The notes beneath the pieces were generated by a model. It saw only the letters and a list, made by a program, of their open reading frames with translations. It did not search any database and was not told the origin of the DNA. From Gemmatimonadota bacterium (GTDB lineage Bacteria; Gemmatimonadota; Gemmatimonadetes; Gemmatimonadales; Gemmatimonadaceae): a stretch of DNA of 51,409 nt. A program made the position numbers and the translations under genes. The stretch covers positions 1 to 51,409 of the forward strand of contig NSHR01000029.1 of the NCBI GenBank assembly GCA_002737115.1, written 5' to 3'. Every line of letters begins with the position of its first letter. Within the stretch, counting starts at the first letter, position 1. Positions 1-51,409 of this stretch are shown in pieces.

Positions 1-281
1 CGGCCCCGGTGAAGGCGCCGGTGAAGGCGCCGGTGAAGGCGCCGGTGAAGGCGCCGGTGAAGGCGCCGGTGAAGGTTCCGGTGAAGGCCCCGGTGAAGGC
101 CCCGGTGAAGGCGCCCGCCAAGAAGGCGGCCAAAGCCCCGGCCAAAGCCCCAGTCAAGGCACCGGCCAAGGCCCCAGTCAAGAAGGCGGTCAAGAAGGCG
201 GTCAAGGCCCCGGCCAAGGCACCAGCGAAGAAAGTGGCCAAAGCTCCTGCCAAGAAGGCGCCGGCCAAGAAGAAAAAGTAG
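1..281 (+). CDS. C-terminal tail of a Lys/Ala/Pro-repeat, probably DNA-binding, protein (5' partial)
   Basis: The reading frame is open from the left edge of the window to a TAG at 279-281, so the start lies upstream. About 90 residues are visible and nearly all are A, P, V and K in a four-residue rhythm (KAPV/KAPA), ending in a run of lysines. This resembles the basic histone H1-like tails attached to some bacterial HU-type or other nucleoid proteins. The tail alone cannot identify the folded domain. A nucleic-acid-binding role is inference from the charge. The DNA is built from 12-bp units that code for the motif. The next gene begins 6 nt downstream. Confidence 0.6.
   Translation, partial: APVKAPVKAPVKAPVKAPVKAPVKVPVKAPVKAPVKAPAKKAAKAPAKAPVKAPAKAPVKKAVKKAVKAPAKAPAKKVAKAPAKKAPAKKKK
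9..116 (+). repeat. 12-bp tandem repeats coding for KAPV units
   Basis: Roughly nine consecutive near-identical copies of a 12-bp unit (GTGAAGGCGCCG and close variants). Each unit encodes V-K-A-P. The first copies are identical and later ones drift (GTTCCG, GCCCCG), after which the pattern continues at protein level only. The perfect 5' copies suggest recent slippage expansion. Confidence 0.85.
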
Positions 282-287
282 TTCGAC

Positions 288-1235
288 GTGTTCGCCGCGT
301 CGGCACCGAGTCGCCTCGACTTCGGAGGAGGGTGGACAGATGTCCCACCCTATCCCGGAGAGCGAGGCGGCTTTGTTTGTAACCTCGCCATCGAGCGGCG
401 AGCCCGCGTCACGCTCCAACCGGGACTCGCCGAGGCGAACCGGCTACCGCTGGTCGCCGCCGCATTACGTCGCGCCGGCTACGAGGGGCGGGTCACCATC
501 GCGAGCGACTTCCCGATCGGCGCGGGGCTCGGTGGATCATCCGCGGCCGGCGTCGCGCTCGCGGCCGCCATCGCCGCCGCGCAGGGACAGCGGCCGGATC
601 GAGCGTGGCTCGCCGAGTGGAGTCGCGCGCTCGAAGTCGAAGAGCTGGGCATCGCCGGCGGCCGTCAGGATCACTACGCCGCCGCCTTTGGTGGCGCGCT
701 GGGGCTGACGTTCGGCGACCGCACGTCGGGCGACTACGTATCGGTGGAACAGATTCCGCTTTCGGCTCCCGTACGCGCCGCGCTCGAGGCACGCATCACC
801 CTCGTATACACGGGGGAATCGCGCATGAGTGGGGACACGATCACGGCCGTGCTCGACGCCTACCGCAGTCGCTCGCCGCATGTCGTGGAAGCGCTCGATC
901 GTATGGCCGTGCTGGCCCGCGGGATGCGAAGCGCATTGCATGCGGCCGACGTGACCACGCTGGCCGCGCTCGTGGACGAACACTGGATCCATCAGCGCGC
1001 CCTCCATCCGCGAATCAGCACCGAACGCATCGACGCGCTCGAGCAAGCCGCCCGCGCCGTGGGTGCCCAGGGACTGAAGGCACTCGGCGCTAGCGGCGGC
1101 GGTTGCGTGATGATCGTGAGCGCTGCCGACGACGTCGCTCGCGTGGTCGAAGCCGTCTCGCCATTCGGCGACGTCTTGCCGTGGCGCATCGCCGCGCGTG
1201 GTGTAGAGGTGTCGCCGATCTCGTCCGACGCCTAG
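288..1235 (+). CDS. GHMP-family sugar kinase (HddA / L-fucokinase-like)
   Basis: A 315-aa GHMP kinase, expected to phosphorylate a sugar or sugar phosphate with ATP in the cytoplasm. The N-terminal RLDFGGGWTDVPPY stretch (about residues 9-22) matches the substrate-binding motif of D-glycero-D-manno-heptose-7-phosphate kinases and of the kinase half of fucokinase. The ATP-binding GHMP motif 2, PIGAGLGGSSA, is at about residues 76-86. The C-terminal motif 3 is seen as LGASGGGCVMI near residue 265. The start is a GTG only 6 nt after the previous stop, with no strong Shine-Dalgarno sequence. The substrate cannot be settled from sequence; no other heptose or fucose gene is nearby. It runs into the M20 deacylase 10 nt downstream. 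Confidence 0.8.
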   Translation: MFAASAPSRLDFGGGWTDVPPYPGERGGFVCNLAIERRARVTLQPGLAEANRLPLVAAALRRAGYEGRVTIASDFPIGAGLGGSSAAGVALAAAIAAAQGQRPDRAWLAEWSRALEVEELGIAGGRQDHYAAAFGGALGLTFGDRTSGDYVSVEQIPLSAPVRAALEARITLVYTGESRMSGDTITAVLDAYRSRSPHVVEALDRMAVLARGMRSALHAADVTTLAALVDEHWIHQRALHPRISTERIDALEQAARAVGAQGLKALGASGGGCVMIVSAADDVARVVEAVSPFGDVLPWRIAARGVEVSPISSDA

Positions 1236-1245
1236 ACTGTACCTC

Positions 1246-2400
1246 GTGACGTACCGATATCCGCTTGATCCCGTCGCGCTGACGGCATCGCTGGTCGCGA
1301 TCGATTCGCGCAATCCGTCCCTCGTGCCCGACGGGCCGGGTGAACTCGCCTGTGCCACGCACCTGGCTGCCGTGCTGACGGCGTGGGGCTTCGCGGTATC
1401 GCTGCAGGAGATTGCCCCCGGCCGAGCGAACGTGATCGCGCGTATCGGTCCGAGCGGCTGCACGCCGCTCATCTTGAATGGCCATCTCGATGTCGTCGGC
1501 GTGGAAGGCATGTCGCACGCGCCCTTTGCGCCCGAGGTGCGAGAGGCCAACCTGTTCGGGCGCGGGTCGACGGATATGAAGGGCGGCGTGGCGGCCATGT
1601 GCGTGGCCGCCGCCCGCGCCGCCGCGCGCGGTGCGCTGGCGAGCGAGATCATCGTGACGGCCGTGTGCGACGAAGAGTACGAGTCGATCGGCACGCGCGC
1701 GTTGCTGTCTCAGGGGCTTCGCGCGACCGGGGCGATCATAACCGAACCCACCCGCATGGCGATCGCGCCGGCACACAAAGGCTTCGCGTGGATCGAAGTA
1801 GTGCTGCATGGACGCGCCGCCCACGGCAGTCGCTATGACGTGGGGATCGACGCCAACCGTCATGCTGGTCTGCTCCTGGCCGAACTGGATCGGTACGAAC
1901 GCGACGTGCTCACCCGCCGCATGCACCCTCTGCTGGGGCGCGCCTCACTGCACGCGTCGTCGATCGTGGGCGGCACCGGCTGGTCGACCTACGCCGATCG
2001 CTGCACGCTGCATATCGAACGCCGCACGCTACCCGGCGAGAGCGGGGACGAGGCGCTCGTCGACATCCGCGCGCTGTGCGATGCCCTCTCCGCGTCGCGC
2101 CCGGGCTTTCAGGCCGATGTGTCGTTGGTGTGCGCGCAGCCTCCGCTCGACCTCGCGCTCGATGCGCCGCTGATCGCGTCGGTGCGCGCGGCGTGCACGG
2201 CGGCTGGCGTGGCGCCCACCATCGCGGGCTTGTCGTGCTGGACCGATGCCGCCCTGTTCGCCGAGGCGGGGATTCCCGCGTTGTGTTTTGGCCCCGGCGA
2301 TATCGCCCGCGCGCATTCGGCCACGGAGTGGGTGGAAGTCGCGGAGCTCGAACGCGCGACGGAGATACTGGAAGCGGTGTGCGCGGCGTGGGGACGGTAG
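1246..2400 (+). CDS. M20-family metallo-deacylase (ArgE/DapE-like)
   Basis: A 384-aa zinc amidohydrolase of peptidase family M20, the fold of acetylornithine deacetylase and succinyl-diaminopimelate desuccinylase. Metal and catalytic motifs are in order: NGHLDVVG (His and Asp), GRGSTDMKGG (bridging Asp), CDEEYES (general-base Glu and metal Glu), EPT, and the dimerisation-domain histidine region HGRAAHGS. Length is typical for the family. It starts with GTG 10 nt after the sugar kinase stop. ArgE, DapE or another N-acyl amino-acid deacylase are all possible, and the flanking genes give no arginine or lysine context. A second, more distant M20 enzyme lies at 19100-20491. Confidence 0.85.
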   Translation: MTYRYPLDPVALTASLVAIDSRNPSLVPDGPGELACATHLAAVLTAWGFAVSLQEIAPGRANVIARIGPSGCTPLILNGHLDVVGVEGMSHAPFAPEVREANLFGRGSTDMKGGVAAMCVAAARAAARGALASEIIVTAVCDEEYESIGTRALLSQGLRATGAIITEPTRMAIAPAHKGFAWIEVVLHGRAAHGSRYDVGIDANRHAGLLLAELDRYERDVLTRRMHPLLGRASLHASSIVGGTGWSTYADRCTLHIERRTLPGESGDEALVDIRALCDALSASRPGFQADVSLVCAQPPLDLALDAPLIASVRAACTAAGVAPTIAGLSCWTDAALFAEAGIPALCFGPGDIARAHSATEWVEVAELERATEILEAVCAAWGR

Positions 2401-2490
2401 CGGATCGCGCTCGGTGGTAGGACCCCGTCCCCATCACCCACCACCTCAATCGCACCGCCGCCCTGCCGCCCTTGTACCTTGCAGTGACCT

Positions 2491-2706
2491 ATGCACCTCT
2501 CCGTCCTCCAGTACGACCGCCTCGAGCGCGCCATTACCAATGGCACTCGGCTTCAGCTGTATCGCCGCGGCACCGAGTTTCTGGTGATTCCCGAGCGACT
2601 CCGCCTGCAGCACGGACGTGAACTGATCGTGGCGCGTCATCCGAGTACCGGCAGCCTGCTCGAGATCTACATCGATGAACTGGACGCGATGGAGATCGTG
2701 AAGTGA
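2491..2706 (+). CDS. Small conserved-looking protein of unknown function
   Basis: A 71-aa soluble protein, MHLSVLQYDRLERAI at the N-terminus, with charged and hydrophobic residues alternating as expected for a small alpha/beta fold. No family is recognised. The coding case rests on good ATG context after a 90-nt gap and on its stop overlapping the GTG start of the RNase H-like gene as GTGA (2703-2706), which implies translational coupling. It may assist or regulate that RNase H-like protein, but this is inference from position only. Confidence 0.65.
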   Translation: MHLSVLQYDRLERAITNGTRLQLYRRGTEFLVIPERLRLQHGRELIVARHPSTGSLLEIYIDELDAMEIVK

Positions 2707-3341
2707 GTGCGATGTATCCACTGGTCGCGGTGTTTGCCGACGAATCGTGTCTCGGCAATGGCAAGAGTGGTGACACGCCCGGCGGACTGGGCGCGCTCAT
2801 CGAGTTCAGGCGGGCCGATGGCGCGGTGCAACGCTTCGACCTGTGGGCCTCGGAACCCGATACCACGAACAACCGGATGGCGCTGCGGTCGGTGATCGAC
2901 AGCTATCAGGCGATGTCCGGGAAGGGGAATCCCCTGTCGGTGCTCTTCACGACCGACTCGCGCTACATCGTGGACGGGATGACGTCCTGGGTGCGCGGGT
3001 GGATGGCGCGGGGCTGGAAGCGCGCACAGGGGCCGGTCGAGAACGTGGAGCTCTGGCAGGCGGCGGTCGACGCCGTGGCGATGCACGAGACGCAGTGGGC
3101 GTGGGTGAAGGGGCATGCCGGCCATCCGCAGAACGAGTACGCCAATCATCTGGCGACCCGGGCCGCCGCCGTGCAGGACCGCTCCGATGGACTCGTCGCG
3201 TCATCGTTTGAGGAGTGGTGGGCCGCGCAGCCTGTCCGGGCCAACACCAAGCGGGCCCCATTGTCACCGTTTCCCGCTCCGGATGCTTTCATGCCTGTTC
3301 CCGCGTTACCCGGGGCCACGACTGCGCGTCGAATGACGTAA
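2703..3341 (+). CDS. RNase HI-like protein with two substituted catalytic residues
   Basis: A 212-aa protein whose first ~155 residues align by eye with E. coli RNase HI: FADESCLGN, TTNNRM, TTDSRYIVDGM, GWK, VENVELW and WVKGHAGHPQNE are all recognisable. Of the D10-E48-D70-D134 tetrad, D13 and D85 are kept. The glutamate position after TTNNRM is Ala60, and the aspartate after NEYA is Asn148. E48 is essential in E. coli RNase HI, so classical RNA:DNA hybrid cleavage is doubtful. A hybrid-binding role or altered chemistry is possible. The C-terminal ~55 residues are a Pro/Ala-rich linker. The reading frame ends at a TAA that appears to be created by a frameshift into a zinc-ribbon segment (see 3333-3628). 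Confidence 0.75.
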   Translation: MSAMYPLVAVFADESCLGNGKSGDTPGGLGALIEFRRADGAVQRFDLWASEPDTTNNRMALRSVIDSYQAMSGKGNPLSVLFTTDSRYIVDGMTSWVRGWMARGWKRAQGPVENVELWQAAVDAVAMHETQWAWVKGHAGHPQNEYANHLATRAAAVQDRSDGLVASSFEEWWAAQPVRANTKRAPLSPFPAPDAFMPVPALPGATTARRMT

Positions 3342-3628
3342 GAACTCCGGCGCACGAGTCGCCTTCCGCCTCTCGCGCACGGTTCGCACGCAGTACCCGT
3401 ATCTCCTCACCCACGGCTTCACGCTCACCGATCTCGAAGAGCGGCTGCTACCGTTTCGGGAAGTGCGCCGTGAGATGGCCGATGGTGGGGCCAAGCCATG
3501 CGACTGTCGCTACTGCGGGAATCGCTTGCCGGAGCACCGAGCTCGACGTGCACTGGCGCTTCTGCGTGACGTGTGGTCGCAGCGCCGATCTTCCCGATCT
3601 CACGACCCCGATCCGACGAGCCGGCTAG
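3333..3628 (+). pseudogene. Frameshifted zinc-ribbon segment, separate gene or former C-terminus of the RNase H-like protein
   Basis: From 3343 one frame reads like real protein (ARVAFRLSRTVRTQYPYLL, then FTLTDLEERLLPFREV, then CDCRYCGNRLPEH). Near 3537 this sense moves to the next frame (ELDVHWRFCVTCGRSADLP) and ends at TAG 3626-3628. The two halves together give a CxC-x2-C ... CxxC zinc-ribbon. Removing one base near 3339 and one near 3537 yields one open frame of 97 codons from ATG 3333, which is also in frame with the RNase H-like gene. So it was either a short overlapping gene or a zinc-ribbon tail of that protein. The lesions could be true decay or sequencing error; neither site is a homopolymer. 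Confidence 0.5.
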
Positions 3629-3689
3629 TTTCGTCTCGTCCGGTGACTCCTGTCGATCGCGTGAGGTGTGTCCTCGTGTATACTCGTGT

Positions 3690-4844
3690 ATGCCTCACGT
3701 TTTGCCTGTCCGGTCATTGGTTCGACGCGCGCTGCACGCCGCGTCGGCGCTGAGCATCTGCACCGCCTGCGCATCAGCGATTCCAGTGGGAGTGCCGATG
3801 GGCCCGAATGGCGCCGCGCCGGTCGGCGGCTCCCCGTCGGCGCCGTCAACCCAGCTTCCCCTACGCTGGCCCGTGCGCACGGCCGAACACATCGACCTGT
3901 GGCTGCATGCGTTCGCGCTAATCAGTGAGGACACGGCGCGCGTGCGACTGTATCGCTACGGCTATCGCGACTCGTTGGTGGTCGTCAAGAATCAGCGCAA
4001 CGTGCTGACGAGCCTCGATGCCAATCGGGCTACACTTGCCAAGCGGTTGCCACTGACGGGCGGCTATTTGACGGCGCAATTTCTCCCGTTCGAATTCGCG
4101 AACTGGGATGCCATGGCCTACGCGATCGAACGCTTTCTGGAGTTCGCGGGCGATCCGCGGCGGGCTCCCGATCGCGAAACCCAAGCCCGCGTGGCGCTGA
4201 TCGCGTCGATGTTTCCGACGGCGGCAGATCGCGAGTGGCTCCGCCTGTTCCTGGCCAGCGTCCGTGATGAACAGGCGCAATTCTTCAACGCCGAGCATTC
4301 GCGTCTCCTTCGCACCCGTGCGCCCGTGATCACGTCGGTAGACAGTCTGTGGCAGCAGGTCTATCGCACGAAATTCGAGCGCTTTCTGAACAACACGGCG
4401 CAGCGGCAGGGCGACCTACTGTTGTCGCTGCCGATTGGTGGCGAAGGGCGCACCGCCACAGGGCCCAACCGGCAGACGATGGTGGCGGTGCCCTTCCCCG
4501 CGCGCAGCGAAGACGCGGTGCAGGTGTTGTACGTGATGGCGCACGAGATTACCGGCTCGCTGGTGGGTACGGTGGTGGCGGACAACACGACACCGGCCGA
4601 ACAGCGCGCGGGTACGGCGGACCGCTATGTCTCACTGGGTCAGGTGCAGGCGGGTGCGCTGCTGTTGGCCGCCATCGCGCCGGAACTGCGCGACGGATAT
4701 GTGCGATATTACGTGGAGCAAGCCAACATCCGTCGTTCGGGCGTGACCTCGTACCCCGCGCTCTTCGACTCCGGCTTCGCGCTGCCGACGGCGATTCGCG
4801 AGGCGTTGCAGCGGCAAATCGATATTATTTTGAGCGGCATCTAG
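3690..4844 (+). CDS. Secreted or lipid-anchored protein of unknown function
   Basis: About 384 aa from ATG 3690. Translation upstream of this ATG reads as low-complexity noise, while from it there is a positively charged start, a hydrophobic stretch and ALSICTACAS, a signal peptide with possible lipobox-like cysteines. The mature part is mixed helical, with a run of Trp/Arg-rich helices (DREWLRLFLASVRDEQAQFF) and VMAHEITGSLVGT around residue 290. The HE pair there lacks a second histidine, so a metallopeptidase call is not justified. No family is recognised. A 10-bp direct repeat (TCGTGTATAC/TCGTGTATGC) overlaps the start codon. Confidence 0.6.
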   Translation: MPHVLPVRSLVRRALHAASALSICTACASAIPVGVPMGPNGAAPVGGSPSAPSTQLPLRWPVRTAEHIDLWLHAFALISEDTARVRLYRYGYRDSLVVVKNQRNVLTSLDANRATLAKRLPLTGGYLTAQFLPFEFANWDAMAYAIERFLEFAGDPRRAPDRETQARVALIASMFPTAADREWLRLFLASVRDEQAQFFNAEHSRLLRTRAPVITSVDSLWQQVYRTKFERFLNNTAQRQGDLLLSLPIGGEGRTATGPNRQTMVAVPFPARSEDAVQVLYVMAHEITGSLVGTVVADNTTPAEQRAGTADRYVSLGQVQAGALLLAAIAPELRDGYVRYYVEQANIRRSGVTSYPALFDSGFALPTAIREALQRQIDIILSGI

Positions 4845-4877
4845 TGCCGATGTGCGTCCCTCTGCTTTCCCGGATTC

Positions 4878-5693
4878 ATGGCTGACATTCCGCGCACCGC
4901 GCTCGAGCGCGTGCTGGCCCGCGCCAGCGAGCTGCAGACCACCACCGCCGACGGCGTCGAGAACGTGTCGGAGGAACGGCTGCTTGACATCGCCAAGGAA
5001 GTCGGGCTCGATCTGGCGCATGTGCGTCAGGCGATCGCCGAGGAACGGGCGCGCCTGCCAATGACGGAGCTCGAAACGGGCCCACTGCTCGACAGCTTGG
5101 GGCCGGCGTCACTGGGCGCGCAGCGCACGGTGCCGGGCACGCCCGACGACATCCTGCGGCGACTCGATTCGTGGATGCCGCGCATGGAGTCACTCTCCAC
5201 GCGTCGTCGCATCGGCGACCGGCAAAGCTGGGAGCCGCGCCACGATCCGTTCGGCAATTTTTTGCGGTCGTTCGGCGTGGGCGGTCGGCGCTTCGATCTC
5301 GTGCGGGTGGATCAGGTCACGGCCAGTGTCACGGCCATCGACAGTGCCCGCAGCGTGGTCCGGCTCGATGCAGAGATCGCCGGCATGCGCCGCATGCAAC
5401 GCAATCAGGCGGTGGCGCTGGTCCTCGCCCTCGGCGTGCTGTACGCCGTCATCGCGGTACCGGTGCTCTTTCTGGTCAGCACCGGCGCTGGCACCGGCAT
5501 TCTCGTTGGGCTCAGCGCGTTCGTGGGCGGTAGCGGATTCTTGGGCTGGCGGGCCCTGCGGCGCGCCTATCGCAACGCGATCGACCGCATGCATCTGCGC
5601 ATCGAACAATTGCTCGATGAGCTGGAGCAGGATCGCATGAAAGAACCGCCCAACCTGCTACAGAAGGTCGTGACGCAGATTACGGCGCGGTAA
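4878..5693 (+). CDS. Two-TM membrane protein with N-terminal helical domain
   Basis: A 271-aa protein of unknown function. Residues 1-60 form a predicted helical domain (SEERLLDIAKEVGLDLAHV) of the type placed before membrane anchors in several bacterial regulatory proteins. Residues ~90-165 are soluble. Two hydrophobic segments at about 177-200 and 206-227 are separated by a Gly-rich turn, followed by a charged helical, possibly coiled-coil, tail (RIEQLLDELEQDRMKE). It starts 33 nt after the secreted protein and may be co-transcribed with it. Its 3' end overlaps the 3' end of the convergent squalene synthase gene by 14 nt. Confidence 0.65.
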   Translation: MADIPRTALERVLARASELQTTTADGVENVSEERLLDIAKEVGLDLAHVRQAIAEERARLPMTELETGPLLDSLGPASLGAQRTVPGTPDDILRRLDSWMPRMESLSTRRRIGDRQSWEPRHDPFGNFLRSFGVGGRRFDLVRVDQVTASVTAIDSARSVVRLDAEIAGMRRMQRNQAVALVLALGVLYAVIAVPVLFLVSTGAGTGILVGLSAFVGGSGFLGWRALRRAYRNAIDRMHLRIEQLLDELEQDRMKEPPNLLQKVVTQITAR

Positions 5694-6756
5694 CCAGCTC
5701 CAGCACGAACGCGCGCCGACGCACGCGCTCGACCAGCCAGCGCACGCCCGTGTTGCTCATGACGAGCATCGAGCCGGTCATGAGCAGCGACTTCACTTCG
5801 CGACGCGAAATCTTGACCGATCCGCCTGGCTTGAGCATGGCCGTGCTCTGCACCAGATCGCGCAGCGTGGCGTAGGCCAGCAGCAACGGGAGAATGCAGA
5901 ACAGGCGGATCGCAATGGCGCGGCGCGGAATGAGCAGCAGATACAGGCGCGCCTCTTCGAGATCGTGCCACGCCAGCTGGATGAGCTGCGTGAGCGCTTC
6001 GCGATTCTTCGCGATCAGCTCCGGCGCGAGAATGCTGCTCTGCGAGCTGCCGTGCGCGCGCAACAGCTCCTCGGGCACGTACACGGAGTTCTCTTTCTCC
6101 GCATCGACCGCAACATCCTTCAGGATGTTCACCGTTTGCAGCGCTTCGGCGAACGCGCGGCATCGCTCGCGCAGAATCGCATAGCGCTTGGTGCCGATGC
6201 TCGACGAGTGTTCGTGCCAGAGATCGGTGAGCATGTAGCCCACCGTCCCCGCCACGTAGTAGCAGTACTCCTTGTACTCCTCGACGGTCTGAATCCGAAT
6301 GCCGTCGGGATACAGCAGCACGAACTTGCGCATGCCGATCGCCATCTCGGCGACCCACTTCTGCACCACGGCACGCGTGTTCGGCGGCAGCACGGAGAAG
6401 TGCGCGAACACGAGATCGGCGTTGAGCGTCAGCGACAGATGCGCCTCGTCGCCGACGAGCGGCTGCACCCCCCGCAAAAACCGTTCGAGCGCCGCGGCGT
6501 CATCAAAGGCCGCCAGGAAGTCGTCGAAGAGCGCGGCCTTCACCTGCGGATCCACCGCGGGGGCGTCCTCAACCGTGTCGGCGATGCGGCACAACAGGTA
6601 CGCGTCGAGCACCGCCTGACCGAGTGCACCGGGCAATACCTTGATGCCGAGCGCGAAGGTGCGCGACACTGCCGGCAGGATGGCCTCGCAGAAGCGGGCG
6701 GCATCGCGCTGGGACAGAGCGGCAGAGACGGCGGTCGGCAGGGTCATATCGTGCAA
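5680..6756 (-). CDS. Squalene/phytoene synthase family protein
   Basis: A 358-aa head-to-head prenyl synthase, joining two isoprenyl diphosphates in carotenoid or squalene/hopanoid synthesis. Both aspartate-rich Mg-diphosphate motifs are present: CRIADTVEDA (D60, D64) and NILKDVAVDAE (D214, D218). The middle helix YCYYVAGTVGYMLTDLW is characteristic of the family and closer in style to squalene synthases (YCHYVAGLVG) than to CrtB. A hydrophobic helix follows near residues 265-280. No desaturase, CrtB partner or hopanoid cluster is adjacent, so the product is undecided. An in-frame ATG three codons in (6747) is an equally good start. It is divergent from the FAD oxidoreductase. Confidence 0.85.
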   Translation of the reverse strand: MHDMTLPTAVSAALSQRDAARFCEAILPAVSRTFALGIKVLPGALGQAVLDAYLLCRIADTVEDAPAVDPQVKAALFDDFLAAFDDAAALERFLRGVQPLVGDEAHLSLTLNADLVFAHFSVLPPNTRAVVQKWVAEMAIGMRKFVLLYPDGIRIQTVEEYKEYCYYVAGTVGYMLTDLWHEHSSSIGTKRYAILRERCRAFAEALQTVNILKDVAVDAEKENSVYVPEELLRAHGSSQSSILAPELIAKNREALTQLIQLAWHDLEEARLYLLLIPRRAIAIRLFCILPLLLAYATLRDLVQSTAMLKPGGSVKISRREVKSLLMTGSMLVMSNTGVRWLVERVRRRAFVLELVTAP

Positions 6757-6847
6757 GATACGATGGGTGGCCGTCGTGCGTCACCAAGTCTGGACGGCGA
6801 GTGTGACGAATGCACAGTCCGGGCCCAAGAGGGCCTTGCCGCCGCCG

Positions 6848-8521
6848 ATGGGGGGGCACGAGGTTCCACGGGTGATCGAGTCGCCTGCCGATTTCCGTGG
6901 TGTGTTTCGCACCGACCTGCTCGCCCGGGCAATGTATGCCGAGGGTGCCGGGATCGCGCGGTGTGTGCCGGCGGGGGTGGCGGTACCGGCCGACGCCGAC
7001 GACGTGCCGACGCTCATGCGCTGGAGCAAGCGTGAGGGCGTGGCGCTGCTGCCGCGCGGCTCGGGGAGCGGCATGGCCGGCGGCGCCGTGGGCGCGGGCG
7101 TGATCGTGGACCTGAGCCGCCTCCGTCAGCTCGGCCCAGTCGACGTGGAGGCGCGGCGTATTCGGGTCGGTGCCGGTGTGACGCGCGGCGAGATCGACGC
7201 TGCCGCGCGGCGCGAAGGGCTGCGCTTTCCGGTGGATCCCTCAAGTGGCGCGTTTTGCACCATCGGCGGAATGGTGGGCGCCAACGCGGCGGGTGCCCGT
7301 ACGCTAAAGTTCGGCGCGACGCGGCCGTGGGTGCTGGGCGTGCGGTGCGTGTTCGACGACGGCACCGACGTGTGGGTGCGGCGTGATGCGCCGTGGCCAA
7401 TCGGCGTACCGGCCGTGCGACGGCTCTCCGAGGCGATGTCGCAGATCAGCGCCCAAGTCGGCCGCGACATCCCGGCCGACGCGCTGTCGCACCCTGGTGT
7501 GCGGAAGGAGTCGTCGGGCTATGCGATCGCCGAGGCGCTGCGCACCGACGGACACCTGGTGGATCTGCTGGTGGGCAGCGAGGGCACGCTCGCCCTCTTC
7601 ACGGAAGTGGAGCTCTCGCTGATTCCGGTGGCGGGGGCGACCGCGACCATTCTGGCGATTTTCGATTCGCTGGAGGCGGCCACCGCCTGTGCCGTCGAGG
7701 CTCGTATCGATGGCGCGACGGCCTGCGAATTGTTGGATCGCACCTTTCTCGATGTCGCGGCCACTGATGGCCCCACGGGTATTCCCTCGCACACCGAAGC
7801 GGTGCTGCTCATGGAGGTGGAAGGCGAATCAGCGGTCGCGGCGTTGCACGCCATGACTCAGCTGGCGGCGCGCGCCACGCGTCACGGCGCGAGCGACGTG
7901 CACACGGCGGCGGAGGCCGACGACGCGCATCGGCTGTGGGCGCTGCGCCACGCGGCGAGTCCCATTCTATCGCGCCTGGCGCCGCGGCTGCGCTCCATGC
8001 AGTTCATCGAAGATGGATGCGTGCCTCCCGATCGTTTTCCCGACTACGTGCGGGGCGTGCGCCGCGCGCTCGATCACTTTGACATGCCGGGCGTGATTTT
8101 CGGACACGCCGGCGACGCGCACGCCCATGTGAATCCGTTGGTGGACGTGACGCGCCATGGCTGGCGGGATCGCGTGGAGGGGATTCTCGATCGCGTCTGC
8201 GAGCTCACGGCGGTGCTGGGCGGCACGTTATCGGGCGAGCATGGCGATGGCCGGTTGCGGGCGCCGCTGATGGATCGCGTCTGGGGACTCGAAGCGCGAG
8301 CGGCGTTCGCGCATGTGAAGGACGCCGCGGATCCGTCTGGGGTGCTGAACCCCGGCTGTAAGATCGCTCACAGTGGCGACCGCGCGATCACGGCGCTCCG
8401 GCATGATCCTGACGCGGTGCCGCTGCCTGCCGCCGCCCGCTCGGCGCTCGACGAGATCGAGCGGACGCGGAGCTGGAACCGTTTCCGGTTAGACGCGATC
8501 GGTGGCTCTTCTTCGCGCTAA
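6848..8521 (+). CDS. FAD-binding (GlcD/YdiJ-type) oxidoreductase
   Basis: About 557 aa. It has a PCMH-type FAD-binding domain: LLPRGSGSGMAGG for the pyrophosphate loop, DPSSGAFCTIGGMVGANAAG, and HPGVRKESSGYAI, followed by the FAD-oxidase C-terminal domain ending in DPSGVLNPGCKIA. The HAGDAHAHVNP and GEHGDG motifs are typical of D-lactate, glycolate and D-2-hydroxyglutarate dehydrogenases. It resembles the flavin half of the ~1000-aa YdiJ-like enzymes but lacks their Fe-S half, and no Fe-S subunit gene is adjacent. The frame is open further upstream across the neighbour's promoter. ATG 6848 is chosen because conserved sequence starts shortly after it; GTG 6776 is an alternative. Confidence 0.8.
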   Translation: MGGHEVPRVIESPADFRGVFRTDLLARAMYAEGAGIARCVPAGVAVPADADDVPTLMRWSKREGVALLPRGSGSGMAGGAVGAGVIVDLSRLRQLGPVDVEARRIRVGAGVTRGEIDAAARREGLRFPVDPSSGAFCTIGGMVGANAAGARTLKFGATRPWVLGVRCVFDDGTDVWVRRDAPWPIGVPAVRRLSEAMSQISAQVGRDIPADALSHPGVRKESSGYAIAEALRTDGHLVDLLVGSEGTLALFTEVELSLIPVAGATATILAIFDSLEAATACAVEARIDGATACELLDRTFLDVAATDGPTGIPSHTEAVLLMEVEGESAVAALHAMTQLAARATRHGASDVHTAAEADDAHRLWALRHAASPILSRLAPRLRSMQFIEDGCVPPDRFPDYVRGVRRALDHFDMPGVIFGHAGDAHAHVNPLVDVTRHGWRDRVEGILDRVCELTAVLGGTLSGEHGDGRLRAPLMDRVWGLEARAAFAHVKDAADPSGVLNPGCKIAHSGDRAITALRHDPDAVPLPAAARSALDEIERTRSWNRFRLDAIGGSSSR

Positions 8522-8535
8522 ATGGCGCATAGTTG

Positions 8536-8550
8536 GCGCTATACTAGCGC
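8536..8550. terminator. Short inverted repeat between convergent genes
   Basis: GCGCTA-TAC-TAGCGC, a perfect 6-bp stem with a 3-nt loop, lies between the convergent stops of the FAD oxidoreductase and the MarR gene. A T-tract is lacking. It could act as a weak bidirectional terminator or a protein-binding palindrome. Confidence 0.35.
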
Positions 8551-9041
8551 TATAAATCACTCATTTCGGCGCGGATCACGGAGAGCAGCGCCAGCAGCGA
8601 TTGGCGCTGATCGGGTGTCAGCATAGCCATCGACGAGAGATCGGCGGCATCGATTTGCGGGTCAAGCGTGGCCAGGAGCGCCTCTCCCTGCTTTGTGATC
8701 TGGCAGAGCACCTGACGTCGGTCCGGGCGGGAGCGGTCACGGGTGACGAGCGACGCTTTCTCCAGCTTGTCGAGCAGACGGGTCACGGTGGACCCTTCGT
8801 CGATCATGCGGTCCCGAATGGCCAGCGTTGGCAGGCCCTCTTCGCCGGCGCCGCGCAGAATGCGGAGCACGTTGTACTGGGCGAGGCTCAGCCCGTGCGG
8901 CTCCACGACCCGGGCACATCGCCGGCTCACGACCGAGGCCGTCCGCAGCAGGGCGATCGTCGCTTCCTGAGACTGGGAGCGGAACGGCCGTCCTTGTTGG
9001 GTCTCCTCCTGTAGCGTGCGACCAGCAGTGCGTTCGGGCAT
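8550..9041 (-). CDS. MarR-family transcriptional regulator
   Basis: A 163-aa dimeric winged-helix regulator. The start is taken at ATG 9041 (MPERTAGRTLQEE); translation further upstream has no protein-like character. The fold is visible as SLAQYNVLRILRGAGEEGLP (helices before the HTH), IRDRMIDEGSTVTRLLDKLE (recognition region) and SRPDRRQVLCQITKQGEALL (the beta-wing, with the conserved DRR). Length is typical. Targets are unknown. The divergent neighbour is thyX, 114 nt away, and the intergenic region carries a GATATT-GGC-GATATT repeat at 9091-9105 that could be its site. Confidence 0.85.
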   Translation of the reverse strand: MPERTAGRTLQEETQQGRPFRSQSQEATIALLRTASVVSRRCARVVEPHGLSLAQYNVLRILRGAGEEGLPTLAIRDRMIDEGSTVTRLLDKLEKASLVTRDRSRPDRRQVLCQITKQGEALLATLDPQIDAADLSSMAMLTPDQRQSLLALLSVIRAEMSDL

Positions 9042-9090
9042 GGAGAGCGCGGAGGGGAGGCCGACGACCGGAGGGAGATGCGCCGCCGAT

Positions 9091-9105
9091 GATATTGGCG
9101 ATATT
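9091..9105. promoter_or_regulatory. AT-rich direct repeat in the MarR-thyX divergent spacer
   Basis: GATATT-GGC-GATATT is an AT-rich repeat with a 9-bp period in otherwise GC-rich DNA. It is placed 50 nt upstream of the MarR start and 51 nt upstream of thyX. A promoter element or regulator site is plausible from position only. Confidence 0.25.
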
Positions 9106-9155
9106 ACGCCATTACCGCACTGACGCCAGCGTTTCACTCACCCGATTTCTCCGCC

Positions 9156-9923
9156 ATGCCGCTCTCTGACGCCGCGATTCTCCGCGAGCCCAAGATTACC
9201 GTGCTCGCCCGTCCCCAGTTCGTCGAGGCCAGCCATCTGCCGGTGCAGTGGATCGGCGAGTCCACCGACGGCGAGCGGCTCGCCGAGTTTGCCGGCCGCC
9301 TCTGCTACATGAGTCAGCGCAATCCGGCCGGCCGGACCACGCGGGACTATCTCGAGAACATCAAGAAGCAGGGGCACGGCAGCGTGCTCGAACATGCGAG
9401 CTACTCGATTCTATTTGAGGGCGTAAGCCGATCGCTCACGCATGAACTGGTACGTCACCGCGCGGGCTTCGCGTACTCCCAGCTGTCGCAGCGCTATGTC
9501 GATGAAAGCGATGCCCAGTTCGTGATGCCGCCGGCCATGATCGGCGACGAGCCGCTCGAGCAGGCGTGGCGGACGCAGGTCACCAGCGCCGTGGAGAGCT
9601 ACATCGCGCTGGTGGAGTCGCTGATGACGCGCTACGCGTGGGTGGACGACAAAGTGCACCGCCGCAAGATGGCGCGTGAAGCTGCGCGGGGGGTGCTACC
9701 GAACAGCACGGAAACGAAGATCGTGGTCACCGCGAACGCGCGGGCATGGCGCACGATGCTGGAGCTGCGCTCGAGCGAAGGCGCTGAGCTCGAGATCCGC
9801 CGTCTCGCGGTGCTGGCGTTGCGCGTACTGCAGCAGGAAGCACCCGCGTTCTTCAGCGACTTCGAGATCTATGAAGGAGCGGATCGACGGGAAGCGGCAC
9901 GGATTTCGTACCACAAGGTGTAG
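9156..9923 (+). CDS. thyX: Flavin-dependent thymidylate synthase ThyX
   Basis: A 255-aa enzyme making dTMP from dUMP with methylenetetrahydrofolate, NADPH and FAD. The ThyX motif is present as RHRAGFAYSQLSQRY, followed by VDESDAQFVMP. The C-terminal substrate and FAD residues ARGVLPNSTETKIVVTANAR and LELRSSEGAELEIR are also present. The spacing between RHR and the SQR serine is 8 residues rather than the 7 of the classic RHRx7S motif. No folate gene or thyA is adjacent. Transcription probably ends at the strong hairpin 24 nt after the stop. Confidence 0.95.
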   Translation: MPLSDAAILREPKITVLARPQFVEASHLPVQWIGESTDGERLAEFAGRLCYMSQRNPAGRTTRDYLENIKKQGHGSVLEHASYSILFEGVSRSLTHELVRHRAGFAYSQLSQRYVDESDAQFVMPPAMIGDEPLEQAWRTQVTSAVESYIALVESLMTRYAWVDDKVHRRKMAREAARGVLPNSTETKIVVTANARAWRTMLELRSSEGAELEIRRLAVLALRVLQQEAPAFFSDFEIYEGADRREAARISYHKV

Positions 9924-9946
9924 CTTTGGTGCGCCGCGAAATACAT

Positions 9947-9981
9947 ACGGGCCGCGAACACGTGAAGTGTTCGCGGCCCGT
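9947..9981. terminator. Perfect 15-bp hairpin, bidirectional terminator
   Basis: The arms at 9947-9961 and 9967-9981 are exact reverse complements (ACGGGCCGCGAACAC) around a GTGAA loop. The hairpin lies between the convergent ends of thyX and the minus-strand gene at 10011. It lacks a long U-tract, so it may act together with Rho or as a 3'-end stabiliser for both transcripts. Confidence 0.75.
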
Positions 9982-10010
9982 GGTCCTTCATAGACGAAGC
10001 AAGTGTGAAC

Positions 10011-10568
10011 TCAGTCTCCCTCGACTTCGAAAGTGAACGCATCGGCCTGCCGGATGGAGTCCAGCCAGCTCTCGACCCCGGCATCATCTTCCAGCGACGG
10101 CCCGGCGCCGCCCAACGCGACCGCATCCGCGGACGCGAACGAAAAGCTCAGGGCCCGTTCGGTGCCTTCGGGCCAGTCCGGCATGGCCAGACCCGCCGCG
10201 ACGCGCCGAAGCGTCGAACCACACGTGCCGAGCAGCTCGGAGGCACGCGCCTCGAGTATCAGCAACGGTATATCAAGATCCTGCGTGACCAACCGACCCG
10301 TCGTTCCATCGCGCCAGGCCGAATCACCGACCGCACCGCGGTCCGGCCATACGCCCAGATGGCGCACGACGCCGGTGTGTGCTCCCAGTCGTTCACTCTC
10401 GACAGTGGCCGCGAGGGCCAGGGCCAGAGACTGTGCGTCGGCGACGCCGTACAGCGTGACGACTTCACGCCGCGAGCGAGTACCGAGGGGAAGCACGGGC
10501 ATCGAATTGACGTGCGCAACGACCGGCGAATCGCTCGAACGCGCCTCGAGTCGTACGAGGACGTCCAT
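10011..10568 (-). CDS. Protein of unknown function, acidic C-terminus
   Basis: A 185-aa soluble protein. ATG 10568 is chosen because AGGAGG lies just upstream on this strand, one of the clearest Shine-Dalgarno sites in the window. The body is mixed alpha/beta with no transmembrane segment or signal peptide, and the last ~50 residues are acidic (SLEDDAGVESWLDSI, FEVEGD). No family is recognised. It is followed by the shared hairpin terminator and preceded by a 129-nt gap containing the AGCAACTGCACC repeat, so it is probably transcribed alone. Confidence 0.65.
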   Translation of the reverse strand: MDVLVRLEARSSDSPVVAHVNSMPVLPLGTRSRREVVTLYGVADAQSLALALAATVESERLGAHTGVVRHLGVWPDRGAVGDSAWRDGTTGRLVTQDLDIPLLILEARASELLGTCGSTLRRVAAGLAMPDWPEGTERALSFSFASADAVALGGAGPSLEDDAGVESWLDSIRQADAFTFEVEGD

Positions 10569-10668
10569 GTTCTTGCCTCCTGTGTGAAAAAGGGTAAGCG
10601 CGGACAAGGCTACTCGTCGGGCACGTGCGCCGACCACGTGAATGACGCGCCGCCCTGTTGGTGAGCAG

Positions 10669-10692
10669 CAGCAACTGCACCAGCAACTGCAC
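10669..10692 (+). repeat. 12-bp direct repeat
   Basis: Two adjacent copies of AGCAACTGCACC between two minus-strand genes. Function is unknown; it may be an operator or a slippage product. Confidence 0.5.
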
Positions 10693-10697
10693 CTCGA

Positions 10698-11201
10698 CTA
10701 CACCTCAGCAGCACCTCTCGGGAAATCGTACCCTTCTCCGACCGCAATCCACACGCTGCTGAGTAACGCGACCGCCACTGCTGCTCCAATGACAACCACA
10801 CCGGGTGGCGTTGCCGTCACCGCGTACCCGATTCGCAACGTGGAGGGGAGCACCCACAGGGCCAGCATCGCGTACCCTGCCGCGACGAGCAGGGCGGCGG
10901 TGACGCGGGTGACGCCGCGCCACGGGAGCACCAGCAACGCGAGGAGCACGCCCCAGCCCGTCGCGATGACGAGATGATGCAGATAGCCGAGGGCGACCGA
11001 GGTCAGTGGCGCCGCCGACGACGCCACCCCGACCCGCTCGAGCAGCCCACGTCCGGCAAGCCGGAAGACGCGTCCGGCTTCGCCCTCGCGCCAGCCAAGG
11101 CCGAGCAAAGCGCCACCGGTCGCGATCGCGGTGAGCGTGCCGGCGGCGAGCGCGGCGTCGATGAGTTGCGTGAAGCGGCTGTGCGGGTTGCCGTGAGCCA
11201 T
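10698..11201 (-). CDS. Four-TM integral membrane protein of unknown function
   Basis: A 167-aa protein starting at ATG 11201 (MAHGNPHSRFTQ). Hydrophobic segments are visible at about residues 15-35, 66-92, 98-118 and 126-148 (for example LHHLVIATGWGVLLALLVLP and VVVIGAAVAVALLSSVWIAV). The N-terminal ~12 residues are polar. No family is recognised. It is divergent from the DUF1800 gene, sharing a 95-nt promoter region. Confidence 0.6.
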   Translation of the reverse strand: MAHGNPHSRFTQLIDAALAAGTLTAIATGGALLGLGWREGEAGRVFRLAGRGLLERVGVASSAAPLTSVALGYLHHLVIATGWGVLLALLVLPWRGVTRVTAALLVAAGYAMLALWVLPSTLRIGYAVTATPPGVVVIGAAVAVALLSSVWIAVGEGYDFPRGAAEV

Positions 11202-11296
11202 ATTCGCCGAAAGATAAAGCAACGCGAAAGGGCGGCACACTTAACGATGCCGCGGACCTTCCGTCATAACAAAAGACTTCACTCGAGGGTTCACGC

Positions 11297-13210
11297 GTGC
11301 CGCTTCGTCGTCCACTCCGTTTCTCCCTGATGGCCCTGCGCTTGGCCACGCTAGGCGCCGCGGTCACCGCTCCCTGTACGGCCGCTGCCCAGCACGCGTC
11401 TCGCGAACAGACGGCCGACCAGCAGATCCACCACGTGCTCAATCGGCTCGCCTTCGGCGCCCGACCGGGCGACGTGGAGGCGATCCGCGTCATGGGTGTT
11501 GATGCCTGGATCGACCGCCAGCTGTATCCGGAGCGCATTCCGGACGCCACCACCGAGCAGTTCGTGGCCCGCTTCCCGACGTTGGGTAAATCCGGGGAGC
11601 AGTTACTGGCCGACGCGCCACCGCCGGCCGCCATGCTGGCCCAGCTGCAGCGTCGCGGCGGCACCATGACGGCGGCGGATTCCGCCAGGCTGCGCGAACA
11701 GGGACGCCAGTCCTACGCCTTTGTGGGCGAGCTCGCCTCGAGCCGCGTGGCGCGCGCGGTGATCAGCGAGCGTCAGCTCAACGAAGTGATGGTCGATTTC
11801 TGGGAGAATCACTTCAACGTGTTCGCCGGCAAGGACCGCACGCGGTACTTCCTCCCGGAATACGATGCGCAGACGATCCGTCCGCATGCCCTCGGCACGT
11901 TCCGCGCGCTGCTGGGCGCCGTGGCCAAGAGTCCGGCGATGCTGTACTACCTCGACAACTGGCAGAGTGTGGCCGACAGCGGACGTCCCACGTTGCGCGC
12001 GGCGGCGCGTCCATTGAACGCGCGGCAGGCGGCGCGACGCGCGGCGGCGGTGCAGGCGCGCGTCGCGCAAAATCCGCAGCTACAGCAGCTGGCGACGCGC
12101 CGTCGTGGCCTCAACGAGAACTACGCGCGTGAACTGATGGAGCTGCACACGCTGGGCGTAGACGGCGGGTATACACAGCAGGACGTGATCGACGTGGCGC
12201 GCGCCTTGACGGGTTGGACGATCGCACGCGGTGCGCAAGGCGGCGGCTTTGCCTTTCGTGGGGAGGTGCACGACGCGAGCGCGAAGCAGATCCTCGGCAC
12301 GGCTTTCCCCGCGAACCACGGCATCGAGGAAGGGGAGGCCGTGCTCGATCTGCTGGCCTCGCATCCGAGCACGGCCACGTTCATCGCCACCAAGTTGGCG
12401 CGTCGCTTCGTGAGCGACACGCCGCCGCCAGCGCTAGTAGAGCGTGCGACGGCCACCTTCCGTAATACGCAGGGCGATATCCGGGCCGTCGTGCGCACGA
12501 TCGTGACGAGCCCGGAGTTCTTCGCATCGGCGAGCTACCGCGCCAAAGTGAAGTCACCATTCGAGCTCGTGGCGAGCACGATGCGGGCCATGAACGCGCA
12601 CCCCGATGCCACGCCGCGCACGTCACAGCTGGTGAGCCGCCTCGGGCAACCGATTTTCGGCCACCAGGCGCCCAACGGCTATCCGGAAACGGGCGAGGCC
12701 TGGATGAACACCGGCGCGATCCTCAATCGCATCAACTTCGGATTGGCCGCCGCGTCGGGTCGTGTGCCGGGCATCACCCTCGCGGCATGGCCGCTCACGG
12801 CGGAGCTGGCGACGACGTCGCGCGACGCCCAAGTGGACGGGGTAATCACGGAGTTATTCGGCGGCGCCGTGAGTTCCGACACGCGGCAGGTGCTGTTGAC
12901 CGGCACCAATCCGTTTCTGCAGCACCATGGCGGTGCCAACGATTCGTTGCTGGTGGCCGACGATGATGCGGCGATGATGGGTGGCATGGCCAGTGCCGAT
13001 ATGATGGCGAACGCGCGCAAACAGGCCGCCAGTGAACGCCGGGCGGCTCGGGCGCCCGTGGCACAGCAACAGCAGGCGGCTGGCCGCGAAGCGGTGCGCC
13101 CGTCGCGCGGCGCCACGCTCACGCAGTCGATCGGAGCGTTGCCGCCACTCACGGGATTTGCGCAGATCGTTGGCCTCGCGCTCGGGGCACCGGAATTTCA
13201 ACGCCGCTAA
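11297..13210 (+). CDS. DUF1800 family secreted protein
   Basis: A 637-aa protein with an N-terminal signal sequence (hydrophobic stretch then TAAAQ, about residues 8-32) and the DUF1800 body: HHVLNRLAFGARPGD, ELASSRVARAV, MVDFWENHFNVF, RGLNENYARELMELHTLGV, VARALTGW, and SPEFFASASYRAKVKSPFE. This family is regularly paired with DUF1501 proteins in Gemmatimonadota, Planctomycetota and Bacteroidota; its biochemical role is not established. A Gln/Arg/Ala-rich insert of ~60 residues near 570-615 is low complexity. It starts with GTG. The DUF1501 gene follows after 14 nt, surely in the same operon. Confidence 0.85.
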   Translation: MPLRRPLRFSLMALRLATLGAAVTAPCTAAAQHASREQTADQQIHHVLNRLAFGARPGDVEAIRVMGVDAWIDRQLYPERIPDATTEQFVARFPTLGKSGEQLLADAPPPAAMLAQLQRRGGTMTAADSARLREQGRQSYAFVGELASSRVARAVISERQLNEVMVDFWENHFNVFAGKDRTRYFLPEYDAQTIRPHALGTFRALLGAVAKSPAMLYYLDNWQSVADSGRPTLRAAARPLNARQAARRAAAVQARVAQNPQLQQLATRRRGLNENYARELMELHTLGVDGGYTQQDVIDVARALTGWTIARGAQGGGFAFRGEVHDASAKQILGTAFPANHGIEEGEAVLDLLASHPSTATFIATKLARRFVSDTPPPALVERATATFRNTQGDIRAVVRTIVTSPEFFASASYRAKVKSPFELVASTMRAMNAHPDATPRTSQLVSRLGQPIFGHQAPNGYPETGEAWMNTGAILNRINFGLAAASGRVPGITLAAWPLTAELATTSRDAQVDGVITELFGGAVSSDTRQVLLTGTNPFLQHHGGANDSLLVADDDAAMMGGMASADMMANARKQAASERRAARAPVAQQQQAAGREAVRPSRGATLTQSIGALPPLTGFAQIVGLALGAPEFQRR

Positions 13211-13224
13211 GCGAGGACCCGACC

Positions 13225-14532
13225 ATGTCTGCCTTCAACGATCCCGTGAATCGCCGGGTGTTTCTCAAGGGTGGTGCGCTGTCGCTGATCACACTGGGTC
13301 TCTCGCCCAGCTTCTTGCGGCGTACGGCCCTCGCGATGGCGCTGCCGCGCGCGGTGCGGGGCAAAACACTGATCGTACTCTTTCAGCGCGGTGCGGCCGA
13401 TGCGCTGAATGTGCTGGTGCCGTTCGGCGATAGGAATTACTACGCGGCGCGGCCGCAGCTCGCGATTGCCACACCCGCGCGCGTAGGCGGTACCGCGAAC
13501 GCCGCCGGCGCGGTCGACCTTGATGGGTTTTACGGATTGCATCCGTCCTTGGCGTCGTTCAAGCCGCTGTGGGATCGCGGGATGCTGTCGCCGATTCACG
13601 CGGTGGGGAGTCCGAGTGCCACGCGGTCGCACTTTGATGCGCAGGACTACATGGAAACCGGCACGCCCGATCGGAAGGGCACGACGGACGGTTGGCTCAA
13701 TCGCTACCTCGCGGTGGAAGGCACGTGCGAGGCGTCGTCGTGCAGCACCGGTGGGGCGACCGCACCGTTCCGCGCGGTCGCCATGACCGCGCAGACGCCG
13801 CGCATTCTAGAAGGTGCGAGCCCGGTGGTCGCGATGAACTCTCTCGACGAGTTCTCGATTCGCACCAACGGCGGTGAGGCCCAGCGTCGTATCGAAGCGT
13901 TGTATCGCACGGGCTCGTCGGACGTCGTGCACGGCAGCGGCAGCGACATGTTCGAGGCGCTCAAGGTGCTGCGCGCCGCCAATCCGCAGCAGTATCGTCC
14001 GGCGGCCGGCGCGGCGTATCCGCGTTCGCAGTTCGGTCAGCGATTACTGCAGATCGCGCAGCTGATCAAGTCTGGCGTGGGGCTCGAAGTGGCCTTTGCC
14101 GACGTGGGCGGCTGGGACACGCACGTGAATCAAGGCGGCGCGCAGGGGCAGCTGGCCGGGCGTCTTAGTGACTTCTCGCAGAGTATCGCGGCGCTGGTCG
14201 ACGACCTCGGCGACCGCATGGACGACGTGGTGATTCTCACCTGCTCGGAGTTTGGCCGCACGGTACGACAGAACGGCACGGGCGGCACCGATCACGGACA
14301 TGCGGGCGCGATGTTCGTGATCGGCGGCTCGCTGCATGCGCCCAAGAAAGTGCACGGCCGGTGGCCGGGGCTCGCGCCGGAACAGCTGTACGAAGGACGC
14401 GACCTCGCCCTCACCACCGACTTCCGTGCGGTGTTCAGCGAGATCGCCTCGAAGCATCTCGGCGCGGCGCACCTGCCGAAAATCTTCCCGGGCTATGGCG
14501 GCTTCGAGAAGGAGTGGCTGGGTGTGCTGTAG
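13225..14532 (+). CDS. DUF1501 family protein with Tat signal
   Basis: A 435-aa protein. The N-terminus NRRVFLKGGALSLITLGL is a twin-arginine signal, so it should be exported folded. DUF1501 features follow: TLIVLFQRGAADALNVLVP, YGLHPSLASFKPLWDRG, SHFDAQDYMETGTPD, FADVGGWDTHVNQG, LTCSEFGRTVRQNG and the GTDHGHAGAMFVIGG histidine motif. The family is related to the alkaline phosphatase/sulfatase fold, but its substrate is unknown. A good Shine-Dalgarno (GAGGA) precedes the ATG. Co-occurrence with DUF1800 suggests a shared, perhaps cell-surface, function. Confidence 0.88.
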   Translation: MSAFNDPVNRRVFLKGGALSLITLGLSPSFLRRTALAMALPRAVRGKTLIVLFQRGAADALNVLVPFGDRNYYAARPQLAIATPARVGGTANAAGAVDLDGFYGLHPSLASFKPLWDRGMLSPIHAVGSPSATRSHFDAQDYMETGTPDRKGTTDGWLNRYLAVEGTCEASSCSTGGATAPFRAVAMTAQTPRILEGASPVVAMNSLDEFSIRTNGGEAQRRIEALYRTGSSDVVHGSGSDMFEALKVLRAANPQQYRPAAGAAYPRSQFGQRLLQIAQLIKSGVGLEVAFADVGGWDTHVNQGGAQGQLAGRLSDFSQSIAALVDDLGDRMDDVVILTCSEFGRTVRQNGTGGTDHGHAGAMFVIGGSLHAPKKVHGRWPGLAPEQLYEGRDLALTTDFRAVFSEIASKHLGAAHLPKIFPGYGGFEKEWLGVL

Positions 14533-14669
14533 GCGCCACTTCGACACCGCCTGCGCGTGAACTGGTGTCGCGGCCGATGGTGGCGGGCGGTTAACTTCAA
14601 CCGTCATCACATTCGGCGTCGATCATCGCACGTCAGGAATGTCTTCTCCGCTACTGCACCGTCCGCACC

Positions 14670-15734
14670 ATGCCGCACAGATCGATCTTCATGAAGACAG
14701 CTGGTACGGTGGCCTTGGCGGCGTCCGCCCTGCTGTCCGCCACGGCGTACGCGCACCCGCGTGCCATCGTCCGGCTCGAGCGCTTGGACCGTGCCACGAC
14801 ACCGCTTGTTACGCCCCCAAAGGCCCAGCCGACCAAGACATCAGCAGCCACGCCAACCGGTCCGCGCGTTCCCAACGAGCTGGGGCGAATTCCGATCGTG
14901 GAGTGGCATCAAGTCGTCGCGGCCGATGGCACGTACAAGGTGTCGCGCGAGCGCTTCCGCGCCGAACTGCGCGAACTGCATGCGCGCGGTTATGTGCCGG
15001 TGAACCTGTCGGAGATGCTCGACAAGACGATGGACATACCGACGGGCAAGACACCGGTGCTGTTCACCTTCGACGACGCGTCGCCGAGCCAGTTCCGGTA
15101 TATCGAGCGTAACGGCACGCTGGTGGTCGATCCCACGAGCGCGGTCGGCATGCTGCTCGACTTCATCAAGGGGCACCCCGATTGGAAGCCCAAGGGGCTG
15201 TTCTGCGTGCTGCCGGCGGCCGAGGCCGGCCACGCATTTTTCGGCGACAAGGGCATCGACGGGCAAAAAACTGCGTGGCGCTTCAAGAAGGTGCAGTTTT
15301 TGGCGAGCCAAGGCTTCGAGCTGTGCAACCACACGTTGTGGCACGCGAAGCTCAGCAAGTATTCCGACGCGGTGGTCCAGGAACAGCTGGCCCGAGGCGC
15401 GATGGCGATCGACTCCGCCGTGCCCGGCTACACGGTGCGCGGGTTTGCCCTGCCCTACGGGTTGTGGCCGAAGAACCGCGCACTCGCCTTCAACGGCTCG
15501 TGGTACGACAAGAAGAGCAAGCGCAGCGTGCGCTACCGCCACGAGGCCGTGTTCGAAGTATCGGGTGGCCCGGCGCGCAGTCCGTACGATCCGGCGTTCA
15601 ATCCCAAGTCATTGCCCCGGGTGCCGCTGCAGGGCGGCACGAAACTGTCGACCACGCTCGACCAGATGGACAAGCCGGGGAAGTGGGCGCGCTACGTGTC
15701 TGACGGCAACCCGAAGACCGTCGCGAAGCCGTAG
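14670..15734 (+). CDS. Secreted polysaccharide deacetylase (NodB-like)
   Basis: About 354 aa; a start at ATG 14691 (MKTAGTVALAASALL) would give a cleaner signal peptide ending ATAYA. A Pro/Thr-rich linker precedes the catalytic domain. The NodB motifs are TFDDAS (residues 133-138, catalytic Asp and metal Asp) and HTLWH (H221, H225, the metal histidines). It also carries the family's RGFALPYGLWP motif. It is predicted to remove N- or O-acetyl groups from peptidoglycan or an extracellular polysaccharide. It lies downstream of the DUF1501 gene with a 137-nt gap, so it is probably a separate unit. Confidence 0.8.
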   Translation: MPHRSIFMKTAGTVALAASALLSATAYAHPRAIVRLERLDRATTPLVTPPKAQPTKTSAATPTGPRVPNELGRIPIVEWHQVVAADGTYKVSRERFRAELRELHARGYVPVNLSEMLDKTMDIPTGKTPVLFTFDDASPSQFRYIERNGTLVVDPTSAVGMLLDFIKGHPDWKPKGLFCVLPAAEAGHAFFGDKGIDGQKTAWRFKKVQFLASQGFELCNHTLWHAKLSKYSDAVVQEQLARGAMAIDSAVPGYTVRGFALPYGLWPKNRALAFNGSWYDKKSKRSVRYRHEAVFEVSGGPARSPYDPAFNPKSLPRVPLQGGTKLSTTLDQMDKPGKWARYVSDGNPKTVAKP

Positions 15735-15749
15735 CGCGATCGCCCGTCG

Positions 15750-16151
15750 TTACGGAGTTGCTCGCATCTTCTCGGTTTCATCCCAGCGATCGACGGCGCG
15801 CCGCAGATGGGGGATCACGATGCTGCCGCCGACGATGAGACCGATGCTCATCGTCTCGAACACCTCGTCGCGCGACACGCCTTCTTCAGCACAGCGCACG
15901 ATGTGGTAGGTAATGCAGTCGTCGCAGCGCAGCACGAGCGAGGCTACGAGCCCGAGTAGCTCCTTGGTCTTCACACTCAGCGCGCCGCTTTCGTAGGCGC
16001 GACCGTCGAGATTAAAGAAGCGATTGATGACGAGATTATTTTCGCCAAGGATGCGCGTGTTCATCCGTTCGCGGAACATGCGGAACTCGGCCAGCGCATC
16101 GCTCTCTACATGATCGTGCGGCGGAGTATTGGGCGTTGGCGCGTGGGTCAC
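15750..16151 (-). CDS. AhpD/carboxymuconolactone decarboxylase-like protein
   Basis: A 133-aa AhpD-fold protein. The family signature E-x11-CxxC-x3-H is complete: KELLGLVASLVLR then CDDCITYH. This is the redox-active pair plus proton-relay histidine of alkylhydroperoxidases. The GTG start at 16151 overlaps the stop of the upstream TPR gene as GTGA, and a longer frame upstream is only the shadow of that gene. It is likely a peroxidase or decarboxylase; members of this family cannot be separated on motif alone. It is convergent with the deacetylase gene. Confidence 0.8.
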   Translation of the reverse strand: MTHAPTPNTPPHDHVESDALAEFRMFRERMNTRILGENNLVINRFFNLDGRAYESGALSVKTKELLGLVASLVLRCDDCITYHIVRCAEEGVSRDEVFETMSIGLIVGGSIVIPHLRRAVDRWDETEKMRATP

Positions 16152-16741
16152 AGCGAGTAGTTGCGAAGGGTGGTGAGCGCGGTTTCCAGCGCGGCGCGCT
16201 GCTGTTCGGTGGGCGAATTGGCCCACAGCTCTTCGTACGCGGAAATCGCCAGCGCTAAGGCTTCCTTGTCGTGCTCGGCCGCAGCGAGCGAGCTCGCGTT
16301 GTCGGCGAGCGCGGCCTTGGCCAGCTGATCGTCGGGGAAGCGTTGGGTCACCTGCAGCCAGCGGATCGTGCGATCGCGCTGATTCGATTCCGTCAGCGCC
16401 CACATGTGCCAGGCGCCGCGATTCTGCGGGTCAGACGCGAGAGCGCGACTCGCCAATTCGCCGACGACCTCGGGACCGCGCCCGGAGAGCCAGTAGGCGT
16501 TGGCCAGAATGACGAGGGCGCGGGCGTTGGTGGGCTGTTCGTCCACCACCCGCTCATACAAGGGGCCGGCGACTTCAGGCATGTGCAGCCAGGGCTCAGC
16601 GGCCGCGACCAGGGCATCCGGTGTGACGGTGGCGCGGAGCGTATGCAGGCGCTCCATGAGCGCACCGACGTTTCCGGAGGCTTCGTAGGCGCCCACCGCG
16701 TCAGCAAGGGCAGCCGGGAGGTCAAGAAGAGGAGCGATCAT
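16148..16741 (-). CDS. TPR-like helical repeat protein
   Basis: A 197-aa all-helical soluble protein with two or more tetratricopeptide-like units (YERVVDEQPTNARALVILAN, RALASDPQNRGAWHMWAL). There is no signal peptide. It probably acts as a protein-interaction scaffold. It is translationally coupled by a GTGA overlap to the AhpD-like gene, suggesting a joint role, perhaps in redox stress, although this is inference. It is divergent from rho, with about 380 nt between starts. Confidence 0.7.
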   Translation of the reverse strand: MIAPLLDLPAALADAVGAYEASGNVGALMERLHTLRATVTPDALVAAAEPWLHMPEVAGPLYERVVDEQPTNARALVILANAYWLSGRGPEVVGELASRALASDPQNRGAWHMWALTESNQRDRTIRWLQVTQRFPDDQLAKAALADNASSLAAAEHDKEALALAISAYEELWANSPTEQQRAALETALTTLRNYSL

Positions 16742-17122
16742 GGTCGAAAAGTAGACGGGTCCCGTGATCTGGTCAGGTCACGGACACGATTCGTGGGTTG
16801 CGCGATTGGGGAAGGATCGTAATACTCCTAGTGTCACGCGACGCTTTCCGAAGTGCGCGTGACGAGCCCACCGACAACGGCTGGCTGCTCCCGGGTCCCT
16901 GACCCCGCGGTACCGGAAGGCAAGTACGGCTCTTCCGCAAAGTGTGACGGCACGACTCTACCCGTCCAAAGCGACCCGCAATATCCGCGCTCTTCGCGCA
17001 TCTCGAGCCCGACACAGGCATCGAACATTTGGCCCATAGCGTTGCATGTCTTCATGCCTGCTGTGGCGTCGCGCTCCCTTTCAGATCGGAACGGAGCCCA
17101 CTGTACCACTCGCAGTTTTCGA
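16742..17122 (+). promoter_or_regulatory. Long rho leader / divergent promoter region
   Basis: A 381-nt spacer before the chosen rho start. A possible promoter is TTGCGC (16797-16802) and TAATAC (16819-16824) with 16-bp spacing. The leader beyond it is open in the rho frame from GTG 16853, but the translation (Cys- and Ser-rich, no bias) looks non-coding. Rho genes are commonly autoregulated by early termination in such leaders; that is family knowledge, not shown here. No clear hairpin was recognised. Confidence 0.3.
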
Positions 17123-19069
<1,947 letters not shown>

Positions 19070-19099
19070 ACGTCACGGGGTCCGCCACGTTGCCTTGCC

Positions 19100-20491
19100 T
19101 TAGCGCACCGCCGCCCGGTACTCGTCGAGGAGCGTGGCGGCGGCGCGAATGCCACCCAGGAAGTTCTCAACGCTGATCCATTCGTTCGGGGCGTGGGCGT
19201 TTTCCCCGGGCAACCCAAAGCCCATGAGCAGTACGGGCGCGCCGAGGATACGCTCGAAGTCGCCGACCACGGGAATGCTCCCGCCTTCGCCGGTGATCAC
19301 CGGCGCTCGCCCGAAGGCGGCTTCGAGTGCGCGCTTGCCGGCCTCGATGATCGGTCCCTTGAGATCGGCGCGCCACGGGCGTCCGCCGTGGTGACTCTCG
19401 ACGGTAACGGTGACGCCCGCCGGCGCGACGCGCTCGACATGGGCACGCACCAGCGCGGTGATGACATCGGGGTGCTGATCGGGCACGAGCCGGAAGCTGA
19501 CTTTCGCCATGGAGACCGCCGGCAGGACGGTCTTGGCTCCCTCACCGGTGTACCCACTGAGCATGCCGTTCACTTCACAGGTCGGGCGCGTCCAGAGCCG
19601 CTCGAGCGTGGTGTATCCGGGCTCCCCGCCAAGGGCGGCAACGCCCACCTCGTGCATGAGCTGCTGGTCGCTGAATGGCAGGTCACGCATCTGCGCCAGC
19701 ACGGCATCGGGGAAGGGTCGCACATCGTCGTAGAAGCCGGGAATGGCGATGCGCCCGTTGGCGTCATGCATGCTGGCGAGGATGCGCGCGAGTGCCATGG
19801 CCGGATTGACCACGGCGCCACCGTACATGCCGGAGTGGAGATCGCCGTTGGCCCCGCGCACGGTGATCTCGAGATACGCCATCCCACGCAGTGACGACAG
19901 GATGCTGGGAATGCCGGGTGCAAACATGGTGGAGTCGGAGATCACGACGGCATCACAGGCCAGCCGTCCTTTCTCGCGCTCGAGGAACTGCTCGAGGTTC
20001 TCGCTCCCGACTTCCTCCTCGCCTTCGGCCAGCACGATCACGTTCACCGGCAACGTGCCACGCACGGCGAGATGCGCCTCGAGCGCCTTGATGTGCAGAT
20101 ACAACTGTCCCTTGTCATCCACCGATCCACGCGCGTAGATGCGCCCGTCGCGCACGGTGGGCTCGAACGCCGGGGAGGTCCACAGCTCGAGGGGTTCGGC
20201 CGGTTGCACGTCGTAGTGGCCGTACACCAACAACGTGGGCGCATCGGGGCCGGCCTTGCGCCACTCCCCGACCACGATGGGATGCCCCGGCGTGGGCTCG
20301 ATGGTCGTCGTCAGTCCGATCTGCGTGAGCGCATCCGCCACGAACTGCGCGGCCGCGGCGCAATCAGCCTTGTGCTCGGAACGCGCACTGACGCTGGGGA
20401 TGCGCAGGAAGGCGAACAGTTCGTCCTGTGCGCGTGCATCGTTGGCGCTGCACCAAGCGGCGAGATCGGCGGGAATCGTGGGAGCAGTCAT
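19100..20491 (-). CDS. M20 dipeptidase (CNDP/PepV-like)
   Basis: A 463-aa di-zinc exopeptidase. Motifs are in order: YGHYDVQPAEPLELW, GSVDDKGQLYLH (bridging Asp), AEGEEEVGSENL (general base and metal Glu), ISDSTMFAPGIPSI (metal Asp), and GANGDLHSGMYGG from the lid domain. The C-terminal GEGGSIPVVGDFE and GLPGENAHAPNEWI supply the last metal histidine. Motifs and length match M20F peptidases of the carnosine dipeptidase type. It is cytoplasmic and probably involved in peptide turnover. It is convergent with rho, with a 30-nt gap. Confidence 0.9.
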   Translation of the reverse strand: MTAPTIPADLAAWCSANDARAQDELFAFLRIPSVSARSEHKADCAAAAQFVADALTQIGLTTTIEPTPGHPIVVGEWRKAGPDAPTLLVYGHYDVQPAEPLELWTSPAFEPTVRDGRIYARGSVDDKGQLYLHIKALEAHLAVRGTLPVNVIVLAEGEEEVGSENLEQFLEREKGRLACDAVVISDSTMFAPGIPSILSSLRGMAYLEITVRGANGDLHSGMYGGAVVNPAMALARILASMHDANGRIAIPGFYDDVRPFPDAVLAQMRDLPFSDQQLMHEVGVAALGGEPGYTTLERLWTRPTCEVNGMLSGYTGEGAKTVLPAVSMAKVSFRLVPDQHPDVITALVRAHVERVAPAGVTVTVESHHGGRPWRADLKGPIIEAGKRALEAAFGRAPVITGEGGSIPVVGDFERILGAPVLLMGFGLPGENAHAPNEWISVENFLGGIRAAATLLDEYRAAVR

Positions 20492-20596
20492 GTGAGCTGT
20501 TGTGCGTAAGCGTGTGTACGTTGGATGAAACGCGGAGAGTGGAACGCGTACGGAGAGGAACGGATAGCAGCCGATTTTACCTGCTCTTCACCAACG

Positions 20597-20992
20597 TCAC
20601 AGAGCCCGCGTGTCGCGACCAACCATGAGTCCGGCGAATGTGGCCAGCATGCCGGCCACGAGACTCACCATCACGTACAGTGCGGCACGCCCGACCTTGC
20701 CCTGCTGCAACATCGTGACCGTTTCGGCGCTGAACGCGGAGAACGTTGTGAATCCACCACAGATGCCCACCGTCAGTGCCACCCGTAGCACCTGATGGTG
20801 GTCTGGCGCATCGAACAGGCGCGCGAACAGTCCGATGAAAAAGCTGCCCGCCACGTTGATCAGTAGCGTCGAGAGCGGAAATCCGCTGCTCGAGCGCAGC
20901 ATCACAACGCCAACGACATAGCGCGCGACGGAGCCGATCGCCCCGCCACTGGCGACGGCGAGCAGCATCGGCATCGAGAGCGCTGAATTCAC
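20597..20992 (-). CDS. crcB: Fluoride exporter CrcB/Fluc
   Basis: A 131-aa, four-TM dual-topology fluoride channel. Signatures are GGAIGSVARYVVG at the N-terminus, LLINVAGSFFIGLF, and GGFTTFSAFSAET, the conserved Phe/Ser track with the central Na-binding turn. The GTG start at 20992 overlaps the stop of the glycosyltransferase gene as GTGA; ATG 20974 is an alternative. There is no sign of a fluoride riboswitch before it, consistent with its position as second gene of an operon. Confidence 0.9.
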   Translation of the reverse strand: MNSALSMPMLLAVASGGAIGSVARYVVGVVMLRSSSGFPLSTLLINVAGSFFIGLFARLFDAPDHHQVLRVALTVGICGGFTTFSAFSAETVTMLQQGKVGRAALYVMVSLVAGMLATFAGLMVGRDTRAL

Positions 20993-22572
20993 GGCCGCCT
21001 CGGCACGTCGCGTGCGATCCGATACAACCAGATACGCCGCTCGGTCACGATCCCATCGCCGCGGCGCAGGGGTACCGTGACGCCCCGCTGAGACGCCGCG
21101 AACCACGAGCCCACCACACCCGCCAGTGAATCGCCCTTCGCGTCCGCGTCGAAGGCGGCCACGAGACCATCGCCGGGCCGGATCTTATCGTAGGCGTTCG
21201 GCCAGATGTCGTACTGATTGGTGCGGCCGCCGAGGTTGAGCGCGAACACCGTGGGCTGATCGGAAAGGTGGAACGCCAGCTCCGAGGCGTCCTGATAGCG
21301 ATCAGCGGCCACCCACTGATCGACCGTCCCCGTCAAAAAGTTGCTCTGCCGGCTGGAATCGACGGCCGCCGCGAGCGTCTCCCATCCGTGCGCGCGGGCA
21401 ATCGGATCCCGGCGCGGCGGAATCGGCAAGACGGGCGTGGCCGCTTGCCAGGCAACAATGGCGAGCAGCATCGCAGCGACGGCCAGACCGCGATGCCACC
21501 AGCGACCGTACGCCCACGGTTTTTCACTGGTAGCCAGCAGCATGATCGCGCCCGGGTAGATCATCGCCGGCCAGTTCGCTTCCACCGAACGGCGCCACGC
21601 GCTCACGGCGAAGAAAGCCAGCGGCGCGACGGCGATCACCGCCAGGGCGAAGCGGCGCGCCATCGGGTCGGTGGGGGCCAGATCGCGGCGCATGCGCCAC
21701 CCGTCGCGTAAGGCGAACCATACGGCACCGGCCATGAGCACGAACAGAATCGGCGACGCGAGGCCGACCTGTCCGCCCAACATCTCGAGTTCACGCGACA
21801 GCGGATTGCCGCGCGCACTCGGGTTGAAACCATGTCCGAGCTGAAAGCGGAACGACACCCAGTCGTTGAGCGCGTTCCACGCGACGACCGGTGCGAACAA
21901 TCCCAGGGCAATGATCGAGGCGAGCCACGGACCGGGCTCGGCAAACCGTCGGCGTAGCGCGGGGTGCAGCACGCAGGCGATCACCAATCCCATCGGCAGC
22001 AACACGGCCGTGTACTTGGCCACGAACGCGGCACCGAGGCCTACGCCGGCCACCGTCCACCAACCGAGGCTGCGCCACGAGCGCAGCGGAGCGGCCAGTG
22101 CCCGCTCCACGCCGAGGAGCGCGAACATGGCGCTCGCGAATAACAGCGCATCGGGTGTGGCCAACACGAGGCCGAGCGTCGCGATGGGCAGCAACGCCAC
22201 CAGGATCGCGGCCCGCGTTGCGGCGCGGAGCCCGGTGGGACCACGGCCGGCCAGCTGCCAGGCGCACACCACAGCGGCGACATGCATGAGCAACGCGGCC
22301 ATGGCCGGACCGGCGCGGACGCCCATAGCCGTGTGGCCGAACAGGCGTGTCCCCGCGGCGATCAGGAGTGCGATGCCGGGGGGATGATCGAAGTAGCCCG
22401 CGGCGAGCTGACGTGACCACTCCCAGTAATACGTCTCGTCGGGCAGCAGCGGCACGAGTGCCGACAGGCCGGCTCGGAGGACGGCCGCCGCGAGAATCCA
22501 GCTCGCAGCCGCCGTCCACGAGCCGGGAGGGGCGACGGGGGACTTGGTGGCAAGGTCAACCGGTGTGGTCAT
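20989..22572 (-). CDS. Glycosyltransferase family 39 (ArnT/PMT-like) membrane protein
   Basis: A 527-aa integral membrane protein with about ten or more TM segments. The catalytic first loop is LLPDETYYWEWSRQLAAGYFDHPP split over residues ~43-66, with the DE pair typical of GT39 enzymes that use polyprenyl-phosphate sugars. Further TM helices carry the family's Arg/Trp-rich loops. The C-terminal ~130 residues are periplasmic and soluble. The acceptor (lipid A, protein or other glycan) is unknown. ATG 22572 is chosen since residues upstream are polar noise. It is the first gene of an operon with crcB. Confidence 0.85.
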   Translation of the reverse strand: MTTPVDLATKSPVAPPGSWTAAASWILAAAVLRAGLSALVPLLPDETYYWEWSRQLAAGYFDHPPGIALLIAAGTRLFGHTAMGVRAGPAMAALLMHVAAVVCAWQLAGRGPTGLRAATRAAILVALLPIATLGLVLATPDALLFASAMFALLGVERALAAPLRSWRSLGWWTVAGVGLGAAFVAKYTAVLLPMGLVIACVLHPALRRRFAEPGPWLASIIALGLFAPVVAWNALNDWVSFRFQLGHGFNPSARGNPLSRELEMLGGQVGLASPILFVLMAGAVWFALRDGWRMRRDLAPTDPMARRFALAVIAVAPLAFFAVSAWRRSVEANWPAMIYPGAIMLLATSEKPWAYGRWWHRGLAVAAMLLAIVAWQAATPVLPIPPRRDPIARAHGWETLAAAVDSSRQSNFLTGTVDQWVAADRYQDASELAFHLSDQPTVFALNLGGRTNQYDIWPNAYDKIRPGDGLVAAFDADAKGDSLAGVVGSWFAASQRGVTVPLRRGDGIVTERRIWLYRIARDVPRRP

Positions 22573-22620
22573 GGGCTCGGGGTAAGTTGTACCCACGCCC
22601 GATCGTCTCGCTACCGACTC

Positions 22621-22662
22621 GTCGCGATGTCGTCGCGATGTCGGGGACATGTCGGGGACATG
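22621..22662. promoter_or_regulatory. Operator-like repeat array in a divergent promoter region
   Basis: Two copies of GTCGCGATGTC run directly into two copies of GGGGACATG(TC). The second half contains CATGTC-GGG-GACATG (22648-22662), a perfect inverted repeat with 6-bp arms. The array lies between the start of the GT39-crcB operon (minus) and the acyl-CoA dehydrogenase (plus), where a repressor for either gene would bind. The identity of the regulator is unknown. Confidence 0.45.
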
Positions 22663-22786
22663 GCGGCCGGGATTGTGACAACGTCCGCGAAGACCCCAGA
22701 AACACCAGCGGCGGTCTACCTTTCCTCATGGGGCGCCTTTCACGAGAGCGCCCCGTCCTTCGTTTTCGCCTTCTGCGTCGCGATTC

Positions 22787-24658
22787 ATGAGCTCGTCTTC
22801 CTCGCCGGCCACAGCTGCACCGTCATTTCTTCGGGGTCTCTTTCACGGCGACATCACCGAAGCGCTGCTGTTCCCCTATCCCGCCACGCTCGATGCGCGG
22901 CGGCCGGACGAAGCGGCTACGGTGCATCGGCTCATTGCCGCGCTGAACGAGATGGTCGCGTCTGGGTTGATCGATCCGCGGCAAATGGACGAGGATGAAG
23001 CGATCGGCGAACCCGTCATCACGGCCTTCGCCGGCGCCGGACTGCTGGCACTGACCATCCCCACGGAGTACGGCGGCCTCGGCCTCTCGGCCAGCGCGTA
23101 CGCCCGCGTATTCGGCGCCGTGGCCTCGGTCGATGCATCGCTGGGCGTGCTGATCGGCGTGCACTGCGGACTCGGCGGCAAGGCGCTGGTGCTCTTCGGT
23201 AACGACGACCAGAAGGCGCGCTATCTGCCGGCACTCGCGCGCGGCGAGATGCTGGCGGCGTACGCGCTGACCGAACCGGAAACGGGATCGGATGCACAGC
23301 GCATCGTGACGACGGCGCGCCGCAGCGACGACGACACCGGCTGGGTGCTGAATGGCCGCAAGCACTGGATCGGTAACGGGCAACGCGCCGGCATGATCGC
23401 GACCTTTGCGCAGACGCCGATCGTGCGCAATGGCGAGACGATCATGCGCCCGACCGCGTTCATCGTGCGTCCCGATATGCCGGGGTTCCGCATCGACGGC
23501 ACGATCACGAAGCTCGGGATCCGCGCGTCCACGCAAGCGGAGTTGGTGTTCGAGGAGCTGTTCGTTCCCGACGACCACGTGCTCGGCGAGGTGGGCAAGG
23601 GCTTCCGCGTGGCAGTGAACGCCCTCAACGCCGGCCGCCTCTCCCTCGCATCGGGCTGCGCGTCGGGATGCAAGCGATTATTGGCCGAGTTCACGCGCTA
23701 CGCCGAAGCGCGCACGCAGTTTGGCGGTCCGCTCGCGTCATTCGAGATCACGCAGCGCAAGATGGCCACCATCGCGGCGGAAACGTATGCGGCGGATGCG
23801 ATGGTAGGCGCGCTGGCGGCTGCGCTCGACGAAGACAGCGTCGATGCGTCACTCGAAGCCGCGTGCGCCAAGGTGTTTGCGAGCGAACTCGTGTGGCGCA
23901 CCGCCGACGAACTCGTGCAACTCGCCGGTGGCCGTGGCTTCGTGAAGCCATGGCCGTACGAGCGCTATCTGCGTGACGCGCGCATCAATCGCATTTTTGA
24001 AGGCGCCAATGAAATTCTGCGACTGTTCATCGGGCTTAACGGCATTCAGGGGCCGGCCGACGAGCTGAAGGAGCTGGCGGGCGCGCTGAAGCATCCGATT
24101 CAGAACTGGGTGCTGGTGTCGAGCTATGCCGCGGAGCGCGTGGCGTCTGCGCTGGGCAAGAAGGATCGCTTCGATATCGCGTTTCACCCATCGCTCCGCA
24201 CGCACGCCGAGTTCGTGGAGAAACATGTCGCCGCTCTCGCCGCGGCGACGCAGAAAATGGTCGTGACGCACAAGCAGGAGATTTTGCACCGACAGCTAGT
24301 GGTGGAGCGCCTCGCCAACATGGCGATCGAACTGTACGCACGGACGACGACGATCGCCCGCACGCAGCGACTGATCGACGAACGCGGCGCCGACGCGTGT
24401 GCCCGCGAGATCGCGCTGGCCGATCTGTTCTGCATCGAGTCCGGCCGTCGCTTCCGCGCCATCCGGATGGAACTCGACGGCGACGCCGGTGCGTCGATCG
24501 ACGCGCTGCGTTTTGACATCGCCAAGCGCATTCGCGACGAACACGGCTACGAATCGAGCGACGCGCTGATGGATGTGGCCGTACCCCCGCTACCGGCGTG
24601 GAGTCTCATCAAGGCCGAGCAGGAACGGGCCGTTACGCGTCGTGCCTCGGCTGGTTAG
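22787..24658 (+). CDS. Acyl-CoA dehydrogenase, VLCAD/ACAD9-like
   Basis: A 623-aa flavoenzyme for the first step of fatty-acid beta-oxidation. It has the acyl-CoA dehydrogenase N-, middle and C-domains (IPTEYGGLGLS, AYALTEPETGSDAQ, GKGFRVAVNALNAGRLS, QLAGGRGFVKPWPYERYLRD) and a long C-terminal extension seen in the very-long-chain type. The likely catalytic Glu405 lies in INRIFEGANEILRLF. An operator-like array sits ~125 nt upstream. Its stop overlaps the stop of the convergent fumarylacetoacetase gene (TTAG, 24655-24658). Confidence 0.9.
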   Translation: MSSSSSPATAAPSFLRGLFHGDITEALLFPYPATLDARRPDEAATVHRLIAALNEMVASGLIDPRQMDEDEAIGEPVITAFAGAGLLALTIPTEYGGLGLSASAYARVFGAVASVDASLGVLIGVHCGLGGKALVLFGNDDQKARYLPALARGEMLAAYALTEPETGSDAQRIVTTARRSDDDTGWVLNGRKHWIGNGQRAGMIATFAQTPIVRNGETIMRPTAFIVRPDMPGFRIDGTITKLGIRASTQAELVFEELFVPDDHVLGEVGKGFRVAVNALNAGRLSLASGCASGCKRLLAEFTRYAEARTQFGGPLASFEITQRKMATIAAETYAADAMVGALAAALDEDSVDASLEAACAKVFASELVWRTADELVQLAGGRGFVKPWPYERYLRDARINRIFEGANEILRLFIGLNGIQGPADELKELAGALKHPIQNWVLVSSYAAERVASALGKKDRFDIAFHPSLRTHAEFVEKHVAALAAATQKMVVTHKQEILHRQLVVERLANMAIELYARTTTIARTQRLIDERGADACAREIALADLFCIESGRRFRAIRMELDGDAGASIDALRFDIAKRIRDEHGYESSDALMDVAVPPLPAWSLIKAEQERAVTRRASAG

Positions 24659-25989
24659 GCGCTGCCGAGGGCCGGCATGATCGTGCCGACGCAGCGCCCG
24701 AATCCGATGCGCGCAGCGCCCTCGCGCTCGGCAAACGCCGTGATCTCCAGTTCATCGCCATCTTCGAGGAAACGGCGCGTCTCCCCATTGGGGAGTGTGA
24801 GCGGCTCCGCGCCACGCCAGGTGAGCTCCAGGAGGCAGCCACGGCTCTCCTTGGCCGCACCGGAGATCGTCCCGCTGCCCAGCAGGTCGCCGGGGCGGAG
24901 ATTGCAGCCGCTGCTGGCGTGATGCACCAAGAGCTGCGCCATCGACCAGTACAGGTCAGTGGCCTGCCCCTGCGTGAGCCGGACCGCCGGGTCACCCGCC
25001 TCGCGCATCTGCGCCGTACGCAGCCAGGTTTCCACCGTGATGCCGAAGCCGCCATGGGCCCGGTCGGCATCGCTGGTGAGATACGGCAGCGGTTCCGGAT
25101 CGCCCTCGGCTCGTGGCGCCAACGGCTGGCGGAACGGCTCCAGTGCCTCGAGCGTGACCACCCACGGGCTGATCGTGCTCGCAAAATTTTTGGCGAGGAA
25201 CGGGCCGAGCGGCTGGTACTCCCACGCCTGGATGTCGCGCGCCGACCAATCGTTCAGCAGACACAAACCGAACAGGTGCTCGTTGGCCTGTTCCATCGGG
25301 ATCGCGTCCCCGAGCGCATTGCCGGTACCCACGAACGCCGCGAGCTCAAGCTCGTAGTCGAGCAACCGCGAGGGGCCGACCGACGGGACCTCCTCGTTCG
25401 GACCTTTGCGCTGTCCCACGGGGCGACGTACCGGCGTGCCGGACACGACGATGCTGGACGCGCGGCCATGATAACCGATCGGCACCCACTTGTAGTTGGG
25501 CAGCAGCGGCTGGTCGGGGCGAAACATCGACCCGACGTTGGTGGCATGATGCACCGACGCATAGAAATCGGTGTAATCGCCGATCTGCGCCGGCAGAAAC
25601 AGCTCGGCGTCGGTTTGTAGTACCAGCGCATGCTCGGCAATCTGCCGCCGATGTACCGCCGCCGACTCGGCGAGGAGCGCGGAGATCGCGTTGCGGAGCG
25701 CCCGTCGGGCCGATGCACCCCGCGACATCAGCTCGTTGAGCGTCGGCATGGCGCAGGCCGTCGCCGCTTGGCGCGCCTCGCTGTCCTCGTCGAAGAGACC
25801 GGCAGCAAGACAGGCGGCCATATCGAGGATGGCGGCGCCGATGGCCACGCCGACGCGCGGCGCCTCACGGGTGCCCGCCCGACGAAAAATGCCGAAGGGC
25901 AAGTTCTGAATCGGGAAGTCAGCACCGCGCACATTGGCGGTCTGTACCCACGAGCGAAGCGCGGGGTTGTTGGTTGGATCGATCGACAT
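24655..25989 (-). CDS. Fumarylacetoacetase
   Basis: A 444-aa hydrolase cleaving fumarylacetoacetate to fumarate and acetoacetate, the last step of tyrosine/homogentisate breakdown. Visible motifs are IGDYTDFYASVHHATNVG (with the metal Asp and catalytic His), YHGRASSIVVSGTPVRRP, LDYELELAAFVG (metal Glu pair), LLNDWSARDIQAWEYQPLGP (metal Asp) and GLLGSGTISG-like sequence near the C-terminus. Length fits the eukaryote-like FAH, longer than the bacterial FahA/B short forms. It lies 43 nt after the unknown gene at 26033 in the same direction. No homogentisate dioxygenase is in the window. Confidence 0.92.
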   Translation of the reverse strand: MSIDPTNNPALRSWVQTANVRGADFPIQNLPFGIFRRAGTREAPRVGVAIGAAILDMAACLAAGLFDEDSEARQAATACAMPTLNELMSRGASARRALRNAISALLAESAAVHRRQIAEHALVLQTDAELFLPAQIGDYTDFYASVHHATNVGSMFRPDQPLLPNYKWVPIGYHGRASSIVVSGTPVRRPVGQRKGPNEEVPSVGPSRLLDYELELAAFVGTGNALGDAIPMEQANEHLFGLCLLNDWSARDIQAWEYQPLGPFLAKNFASTISPWVVTLEALEPFRQPLAPRAEGDPEPLPYLTSDADRAHGGFGITVETWLRTAQMREAGDPAVRLTQGQATDLYWSMAQLLVHHASSGCNLRPGDLLGSGTISGAAKESRGCLLELTWRGAEPLTLPNGETRRFLEDGDELEITAFAEREGAARIGFGRCVGTIMPALGSA

Positions 25990-26032
25990 GCGGTGATTCT
26001 AGCGCGTCAGCGCGCGCGGCGCTGCCTTCTGC

Positions 26033-26974
26033 TCAGAGCCAGCCCAGCGCGCGCGATTCATCCACCGGCTCGGTAAATGAGCAGGACCCGAAGCTGACCA
26101 ATCCCTGGGCGCGCATCTGCTGCAGCGCGTCGCGGGTGAAGGTGAGCGTGCGATCGGGCCCGTGCCATGCCACGTGGAGATCGCTGAACTCGATGCGACC
26201 GGCGTCGGCTTCTTCAAGCAGGGCGATGGCCTCGGCTTCGCTGCCGCCGCTCGCAAGGTGCGCGACCGCGAGCGCCACATTGAGGAACCCGTACATACGA
26301 CCGGTGGCCGCATCGGGCTCATAGGTGAGCCGATACGTGCCTCGCAGCGGGTGATGCAGACCAGCCGTGGCCTTTGCCGTGACACCGTGCACGATGCACG
26401 CGGCGAAGAAGCGCACGACCGCATCGGGTGATGGCACCATGTCGGCGGTCGTGCCACCCATGCGCACCTTTGCATGGCGTCCGGCGCGCGCGACCGCGGC
26501 GATGTTGGCGTCGATATCGCCGTCGAGCGGTATCTCGATGAACGTGAGCAGGTCGGGTGGCGTCGCAGCGGCAATGCGTTCGATGTCACCGACCGACGTG
26601 GCCTTGATTTCATACGCGTCGACATTGGCGCCACACTCTTCGACGCGCGCGCGGTGCCGCTCGTTGAAGGCGGCGATCGCCGCGAGATCACTGGCGAGAT
26701 CCGGACTTGCGGTCGCTGAGAGGCGCCACGGGAGTGCGCCCACATCACGCGGCAGGAGCGAATCGGCCGTGTCGGAAAAGAGCGCGAGCGACTGCGCCGG
26801 ACAGATGAATCGGCCGAGGATGTAGCCGGAGCCGGCGGTGCGGTAGTGCGCATAGTTGCGCACCGCGTTGGGCATGGTGAGCGCGGCGGGCGGGAAGAGT
26901 CCGGCGTAATCGACCAAGCCCTCCAGCAGAATGCGGGAAGCGCGATCGGTGAGCGGGGGGAGGGGAACAGGCAT
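26033..26974 (-). CDS. Conserved-looking protein of unknown function
   Basis: A 313-aa soluble protein from ATG 26974, 23 nt after nadC and 43 nt before fumarylacetoacetase. It has an alpha/beta rhythm consistent with a barrel-like fold (LLTFIEIPLDGDIDANI, HAKVRMGGTTADMVPSPDAV, GVTAKATAGLHHPLRG). The conserved-looking Lys/Arg/His in these strands would suit an enzyme. No family is recognised. Operon position between NAD synthesis and tyrosine breakdown genes does not reveal the function. Confidence 0.65.
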   Translation of the reverse strand: MPVPLPPLTDRASRILLEGLVDYAGLFPPAALTMPNAVRNYAHYRTAGSGYILGRFICPAQSLALFSDTADSLLPRDVGALPWRLSATASPDLASDLAAIAAFNERHRARVEECGANVDAYEIKATSVGDIERIAAATPPDLLTFIEIPLDGDIDANIAAVARAGRHAKVRMGGTTADMVPSPDAVVRFFAACIVHGVTAKATAGLHHPLRGTYRLTYEPDAATGRMYGFLNVALAVAHLASGGSEAEAIALLEEADAGRIEFSDLHVAWHGPDRTLTFTRDALQQMRAQGLVSFGSCSFTEPVDESRALGWL

Positions 26975-26997
26975 GACTGGGGGCCCTTCAGGAGATC

Positions 26998-27957
26998 TTA
27001 CAACGCATCGAAATCGAGACCGAAATCGAGCGCTGGGGCGGAATGCGTGAGCGCGCCGACGGAAATGCGATCCACGCCCGTCTCCGCGATGCGGCGCACG
27101 GTGTCGAGCGTGATGCCGCCAGACGCTTCCGTGATCACGCGACCGCGGCAGCGCGCGACGGCCTCGTACAACTGCTCGAGCGACATGTTGTCGAGCAGCA
27201 CCCAATCGGCGCCGGCGGCGATCGCCGCATCGACCTGTTCCAACGTGTCGCACTCGACTTCGATCGCGGTGCCACTCAGCGCGAGCCCGCGGGCACGCGA
27301 CACGGCCATCGCGATGTCGCCGCCGATGGCGGCGAGATGATTGTCCTTGATCAACACGCCGCTGCGCAGATCCATGCGGTGATTGGTGCCGCCGCCCGCC
27401 CGCACCGCGTACTTCTCGAGCGCGCGCCAGCCCGGCGTAGTCTTGCGCGTGTCGAGGATCAGCGCCGACGTGCCGGCCACCGCATCGACGAAGCGAGACG
27501 TCAGCGTGGCGATGCCGGAGAGATGCTGCAGATAGTTGAGCGCAGTGCGCTCGGCCGACAGCATGCCGCACGCGTGTCCACTGACGTGCATCACGACGTC
27601 GCCGGCCGCGACGCGGGTGCCATCGTTGGCTTGCACGCGAACCGAGACCGCGCTGTCGAGCTGACGAAACGCCTCGACGGCGAGCGGGACGCCAGCCATC
27701 ACGCCGTCGCGGCGCGCCACGATCGCACTGCGCACCTGACGCGTGCTGGCCACCGTCGCCAGCGTGGACACGTCGTTAAACGCCTGATCTTCGTGTAAGG
27801 CCACGCGAACTTGGGCCGCGATCTCCGCATCGGCGAGCGGAAACGGCAGCGCCTGGATGTCAACCGTGCGCACCTCGAGCGGCGTGGTGGTGCGGAGCGT
27901 GAACGCGGGCGATCCGTTCGATGGCGTGGGGCGCAGAGGTGGGTGGAACACACTCAT
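26998..27957 (-). CDS. nadC: Nicotinate-nucleotide pyrophosphorylase (carboxylating)
   Basis: A 319-aa quinolinate phosphoribosyltransferase, converting quinolinate and PRPP to nicotinate mononucleotide. Motifs are SAERTALNYLQHLSGIAT, ILDTRKTTPGWRALEKYAV, GGGTNHRMDLRSGVLIKDNH, IEVECDTLEQ, DWVLLDNM and ITEASGGITLDTVR, giving the complete substrate- and PRPP-binding set. The ATG overlaps the nadA stop as ATGA (27954-27957), which supports this start although the first ~25 residues are poorly conserved in style. Confidence 0.95.
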   Translation of the reverse strand: MSVFHPPLRPTPSNGSPAFTLRTTTPLEVRTVDIQALPFPLADAEIAAQVRVALHEDQAFNDVSTLATVASTRQVRSAIVARRDGVMAGVPLAVEAFRQLDSAVSVRVQANDGTRVAAGDVVMHVSGHACGMLSAERTALNYLQHLSGIATLTSRFVDAVAGTSALILDTRKTTPGWRALEKYAVRAGGGTNHRMDLRSGVLIKDNHLAAIGGDIAMAVSRARGLALSGTAIEVECDTLEQVDAAIAAGADWVLLDNMSLEQLYEAVARCRGRVITEASGGITLDTVRRIAETGVDRISVGALTHSAPALDFGLDFDAL

Positions 27958-28964
27958 TCGCCAGGATCCTCAGGGCCGAAGGGACTGACACCGGAATTGC
28001 CGCTAATCGACACCATACGCTCGATGGCAATCCGGGCGCGGGCGGCGATCTCGTCCGGCACCGTGATGCGCTGCTGCATATGCAGCAGCGCATCACGCAC
28101 CTTGGGCAACGTCGTCACCTTCATATACGCGCACTGCGCCCGATCGTTCGCGGCAATGAAGTGCTTGGTGGGATTGGCTCGACGCAGCCGGTGCAGAATG
28201 CCGATTTCGGTGGCCACAATGAACGTGTCCTGATCGGTCTGGCTCGGACGCTTGATCATGCCCTCGGTCGAGAGAATGTGCACGTTGTCGGCGTCGATCG
28301 CGCCGGCGCTGATCGCTTCGACCACGGGCGTCGCACAGCCGCACTCCGGATGGATCAGGAACTCGGCACCCGGATGCTGCGCCCGCATGTTCGAGATATG
28401 TTCGGGATCGATACCGGCGTGGACGTGACACTCGCCGAGCCACACGTGGATGTTCTCGCGCCGCGACTCGCGCCGGACGTGCGCGCCGAGGAACATGTCG
28501 GGGAGAAAGAGAATCTCCTTGTCGGCCGGAATCGCGTTGACGACCTCGACCGCGTTGCTCGAGGTGCAGCAGTAGTCACTCTCGGCCTTCACTTCCGCCG
28601 TGGTGTTCACATACGCCACGACTACCGCACCCGGATGCTGCGCCTTCCACGCGCGCAACTGTTCGGCGTCGATCGTGCTGGCCAGCGAGCAGCCAGCGGC
28701 GAGATCGGGGAGCAACACCGTTTTCTGCGGTGAGAGGATTGCCGCCGTTTCGGCCATGAAGTGCACGCCACAGAACACGATTACGTCGGCTTCCGTTTTC
28801 GCGGCTTCGCGCGACAAACCCAGTGAGTCCCCCACGAAATCGGCCACGTCCTGAATTTCCGGACGCTCGTAGTTGTGCGCGAGAATGACCGCATTTCGCT
28901 CCTTGGCGAGGGCGCGGATTTCTGCGGCAAGGGCGGGATCGTAGTGCGCTTCGAGAATCGTCAT
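27954..28964 (-). CDS. nadA: Quinolinate synthase
   Basis: A 336-aa [4Fe-4S] enzyme condensing iminoaspartate with dihydroxyacetone phosphate. The start is ATG 28964 (MTILEAHYDP). Motifs are ILAHNYERPEIQDVADFVGD, VIVFCGVHFMAETAAIL, LLPDLAAGCSLA, YVNTTAEVKAESDYCCTSSN and FLIHPECGC, providing the three cluster cysteines. The substrate iminoaspartate normally comes from NadB, whose gene immediately upstream is a pseudogene (28975-29644). Coupled to nadC by ATGA. Confidence 0.95.
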   Translation of the reverse strand: MTILEAHYDPALAAEIRALAKERNAVILAHNYERPEIQDVADFVGDSLGLSREAAKTEADVIVFCGVHFMAETAAILSPQKTVLLPDLAAGCSLASTIDAEQLRAWKAQHPGAVVVAYVNTTAEVKAESDYCCTSSNAVEVVNAIPADKEILFLPDMFLGAHVRRESRRENIHVWLGECHVHAGIDPEHISNMRAQHPGAEFLIHPECGCATPVVEAISAGAIDADNVHILSTEGMIKRPSQTDQDTFIVATEIGILHRLRRANPTKHFIAANDRAQCAYMKVTTLPKVRDALLHMQQRITVPDEIAARARIAIERMVSISGNSGVSPFGPEDPGE

Positions 28965-28974
28965 CTGGTGACTG

Positions 28975-29644
28975 TTACCACGTGATATGCGTTCCCTGCC
29001 ACGTTCGGCAGGCCTCTGGAAAATCGCTACGGTGGTGCCCTCCACGCGACTCCTTGCGCAGAAGCGAGGCGTCCGTCACGAGTGTGTCGGTGCGGAGCAC
29101 GTTTCGCTCGTCGGTGGCGCCCGGTGGCAGGCGCTCGCCGATCTCCTGCAGCTCGGCGAGGCAGCGGCGCGGGCAGGTCGATGGATGTCTCCACCATGTC
29201 ACGGGCCTGCCGGGCGCCGGCCCGATGGGCGATAGCGAAACCGTCGCCGGTGGCCACCTGCGGGTTGGTGGTGTATCGGTATATCTGACCGCATCCGCCG
29301 GTGGCATGCCCCGTGGCATCGGCCACGATCTCGGCCACGATCTCGGCCACGATCTCGGCCACGATCTCGGCCACCCGCCCGGCGATACTGGCCCGGACGC
29401 CCGCACACGGGACCCCGTCCTCATCCCCAAGGAGCAGCAGATCGAGCACCCGGGCCGGCCCTTCTTCGACCAACAGCTGCGCGGCGGCGGGATCGCACAG
29501 CGCTGCGCCGGCCGCGAGCGTATGCTGTCGGTGCAGGTCGGGCGAGTCTCCGGCGCCTAAGGCGGGCGAGGCGCGCCAGCCAGCATGGAGGCCGGCGACT
29601 CCGCTGCCAATTGCAAGGAACCTCGTGCGGATCCGGTCACTCAT
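28975..29644 (-). pseudogene. nadB: L-aspartate oxidase remnant, internally deleted and frameshifted
   Basis: From ATG 29644 (after GGAA) the frame reads [18 protein letters not shown], the FAD-binding GxGxxG start of NadB. It then jumps to [19 protein letters not shown] and [15 protein letters not shown], then [29 protein letters not shown] and [13 protein letters not shown]. Each is a recognisable NadB block, but large parts between them are missing. The C-terminal block ([11 protein letters not shown], then [19 protein letters not shown]) lies in another frame and ends at 28975. About 670 nt remain of the usual ~1.6 kb. The first frame could encode a ~205-aa product, but it lacks most of the substrate domain. 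nadA starts only 10 nt downstream. Confidence 0.85.
29321..29374. repeat. 12-bp tandem repeat inside the nadB remnant
   Basis: Four exact copies of GGCCACGATCTC plus a half copy. On the nadB strand they encode repeated V-A-E-I just before the [13 protein letters not shown] block. They are perfect and in frame, consistent with recent slippage in a gene no longer under selection. Confidence 0.9.
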
Positions 29645-29735
29645 AGTAGTTTCCGTGTAGGACACTGGGTCCCCAACAGAACCCCTGGCCGGCTTGCTGG
29701 CCCATTCTCCCGCTCTTTTTCGCTTTGGAGACGTC

Positions 29736-31265
29736 ATGCGTTTGACGTTCATGGCCGGCGTTGCGACCGTGGTGTCGCTGTCCGGAGTAGCTCTCGTGCC
29801 TGCTGGGCTCATGGCCCAGCCCGGCGGTGGCGTAGCCCCGCAGTGCACCATCGACCAGAACAATCCGAAGGAACTGGCGCTGATGTCGCTCAAGTTCCAG
29901 AGTGCCCGTAGCGCGCCCACCCCCGAGGCGCGCAAGAAAGCCTTGCGCGACATCGTCAAGGAACTCGACACGAAGCCCGAGCGCTTCACGAAGAATCCGG
30001 GCGGCTACAATTTCACGCTCGTGCAGGCGCTCACGATCTGGGGCGTCGAGCCCGGCCTCGTTGATGCCCCCGCCCGCAGCGAACTCGGATTCATCACGAA
30101 TCCCGCCGAGCCGTACGACATCCTCGTGAACATGGACGTGGCGTACAAGGCGATCGTGGCCGCGGTGCCCGCGTGCGAGGCCGACATCACGGGAATGCGG
30201 ATGAACGAAGTGTGGCTGGCCGCGACCAAAGCCGCGCTCGACGCGTCGAACGCCGGCAAGCTCGACTCGGCCGATTACTTCGCGAAGCGCTCGATGCTGA
30301 TGTCGGCCACGAATCCGTATCCGCACTACGTGATGGCCAATACGGCGAACGCGCGCAACAACCGTGCGGTCGCGATCATGCACTGGAAGCATGTGATCAA
30401 GTATGCGGCTGACGACACGACATACCGCGAACTGAAGAACAGCAGCATGTACTACGCGGCGATGAGCCAGCTGGAAGATGCTCAAGCCAAGACAGGCGCC
30501 GAGCAGGTGACGGTGGCGCGTGAAGCCGCCGAAGGCTTCAAGGCGTTGCTGGCGGCCACGCCGGACAACCCGGACGCCCCGAACCTGCTGCTGTCGTGGG
30601 CGGATGCGCTCACGGCCGCGAAGGATACGGCCCTGATTCCGACGGTGTATGCGCCGCTGCTCACGCAGGCGTCGGCCACCGATATCGCGCTGGCCACGGC
30701 GGGTGTAATCGCCACGCGGGCCAACAAGTCGGACGATGCGCTCAAGCTGTTTCAGGCGGCGACGGTCAAGAACCCGTTCAACCGCGACGCCCAGCGCAAC
30801 GTGGCCGCGGCGCACTATTCGAAGGATGAGTTCACGCTGATGTTCGCGCCGACGCGCAAGTTGGTGGAGCTCGACCCGAACAACTTCGACGGCTGGATGC
30901 TCTTCGCCTACGCGGCGCAGGGCTTGGCGAAGGCGGCGCAGACGGCCAAGAAGCCGATTGAGGTGCGAGCGTGGACGGATTCGCTGGTGAAGTACCAGAC
31001 GTACGCCGAAGCGCTGCCGGTGAAGGTGGACGTGACGAGCTTCGATCGTCGGAAAGAAACCGCCACCTTGATCCTTGGCGTCGAGCAAGTTGCCGCGAAG
31101 GACGGCCAGTATTCGGTCACGGTCGAATTCCTCGACCTCGCAGGCGCGGTCGTGGCCACGGTCACGGAACCGGTCGGGCCGATCAAGAAGGGCGAGACGA
31201 AGTCGGTCACGCTCAAGACGAATGGCACGGGCATCCTGGGCTACCGGTACAAGGCGCTCAAGTAA
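29736..31265 (+). CDS. Secreted TPR-like protein
   Basis: About 509 aa. ATG 29736 follows GGAG at good spacing and opens a signal peptide (hydrophobic residues ~5-25, ending GLMAQ). The mature protein is an array of helical pairs of TPR type ([60 protein letters not shown]), ending in a ~85-residue beta-rich domain ([20 protein letters not shown]). It is probably periplasmic or surface-bound. It is the first of three plus-strand genes for exported proteins; no enzymatic motif is seen. Confidence 0.75.
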
Positions 31266-31295
31266 GTTGGCGGATTCCGGGGCTCACGGGCTCCC

Positions 31296-32588
31296 GTGAA
31301 CCGACGTACGCTGTTCGGTGTTATCGCCCTGCTCGCCGCGTCTGTTCCCGCGGTGAGCAGGGCGCAACACATCGCCCACGTCGCGCCTGGTGATTCCTCC
31401 CGCGCGCACGTCGGCGCCATGGCTACGGGGCTGCTCACCACCGCCAACCCGGCCCTGCTCGGTCGCCGCTACACCGAAGGCTATCTCACGCAACCGAACG
31501 TGCTGGGCGATGCGGCGCGGGGTGCGCTGCGCGTCACCGGCACGCTGAACTTCGAAGGCTACACGCTGCGCCGCGGTGAGCTCAACGCGGGTATGTACGG
31601 TGAGGGCTACGCCGACCGTCGCCATCCGCACACGCTCGTACACGAAGCCATGCTGGCCGTGGGCACGCCCTCGCGCGCGGGCTTTCGCGCCACGCTGGCC
31701 GGTGGCAAAGGATTCACCCCCTACGGCACCGACGACCCGATGATGCGGCCGTTCGTGAAGTACCCGGTGAATCACCACCACGCGCAGATCATCGAACGCG
31801 TGCTGGTGCTGGGCGCGCTGCAGTTCGCCCGCGGCGACCGATCCATCACCGTCGAACAGGGGTGGTTTAACGGCGACGAACCGGTTGGCCCATTCACCGG
31901 TCCGCAGTGGTCGCGTGTGGGCGACTCGCGCAGCACGCGTCTGACCGTGGCCCCATTTCGTTCGCTGGAAGTGCAGGCCAGCTCGGCGTTCGTGCGCAGC
32001 CCCGGCCTCACGCAGGGTGGCGCGTTTGATCACCGTCAAATGAGTGCGTCGCTGCGCTACGACGTGCCCGCCAAGCGCTACGCCCTCGTCGAAATCGCGC
32101 GCACCGATGAATCGCTTGGCACGCAGCGCGTGTTCCGCTTCGCGAGTTCGCTGGTGGAGTCGAGCATCATGCATCGCGGCTGGGCCGTCTCCGCGCGGGC
32201 CGAACGCACCGATCGACCGGAAAGCGAACGCCTGCTCGATCTCTTTCGCACGCCGAACGGGCACGGCGATTTTCAGCTGGTCGGCATCACCCGCTGGTCG
32301 ATCGGCACCGTACAACTGGCCGCGCCGGGCACGGGCATCCCCGGCCTGCGCGGCACCCACTTGACGCCGTTTGTGGAGGTGGCCCGCGCCACCGCCCGCG
32401 CGCAGCTTTCCCCCACCGTGTTCGTGCCGGCGGAGTTTTATGGGTCCGCGACGCAGTGGTCGCTTTCACTCGGGGCGCGGATCCATGCCGGGACCATGCG
32501 CCGTCGGATGGGGCGCTATGCGTTGCCGGCGACGGCGCGAGCGGGTATGCCTTCGAACGGTTCCTCCCTCAACCACCTGCCTCAATGA
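31296..32588 (+). CDS. Probable outer-membrane protein of unknown function
   Basis: A 430-aa exported protein starting with GTG. A signal peptide (VIALLAASVPAVSRAQ) is evident. The rest is rich in aromatic and Gly residues with alternating strands (TGTLNFEGYTLRRGELNAGM, GFRATLAGGKGFTPYG, SLEVQASSAFVRSPG, WSLSLGARIHAG), as expected for a beta-barrel. No specific porin or TonB motif is seen. Its stop overlaps the ATG of the LVIVD lipoprotein (ATGA at 32585-32588), so both are made together. Confidence 0.65.
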   Translation: MNRRTLFGVIALLAASVPAVSRAQHIAHVAPGDSSRAHVGAMATGLLTTANPALLGRRYTEGYLTQPNVLGDAARGALRVTGTLNFEGYTLRRGELNAGMYGEGYADRRHPHTLVHEAMLAVGTPSRAGFRATLAGGKGFTPYGTDDPMMRPFVKYPVNHHHAQIIERVLVLGALQFARGDRSITVEQGWFNGDEPVGPFTGPQWSRVGDSRSTRLTVAPFRSLEVQASSAFVRSPGLTQGGAFDHRQMSASLRYDVPAKRYALVEIARTDESLGTQRVFRFASSLVESSIMHRGWAVSARAERTDRPESERLLDLFRTPNGHGDFQLVGITRWSIGTVQLAAPGTGIPGLRGTHLTPFVEVARATARAQLSPTVFVPAEFYGSATQWSLSLGARIHAGTMRRRMGRYALPATARAGMPSNGSSLNHLPQ

Positions 32589-33844
32589 CCCGAATGCGTT
32601 TGGTGCGCCGGCTCAGCACGTCTCTCGCGGCGGGACTGGCAGTCATCGCCGCGTCGGCCTGTGGTGGCGCCGAGAGCGCGCCGACGCAGGTCACCAAGCC
32701 CGCCGATACCACCGCGACCGTGCCGGTGCCACCAAGGCCGGGTGTGCTCACGCACCTCGGACAAGGGGCCGTGCCCGAGCGATACACCGCCGAAGTGTGG
32801 GTACGCGGAACGACGGCCTACACGACCTCCTGGGGAACGCGCGCCGGCACTCGCGGCAATGCGGTGAAGATCTGGGACGTGAGCGCCAATCAGCCGCGGC
32901 TGGTGGATAGCGTGATCGTGGCCAACGCCACCACCACTGGTGACGTGCAGGTCTCCGACGACGGCAGCCTCATGGTTGTCGCCATCGAATCGAATCCCAA
33001 CGGCGGCGTGGCGATCTATTCGATGGCCAACCCGCGGGCGCCGCAGCTGCTGGTGCGCACGACCGGCGGCGAATTGCAAAACGGCGTACACACCGCCGAA
33101 GTAGCCCGCGTGAACGGGGTGCTCTACGCCTTTTGCGCCGTCAATCAGGCGAATGGGGTGGCGTCGCGACTGGTCGTGCTCGACCTCAGCACACCGTCGG
33201 CACCGCGTACCGTGTGGTCGCAGGCCATGGGGAGCCCGTTCCTGCACGACGTCTCCGTACGCGGCGGCCTGCTCTTCACGGCGGAATGGAACGACGGTGT
33301 GGGGATCTGGGATATCGGGGCGCAGAGTGGCACCGTGGCCGCACCGCGACTGCTGGGCCGCGCCCGCACCGTGGGTGGGCAAGTGCACAACGTGTGGTGG
33401 CTGCACGACCCCGGGACGCAGTCCAAGAAGTATCTGCTGGTGGGCCAAGAAGGGCCCGGGGCGATCGGATCGTCGAGCGCCGGTGACGTCCACGTGGTGG
33501 ACATCAGTACGCTCACAGCGCCGGTCGAAGTGGCCGTCTATTCGGTCGCCGGCGCCGGCACGCACAATTTCTCCGTGGACGAAGCGCAGGGCTTTGCCTA
33601 CGCCGCCTACTACAACGGCGGCGTGCGGGTGCTCGACGTGCGGGGAGACCTTTCTACCTGCACCGCCGTGCAGAAGACGACCGACGGGCGGTGCGATCTG
33701 GCCAAGATGTCACGCGAGCGCGCGTCGTACGCCGGCGCTGGTGGCGTGCCGGTCTTTGTGTGGGGTGTGCACTGGTCGGCCAGCGGTCTGTTCGCCAGCG
33801 ACATGCTGAATGGCCTGTGGCGGGCGGCGCCAGCCACTCGATAA
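32585..33844 (+). CDS. LVIVD-repeat beta-propeller lipoprotein
   Basis: A 419-aa protein. The N-terminus has a lipoprotein signal with lipobox ASAC (VIAASACGG), then a Thr/Pro linker. The body is a beta-propeller with LVIVD-type blades (VKIWDVSANQPRLVDSV, VAIYSMANPRAPQLLVR, LVVLDLSTPSAPRTVW, VHVVDISTLTAPVEVAVY, GGVRVLDVRGD). Such proteins are cell-surface binding modules of unknown ligand. ATG 32585 overlaps the previous stop, matching the lipoprotein signal. A short GC-rich hairpin 10 nt after the stop may end the operon. Confidence 0.8.
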   Translation: MTRMRLVRRLSTSLAAGLAVIAASACGGAESAPTQVTKPADTTATVPVPPRPGVLTHLGQGAVPERYTAEVWVRGTTAYTTSWGTRAGTRGNAVKIWDVSANQPRLVDSVIVANATTTGDVQVSDDGSLMVVAIESNPNGGVAIYSMANPRAPQLLVRTTGGELQNGVHTAEVARVNGVLYAFCAVNQANGVASRLVVLDLSTPSAPRTVWSQAMGSPFLHDVSVRGGLLFTAEWNDGVGIWDIGAQSGTVAAPRLLGRARTVGGQVHNVWWLHDPGTQSKKYLLVGQEGPGAIGSSSAGDVHVVDISTLTAPVEVAVYSVAGAGTHNFSVDEAQGFAYAAYYNGGVRVLDVRGDLSTCTAVQKTTDGRCDLAKMSRERASYAGAGGVPVFVWGVHWSASGLFASDMLNGLWRAAPATR

Positions 33845-33853
33845 GGGCGACAG

Positions 33854-33868
33854 AGGGGCGTTGCCCCT
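33854..33868 (+). terminator. Short GC-rich hairpin after the LVIVD gene
   Basis: AGGGGC-GTT-GCCCCT, a 6-bp perfect stem followed by TTC, lies 10 nt after the stop and 36 nt before the BMP gene. It could be a weak intrinsic terminator; the U-tract is poor. Confidence 0.35.
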
Positions 33869-33904
33869 TCCCGCAGCGGCGCCATCCGGCGAACCTTCGT
33901 CCTC

Positions 33905-34954
33905 ATGCGCCGGACCCTTTACCTCATCGGGGCGCTCCTCCTCGCCCACGTCGTCCTGCTGACCGTCCACCCTTCGGGAGCGACGGTCGCCGACCGCTCC
34001 GACGGCCTCGACATCGGCATCGTCTTCGATGTCGGCGGTCGCGGCGATAAGTCGTTCAACGACGGAGCCTACCTTGGCGGCATGCGCGCCGCCAAAGCGC
34101 TGGGCGCGCGCGTGCGCTACATCGAGCCGGGCGAAGGCTCCGATCGTGAGGCCGGCCTGCGACTGCTGGCCGCTGAGGGCGTGGATCTGGTGGTGGCCGT
34201 CGGCTTCATCTTCACCGACGACGTCAACCTGCTGGCGAAGGAATATCCGAACGTCAAATTCGCCGACGTCGACTACGCCGTGGCCACCGACAGCGTGGGC
34301 ACCCCGCGGCCGATGCCGCCCAATCTCGTGGCACTCAAGTTCCGTGAAGAGCAAGGTTCGTTCCTGGTCGGTGCGCTGGCGGCACTGGTGGGCAAATCCA
34401 AGAAGGTCGGCTTCGTGGGCGGCATGGACATCGCGCTCATTCACAAGTTCGAAGCCGGCTACCGGGCCGGTGTGCAGCACGTCTGCCCCGACTGCGACGT
34501 GATCGTGAACTACGCCGGCGTGACCCCCGAAGCGTTTCGCAATCCGGGACGCGGCAAGGAGATGGCGCTGGCCATGTACAACCAGGGCGTGAACGTGATC
34601 TTCCACGCCTCGGGCTCCACCGGACTCGGCGTATTCGAAGCGGCGCGCACTACGGGCAAGCTGGGCATCGGCGTCGATGCCGATCAGTACAGTGAAGCGC
34701 CCGGCCACGTGCTCACGTCGATGGTGAAAGGGATAGACGAATCGGTGTTTCAAGCGGCAAAGGCGGTGAAGGAGGGCACGTTCACAGGCGGCATTCAGCA
34801 GTTTGGTCTGGCCGAGAATGGCGTTGGGTATGTGTACGACGGCAACAACAAGGCGCTGATCCCCGATGCCGTGCGCGCGACACTCAATGCGCTCACCGCC
34901 GATATCGTCGCCGGGCGCATCACGGTGCCGAGTACGCGACCGGGTACGAAATGA
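33905..34954 (+). CDS. BMP-family nucleoside-binding protein of an ABC importer
   Basis: A 349-aa solute-binding protein of the Med/BmpA family, which binds purine and pyrimidine nucleosides outside the membrane. It has an N-terminal membrane or signal helix and family motifs IGIVFDVGGRGDKSFND, VDLVVAVGFIFTD, FREEQGSFLVGALAAL, KVGFVGGMDIALIHKFEAGY and VNVIFHASGSTGLGV. No lipobox cysteine is evident, unlike many relatives. Its stop overlaps the ATPase start as ATGA. Together with the next three genes it forms a complete RnsABCD/YufNOPQ-type importer. Confidence 0.92.
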   Translation: MRRTLYLIGALLLAHVVLLTVHPSGATVADRSDGLDIGIVFDVGGRGDKSFNDGAYLGGMRAAKALGARVRYIEPGEGSDREAGLRLLAAEGVDLVVAVGFIFTDDVNLLAKEYPNVKFADVDYAVATDSVGTPRPMPPNLVALKFREEQGSFLVGALAALVGKSKKVGFVGGMDIALIHKFEAGYRAGVQHVCPDCDVIVNYAGVTPEAFRNPGRGKEMALAMYNQGVNVIFHASGSTGLGVFEAARTTGKLGIGVDADQYSEAPGHVLTSMVKGIDESVFQAAKAVKEGTFTGGIQQFGLAENGVGYVYDGNNKALIPDAVRATLNALTADIVAGRITVPSTRPGTK

Positions 34955-36504
34955 TTATGCGTGCATCGGAGACACCCGCCATTCGCATGACGGGCGTCGT
35001 GAAGACGTTCGGTGCGGTGGTGGCCAATCGCGATGCCTTCCTCGACGTCGCACCGGGCGAGATTCACGCGCTGGTTGGCGAGAATGGTGCGGGCAAGAGC
35101 ACGCTGATGCGTGTACTGGCCGGCATGTACGCGCCCGATGCCGGCACGGTGCTGGTGAACGGCACAGACGTTACTGGCTGGAAGACGCCGGACGCCATCG
35201 CCGCCGGCGTGGGCATGGTGCATCAGCACTTCATGCTCGTGCCCACCCTCACGGTGGCCGAGAATGTGATTTTGGGCATGGAGCCGCGCAACGGCCTGCA
35301 GGTGGATCTGCCCCGCGCGATCATCGAGGTGGAATCACTGTGCAAGAAGTGCGGACTGCACGTCGATGCGAAGGCGAAAGTGGCCGACCTGTCGGTGGGC
35401 GAAGCGCAGCGCGTCGAGATTTTGAAGGCGCTGTATCGCGGCGCGAAGGTTCTCATTCTCGACGAACCCACGGCGGTGTTGTCTCCCCCTGAGGTGCGCG
35501 ATCTGTGGACGGTGCTACGCGCGCTCAAGGCCGACGGCGGCACGGTGGTGCTGATCACGCACAAGCTCGACGAAGTGGTCGCGATTTCTGACACGATCAC
35601 CGTGATGCGCGGTGGCATGACGATGTCGCGTTTCGCGACCGCCGGCACGACCGCGCGAGAGATCGCGCGAGCGATGGTCGGCCGCGACGTCCAACTGCAT
35701 CTCGATACGCAGGGCGACGCCGAATCATGGGTGGCACCGTCCGCCGTCGCAGCATCGGCCGCGCCAGTGCTGCGCGTGACGAATCTGTCAGTGATGTCGG
35801 ACCGCGGCGCGCGCGCCGTGCACGATCTCAGTTTTGAGATCCGCCCGGGCGAAATTCTGGGCATCGCCGGCGTGGAAGGCAATGGACAGACGGAGTTGCT
35901 CGAAGCCATCGCCGGATTGCGCGCGATGCAATCCGGTCGCGTGCTGCTGGCGTCGCACGATGTTGGCACGCGCTCCGTGCGCGAGCGGGCCGATCTCGGA
36001 CTCTCTCACATTCCCGAAGACCGGCATCGACGTGGCCTGATTCTCGACTACAGCATCGCCGATAATCTGATCCTTGGCCGACAGCATCATTTCGGGTCGT
36101 TCGGCTCGCTCGATGCGGCGCGCATTGCGCTGAACGCCGCTGAACAGGTGCAGCGGTTCGACATCCGTCCGGCCATGCCGTCGTTACCAGCGCGCGCGTT
36201 GTCAGGCGGCAATCAACAGAAGATCGTGGTTGCGCGTGAGATGGGCCGCGCGTTCAGCGTGTTGCTGGCGGCGCAGCCCACGCGCGGCGTGGATGTGGGC
36301 GCGATCGAATTCATTCATGCGCAGCTGCGGGCCGCGCGCGATGCGGGCAAGGGGATTCTGCTGGTCAGCGCGGATCTACCGGAAGTGCTCGCGCTGTCCG
36401 ATCGCATTGCCGTGATGTATGGCGGACGGTTTGTGACGGTCTTGCCGGCCGCGCAGTGCACGGCCGAGCAGCTGGGGCCCTACATGACGGGAGCGGCGGT
36501 ATGA
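34951..36504 (+). CDS. Nucleoside ABC importer ATPase, duplicated domains
   Basis: A 517-aa protein with two fused ABC domains. Domain 1 (residues ~11-240) is canonical: GENGAGKST (K49), VHQHFMLVPTLT, LSVGEAQRVEI, LILDEPTAVL. Domain 2 (from ~271) is degenerate in the usual way for this family: GVEGNGQTELLEAIAG (Gln for the Walker A Lys), LSGGNQQKIVVAREM, and LLAAQPTRGVD replacing the DEP Walker B. It powers the two permeases downstream. The start overlaps the BMP stop; a second ATG at 34957 is possible. Its stop overlaps the next start (ATGA). Confidence 0.93.
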   Translation: MIMRASETPAIRMTGVVKTFGAVVANRDAFLDVAPGEIHALVGENGAGKSTLMRVLAGMYAPDAGTVLVNGTDVTGWKTPDAIAAGVGMVHQHFMLVPTLTVAENVILGMEPRNGLQVDLPRAIIEVESLCKKCGLHVDAKAKVADLSVGEAQRVEILKALYRGAKVLILDEPTAVLSPPEVRDLWTVLRALKADGGTVVLITHKLDEVVAISDTITVMRGGMTMSRFATAGTTAREIARAMVGRDVQLHLDTQGDAESWVAPSAVAASAAPVLRVTNLSVMSDRGARAVHDLSFEIRPGEILGIAGVEGNGQTELLEAIAGLRAMQSGRVLLASHDVGTRSVRERADLGLSHIPEDRHRRGLILDYSIADNLILGRQHHFGSFGSLDAARIALNAAEQVQRFDIRPAMPSLPARALSGGNQQKIVVAREMGRAFSVLLAAQPTRGVDVGAIEFIHAQLRAARDAGKGILLVSADLPEVLALSDRIAVMYGGRFVTVLPAAQCTAEQLGPYMTGAAV

Positions 36505-37679
36505 GTACCGGACCAGCAACGCCGCCGCGCGAACAACAGCGGGCAATGCAGAGCACCGGCGAGGTGCGCGCGATGGCGGAGTTGCCGGCGCACGTCGGCA
36601 TCGGACTGGCTGCTGGCTTCCTGCCGCCATTGGTGGCACTGGCGATCGCGGCGGTCGTGGGCGACCTGCTCATCCTGAGTTTTGGCGAAGCACCGAGCAC
36701 CGTGTTCCGTCTGTTGGTGGAGGGCACGTGGGGCAACGCGTACGGTATCGGTCAGGTGCTCTACAAGACGACCACGCTCGCTTGCACCGGTCTCGCGTTT
36801 GCGCTGGCTGGTCGCGCGGGGCTGTTCAATGTGGGCGCCGAAGGACAGCTCGCCGCTGGTGGCTTCGGCGCCGCGGTGCTGGGCTTGATGCTGCCCGTCG
36901 GCACGCCGGCGTTGATTGCGGTACCACTCTGCTTGTTGGCCGCGATGCTGGTGGGTGCCGGCGTCGGCGCCGTGCCCGGCGCGCTGCGCGCAAAGTTTGG
37001 CGCGAGCGAAGTGATCGTGACGATCATGCTCAACTTTATCGTGCTGGCGTTTCTCAACTGGATCGTCTCGGCCAAGCTGCATGTGCCGGAAACGCTGCAT
37101 ACGCCGCCAATTATGGCGGGGATGATGCCCCGCTTCGCCGATAGCTTCGCGGCGTTCCGCGGCAGTGCCGCGAATTTCACGATCGTGTTTGCCGTGCTCG
37201 CGGCGGTGGCGAGCTGGTGGTACTTGTTCCGCACCCGCAGCGGCTATGCCGTGCGCGCGGTGGGGCTGCAGCCCGATGCCGCCGAGTATGGCGGCGTGCG
37301 CGTGCCCCGCGTGCTGCTGGTCACGATGTGCCTCTCGGGTGCGCTCGCCGGACTGGGCGGCATGAACTTCGTGCTGGGCTACAAGGGCTACTACGAAGAA
37401 GGCTTCGCCGGTGGAGCGGGCTTTCTGGGGATCGCCGTAGCCTTGGTGGGACGCAATCATCCGTTTGGCATCCTCGGCGCCGCGCTGTTGTTCGCCACGT
37501 TGTCGCAGGGCGGACTCGCGGTAAACGCCGTCGTGCCGAAGCAGCTCACCGATATTCTCACGGCGGTCGTGATTCTGGCGGTCGCCACCGCGGTACCAGA
37601 AGTCCAGAAGCAGCTGCGAGCGGCAGCGGCCAACGTGACCGCAACGTTCTACCGTGATGCGCGGAAGGGGGTGTCATGA
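36501..37679 (+). CDS. Nucleoside ABC importer permease 1
   Basis: A 392-aa inner-membrane permease of the YufP/RnsC type with about nine or ten TM segments. Typical sequences are FALAGRAGLFNVGAEGQLAAGG, VPGALRAKFGASEVIVTIML, RTRSGYAVRAVGLQPDAAEYGG (cytoplasmic EAA-like loop) and GGAGFLGIAVALVGRNHPFG. ATG 36501 overlaps the ATPase stop. The C-terminal ~30 residues are charged and cytoplasmic. Its stop overlaps permease 2 (ATGA at 37676-37679). Confidence 0.92.
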   Translation: MSTGPATPPREQQRAMQSTGEVRAMAELPAHVGIGLAAGFLPPLVALAIAAVVGDLLILSFGEAPSTVFRLLVEGTWGNAYGIGQVLYKTTTLACTGLAFALAGRAGLFNVGAEGQLAAGGFGAAVLGLMLPVGTPALIAVPLCLLAAMLVGAGVGAVPGALRAKFGASEVIVTIMLNFIVLAFLNWIVSAKLHVPETLHTPPIMAGMMPRFADSFAAFRGSAANFTIVFAVLAAVASWWYLFRTRSGYAVRAVGLQPDAAEYGGVRVPRVLLVTMCLSGALAGLGGMNFVLGYKGYYEEGFAGGAGFLGIAVALVGRNHPFGILGAALLFATLSQGGLAVNAVVPKQLTDILTAVVILAVATAVPEVQKQLRAAAANVTATFYRDARKGVS

Positions 37680-38551
37680 TTCTGCTCACCTTCCTGCTGC
37701 AGACCATTCGCATTGCGATTCCCTATCTGCTCGCGGCGGCCGGCGGTGTGATGTCGGAGCGCGTGGGCATCATCGCGCTCGGACTCGAAGGCATGATGCT
37801 GGCCGGTGCATTCGGCGCCGCGCTGGGCAGTTACTACGGCGGTAGTCCATGGATCGGACTGGCGGGTGCGCTGGCGGCGGGCGCAATGGTGACGGCGGTG
37901 CTGGCCGTTGCGACGCTGCGCTACAAGGCCAATCAGGTGGTGGTCGGCATCGCGATCAACCTGCTCGTGGTCGCTGCCACGCGGTTCTATCTGAGGCGCA
38001 TCTTCGACAGCGCCAGCAACTCGCCGCGCGTGCCCGGCTTCGGTGGAGAAGGCGCCGGTGGGATGTTCGCGAGTTTCGTGAACCCCGTGGTATGGATGGG
38101 ACTGGCGGCGCTTCCCGTGCTGGCGTGGGTGCTTTATCGCACCCCGTTTGGATTGCGGGCGCGCGCCGTGGGCGAGAAGCCGGAAGCAGCCGCGACATTG
38201 GGCGTGGCCGTCACGCGATTGCGTCTGCAAGGATTGCTCATCGCCGGCTCGCTGGCGAGTCTTGGCGGCGCCTACCTCGCGCTCGACCAACACCAGTTTT
38301 CTGATAGCATGACGGCAGGCCGAGGCTTCATCGCGCTCGCCGCCGTGATCTTCGGACGCTGGGAGCCGGTTCGCGTGGCGATCGCGTGTCTCCTGTTCGC
38401 GGGCGCCGAGACGCTACAGATTCAGCTGCAGGGCTCGCAGATGATTCCTAGTCAGTTCGTCGAGATGATTCCGTACGTGTTAACGATCGTTGCCGTGGCG
38501 GGCGTGGTTGGACGAAGTGTCGCACCCGCCGCGCTCGGGAAAACGGAGTGA
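37676..38551 (+). CDS. Nucleoside ABC importer permease 2
   Basis: A 291-aa permease of the YufQ/RnsD type. Motifs are RIAIPYLLAAAGGVMSERVG, IALGLEGMMLAGAFGAALGS, RYKANQVVVGIAINLL, RTPFGLRARAVGEKPEAAAT and AGRGFIALAAVIFGRWEPVR. It pairs with permease 1 to form the heterodimeric channel. Its stop overlaps the GTG of the MFS gene (38548-38551). Confidence 0.92.
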   Translation: MILLTFLLQTIRIAIPYLLAAAGGVMSERVGIIALGLEGMMLAGAFGAALGSYYGGSPWIGLAGALAAGAMVTAVLAVATLRYKANQVVVGIAINLLVVAATRFYLRRIFDSASNSPRVPGFGGEGAGGMFASFVNPVVWMGLAALPVLAWVLYRTPFGLRARAVGEKPEAAATLGVAVTRLRLQGLLIAGSLASLGGAYLALDQHQFSDSMTAGRGFIALAAVIFGRWEPVRVAIACLLFAGAETLQIQLQGSQMIPSQFVEMIPYVLTIVAVAGVVGRSVAPAALGKTE

Positions 38552-39792
38552 CAGCCTCACACAACGACGAGCATCCCATCGACGGGGGGAAATCCGCCTT
38601 CGGCAAGCTGACGGTGTTGATGGTGACGGCCTTCATCGACATGCTCGGCATGCTGATGATTCTGCCGCTGCTGCCGTTCTACGCGAAGGATCTGGGAGCC
38701 GGCGGCTTTGTGGTGGGACTGCTCGTCAGCTCCTTCAGCGTGGCACAGCTGCTCAGCGCACCACTATGGGGACGGTTCAGCGACAAGCATGGTCGTCGTC
38801 CGGCGCTGATCGTTGGGCTCGCGTCGAGCGCGGTCGCCTATGTGGTGTTCGCCTACGCCGATTCGCTGTGGCTGCTGCTGCTGTCACGCATCGTGCAGGG
38901 CGCCGGCGGCGGCACGGTGAGTGTGATTCAAGCGTACGTCGCCGATGCCACGCGTCCGGAAGATCGCGCCAAGAGCCTTGGCTGGCTGTCGGCCGCCACG
39001 AATGCCGGTGTCGCGCTGGGCCCGGTGATCGGTAGCTGGGTGCAGCACTGGGGACCACATACCCCGGGGTTGATGGCGGCGGGGTTGTGCCTCATCAACA
39101 TCGTCTTCGCATCGAAATATCTCACCGAAGTGCGGAAGCCGGCGGAGCTCAACGCCGATGGGTCGAAGCCGGTGCGGAAGGGATCGCGTGAAGCGGTGTT
39201 CCGCGTGGTGAGTCATCCCAGCGAGCCGGCGTCGCGGCTGATCCTGATCTACGCCATCGCGATCGGCGCCTTCCAGGGCACGACGGCGATTCTCGCCCTC
39301 TTTCTCGCCGTGCGGTTCGGCGTCACGGCCGACACCATCGGCTACTTCTTCATGTACATCGGCGTACTGAGCGTCGTGGTGCGCGCACTGTTCCTCGGCA
39401 AGATCGTCGATCACTTCGGCGAAGCGCGGTTGAGCCGATACGGCGTGCTGTTCCTCGCCGCCGGACTGCTCGGGATCTCCTTCTCGCGCGACTATGTCAC
39501 ACTGGCGCTGGCCGTCGGCCTGCTGCCGCTCGGGACCGCCTTCACCTTCCCGTGCGTAACGGCCATGCTGTCGCGGGTGGTGGCGGGTTCGGAGCGCGGG
39601 TTGTATATGGGCGTGCAGCAGACGTACGGCGGCATCACGCGCGTCGGCTTTCCGATTTTGCTTGGCTTTGCGTTCGACACCTTCGGCCGACAAAGTCCGT
39701 TCTGGATCAGCGCGACGCTGGTGATGGCGACGCTGCTGTTGGGACGGGATATGGAGCTCTATGCCCCTCGGGTGGTGAAGGCTTCTTCGTAA
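38548..39792 (+). CDS. MFS transporter (drug:H+ antiporter-like)
   Basis: A 414-aa protein with about 12 TM helices. The MFS motif A is seen as GRFSDKHGRRPALIVG between TM2 and TM3. Other matches are SRIVQGAGGGTVSVIQAYVAD (TM4 region, TetA/TCR-like) and GVALGPVIGSW (motif C-like). It starts with GTG overlapping the permease stop as GTGA, so it is translated with the nucleoside importer. Export of a nucleoside analogue or base, or unrelated drug efflux, are possible; substrate unknown. It is followed by a large palindrome. Confidence 0.88.
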   Translation: MTASHNDEHPIDGGKSAFGKLTVLMVTAFIDMLGMLMILPLLPFYAKDLGAGGFVVGLLVSSFSVAQLLSAPLWGRFSDKHGRRPALIVGLASSAVAYVVFAYADSLWLLLLSRIVQGAGGGTVSVIQAYVADATRPEDRAKSLGWLSAATNAGVALGPVIGSWVQHWGPHTPGLMAAGLCLINIVFASKYLTEVRKPAELNADGSKPVRKGSREAVFRVVSHPSEPASRLILIYAIAIGAFQGTTAILALFLAVRFGVTADTIGYFFMYIGVLSVVVRALFLGKIVDHFGEARLSRYGVLFLAAGLLGISFSRDYVTLALAVGLLPLGTAFTFPCVTAMLSRVVAGSERGLYMGVQQTYGGITRVGFPILLGFAFDTFGRQSPFWISATLVMATLLLGRDMELYAPRVVKASS

Positions 39793-39805
39793 GGCTTTTG
39801 GCTTT

Positions 39806-39920
39806 GCTGTGGGCTGTTGGCTGGAGGTAATGGGTACTGGGTTCTGGGTTCTGGGTTTTACAACCCAGTACTCAGTACCCAGTACTCACCACCCCGAGCC
39901 AACAGCACATAGCCCGCAGC
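39806..39920. repeat. Large imperfect palindrome (intergenic repeat element)
   Basis: A 115-nt region that can fold into one long hairpin. The outer arms GCTGTTGGCT (39813-39822) and AGCCAACAGC (39897-39906) are exact complements, and flanking bases extend the match. The inner arms 39832-39850 and 39862-39880 match at 17 of 19 positions, around a short loop. The left inner arm is made of repeated CTGGGTT units. It sits between the MFS gene and the S9 peptidase and may terminate the importer operon or be a MITE/REP-like repeat. Confidence 0.7.
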
Positions 39921-39969
39921 CGCTGTCCTGTTAAGTCGTCGTTCCACTCCAAATCAGGTGCCTTTCCCA

Positions 39970-41967
39970 ATGCGTTTTCGTCTCCTCGTCGCCCTCCTCG
40001 CGGCCTCCGTCTCCGCCGCGAGCGCCCAGTCTCCCCGCCCCATCCGCAGCGCTGACATCTATCGGCTGCGCGACGTAGGCGCCGGTCGCCTTTCCCCCGA
40101 TGGCGCCTGGATTGCCTACACCGTCACCACCGTCGACTCGGCCAAGGACAAGAGCGACAGCGATGTGTGGATGGTGAACTACGAGGGCACGCGCACGATC
40201 CGGATGACGAGTTCTCCGGAGGGTGAGAGCAACCCGCGGTGGAGCCCCGACAATCGCTATCTCAGCTTCGTGTCCGGCCGCTATGAGTCGAAGGGCGGAC
40301 AGCTGTGGCTGCTCGATCGATCCGGCGGTGACGCGGTGCGTTTAACTGACCTAAAGGGCGGAATCGGTGAGTACGAATGGTCGCCCGACGGCACGCGGTT
40401 GGCCATAGTGTCGCACGACCTCGACCCCGACGAGTCGAAGCCCGATTCGCTGAAAACGAAGAACCCGAAGCCGATCGTGCTCGATCGCTACGCCTTCAAG
40501 CGCGACAACACCGGCTACCTCGATCGCCTGCGCGATCATGTGTACATCGTGGATGTCGCCACCAAGAAGGCCGTGCAGATCACAACGGGCGATTTCGACG
40601 ATCAGTCGGTGCGCTGGTCGCCCGATGGCAAACGCCTCGCGTTCGTGAGCGAGCGCAGTGGCACCGATCCCGATCGCACCAACAATGCAGACCTCTACGT
40701 AGTGGATGCAGCGCCGGGGTCTACACCGGTGAAGCTCACGACGTGGGGTGGACCCGACGCCAATCCCGTGTGGAGCCCCGATGGAAAGTCCATCGCGTAT
40801 CTGCAGGGGAGCGAGCCGCAGCTGTCGGCCTATTCGCAGAATACGATCGCGGTGGTGTCGAGTGCGGGTGGCGCGGCACGACTGGTGGCGGCGTCGCTGG
40901 ATCGCGACGTGAGCGGGCTCACGTGGACTGCCGACGGCACGACGCTGCGCTTCCTGTTGGGCGACGACCGCGCGGTGCACTTGGCGACCGTGCCGGTTGC
41001 TGGCGGTGCGGTGACGCGTGTGCTCGACGGTCGGCGCGCCGTGTCGTCGTACGATGCGTCGACGACCGGCCGCATGGTGCTGAATACCGCGACCGCCACC
41101 CGCTCGGGCGAAGTGTTCGCCTTCGAGAACGGGGCGTTGCGCGCGCTCACGCATGTGAACGATTCCATCTTCACCGCGCTGTCGCTGGGCACCACCGAAG
41201 ACGTGCAGTTCAAGGACAAGGACGGGCTCACCGTGGGCGCGCTGCTGGTGAAGCCGGCCGGCTTCGATGCGAGCAAGAAGTACCCGCTCATGCTGCGCAT
41301 TCACGGCGGCCCGAACGGACAAGACCAGCACGCCTTCTCGTTCGAGCGTGAACTGTTCGCGGCGAACGGCTATCTCGTGCTGGCGGTGAACTATCGAGGC
41401 AGCTCGGGGCGCGGTCAGGCGTGGAAGAAGGCCATCTTCGCCGACTGGGGCAACAAGGAAGTGCAGGATCTCATGGCCGGCGTTGATCACGTGATCGCCA
41501 CGGGCGTGGTGGATACCACGCGCATGGGCATCGGCGGCTGGAGCTATGGTGGCATTCTCACCGACTACACCATCGCCACCACCTCACGCTTCAAGGCCGC
41601 CACCAGCGGCGCCGGCAGCGCGCTGCAAACCACGATGTACGGCAGCGACCAGTACATCTACCAGTACGAAAACGAACTCGGCGCGCCGTGGAAGAACCCG
41701 AAGCTGTGGGAGAAGCTGTCGTATCCCTTCTGGCACGCGGATCGCATCAGCACACCCACGATGTTCCTGGGAGGCGAGAAGGACTTCAACGTCCCCATCG
41801 CCGGCGGCGAGCAGATGTATCAGGCGCTCAGGTCACTCGGCGTTCCGACGCAGATGATCGTGTATCCCGGACAGTTCCACGGGATCTCGCGACCGAGCTT
41901 TGTGAAGGACCGGTACGACCGGTATGTGGGGTGGTATGCGAAGTACTTGATGGGAGTGACGCAGTAG
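39970..41967 (+). CDS. S9-family prolyl oligopeptidase / acylaminoacyl peptidase, secreted
   Basis: A 665-aa serine peptidase. A signal peptide (LLVALLAASVSAASAQ) follows ATG 39970; a GTG four codons earlier is less likely. Residues ~30-400 form a WD/PD40-like beta-propeller with repeated SPDG blades (LSPDGAWIAY, WSPDGTRLAIVS, WSPDGKRLAFVS, WSPDGKSIAYLQ). The alpha/beta-hydrolase domain carries HGGPNGQDQ (oxyanion hole), GGWSYGG (Ser525), GEKDFNVP (Asp605) and PGQFHGIS (His637), so the triad is intact. It is likely periplasmic, degrading peptides. Confidence 0.93.
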   Translation: MRFRLLVALLAASVSAASAQSPRPIRSADIYRLRDVGAGRLSPDGAWIAYTVTTVDSAKDKSDSDVWMVNYEGTRTIRMTSSPEGESNPRWSPDNRYLSFVSGRYESKGGQLWLLDRSGGDAVRLTDLKGGIGEYEWSPDGTRLAIVSHDLDPDESKPDSLKTKNPKPIVLDRYAFKRDNTGYLDRLRDHVYIVDVATKKAVQITTGDFDDQSVRWSPDGKRLAFVSERSGTDPDRTNNADLYVVDAAPGSTPVKLTTWGGPDANPVWSPDGKSIAYLQGSEPQLSAYSQNTIAVVSSAGGAARLVAASLDRDVSGLTWTADGTTLRFLLGDDRAVHLATVPVAGGAVTRVLDGRRAVSSYDASTTGRMVLNTATATRSGEVFAFENGALRALTHVNDSIFTALSLGTTEDVQFKDKDGLTVGALLVKPAGFDASKKYPLMLRIHGGPNGQDQHAFSFERELFAANGYLVLAVNYRGSSGRGQAWKKAIFADWGNKEVQDLMAGVDHVIATGVVDTTRMGIGGWSYGGILTDYTIATTSRFKAATSGAGSALQTTMYGSDQYIYQYENELGAPWKNPKLWEKLSYPFWHADRISTPTMFLGGEKDFNVPIAGGEQMYQALRSLGVPTQMIVYPGQFHGISRPSFVKDRYDRYVGWYAKYLMGVTQ

Positions 41968-41991
41968 GGGCGCGTCAGGCCGCGTGGTACG

Positions 41992-42258
41992 CTAGGCGCT
42001 CGCGGTGGTGATACGCGAGCGCAGGAACTCGGGCGCGAAGTCCGCGCCACAGGGCCAGACGACCGTGTGCAGCATCGGGTCGAGCTGGCCGGCGGCGAAG
42101 TGGGCCGGATCCTTGGGTGGCTCGAAGACGGGCGCGTCGAGATCGTGACTCAGATCGGCGACACCCTCGGCGCCGTCATTGAAGCGGAGCCAGAGCCGAT
42201 ACGCGGAGACGATGCGCGCGTCGGTGACGTGGAGGATGGCGGGGATGATGACGGACAT
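41992..42258 (-). CDS. DUF2442 protein (antitoxin-like partner of DUF4160)
   Basis: An 88-aa protein from ATG 42258. The sequence has the DUF2442 pattern of a small beta-rich fold: VTDARIVSAYRLWLRFNDGA, GVADLSHDLDAPVF, and LDPMLHTVVWPCGADFAPEF. DUF2442 and DUF4160 genes commonly occur together and are regarded as a toxin-antitoxin-like pair. Here the partner lies only 4 nt upstream on the same strand but is interrupted by a stop codon, leaving DUF2442 alone intact. Confidence 0.8.
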   Translation of the reverse strand: MSVIIPAILHVTDARIVSAYRLWLRFNDGAEGVADLSHDLDAPVFEPPKDPAHFAAGQLDPMLHTVVWPCGADFAPEFLRSRITTASA

Positions 42259-42262
42259 ATGC

Positions 42263-42520
42263 CTATTCCCAAGGAGCGATAGGGACGAGCGGGAGGCCGA
42301 GTCGAGCCCGGTCCCAGTTCGTCCCGAGATCATCACGTGAATATTCCCACCATTCGAGCAACAATGCCAGCGGACGGCGCGGGAATCGACCAGCGACCAT
42401 GCCGGTCTCTATCTCGACCGTCACCTCGGACTCGCCGTATGTCGCGTGGAAGTGCGGTGGCGCGTGATCCCGTTAGTACATCACCACGGTGATGCCTAAA
42501 AAGCGACTGATTACTGGCAT
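42263..42520 (-). pseudogene. DUF4160 gene interrupted by an in-frame TAA
   Basis: Reading from ATG 42520 gives MPVISRFLGITVVMY, then TAA (42473-42475) at codon 16, then RDHAPPHFHATYGESEV and on to LALLLEWWEYSRDDLG and PLVPIAPWE with TAG at 42263-42265. This is a full-length DUF4160 protein except for the stop, which sits where relatives have an aromatic or Asn residue (MYY/MYF-x-DHAPPHFH). A single C-to-A change of TAC would explain it. The longer frame on the same strand is unrelated noise. Start, stop and spacing to DUF2442 are otherwise perfect. Confidence 0.85.
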
Positions 42521-42671
42521 TGCAACGACCTCGATGGAAAGAGTCGCTGCACAGTGTGGCTGACCCGCTCAATTGGTATCACCAGAAGAGCGGTCACCGT
42601 ATCAATCGAGCGCTACGAGAGAACGCCTCCGACCCTGGTGGCATGGTCATCGCGAATGCACTTTGGGAGTA

Positions 42672-43061
42672 ATGACAACCATTCAGCAGCGTGTGGTCGC
42701 GGCGGTGATTCGTGATGGCGACCGGTTCCTGATATGCCAGCGTCCAGCCCATAGGCGCCACGGCTGCCTCTGGGAGTTTCCCGGCGGCAAGTGCGAAGCC
42801 GGCGAGACCGACGCGCAGGCGATCACTCGAGAGCTGGCAGAGGAACTCGGCGTCGAGGTGTCAGCGGTCGGAGACGCACTCTTCGCGGCCTCAGATCCCG
42901 ACTCGTCGTTCGTTATTGCATTTCTCCCCGTCGATATCAGGGGCGAGCCAGTCTGCATCGAGCACGCGGCACTCGCGTGGGCGTCTCGACACGAAATGAC
43001 CGCATACGAACTCGCCCCGAGCGATGCGCGCTTCCTGAACTCTCTCGGACTCGATGAATGA
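42672..43061 (+). CDS. NudG/MutT-like NUDIX (d)NTP pyrophosphohydrolase
   Basis: A 129-aa enzyme predicted to hydrolyse damaged or modified nucleoside triphosphates to monophosphates. The Nudix box is complete from GGKCEAGETDAQ to RELAEELGVEV. The N-terminal FLICQRPAHRRHGCLWEFPGG and the C-terminal EHAALAWASRHE, followed by LAPSDARFL, resemble E. coli NudG, which prefers 5-methyl-dCTP and 5-hydroxy-dCTP, more than MutT. ATG 42672 has GGGAG upstream; the extra upstream frame has no similarity. Its stop overlaps the start of the helicase (ATGA, 43058-43061), so the two proteins are made together. Confidence 0.85.
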   Translation: MTTIQQRVVAAVIRDGDRFLICQRPAHRRHGCLWEFPGGKCEAGETDAQAITRELAEELGVEVSAVGDALFAASDPDSSFVIAFLPVDIRGEPVCIEHAALAWASRHEMTAYELAPSDARFLNSLGLDE

Positions 43062-46000
43062 GCTTACCCATTGGCCTGTACGACCAGCTCGTAACTGAAG
43101 AGTTGGCGGCGCGACTGAACACAATGGGCGCCGCCGTACAAACGGACGAACTCGCCAGCGGAGAAGCGGCCGGCCCATTGCTCGACCTCTTGTCGAACAC
43201 GATGTCGCGACTGCTGGAATCGTTCGAATCCGACCCGCGCGATTCGCTGCTCAAGCAGTTGGAGCTCGTGAACGGCGTACTGTTGCACCTTCGCCAGCAG
43301 ATGAGCGGCGAGGGGCGCAACGCCATCACGCTTCCACAAACACCCGCTCGAAGGCTACGCGCGATCCGCGTGGACGGGGAGGAAGCGCGCCTCCCCGAGA
43401 CCGGCCTCGCCGCACCTTGGCTGTTCACGGCGGCGAAAGCTTCCCCATCGCTGTACCACGAAATTCAGCGTGAAGCGACCGACTGCGATCAGATCGACAT
43501 TTTGGTCAGCTTCATCACCGTGTCTGGGGTAAGAAAGCTGATGGACGTGTTGCGGCGTGCGACGGCGCCAGATGCGAGCGGTGTGGGTCGGACGCGCATC
43601 CGCGTGCTCACGACTACCTACACCGGAGCAACGGAACAGGTCGCGCTGGACATGCTCGCTCGACTCACTGGATGTGAAGTCAAAGTCTCGCTGGACGGGC
43701 GACGTACGCGCCTGCACGCGAAGGCCTGGATCTTCCATCGCGCCACCGGATTTGGTTCGGCGTACATCGGGAGCGCCAATCTCTCGGGCGCGGCGCTGCT
43801 AGGGGGCTTGGAGTGGACCGTCAAGCTCACGGAACACACCCAGCGTGTCATTTTTGAACGTGCGAAGGCGCATTTCGAGACGCTCTGGGAAGACAATGAA
43901 TTCTCGAGATATGATCCGGATGATGCCGACTGCCATCAATCGCTGGCGCGCGCCCTCTCGAAAGAAACGGGGCGTTTCGACACGAGCACACCCGTGTTGT
44001 TCGACATCACGGCAAAGCAGTACCAAACGGATATTCTCGAACAGCTCCAATTCGAACGAGCGCACGGAAGAACCCGAAACCTGCTCGTTGCGGCTACCGG
44101 AACCGGAAAGACCGTTATGGCGGCGCTCGATTACAAAGAGCAAGTACGTTCAAGTGGATCGCGCCCGCGCCTGCTCTTTGTATCACATCGAGGCCAGCTG
44201 CTCACGCAAGCACTCGATACGTATCGTGCAGTGCTAGGCGACCACAGTTTCGGTGCACTTCTCGTTGCAGGACAACAACCGGCTTCGTTCGATCACCTAT
44301 TTGCTAGCATTCAAAGCCTGACATCGCAGCGGATCGTTGAACGCTGCGGTGCCGGGCACTGGCACACCGTGGTCATTGACGAATGTCATCGCATCGCCGC
44401 GCCACAATTCGAGGCACTCGCACGCGGCGTAGAGCCGAAGCTACTGCTCGGCCTCACGGCCACCCCGGAGCGAACCGACGGGGAACCGATCGCGACCTAT
44501 TTCGACTCGCGACCCGATGGTTCGCCTGCCGCCGAGCTGCGGCTGTGGCAGGCACTGGACCTCCAACTGTTGGCGCCGTTCGAGTACTTCGGATGCAATG
44601 ACGAGACCGACTTCTCGGAGGTCCCATGGAACAGCGGCGGCGAGACCGCAGCGCTGGACAACCTTCTGACTGGAAATCACGCCCGTGCCCGGATGGTGAT
44701 CCACGAGTGGGAGCGCTTGTCCGGGAATGCACGAAAGACCAGAGCGATCGTGTTCTGCGTATCCGTTCGCCATGCGGAGTTCATGACGGCGCAGTTCGTG
44801 AAGGCGGGGCTGTCGGTGGTATGTCTCACCGGCGACTCGTCAGACGTGGAACGGAGGGAGGCACCGCAACGCCTCGCGCGCGGTGAAATCTGCGCGATCG
44901 TCACCGTCGACTTGTACAACGAAGGCGTCGACATCCCAAGCGCCGATACCTTGCTCTTTCTTCGCCCGACGCAGAGCGCCTTGGTGTTCCAGCAACAGCT
45001 GGGACGCGGGCTTCGCCTCCACGACGGGAAGAGTAGCTGTCTCGTGCTCGACTTCGTCGGACGTCACCGGTCGGACTTTCGATTCGACAAGCTGATATCG
45101 TCGGTAACGGGCCTGAGCCGACGCGAAGTACTGAAGGGACTCGCGGAGGGGTTCTCGACCTTGCCCAGTGGATGCCACATCCACCTCGAGGCACAGGCGC
45201 GTGATCGCGTGCTGGCGAATCTCCGGTCAGCGGCACAACAAACGTGGGGACGATTACGCAACGAGCTGCAGAGCTATGCCGCGATGACGGGCCGCGTATC
45301 CGTGCGACTCGCCGACTTTCTGCACGATCAGGACATCGAGTTATCCGAGATCTATCGTGAATCGACGCCCAGCGGCTGGACGTCGCTGCGCCGCGCCGCA
45401 GGCTTGATTCCACGCGACGAGGCCAGCGAACCTGAGGCACTCACGTCGCGTTCACTTCGCCATCTGCTGCACGTCGACGATCCCGCTCAGATCAGCGTCA
45501 TTCGGAGAGTCGCGGAAGCGGGGAGCAGCTATACGCCGTCGAGTACGGCGGAGGGATTGCGGGCCCAGATGCTCACCTATCAAGTCGAACACGCGGGCAA
45601 CCACACATTCGCGGATTTCACGCGAAAGCTCGAGGGTGAGACGCACGTTCGAGGAGAGCTGAGTGAGCTGGCCGACATCCTCGAATCAAGAAGCCGCGTT
45701 GCCCAGCGCGCCATTCCCGGATTCAACGATGTCCCCCTAGTGCTGCACGCGCGATACGAGCGCCGTGAGATTCTTACCGCGATCGGCCTGCACACGGCCA
45801 CAGCCCGTCCAGCCTCCCGCGAAGGCGTACTTCGTCTTCAGGAGCGCAAGGTCGAGGTGATGTTCGTGACGCTCGATAAGTCCGACGGATTTCGCGATCA
45901 GGTGGCGTATCACGACTACGCCGTCAGCCCGACGCGCTTTCATTGGGAAACGCAGAACTCGGCAGGCCCGAACACAGCGGCGGGCCAGCGCTATATCGAG

Positions 46001-46198
46001 AGCGCAACGAACGAGTGGACCTTCCAACTCTTCGTGCGAGAGACACCAAATCACGCTTTCGTCGCCTGCGGTGGCGTACGCGTGGCGAAACCCACCGACG
46101 TGTCCGGCGAGCGCCCCATGTCAATTTTCTGGACGCTCGATGTGCCGCTGCCTCTCTCGGTGTTCGGTGCGTTCAGCGTGCTCAAGCAGGGCCGCTAG
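43058..46198 (+). CDS. PLD nuclease-helicase-DUF3427 protein, SauUSI-like type IV restriction enzyme
   Basis: A 1046-aa defence-type protein. Residues ~110-290 are a phospholipase-D nuclease domain with a single HKD motif (H220-A-K222, then GSANLS from 238). Residues ~320-690 are an SF2 helicase: Walker A AATGTGKT (K351), DECH (441-444), GLTATPERTDG, and GRGLRL with R650. The last ~170 residues are DUF3427 (PLVLHARYERREILTAIG, FVTLDKSDGFRDQVAYHDYA, FHWETQN, TAAGQRYIES, RPMSIFW). This PLD-helicase-DUF3427 order is that of SauUSI, an ATP-dependent enzyme cutting DNA with 5-methyl- or hydroxymethyl-cytosine. Sampled lines (55-60% GC) are lower than in the importer genes (up to 72%). It is coupled to the NUDIX gene upstream. 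Confidence 0.9.
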   Translation: MSLPIGLYDQLVTEELAARLNTMGAAVQTDELASGEAAGPLLDLLSNTMSRLLESFESDPRDSLLKQLELVNGVLLHLRQQMSGEGRNAITLPQTPARRLRAIRVDGEEARLPETGLAAPWLFTAAKASPSLYHEIQREATDCDQIDILVSFITVSGVRKLMDVLRRATAPDASGVGRTRIRVLTTTYTGATEQVALDMLARLTGCEVKVSLDGRRTRLHAKAWIFHRATGFGSAYIGSANLSGAALLGGLEWTVKLTEHTQRVIFERAKAHFETLWEDNEFSRYDPDDADCHQSLARALSKETGRFDTSTPVLFDITAKQYQTDILEQLQFERAHGRTRNLLVAATGTGKTVMAALDYKEQVRSSGSRPRLLFVSHRGQLLTQALDTYRAVLGDHSFGALLVAGQQPASFDHLFASIQSLTSQRIVERCGAGHWHTVVIDECHRIAAPQFEALARGVEPKLLLGLTATPERTDGEPIATYFDSRPDGSPAAELRLWQALDLQLLAPFEYFGCNDETDFSEVPWNSGGETAALDNLLTGNHARARMVIHEWERLSGNARKTRAIVFCVSVRHAEFMTAQFVKAGLSVVCLTGDSSDVERREAPQRLARGEICAIVTVDLYNEGVDIPSADTLLFLRPTQSALVFQQQLGRGLRLHDGKSSCLVLDFVGRHRSDFRFDKLISSVTGLSRREVLKGLAEGFSTLPSGCHIHLEAQARDRVLANLRSAAQQTWGRLRNELQSYAAMTGRVSVRLADFLHDQDIELSEIYRESTPSGWTSLRRAAGLIPRDEASEPEALTSRSLRHLLHVDDPAQISVIRRVAEAGSSYTPSSTAEGLRAQMLTYQVEHAGNHTFADFTRKLEGETHVRGELSELADILESRSRVAQRAIPGFNDVPLVLHARYERREILTAIGLHTATARPASREGVLRLQERKVEVMFVTLDKSDGFRDQVAYHDYAVSPTRFHWETQNSAGPNTAAGQRYIESATNEWTFQLFVRETPNHAFVACGGVRVAKPTDVSGERPMSIFWTLDVPLPLSVFGAFSVLKQGR

Positions 46199-46296
46199 GG
46201 CCGCCAAACTCGCCGCGCTAAGCAGCCATGCGACGCAATCAGGATTCAACCGGCGCCAGAGCCTCGGGCTTCGAGCACAAGTCGACGGCTGCCTGT

Positions 46297-46509
46297 TCAC
46301 GTGTGCGGTATCGGCCCCCGTGAAAGGCTTCGCAGCTGCTCCAAAAGTGCCGGCAGATCCACGCGCACGGGTGGACCGTTCTCCGCCATTGTCGACGCCC
46401 AAAATCCTGCGCGCTCCGCCAGAACTTCATCGACTACCGAGGGGAAAACGACTCGGCGGACCGCTTCTGGGTTCACTGCGCTCCGGTGCTGCGGCGTATC
46501 GTGCTTCAT
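46297..46509 (-). CDS. Small protein of unknown function
   Basis: A 70-aa frame whose composition looks protein-like (VVFPSVVDEVLAERAGFWAS, VRVDLPALLEQLRSLSRG) within the 424-nt gap between the helicase and the cyclophilin. There is no clear Shine-Dalgarno site. It could be a small accessory-island gene or a remnant. Nothing else was recognised in this gap; the overlapping plus-strand frame that continues into the cyclophilin gene has non-coding character. Confidence 0.4.
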   Translation of the reverse strand: MKHDTPQHRSAVNPEAVRRVVFPSVVDEVLAERAGFWASTMAENGPPVRVDLPALLEQLRSLSRGPIPHT

Positions 46510-46622
46510 GCATTAAAGCTACAATGATTTCTGGCAGGCAGCGCGGGCAGCGTCCAACCAGCAAACGTATCACTGCGCCCACTCCCCTCACGTCCCGCCC
46601 GCGTACACACTACCATCTCGGC

Positions 46623-47345
46623 ATGCTGATTCCCCGCGAATCCCTCCGCCTTCGCCGCACCCTCACGATCATCGCTGGCGCGCTGTCGCTCAGCGCCTGC
46701 CATCGCGCACCGCCCGCCGACACCACGCCGAGCACATCACCCGCCGCCGCCCACGCGCTCCTGCTCGACCCCGCCAACGCCGAGTTTACGCGCCCGGCCC
46801 CGCTCGTCTCCCGGCTCCGCTTCGAAACGTCCAAAGGCGTCTTCGTGCTCGAACTCCATCGCGACTGGGGGCCGCTCGGCGCCGACCGCCTCTACAACCT
46901 CGCCCGACTCGGCTACTTCACCGACACCCGCTTCCACCGCGTGCGCGCCGCCTACATCGCCCAGTGGGGGCTGCACGGCGACTCGGCGGTGAACGCGGCC
47001 TGGAGGGGGCGCTATCTCCGCGACGACCCGCCGCGTTCGCGCAACACCCGCGGCACCTTCGCCTTTTCGTACGAAGGCCCCGGCCGCGAGAGCACCCGCA
47101 ACACGCAGATCTATGTGAACCTGGCCGATAACCCGAAGAACGACACCGAGCCGTTTACGGTACTGGGCACCGTGGTGGAAGGCATGGCGGTGCTCGACAG
47201 CCTGTACAGCGGCTACGGCGAAGACGCCGGCAGCGGCGTGCGACAGGGTAAGCAGGGGCCGCTCGAGCGCGGCGGCAATGCCTACATGGATCGCGAGTTC
47301 CCCAAGCTCGACCGCATTTTCCGGGTGGTCATCTCCCTTCACTAG
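46623..47345 (+). CDS. Lipoprotein peptidyl-prolyl isomerase (cyclophilin)
   Basis: A 240-aa protein. From ATG 46623 there is a lipoprotein signal with lipobox LSAC ([12 protein letters not shown]), then a Pro/Thr/Ser linker of ~30 residues. The cyclophilin domain starts at LRFETSKGVFVLELHRDWGP and includes ADRLYNLARLGYFTDTRFHR, FAFSYEGPGRESTRNTQIYV and VLGTVVEGMAVLDSLYSGYG. The FHR (catalytic Arg) is kept. Some of the Gln/Phe active-site positions differ from CypA, so activity may be weak. It is anchored to the periplasmic side. Confidence 0.85.
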   Translation: MLIPRESLRLRRTLTIIAGALSLSACHRAPPADTTPSTSPAAAHALLLDPANAEFTRPAPLVSRLRFETSKGVFVLELHRDWGPLGADRLYNLARLGYFTDTRFHRVRAAYIAQWGLHGDSAVNAAWRGRYLRDDPPRSRNTRGTFAFSYEGPGRESTRNTQIYVNLADNPKNDTEPFTVLGTVVEGMAVLDSLYSGYGEDAGSGVRQGKQGPLERGGNAYMDREFPKLDRIFRVVISLH

Positions 47346-47382
47346 GGCTGCCGTACCAGAGCGGACAGTGCCACTCCCGCCC

Positions 47383-47406
47383 AATTACTTGATATTTGAA
47401 GTAATT
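47383..47406. promoter_or_regulatory. AT-rich inverted repeat, candidate MarR operator
   Basis: AATTACTT (47383-47390) and AAGTAATT (47399-47406) are exact complements 8 nt apart, an AT-rich island in GC-rich DNA, 41 nt upstream of the monooxygenase start. Size and symmetry fit a MarR-family site. A possible -35 (TTGATA, 47389-47394) lies within it and TAGCGT (47412-47417) could be the -10, so binding would block transcription. The MarR regulator encoded at 50614 in the same operon is the obvious candidate. Confidence 0.6.
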
Positions 47407-47447
47407 AGCCGTAGCGTCAAGGCGTATCCTTTTCCGGAGCGCATGCG

Positions 47448-49820
47448 GTGAACGTTGTCGTCGTTGGTGGTGGTCCCGGCGGGCTCTATGCCGCGCTGCT
47501 CATGAAGCGGCGCGACCCGCGCGCACAGATCACCGTGGTCGAACGGCATCGCCCGGACGACACGTTCGGCTGGGGCGTCGTGCTCTCCGACCAAACGGTC
47601 GCCAATCTGCGCGCCGCCGACGCTGAGAGCGCCGATGCCATCGCCGCCGCCATGCACCGATGGGATGACATCGCAATTCACTTCGCCGAGCGCACCATGC
47701 GGTCGGGCGGACACGGGTTCAGCGGCATTGGCCGCAAGAAACTGCTCGCCATTCTGCAGCAGCGCTGCCGAACGCTGGGCGTGGTGCTGCGCTTCGAAAC
47801 CGATCTGCCCCCCGAAGCGCTCGAGGCGGTCATCGCCAACGAGCCGGTCGACCTCGTGATCGTGGCCGACGGCATCAACAGCCGCCTGCGCGAACGCTTC
47901 GCCAGCACCTACCGGCCGGACATCGACGTGCGTCGCTGCCGGTACATCTGGCTCGGCACGCCCAAGCGCTTCGACGCCTTCACGTTTGCGTTCAAGGAAA
48001 CGCCCATCGGCTGGTTCCAGGCGCACGCGTATCAGTTCGACGGCGAGACCAGCACATTCATCGTAGAAACGCCGCAGGAGGTGTGGGAGCAGGCCGGTAT
48101 CGCCGACATGTCCGACGGCGAGTCGATCGCGTTCTGCGAGTCACTCTTTGCCGACGTGCTCGGCGGCGAGCCGCTGATGAGCAACGCCGCGCATCTGCGT
48201 GGATCGGCCCAGTGGATTCGCTTCCCGCGCGTCACCTGCGCGGAATGGGTGCACTGGCTCGACACGGCGCACGGCCGTGTGCCGCTGGTGCTGCTGGGCG
48301 ACTCGGCGCATACCGCGCACTTCAGCATTGGCTCAGGCAGCAAGCTGGCGCTCGAAGATGCCATCGCGCTCGACCTGCAGCTGGCCGCGCACGCGGGGAA
48401 CGTCGGCACGGCGCTGAGCCAATATCAGGCCGAGCGCACTGTGGAAGTGCTGAAGCTGCAGAACGCGGCGCGCAATTCCACCGAATGGTTTGAGCATGTG
48501 GACCGCTACGCTACGCTGGCCCCGGAGCAGTTCGCCTATTCGCTGCTTACGCGCTCACAGCGCATTTCGCACGAAAACCTGCGCGTGCGCGACGCGGCGT
48601 ATGTGGGCACGTTCGAGCGCTGGTTTGCGCAACAGTCGGGGCTTACCGTCGCGCCCGATACCGCGGCGCCGCCGGCCATCTTCACGCCGTTCACGGTGCG
48701 CGGCGTCACGTTGCCCAACCGCATCGTGGTGAGCCCCATGGCGCAGTACTCGGCCACCAACGACGGCATGCCCACCGACTGGCATCTCGTGCATCTGGGT
48801 GCTCGCGCCACCGGTGGCGCCGGACTCGTGATGACCGAGATGACGTGTGTGGCGCCCGATGCGCGCATCACGCCGGTATGCCCGGGCATGTGGAACGACG
48901 ACCAGCGCGACATGTGGGCCCGCATCGTGCGCTTCGTGCACGAACACACGCCGGCCAAGATCGGATTGCAGTTGGGGCACGCCGGGGCGAAGGGTGCCAC
49001 CAAGACCATGTGGGACGGCATCGATCAGCCGCTGGAGAGCGGCGCCTGGCCGCTGATCGCCGCCTCGGAGCTGCAGTACCTCGAGGGGATTTCGCAGACC
49101 GCCCGCGCGATGACCCGCGACGACATGCATCGCGTGACCGAGGAGTTCGTGCTGGCGACGCATCGCGCCGTGACCGCCGGATTCGACTGGCTGGAGCTGC
49201 ACTTCGCGCACGGCTACCTCCTCTCAGGCTTCCTCTCGCCACTCACAAACCATCGCACCGACGAGTACGGGGGCGATCTCGCCGGGCGCGCCAGGTTCCC
49301 GCTCGAAGTGTTCGCCGCCGTACGTGCGGTGTGGCCGGCTGACATGCCGATCTCGGTGCGTATCTCGGCACACGACTGGGCCATGGGCGGCAACACCGCC
49401 AATGAAGCGGTGGCCATTGCCGCACTATTCAAAGCAGCCGGCGCGGATATGATCGACGTGTCCGCCGGACAGGTCGTGAAGCGCGAGCGCCCCGTGTATG
49501 GTCGCATGTGGCAAACACCGTTCGCCGATCGCATCCGACAGGAAGCGGGGATCGCCACCATCGCCGTGGGCGCGATAAGCGATGCCGATCAGGCGAATGG
49601 CATCATTGCCTCAGGCCGCGCCGACCTCGTGGCCATTGGCCGTCCGCACCTTACCAATCCCGCGTGGACGCTGATGGAAGCGGCCAAGTACGGGTACGCC
49701 GGCGCCACCTGGCCCGTGCAGTATCTGGCGGGCAAGTCGCAGCTGGATCGTCTCATCGAACGCGAGCGCAGCATGCGCGCCGCGGCCGAGGGCGCGCCGC
49801 CTACCGGGGAGCTCACATGA
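47448..49820 (+). CDS. Bifunctional salicylyl-CoA 5-hydroxylase / 2-aminobenzoyl-CoA monooxygenase-reductase
   Basis: A 790-aa fusion starting with GTG. Residues 1 to ~395 are a PHBH-type FAD monooxygenase (VVVGGGPGGLYAALLMKRRD, LVIVADGINSRLRERF, VLLGDSAHTAHFSIGSGSKL). Residues ~405-775 are an Old Yellow Enzyme-type flavin reductase (VTLPNRIVVSPMAQYSA, GLQLGHAGAKG, LHFAHGYLLSGFLSPLTNHR, DEYGG, AIGRPHLTNPAWTL). This arrangement matches salicylyl-CoA 5-hydroxylase and 2-aminobenzoyl-CoA monooxygenase/reductase, which hydroxylate and, for the latter, dearomatise an aromatic CoA ester. It heads an operon with SDR, MarR and enoyl-CoA hydratase genes linked by 4-nt overlaps. Confidence 0.9.
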   Translation: MNVVVVGGGPGGLYAALLMKRRDPRAQITVVERHRPDDTFGWGVVLSDQTVANLRAADAESADAIAAAMHRWDDIAIHFAERTMRSGGHGFSGIGRKKLLAILQQRCRTLGVVLRFETDLPPEALEAVIANEPVDLVIVADGINSRLRERFASTYRPDIDVRRCRYIWLGTPKRFDAFTFAFKETPIGWFQAHAYQFDGETSTFIVETPQEVWEQAGIADMSDGESIAFCESLFADVLGGEPLMSNAAHLRGSAQWIRFPRVTCAEWVHWLDTAHGRVPLVLLGDSAHTAHFSIGSGSKLALEDAIALDLQLAAHAGNVGTALSQYQAERTVEVLKLQNAARNSTEWFEHVDRYATLAPEQFAYSLLTRSQRISHENLRVRDAAYVGTFERWFAQQSGLTVAPDTAAPPAIFTPFTVRGVTLPNRIVVSPMAQYSATNDGMPTDWHLVHLGARATGGAGLVMTEMTCVAPDARITPVCPGMWNDDQRDMWARIVRFVHEHTPAKIGLQLGHAGAKGATKTMWDGIDQPLESGAWPLIAASELQYLEGISQTARAMTRDDMHRVTEEFVLATHRAVTAGFDWLELHFAHGYLLSGFLSPLTNHRTDEYGGDLAGRARFPLEVFAAVRAVWPADMPISVRISAHDWAMGGNTANEAVAIAALFKAAGADMIDVSAGQVVKRERPVYGRMWQTPFADRIRQEAGIATIAVGAISDADQANGIIASGRADLVAIGRPHLTNPAWTLMEAAKYGYAGATWPVQYLAGKSQLDRLIERERSMRAAAEGAPPTGELT

Positions 49821-50617
49821 GCCAGCACACCAGTGATTCACTGTCGGTTTTGGCCGGCAAACACGCGCTCGTGACCGGTGCCAACCGCGGCATTGGTGCG
49901 GCAATCGCGCGCGCTCTCTCCGCCGCCGGCGCTCGCGTATCGCTGTTGGTGCGCGACGCTGCTCGCGGCGAGGCGGTGGGCGCGTCATTGCCAGGGCCGT
50001 ACACGGTGGTTGTCGCCGATGTAACCAATCGCGAGGCGCTGATCGGTGCCTGCGCCGCCGCGGCCGTAGCGCTGGGCCCGATCGATATTCTCGTGAACAA
50101 CGCCGGCACCGCGGAATCGGCTCCACTCCTCCGGAGCGACACAGCACTGTTTGAGCGGATGATCGCGATGCATCTAATGGCACCCGTGCATGCGTCGCAG
50201 GCGGTGCTGCCGTCTATGCTCGAACGCGGCGCGGGTCACATCGTGAACGTGGCCAGCGTGGCGGGCCTCATGGGTGCGCCATACGTCACGGCATACACAT
50301 CGGCCAAGCATGCGATGATCGGGCTCACGCGGTCGCTTGCCCTCGAAGTGGGACCGCGCGGCGTATCGGTAAATGCCGTGTGTCCGGCGTACACCGATAC
50401 CGATCTCGTGACTGGTGCCATCGAGCGCATCGTGCAGCGCACGGGGCGTTCGGCCAGCGACGCATTGCACTCTATTCTCTCCGATGCCGGGCAATCGCGC
50501 ATCGTGACGTCGGAAGAAGTAGCCGACGCCGTGCTCGCGCTATGCACCGCACCGTCGGGTGCGGCGGTGGGCCAGACCGTTGTGATTGACGGGCGCGCAG
50601 CGGAGACGGGCGCGTGA
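49817..50617 (+). CDS. Short-chain dehydrogenase/reductase
   Basis: A 266-aa NAD(P)-dependent SDR of the classical type. It has the TGANRGIGAAIARAL cofactor motif (residues ~20-34), NNAG, the catalytic Ser region (NVASVAG), YTSAK (Tyr and Lys), and VNAVCPAYTDTDL. ATG 49817 overlaps the monooxygenase stop as ATGA. Presumably it oxidises or reduces a hydroxyacyl-CoA intermediate of the aromatic CoA route, which is inference from the operon. Confidence 0.92.
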   Translation: MSQHTSDSLSVLAGKHALVTGANRGIGAAIARALSAAGARVSLLVRDAARGEAVGASLPGPYTVVVADVTNREALIGACAAAAVALGPIDILVNNAGTAESAPLLRSDTALFERMIAMHLMAPVHASQAVLPSMLERGAGHIVNVASVAGLMGAPYVTAYTSAKHAMIGLTRSLALEVGPRGVSVNAVCPAYTDTDLVTGAIERIVQRTGRSASDALHSILSDAGQSRIVTSEEVADAVLALCTAPSGAAVGQTVVIDGRAAETGA

Positions 50618-51069
50618 GCAAGGCCGATCATGAGTCATTGCGACTCTGGCTGCGACTGTTCACCACCACCACGCTCGTGGAACGGCAGCTCGATAGCGCG
50701 CTCAAGCGCGAGTTCAGCTCTACGCTGCCACGCTTCGACCTGCTGGCGCAACTCGAGCGTGCACCGGATGGTCTGCGCATGGGTGAACTGTCCGAGCGCA
50801 TTCTTACCACCGGCGGCAACGTCACGTGGCTGGTGCGCGCACTCGAGGCCGAGAAGCTCGTCACGCGACGCGTATCGCCCACTGACAAGCGCGCCGCCAT
50901 CGTGCGCCTTACGGCGGCCGGCAAGCGGCATTTTACCGACATGGCGCAGGCCCATGAACGATGGGTCGCCGATATCTTCGCCGACCTCTCACCCGACGAT
51001 CGACGCGCGCTACACACACGGCTTGGTGTCGTGAAGGATCATGTTCGTCCCTCCAGGAGCAGCTCATGA
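50614..51069 (+). CDS. MarR-family transcriptional regulator
   Basis: A 151-aa winged-helix regulator. The HTH is seen in [20 protein letters not shown], followed by [20 protein letters not shown] and the beta-wing ([15 protein letters not shown]). Dimerisation helices are at both ends. The GTG start overlaps the SDR stop (GTGA), and the stop overlaps the next start (ATGA). It probably represses its own operon through the inverted repeat at 47383-47406, with an aromatic CoA ester as inducer, as known for related MarR regulators of CoA-dependent aromatic degradation. Confidence 0.88.
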
Positions 51070-51409
51070 CCAATCCGATGTCGGCAATGCGGCACCCGCT
51101 TGCGGCGCTCGAGCCGAAGCACTTCGCGTGGTCTACCGCGCACGATGGCCGCGTGGGGGTGATCACGCTGAATCGTCCATCACGCAAGAATCCACTTACG
51201 TTCGAGTCGTACGCCGAGCTGCGCGATCTCTTTCGCGATCTCTGCTACGCGTCGGACATTCGCGCCATCGTGCTCACGGGCGCCGAGCACAATTTCTGTT
51301 CGGGTGGTGATGTGTTCGAGATCATCGAGCCGCTCACGCGTATGGCGGTGCCCGAGTTGCTCGCGTTCACGCGCATGACCGGCGATCTCGTGAAGGCTAT
51401 GCGCGCCTG
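51066..51409 (+). CDS. Enoyl-CoA hydratase/isomerase family protein (3' partial)
   Basis: The first 114 residues of a crotonase-fold protein, cut by the window edge. Recognisable are [20 protein letters not shown] and [20 protein letters not shown], the CoA-binding and first oxyanion-hole segments. ATG 51066 overlaps the MarR stop. In related clusters this gene handles a CoA thioester downstream of the monooxygenase. The reaction cannot be assigned without the second half, which holds the catalytic acids. Confidence 0.88.

Follow-up and report, generated by a model that had tools for sequence, protein, structure and literature searches.

Why does the gene for a small NUDIX hydrolase run straight into that of a large, SauUSI-like restriction protein, and do the two products act together? 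The window analysed here, a stretch of 51,409 nucleotides from a Gemmatimonadota bacterium (contig NSHR01000029.1), carries such a pair (Table 1), and the 4-nt ATGA overlap of the two genes that had been read from the letters in a first-pass annotation is confirmed. About 80 bp separate the S9 peptidase and NUDIX genes in relatives L347 and L348; in the window, this gap holds a DUF2442 gene.

Table 1 Features of the NUDIX–nuclease locus, in window positions.
Feature	Position	Strand	Remarks
ABC importer with PnrA-like binding protein, four genes upstream	33905..38551	+	carried in the neighbourhood
MFS transporter gene	38548..39792	+	belongs to same conserved neighbourhood as S9 peptidase
S9 peptidase gene	39958..41967	+	orthologues in five genus mates: NUDIX gene directly next
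DUF2442 gene, in the S9 peptidase–NUDIX gap	41992..42336	-	gap about 80 bp in L347 and L348
NudG-like NUDIX hydrolase gene	42672..43061	+	129 aa; ORF and Pfam NUDIX
ATGA stop/start overlap, NUDIX gene/large gene	43058..43061	+	ATGA junction shared by close relatives L029, L033, L347
SauUSI-like PLD-helicase-DUF3427 protein gene	43058..46198	+	1046 aa
PLD nuclease region, residues 179-277	43592..43888	+	H220, K222, N241, E252; Pfam below cut-off
SF2 helicase/translocase, residues 318-654	44009..45019	+	Walker A 345-352, DECH 441-444, QQLGRGLR 646-653
DUF3427, residues 881-1036	45698..46165	+	modelled SRA fold; pocket F936, V937, D953, W963

The large protein is probably a SauUSI-like type IV restriction enzyme, with fold and motifs computed and activity read across from SauUSI. 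Pfam ResIII, Helicase_C and DUF3427 are all found above their cut-offs and PLDc_2 slightly below (24.4 bits against 27), and PADLOC classes the protein as a type IV mREase (660.8 bits, E = 8e-199). The nearest sequence in the PDB is SauUSI itself (7clg, E = 3e-64), over an alignment confined to residues 135-767. The full SauUSI layout with intact HKD, Walker A, DECH and GRGLR motifs, as first described, thus holds, the motifs being present and the domains resting on Pfam with PLDc_2 sub-threshold. The PLD residues comprise an HxK motif (H220, K222), S239, N241 and E252, of which H220, K222, N241 and E252 are each kept in 134 of the 137 family rows, and all three helicase motifs are intact. The SauUSI motif is given as HxK(x4)E (PMC7913695); its glutamate, E126, corresponds to H227 here, in a column that is variable across the family.

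The modelled C-terminus of the large protein adopts an SRA fold, for which SauUSI is the best structural match (14% identity in the structural alignment). Five residues of the 5-methylcytosine pocket were compared: F841, D858 and W868 of SauUSI are identical in the window protein (F936, D953 and W963), and I842 is conservatively replaced (V937). The fifth, Tyr831, for which a contact to the methyl group has been modelled (PMC7913695), lies beyond the aligned block, where the window protein has Gly923 or Arg926 depending on gap placement, neither of them aromatic. A domain that reads modified cytosine is therefore supported by the modelled fold and, in part, by the pocket residues. The earlier proposal that the large protein targets modified cytosine gains to that extent, with cleavage of such DNA carried over from SauUSI.

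The small protein matches Pfam NUDIX (E = 2e-18) and has an intact NUDIX box (GKCEAGETDAQAITRELAEELG, residues 39-60); its Asp118 occupies the position of MutT Asn119. Its nearest PDB sequence is E. coli NudG (2rrk, E = 3e-19), which at 40% is also the nearest characterised NUDIX protein by sequence, as the first-pass annotation had supposed. The NCBIfam NudG equivalog PRK10546 scores 89.2 bits, under its cut-off of 156, and models of RNA pyrophosphohydrolases score much lower than NudG. In the fold search, BdRppH came top, and MutT2 with bound 5mdCTP was close, among the top matches. The loop DPxS-F-I and GEP-xx-EH is typical of the phylum's subfamily. Among 33 partner NUDIX candidates (24 adjacent to a nuclease gene, five at 570-2349 bp and four from plasmid-collection records), NUDIX box and NudG-type Asp are kept in 33 of 33, and most have a higher similarity score to NudG than to MutT; the Asp is not diagnostic of pairing, because it also occurs in 12 of the 17 NUDIX proteins that are unpaired or serve as references. 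E. coli nudG is annotated as a 5-hydroxy-CTP diphosphatase, and NudG is listed among enzymes as a 5-methyl-dCTP pyrophosphatase (PMC5389931). The window NUDIX protein is expected to be a NudG/MutT2-type pyrophosphohydrolase, with (d)CTP and 5-substituted dCTP, converted to monophosphates, as predicted substrates. It also matches the PADLOC candidate-defence model PDC-S07 (104.8 bits), which lies no more than 20 genes from a type IV RM system in 23 of 23 cases described for S. suis (PMC12813430). This model finds matches in 14 of 14 control genomes at E ≤ 0.001, so the match alone says little, and it was rejected as evidence in its own right for a part in defence.

To what extent the pairing recurs was assessed in a DUF3427 survey of genomes drawn from six phyla, counting as a pair any NUDIX gene no more than 100 bp from the nuclease gene (five of 25 Actinomycetota places, nine of 33 Myxococcota places and one sub-cut-off Bacillota place were left out). 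Such a gene was present at 23 of 111 assessable survey loci, or at 22 of 105 once the window is set aside together with five centre genomes that had been selected for carrying DUF3427. Pairs came from four of the six phyla, and a unit peculiar to this window was rejected on that ground; Myxococcota (0/21) and Planctomycetota (0/10) had none. A scan of the nearest relatives yielded one adjacent NUDIX gene, in divergent orientation, at 65 assessable loci, giving 24 of 176 overall. These 176 are what is left of 220 loci after removal of 44 unassessable ones (fragment, short flank or weak nuclease match), and they include seven repeat copies of survey loci, none of them paired; when nuclease genes at least 80% identical were merged, 20 of 146 groups were paired (19 of 102 for the survey alone). 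Adjacency exceeds chance: against the 24 NUDIX ORFs at ≤100 bp stand six in the far flank (>1 kb from the nuclease, 1.62 Mb in total), distances of 100-1000 bp being counted as neither near nor far. NUDIX was also the commonest recurrent neighbour of DUF3427 genes when neighbours were clustered with no families defined in advance (25 loci, including four separately opened plasmid-collection records), with an ORF picking that missed the known pairs L026, L029 and L158.

S. aureus SauUSI itself has a NUDIX gene upstream, with a gap of 1 bp. Recurrence across DUF3427 genomes, on which the first-pass annotation had staked its proposal, is thus found in the survey, at SauUSI and in the clade around the latter (see below). 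Its view that the two proteins are made together is not a general rule, since five of the 24 adjacent pairs are convergent and one is divergent. The large protein matches 20 plasmid records, and the four of these that were opened all have an annotated NUDIX gene close upstream. Conversely, none of the three records opened (Pusillibacter, Priestia and Paenibacillus) among 15 plasmid records whose NudG-like genes are matched by the window NUDIX protein has a DUF3427 gene annotated alongside. Phage relatives amount to two unannotated records, at 36-37% identity.

On a 137-row nuclease tree, for which unpaired named loci were thinned to every third and L247-L249 were added by hand as paired, the pairing label needs 12 changes. 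Pairing is concentrated in the SauUSI clade, with 16 of 19 rows, or 13 of 16 when three records that were opened separately are discounted. The window protein sits outside this clade, in another large one. The paired rows need four changes on the NUDIX tree of the phylum, two of them forced by starred branches, and eight on a wider NUDIX tree that omits two unpaired NUDIX rows, again with two forced. On these counts, a single dedicated NUDIX lineage behind all pairs is unsupported.

The history of the window pair can be read from its neighbourhood. In five genus mates (L331, L333, L335, L338 and L350) the NUDIX gene directly follows the S9 peptidase gene, and in three others (L351-L353) the MFS gene, in each case without the nuclease in the stretch fetched. 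By position, a point on which the NUDIX tree is neutral, the NUDIX gene looks like a resident of the genus and not like one that travels with the nuclease at this locus; the nuclease, therefore, probably arrived later, behind it. It follows that the window pair was not acquired whole as one unit, and the two-gene unit originally envisaged does not stand in that form. Of 298 genomes examined in the phylum, 65 carry the window NUDIX subfamily, which must have another job too, because 50 of these carriers are without DUF3427. At E ≤ 1e-25, each carrier among the sampled genomes has a single copy, apart from one genome with two, and yet this NUDIX type lies beside DUF3427 genes from three distinct clades (that of the window and L026, that of L042 and, at 570 bp, that of L039). 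Among genomes of the genus, the NUDIX gene is present in 10 of 12 with DUF3427 versus five of 18 without (Fisher p = 0.008); restricted to non-adjacent genomes, the difference (4/6 versus 5/18) is not significant (one-sided p = 0.11).

Nucleotide-acting partners of other kinds occur as well. A HIT domain is fused N-terminally to the PLD-helicase-DUF3427 core in L042, L206 and L214, the first of which additionally has a NUDIX gene upstream with a 4-bp overlap, and MazG-like genes lie downstream in two of three lactobacillus plasmid loci opened (L248 and L250).

Our preferred, tentative explanation, at a probability of roughly 0.4, is that the NUDIX protein clears 5-modified dCTP before it can enter host DNA, sparing the cell self-restriction by the nuclease. 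In the large protein, the SRA domain would read 5-methyl- or 5-hydroxymethylcytosine, the helicase would translocate and a PLD dimer would cut. Type IV enzymes come without a methyltransferase that marks self, and their rule is that self DNA is free of modified cytosine; the NUDIX protein would enforce this rule at the precursor stage, such that modified dCTP, whether its source is imported nucleosides or foreign DNA that has been shredded, is not built into host DNA, which is then not cut. The nuclease gene would have settled directly behind a NUDIX gene that was probably already resident in the genus, and the ATGA overlap may couple their translation. The repeated pairing, also at SauUSI, the kept NUDIX box and NudG-type Asp, the likeness to NudG and MutT2, the SRA fold with its four pocket residues, the co-occurrence of the two genes in the genus, the HIT and MazG-like partners and the nearby importer with its PnrA-like protein were counted in favour; against it were counted the rarity of pairing in the nearest relatives and its absence from the Myxococcota and Planctomycetota loci, the occurrence of the NUDIX protein mostly without DUF3427, the ability of SauUSI to act alone, the missing counterpart of Tyr831, the NudG cut-off, BdRppH as top fold match, the Asp in unpaired NUDIX proteins and the non-significant co-occurrence in non-adjacent genomes. 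We consider it doubtful, but somewhat less so than the rivals below, that modified-cytosine-reading type IV enzymes generally need a nucleotide-pool partner, with NUDIX, HIT and MazG-like proteins as alternative cleaners that define self, by barring modified cytosine from freshly made host DNA, much as the methyltransferase does in ordinary restriction.

The pair could also be a local accident, in which a mobile restriction gene inserted 3' of a housekeeping NudG-like gene and the products have no joint action here. The positions in the genus mates fit this, as do the phylum tree, on which the paired NUDIX genes fail to form a single clade, and the L042 partner, which is sister to an unpaired NUDIX; it is nonetheless unlikely, given the adjacency of a mostly single-copy gene to nucleases of three clades and the predominance of the same pairing in the SauUSI clade. 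Were the NUDIX protein instead an arm of attack, destroying the modified-dCTP pool of phages whose DNA contains hydroxymethyl- or methylcytosine and leaving DNA already made to the nuclease, the reported substrates of SauUSI, m5C and hm5C DNA (PMC3874153), and the listing of NudG cited above would agree; removal of the precursors would, however, render phage DNA unmodified and invisible to the nuclease, setting the arms against each other unless the pool fell too low for replication, and we regard this as improbable. Slightly less credit goes to protection from oxidised cytosine, with 5-hydroxy-dCTP or a similar damaged nucleotide as the substrate and an SRA domain that would take it for foreign; the nudG annotation and the greater closeness of most partners to NudG than to MutT by score speak for it, and we hold it to be a long shot. 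The same low odds apply to a regulatory role, in which the NUDIX protein would remove or sense some other nucleotide, or the 5' end of an RNA, and thereby control expression or activity of the nuclease. BdRppH, an RNA pyrophosphohydrolase, is the top fold match, close to MutT2, and HIT and MazG-like domains likewise accompany the nuclease family, but by sequence the protein is nearest NudG, with RNA pyrophosphohydrolase models scoring far lower, and SauUSI is reported to cleave without partners (PMC3874153).

Self-protection as the preferred reading bears on the best-known relative. SauUSI is reported to be a potent obstacle to gene transfer in S. aureus (PMC7913695). Its single polypeptide reportedly suffices for restriction, both when cloned in E. 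coli and in vitro (PMC3874153), and has so far been studied without a NUDIX partner. MutT homologues adjoining SauUSI homologues were pointed out in a figure legend in 2020; among the literature matches listed, with subscription papers mostly outside the search, neither a proposal for the role of the NUDIX protein beside SauUSI nor an experimental test of its function was found. If the NUDIX protein protects the host from the restriction enzyme that it carries, this would account for the tolerance of modified nucleotides in a cell that has a modified-cytosine nuclease, and type IV systems would gain a self-defining component.

Compared with these systems, the window protein shares with SauUSI (type IV, PDB 7clg) the PLD-SF2 helicase-coupler-SRA layout and a NUDIX gene immediately upstream, overlapping rather than 1 bp away. 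It differs in length (1046 versus 953 aa) and in having a non-aromatic residue for Tyr831 and a His for the Glu of HxK(x4)E. The window NUDIX protein resembles E. coli NudG (Orf135) in the Asp at the MutT Asn119 position, and NudG and M. smegmatis MutT2 are among its closest folds; it departs from NudG in falling under the equivalog cut-off and in carrying the loop of its own phylum's subfamily. The HIT-PLD-helicase-DUF3427 fusions, finally, have the same core as the window protein with a nucleotide-acting domain attached, whereas HIT is another fold with other substrates and these proteins form a separate clade of the tree.

The pairing of a NudG-like NUDIX gene with a SauUSI-like nuclease gene (PLD-helicase-DUF3427) is real and recurrent. 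In the window, the two reading frames, listed in the table below, share the ATGA overlap recorded by the first-pass annotation, and its assignment of the large protein to the SauUSI type stands: PLDc_2 falls just under the Pfam cut-off, the other expected domains lie above it, PADLOC calls a type IV mREase, and the nearest sequence in the PDB is SauUSI (7clg). The small protein had been placed closest to NudG, in agreement with a PDB search in which NudG (2rrk) is nearest and MutT2 (5zrc) is also matched, and with identities of 40% to NudG (78 bits) versus 31% to MutT (51 bits). Its catalytic box is intact, and its structure model (pLDDT 91) matches BdRppH, MutT2 (5mdCTP complex included) and NudG with similar E-values (5e-13 to 2e-11). 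Asn119 of MutT touches the base; the window NUDIX has Asp at this position, which argues against MutT specificity. This Asp occurs in 33/33 partner NUDIX candidates collected (24 adjacent, 5 at 570–2349 bp and 4 from plasmid-collection records), and was rejected as a mark of pairing, since it is also present in 12/17 reference or unpaired NUDIX proteins (the remainder being four Asn and one gap).

Coordinates of the paired genes and of associated features
Feature	Location	Arrangement	Basis
NUDIX protein, 129 aa	window 42672-43061	same strand as large gene	Pfam NUDIX, 2e-18
Large protein (nuclease), 1046 aa	window 43058-46198	same strand as NUDIX	Pfam ResIII, Helicase_C, DUF3427 above cut-off
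DUF2442 gene	window 41992-42336	between S9 peptidase and NUDIX	
MazG-like pyrophosphohydrolase genes	L248:6332-6649; L250:6003-6311	downstream of NUDIX-SauUSI pair	
HIT domain fused to PLD-helicase-DUF3427	L042:7920-11501; L206:3311-7300; L214:3060-7124	N-terminal fusion	Pfam
DUF3427 protein with Methyltransf_25	L177:2744-6601	N-terminal domain	
NERD proteins	L154:7259-8002; L096:10190-10909; seven other rows	adjoining nuclease gene	Pfam run on two

Genomes drawn from six phyla were searched with PF11907, the profile used for DUF3427, which gave matches in 22/298 genomes of the window's own phylum and in 40/299, 18/299, 24/246, 16/149 and 32/112 genomes of the other five, whose names were taken from the named loci serving as centres. 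With 79 of 80 named loci added from one scan for nearest relatives (one repeat dropped), 220 loci had neighbourhoods, 176 of them assessable. The first-pass annotation had staked its proposal on a recurrent NUDIX–DUF3427 association across genomes, and such an association was found: a NUDIX ORF lies ≤100 bp from the nuclease gene at 23/111 survey loci (Bacillota, 15/31; own phylum, 5/16; Actinomycetota, 2/20; Pseudomonadota, 1/13; Planctomycetota, 0/10; Myxococcota, 0/21), and at 1/65 named loci from the relatives scan. With the window and all five genomes that served as centres left out, 22/105 survey loci are paired, or 19/102 groups once near-identical nuclease genes are merged. The background is six NUDIX ORFs in 1.62 Mb lying >1 kb from the nuclease gene. 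Clustering of neighbours without preset families ranks NUDIX first, with 25 loci (four plasmid-collection loci, L247-L250, included), 23 of them as immediate neighbours. Co-expression, proposed from the overlap, fits the same-strand pair of the window but not every arrangement elsewhere: 12 NUDIX genes are upstream and 6 downstream on the same strand, 5 are convergent and 1 is divergent.

On a tree of 137 rows the paired label requires 12 changes, a count that is the same with starred branches only; 16/19 rows of the SauUSI clade are paired, or 13/16 without the hand-added records L247-L249. Other nucleotide-acting domains also occur. Of three lactobacillus plasmid loci, two (L248 and L250, not L249) have a MazG-like gene downstream of the pair, and HIT-bearing nucleases form a separate clade, in which the assignment for L176, L205 and L239 comes from an HxHxH motif only; L042 has both a HIT domain and an upstream NUDIX with a 4-bp overlap. 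The methyltransferase domain in L177 is odd in a type IV-like enzyme. A Peptidase_S24-like (LexA-type) match precedes DUF3427 in the C-terminal half in L206, L177 and L214 (below cut-off in L214). In nine clustering rows the nuclease gene adjoins a gene for a protein that combines a NERD domain with a topoisomerase-type zinc ribbon; these rows are eight distinct loci, as L096 and L151 represent one locus.

The window NUDIX subfamily is present in 65/298 phylum genomes (E ≤ 1e-25), 50 of these 65 being without DUF3427. In five genus mates (L331, L333, L335, L338 and L350) the NUDIX directly follows an S9 peptidase gene whose product is 76–80% identical to that of the window, and in L351-L353 it lies behind an MFS gene; no nuclease lies within the stretch retrieved for these eight, four of which have DUF3427 elsewhere in the genome. 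The window NUDIX is therefore a resident gene by position; the NUDIX tree favours neither a resident nor a travelling gene. L347 and L348 both show the series S9 peptidase (96–98%), NUDIX, nuclease, with ~80 bp where the window has its DUF2442 gene. The nuclease gene is probably the later arrival, and in this window it probably became associated with the resident gene only secondarily. Close to the locus lies an importer whose binding protein is PnrA-like and which may bring in odd nucleosides.

By genome, with kinship ignored, NUDIX occurs in 10/12 DUF3427-positive versus 5/18 DUF3427-negative genomes among the 30 examined from the genus (two-sided p = 0.008), and in 15/22 versus 50/276 in the phylum sample (one-sided p = 1.4e-6). 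Relatedness is likewise uncontrolled when the six adjacent-pair genomes are removed from the genus (4/6 versus 5/18, one-sided p = 0.11) or the six linked genomes from the phylum sample (9/16 versus 50/276, p = 0.001).

Two genes, their repeated proximity in distant lineages and a NudG-like partner with an intact catalytic box are directly established; modelling shows a predicted SRA fold in the nuclease. The nuclease would attack DNA carrying 5mC or 5hmC, and the NUDIX would remove the matching modified triphosphates, keeping host DNA unmodified. An arrangement in which the NUDIX instead depletes the modified precursors of a phage while the nuclease cuts its DNA is less likely, because without those precursors the phage DNA would escape recognition by the nuclease. 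The NUDIX is dispensable for cleavage, since SauUSI by itself is active both in vitro and in restriction by an E. coli clone (PMC3874153), although E. coli carries its own NudG.

In the literature covered by our search, no paper gives a NUDIX beside SauUSI a role; the pairing is already known at the level of remark, and its explanation is absent from the literature found. A figure legend names small proteins adjoining Streptococcus SauUSI homologues as MutT homologues (PMC7641849). The PADLOC model PDC-S07, which matches the window NUDIX, co-localised with type IV RM (within 20 genes) in 23/23 S. suis cases (PMC12813430), and PMC11514479 lists strains of S. thermophilus that carry PDC-S07. The pairing is larger than the first-pass annotation could see, because SauUSI itself is included: one S. 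aureus record has two copies, each with a partial SauUSI frame, and at both of them WP_000755954.1, a NUDIX protein, stops 1 bp ahead of that frame.
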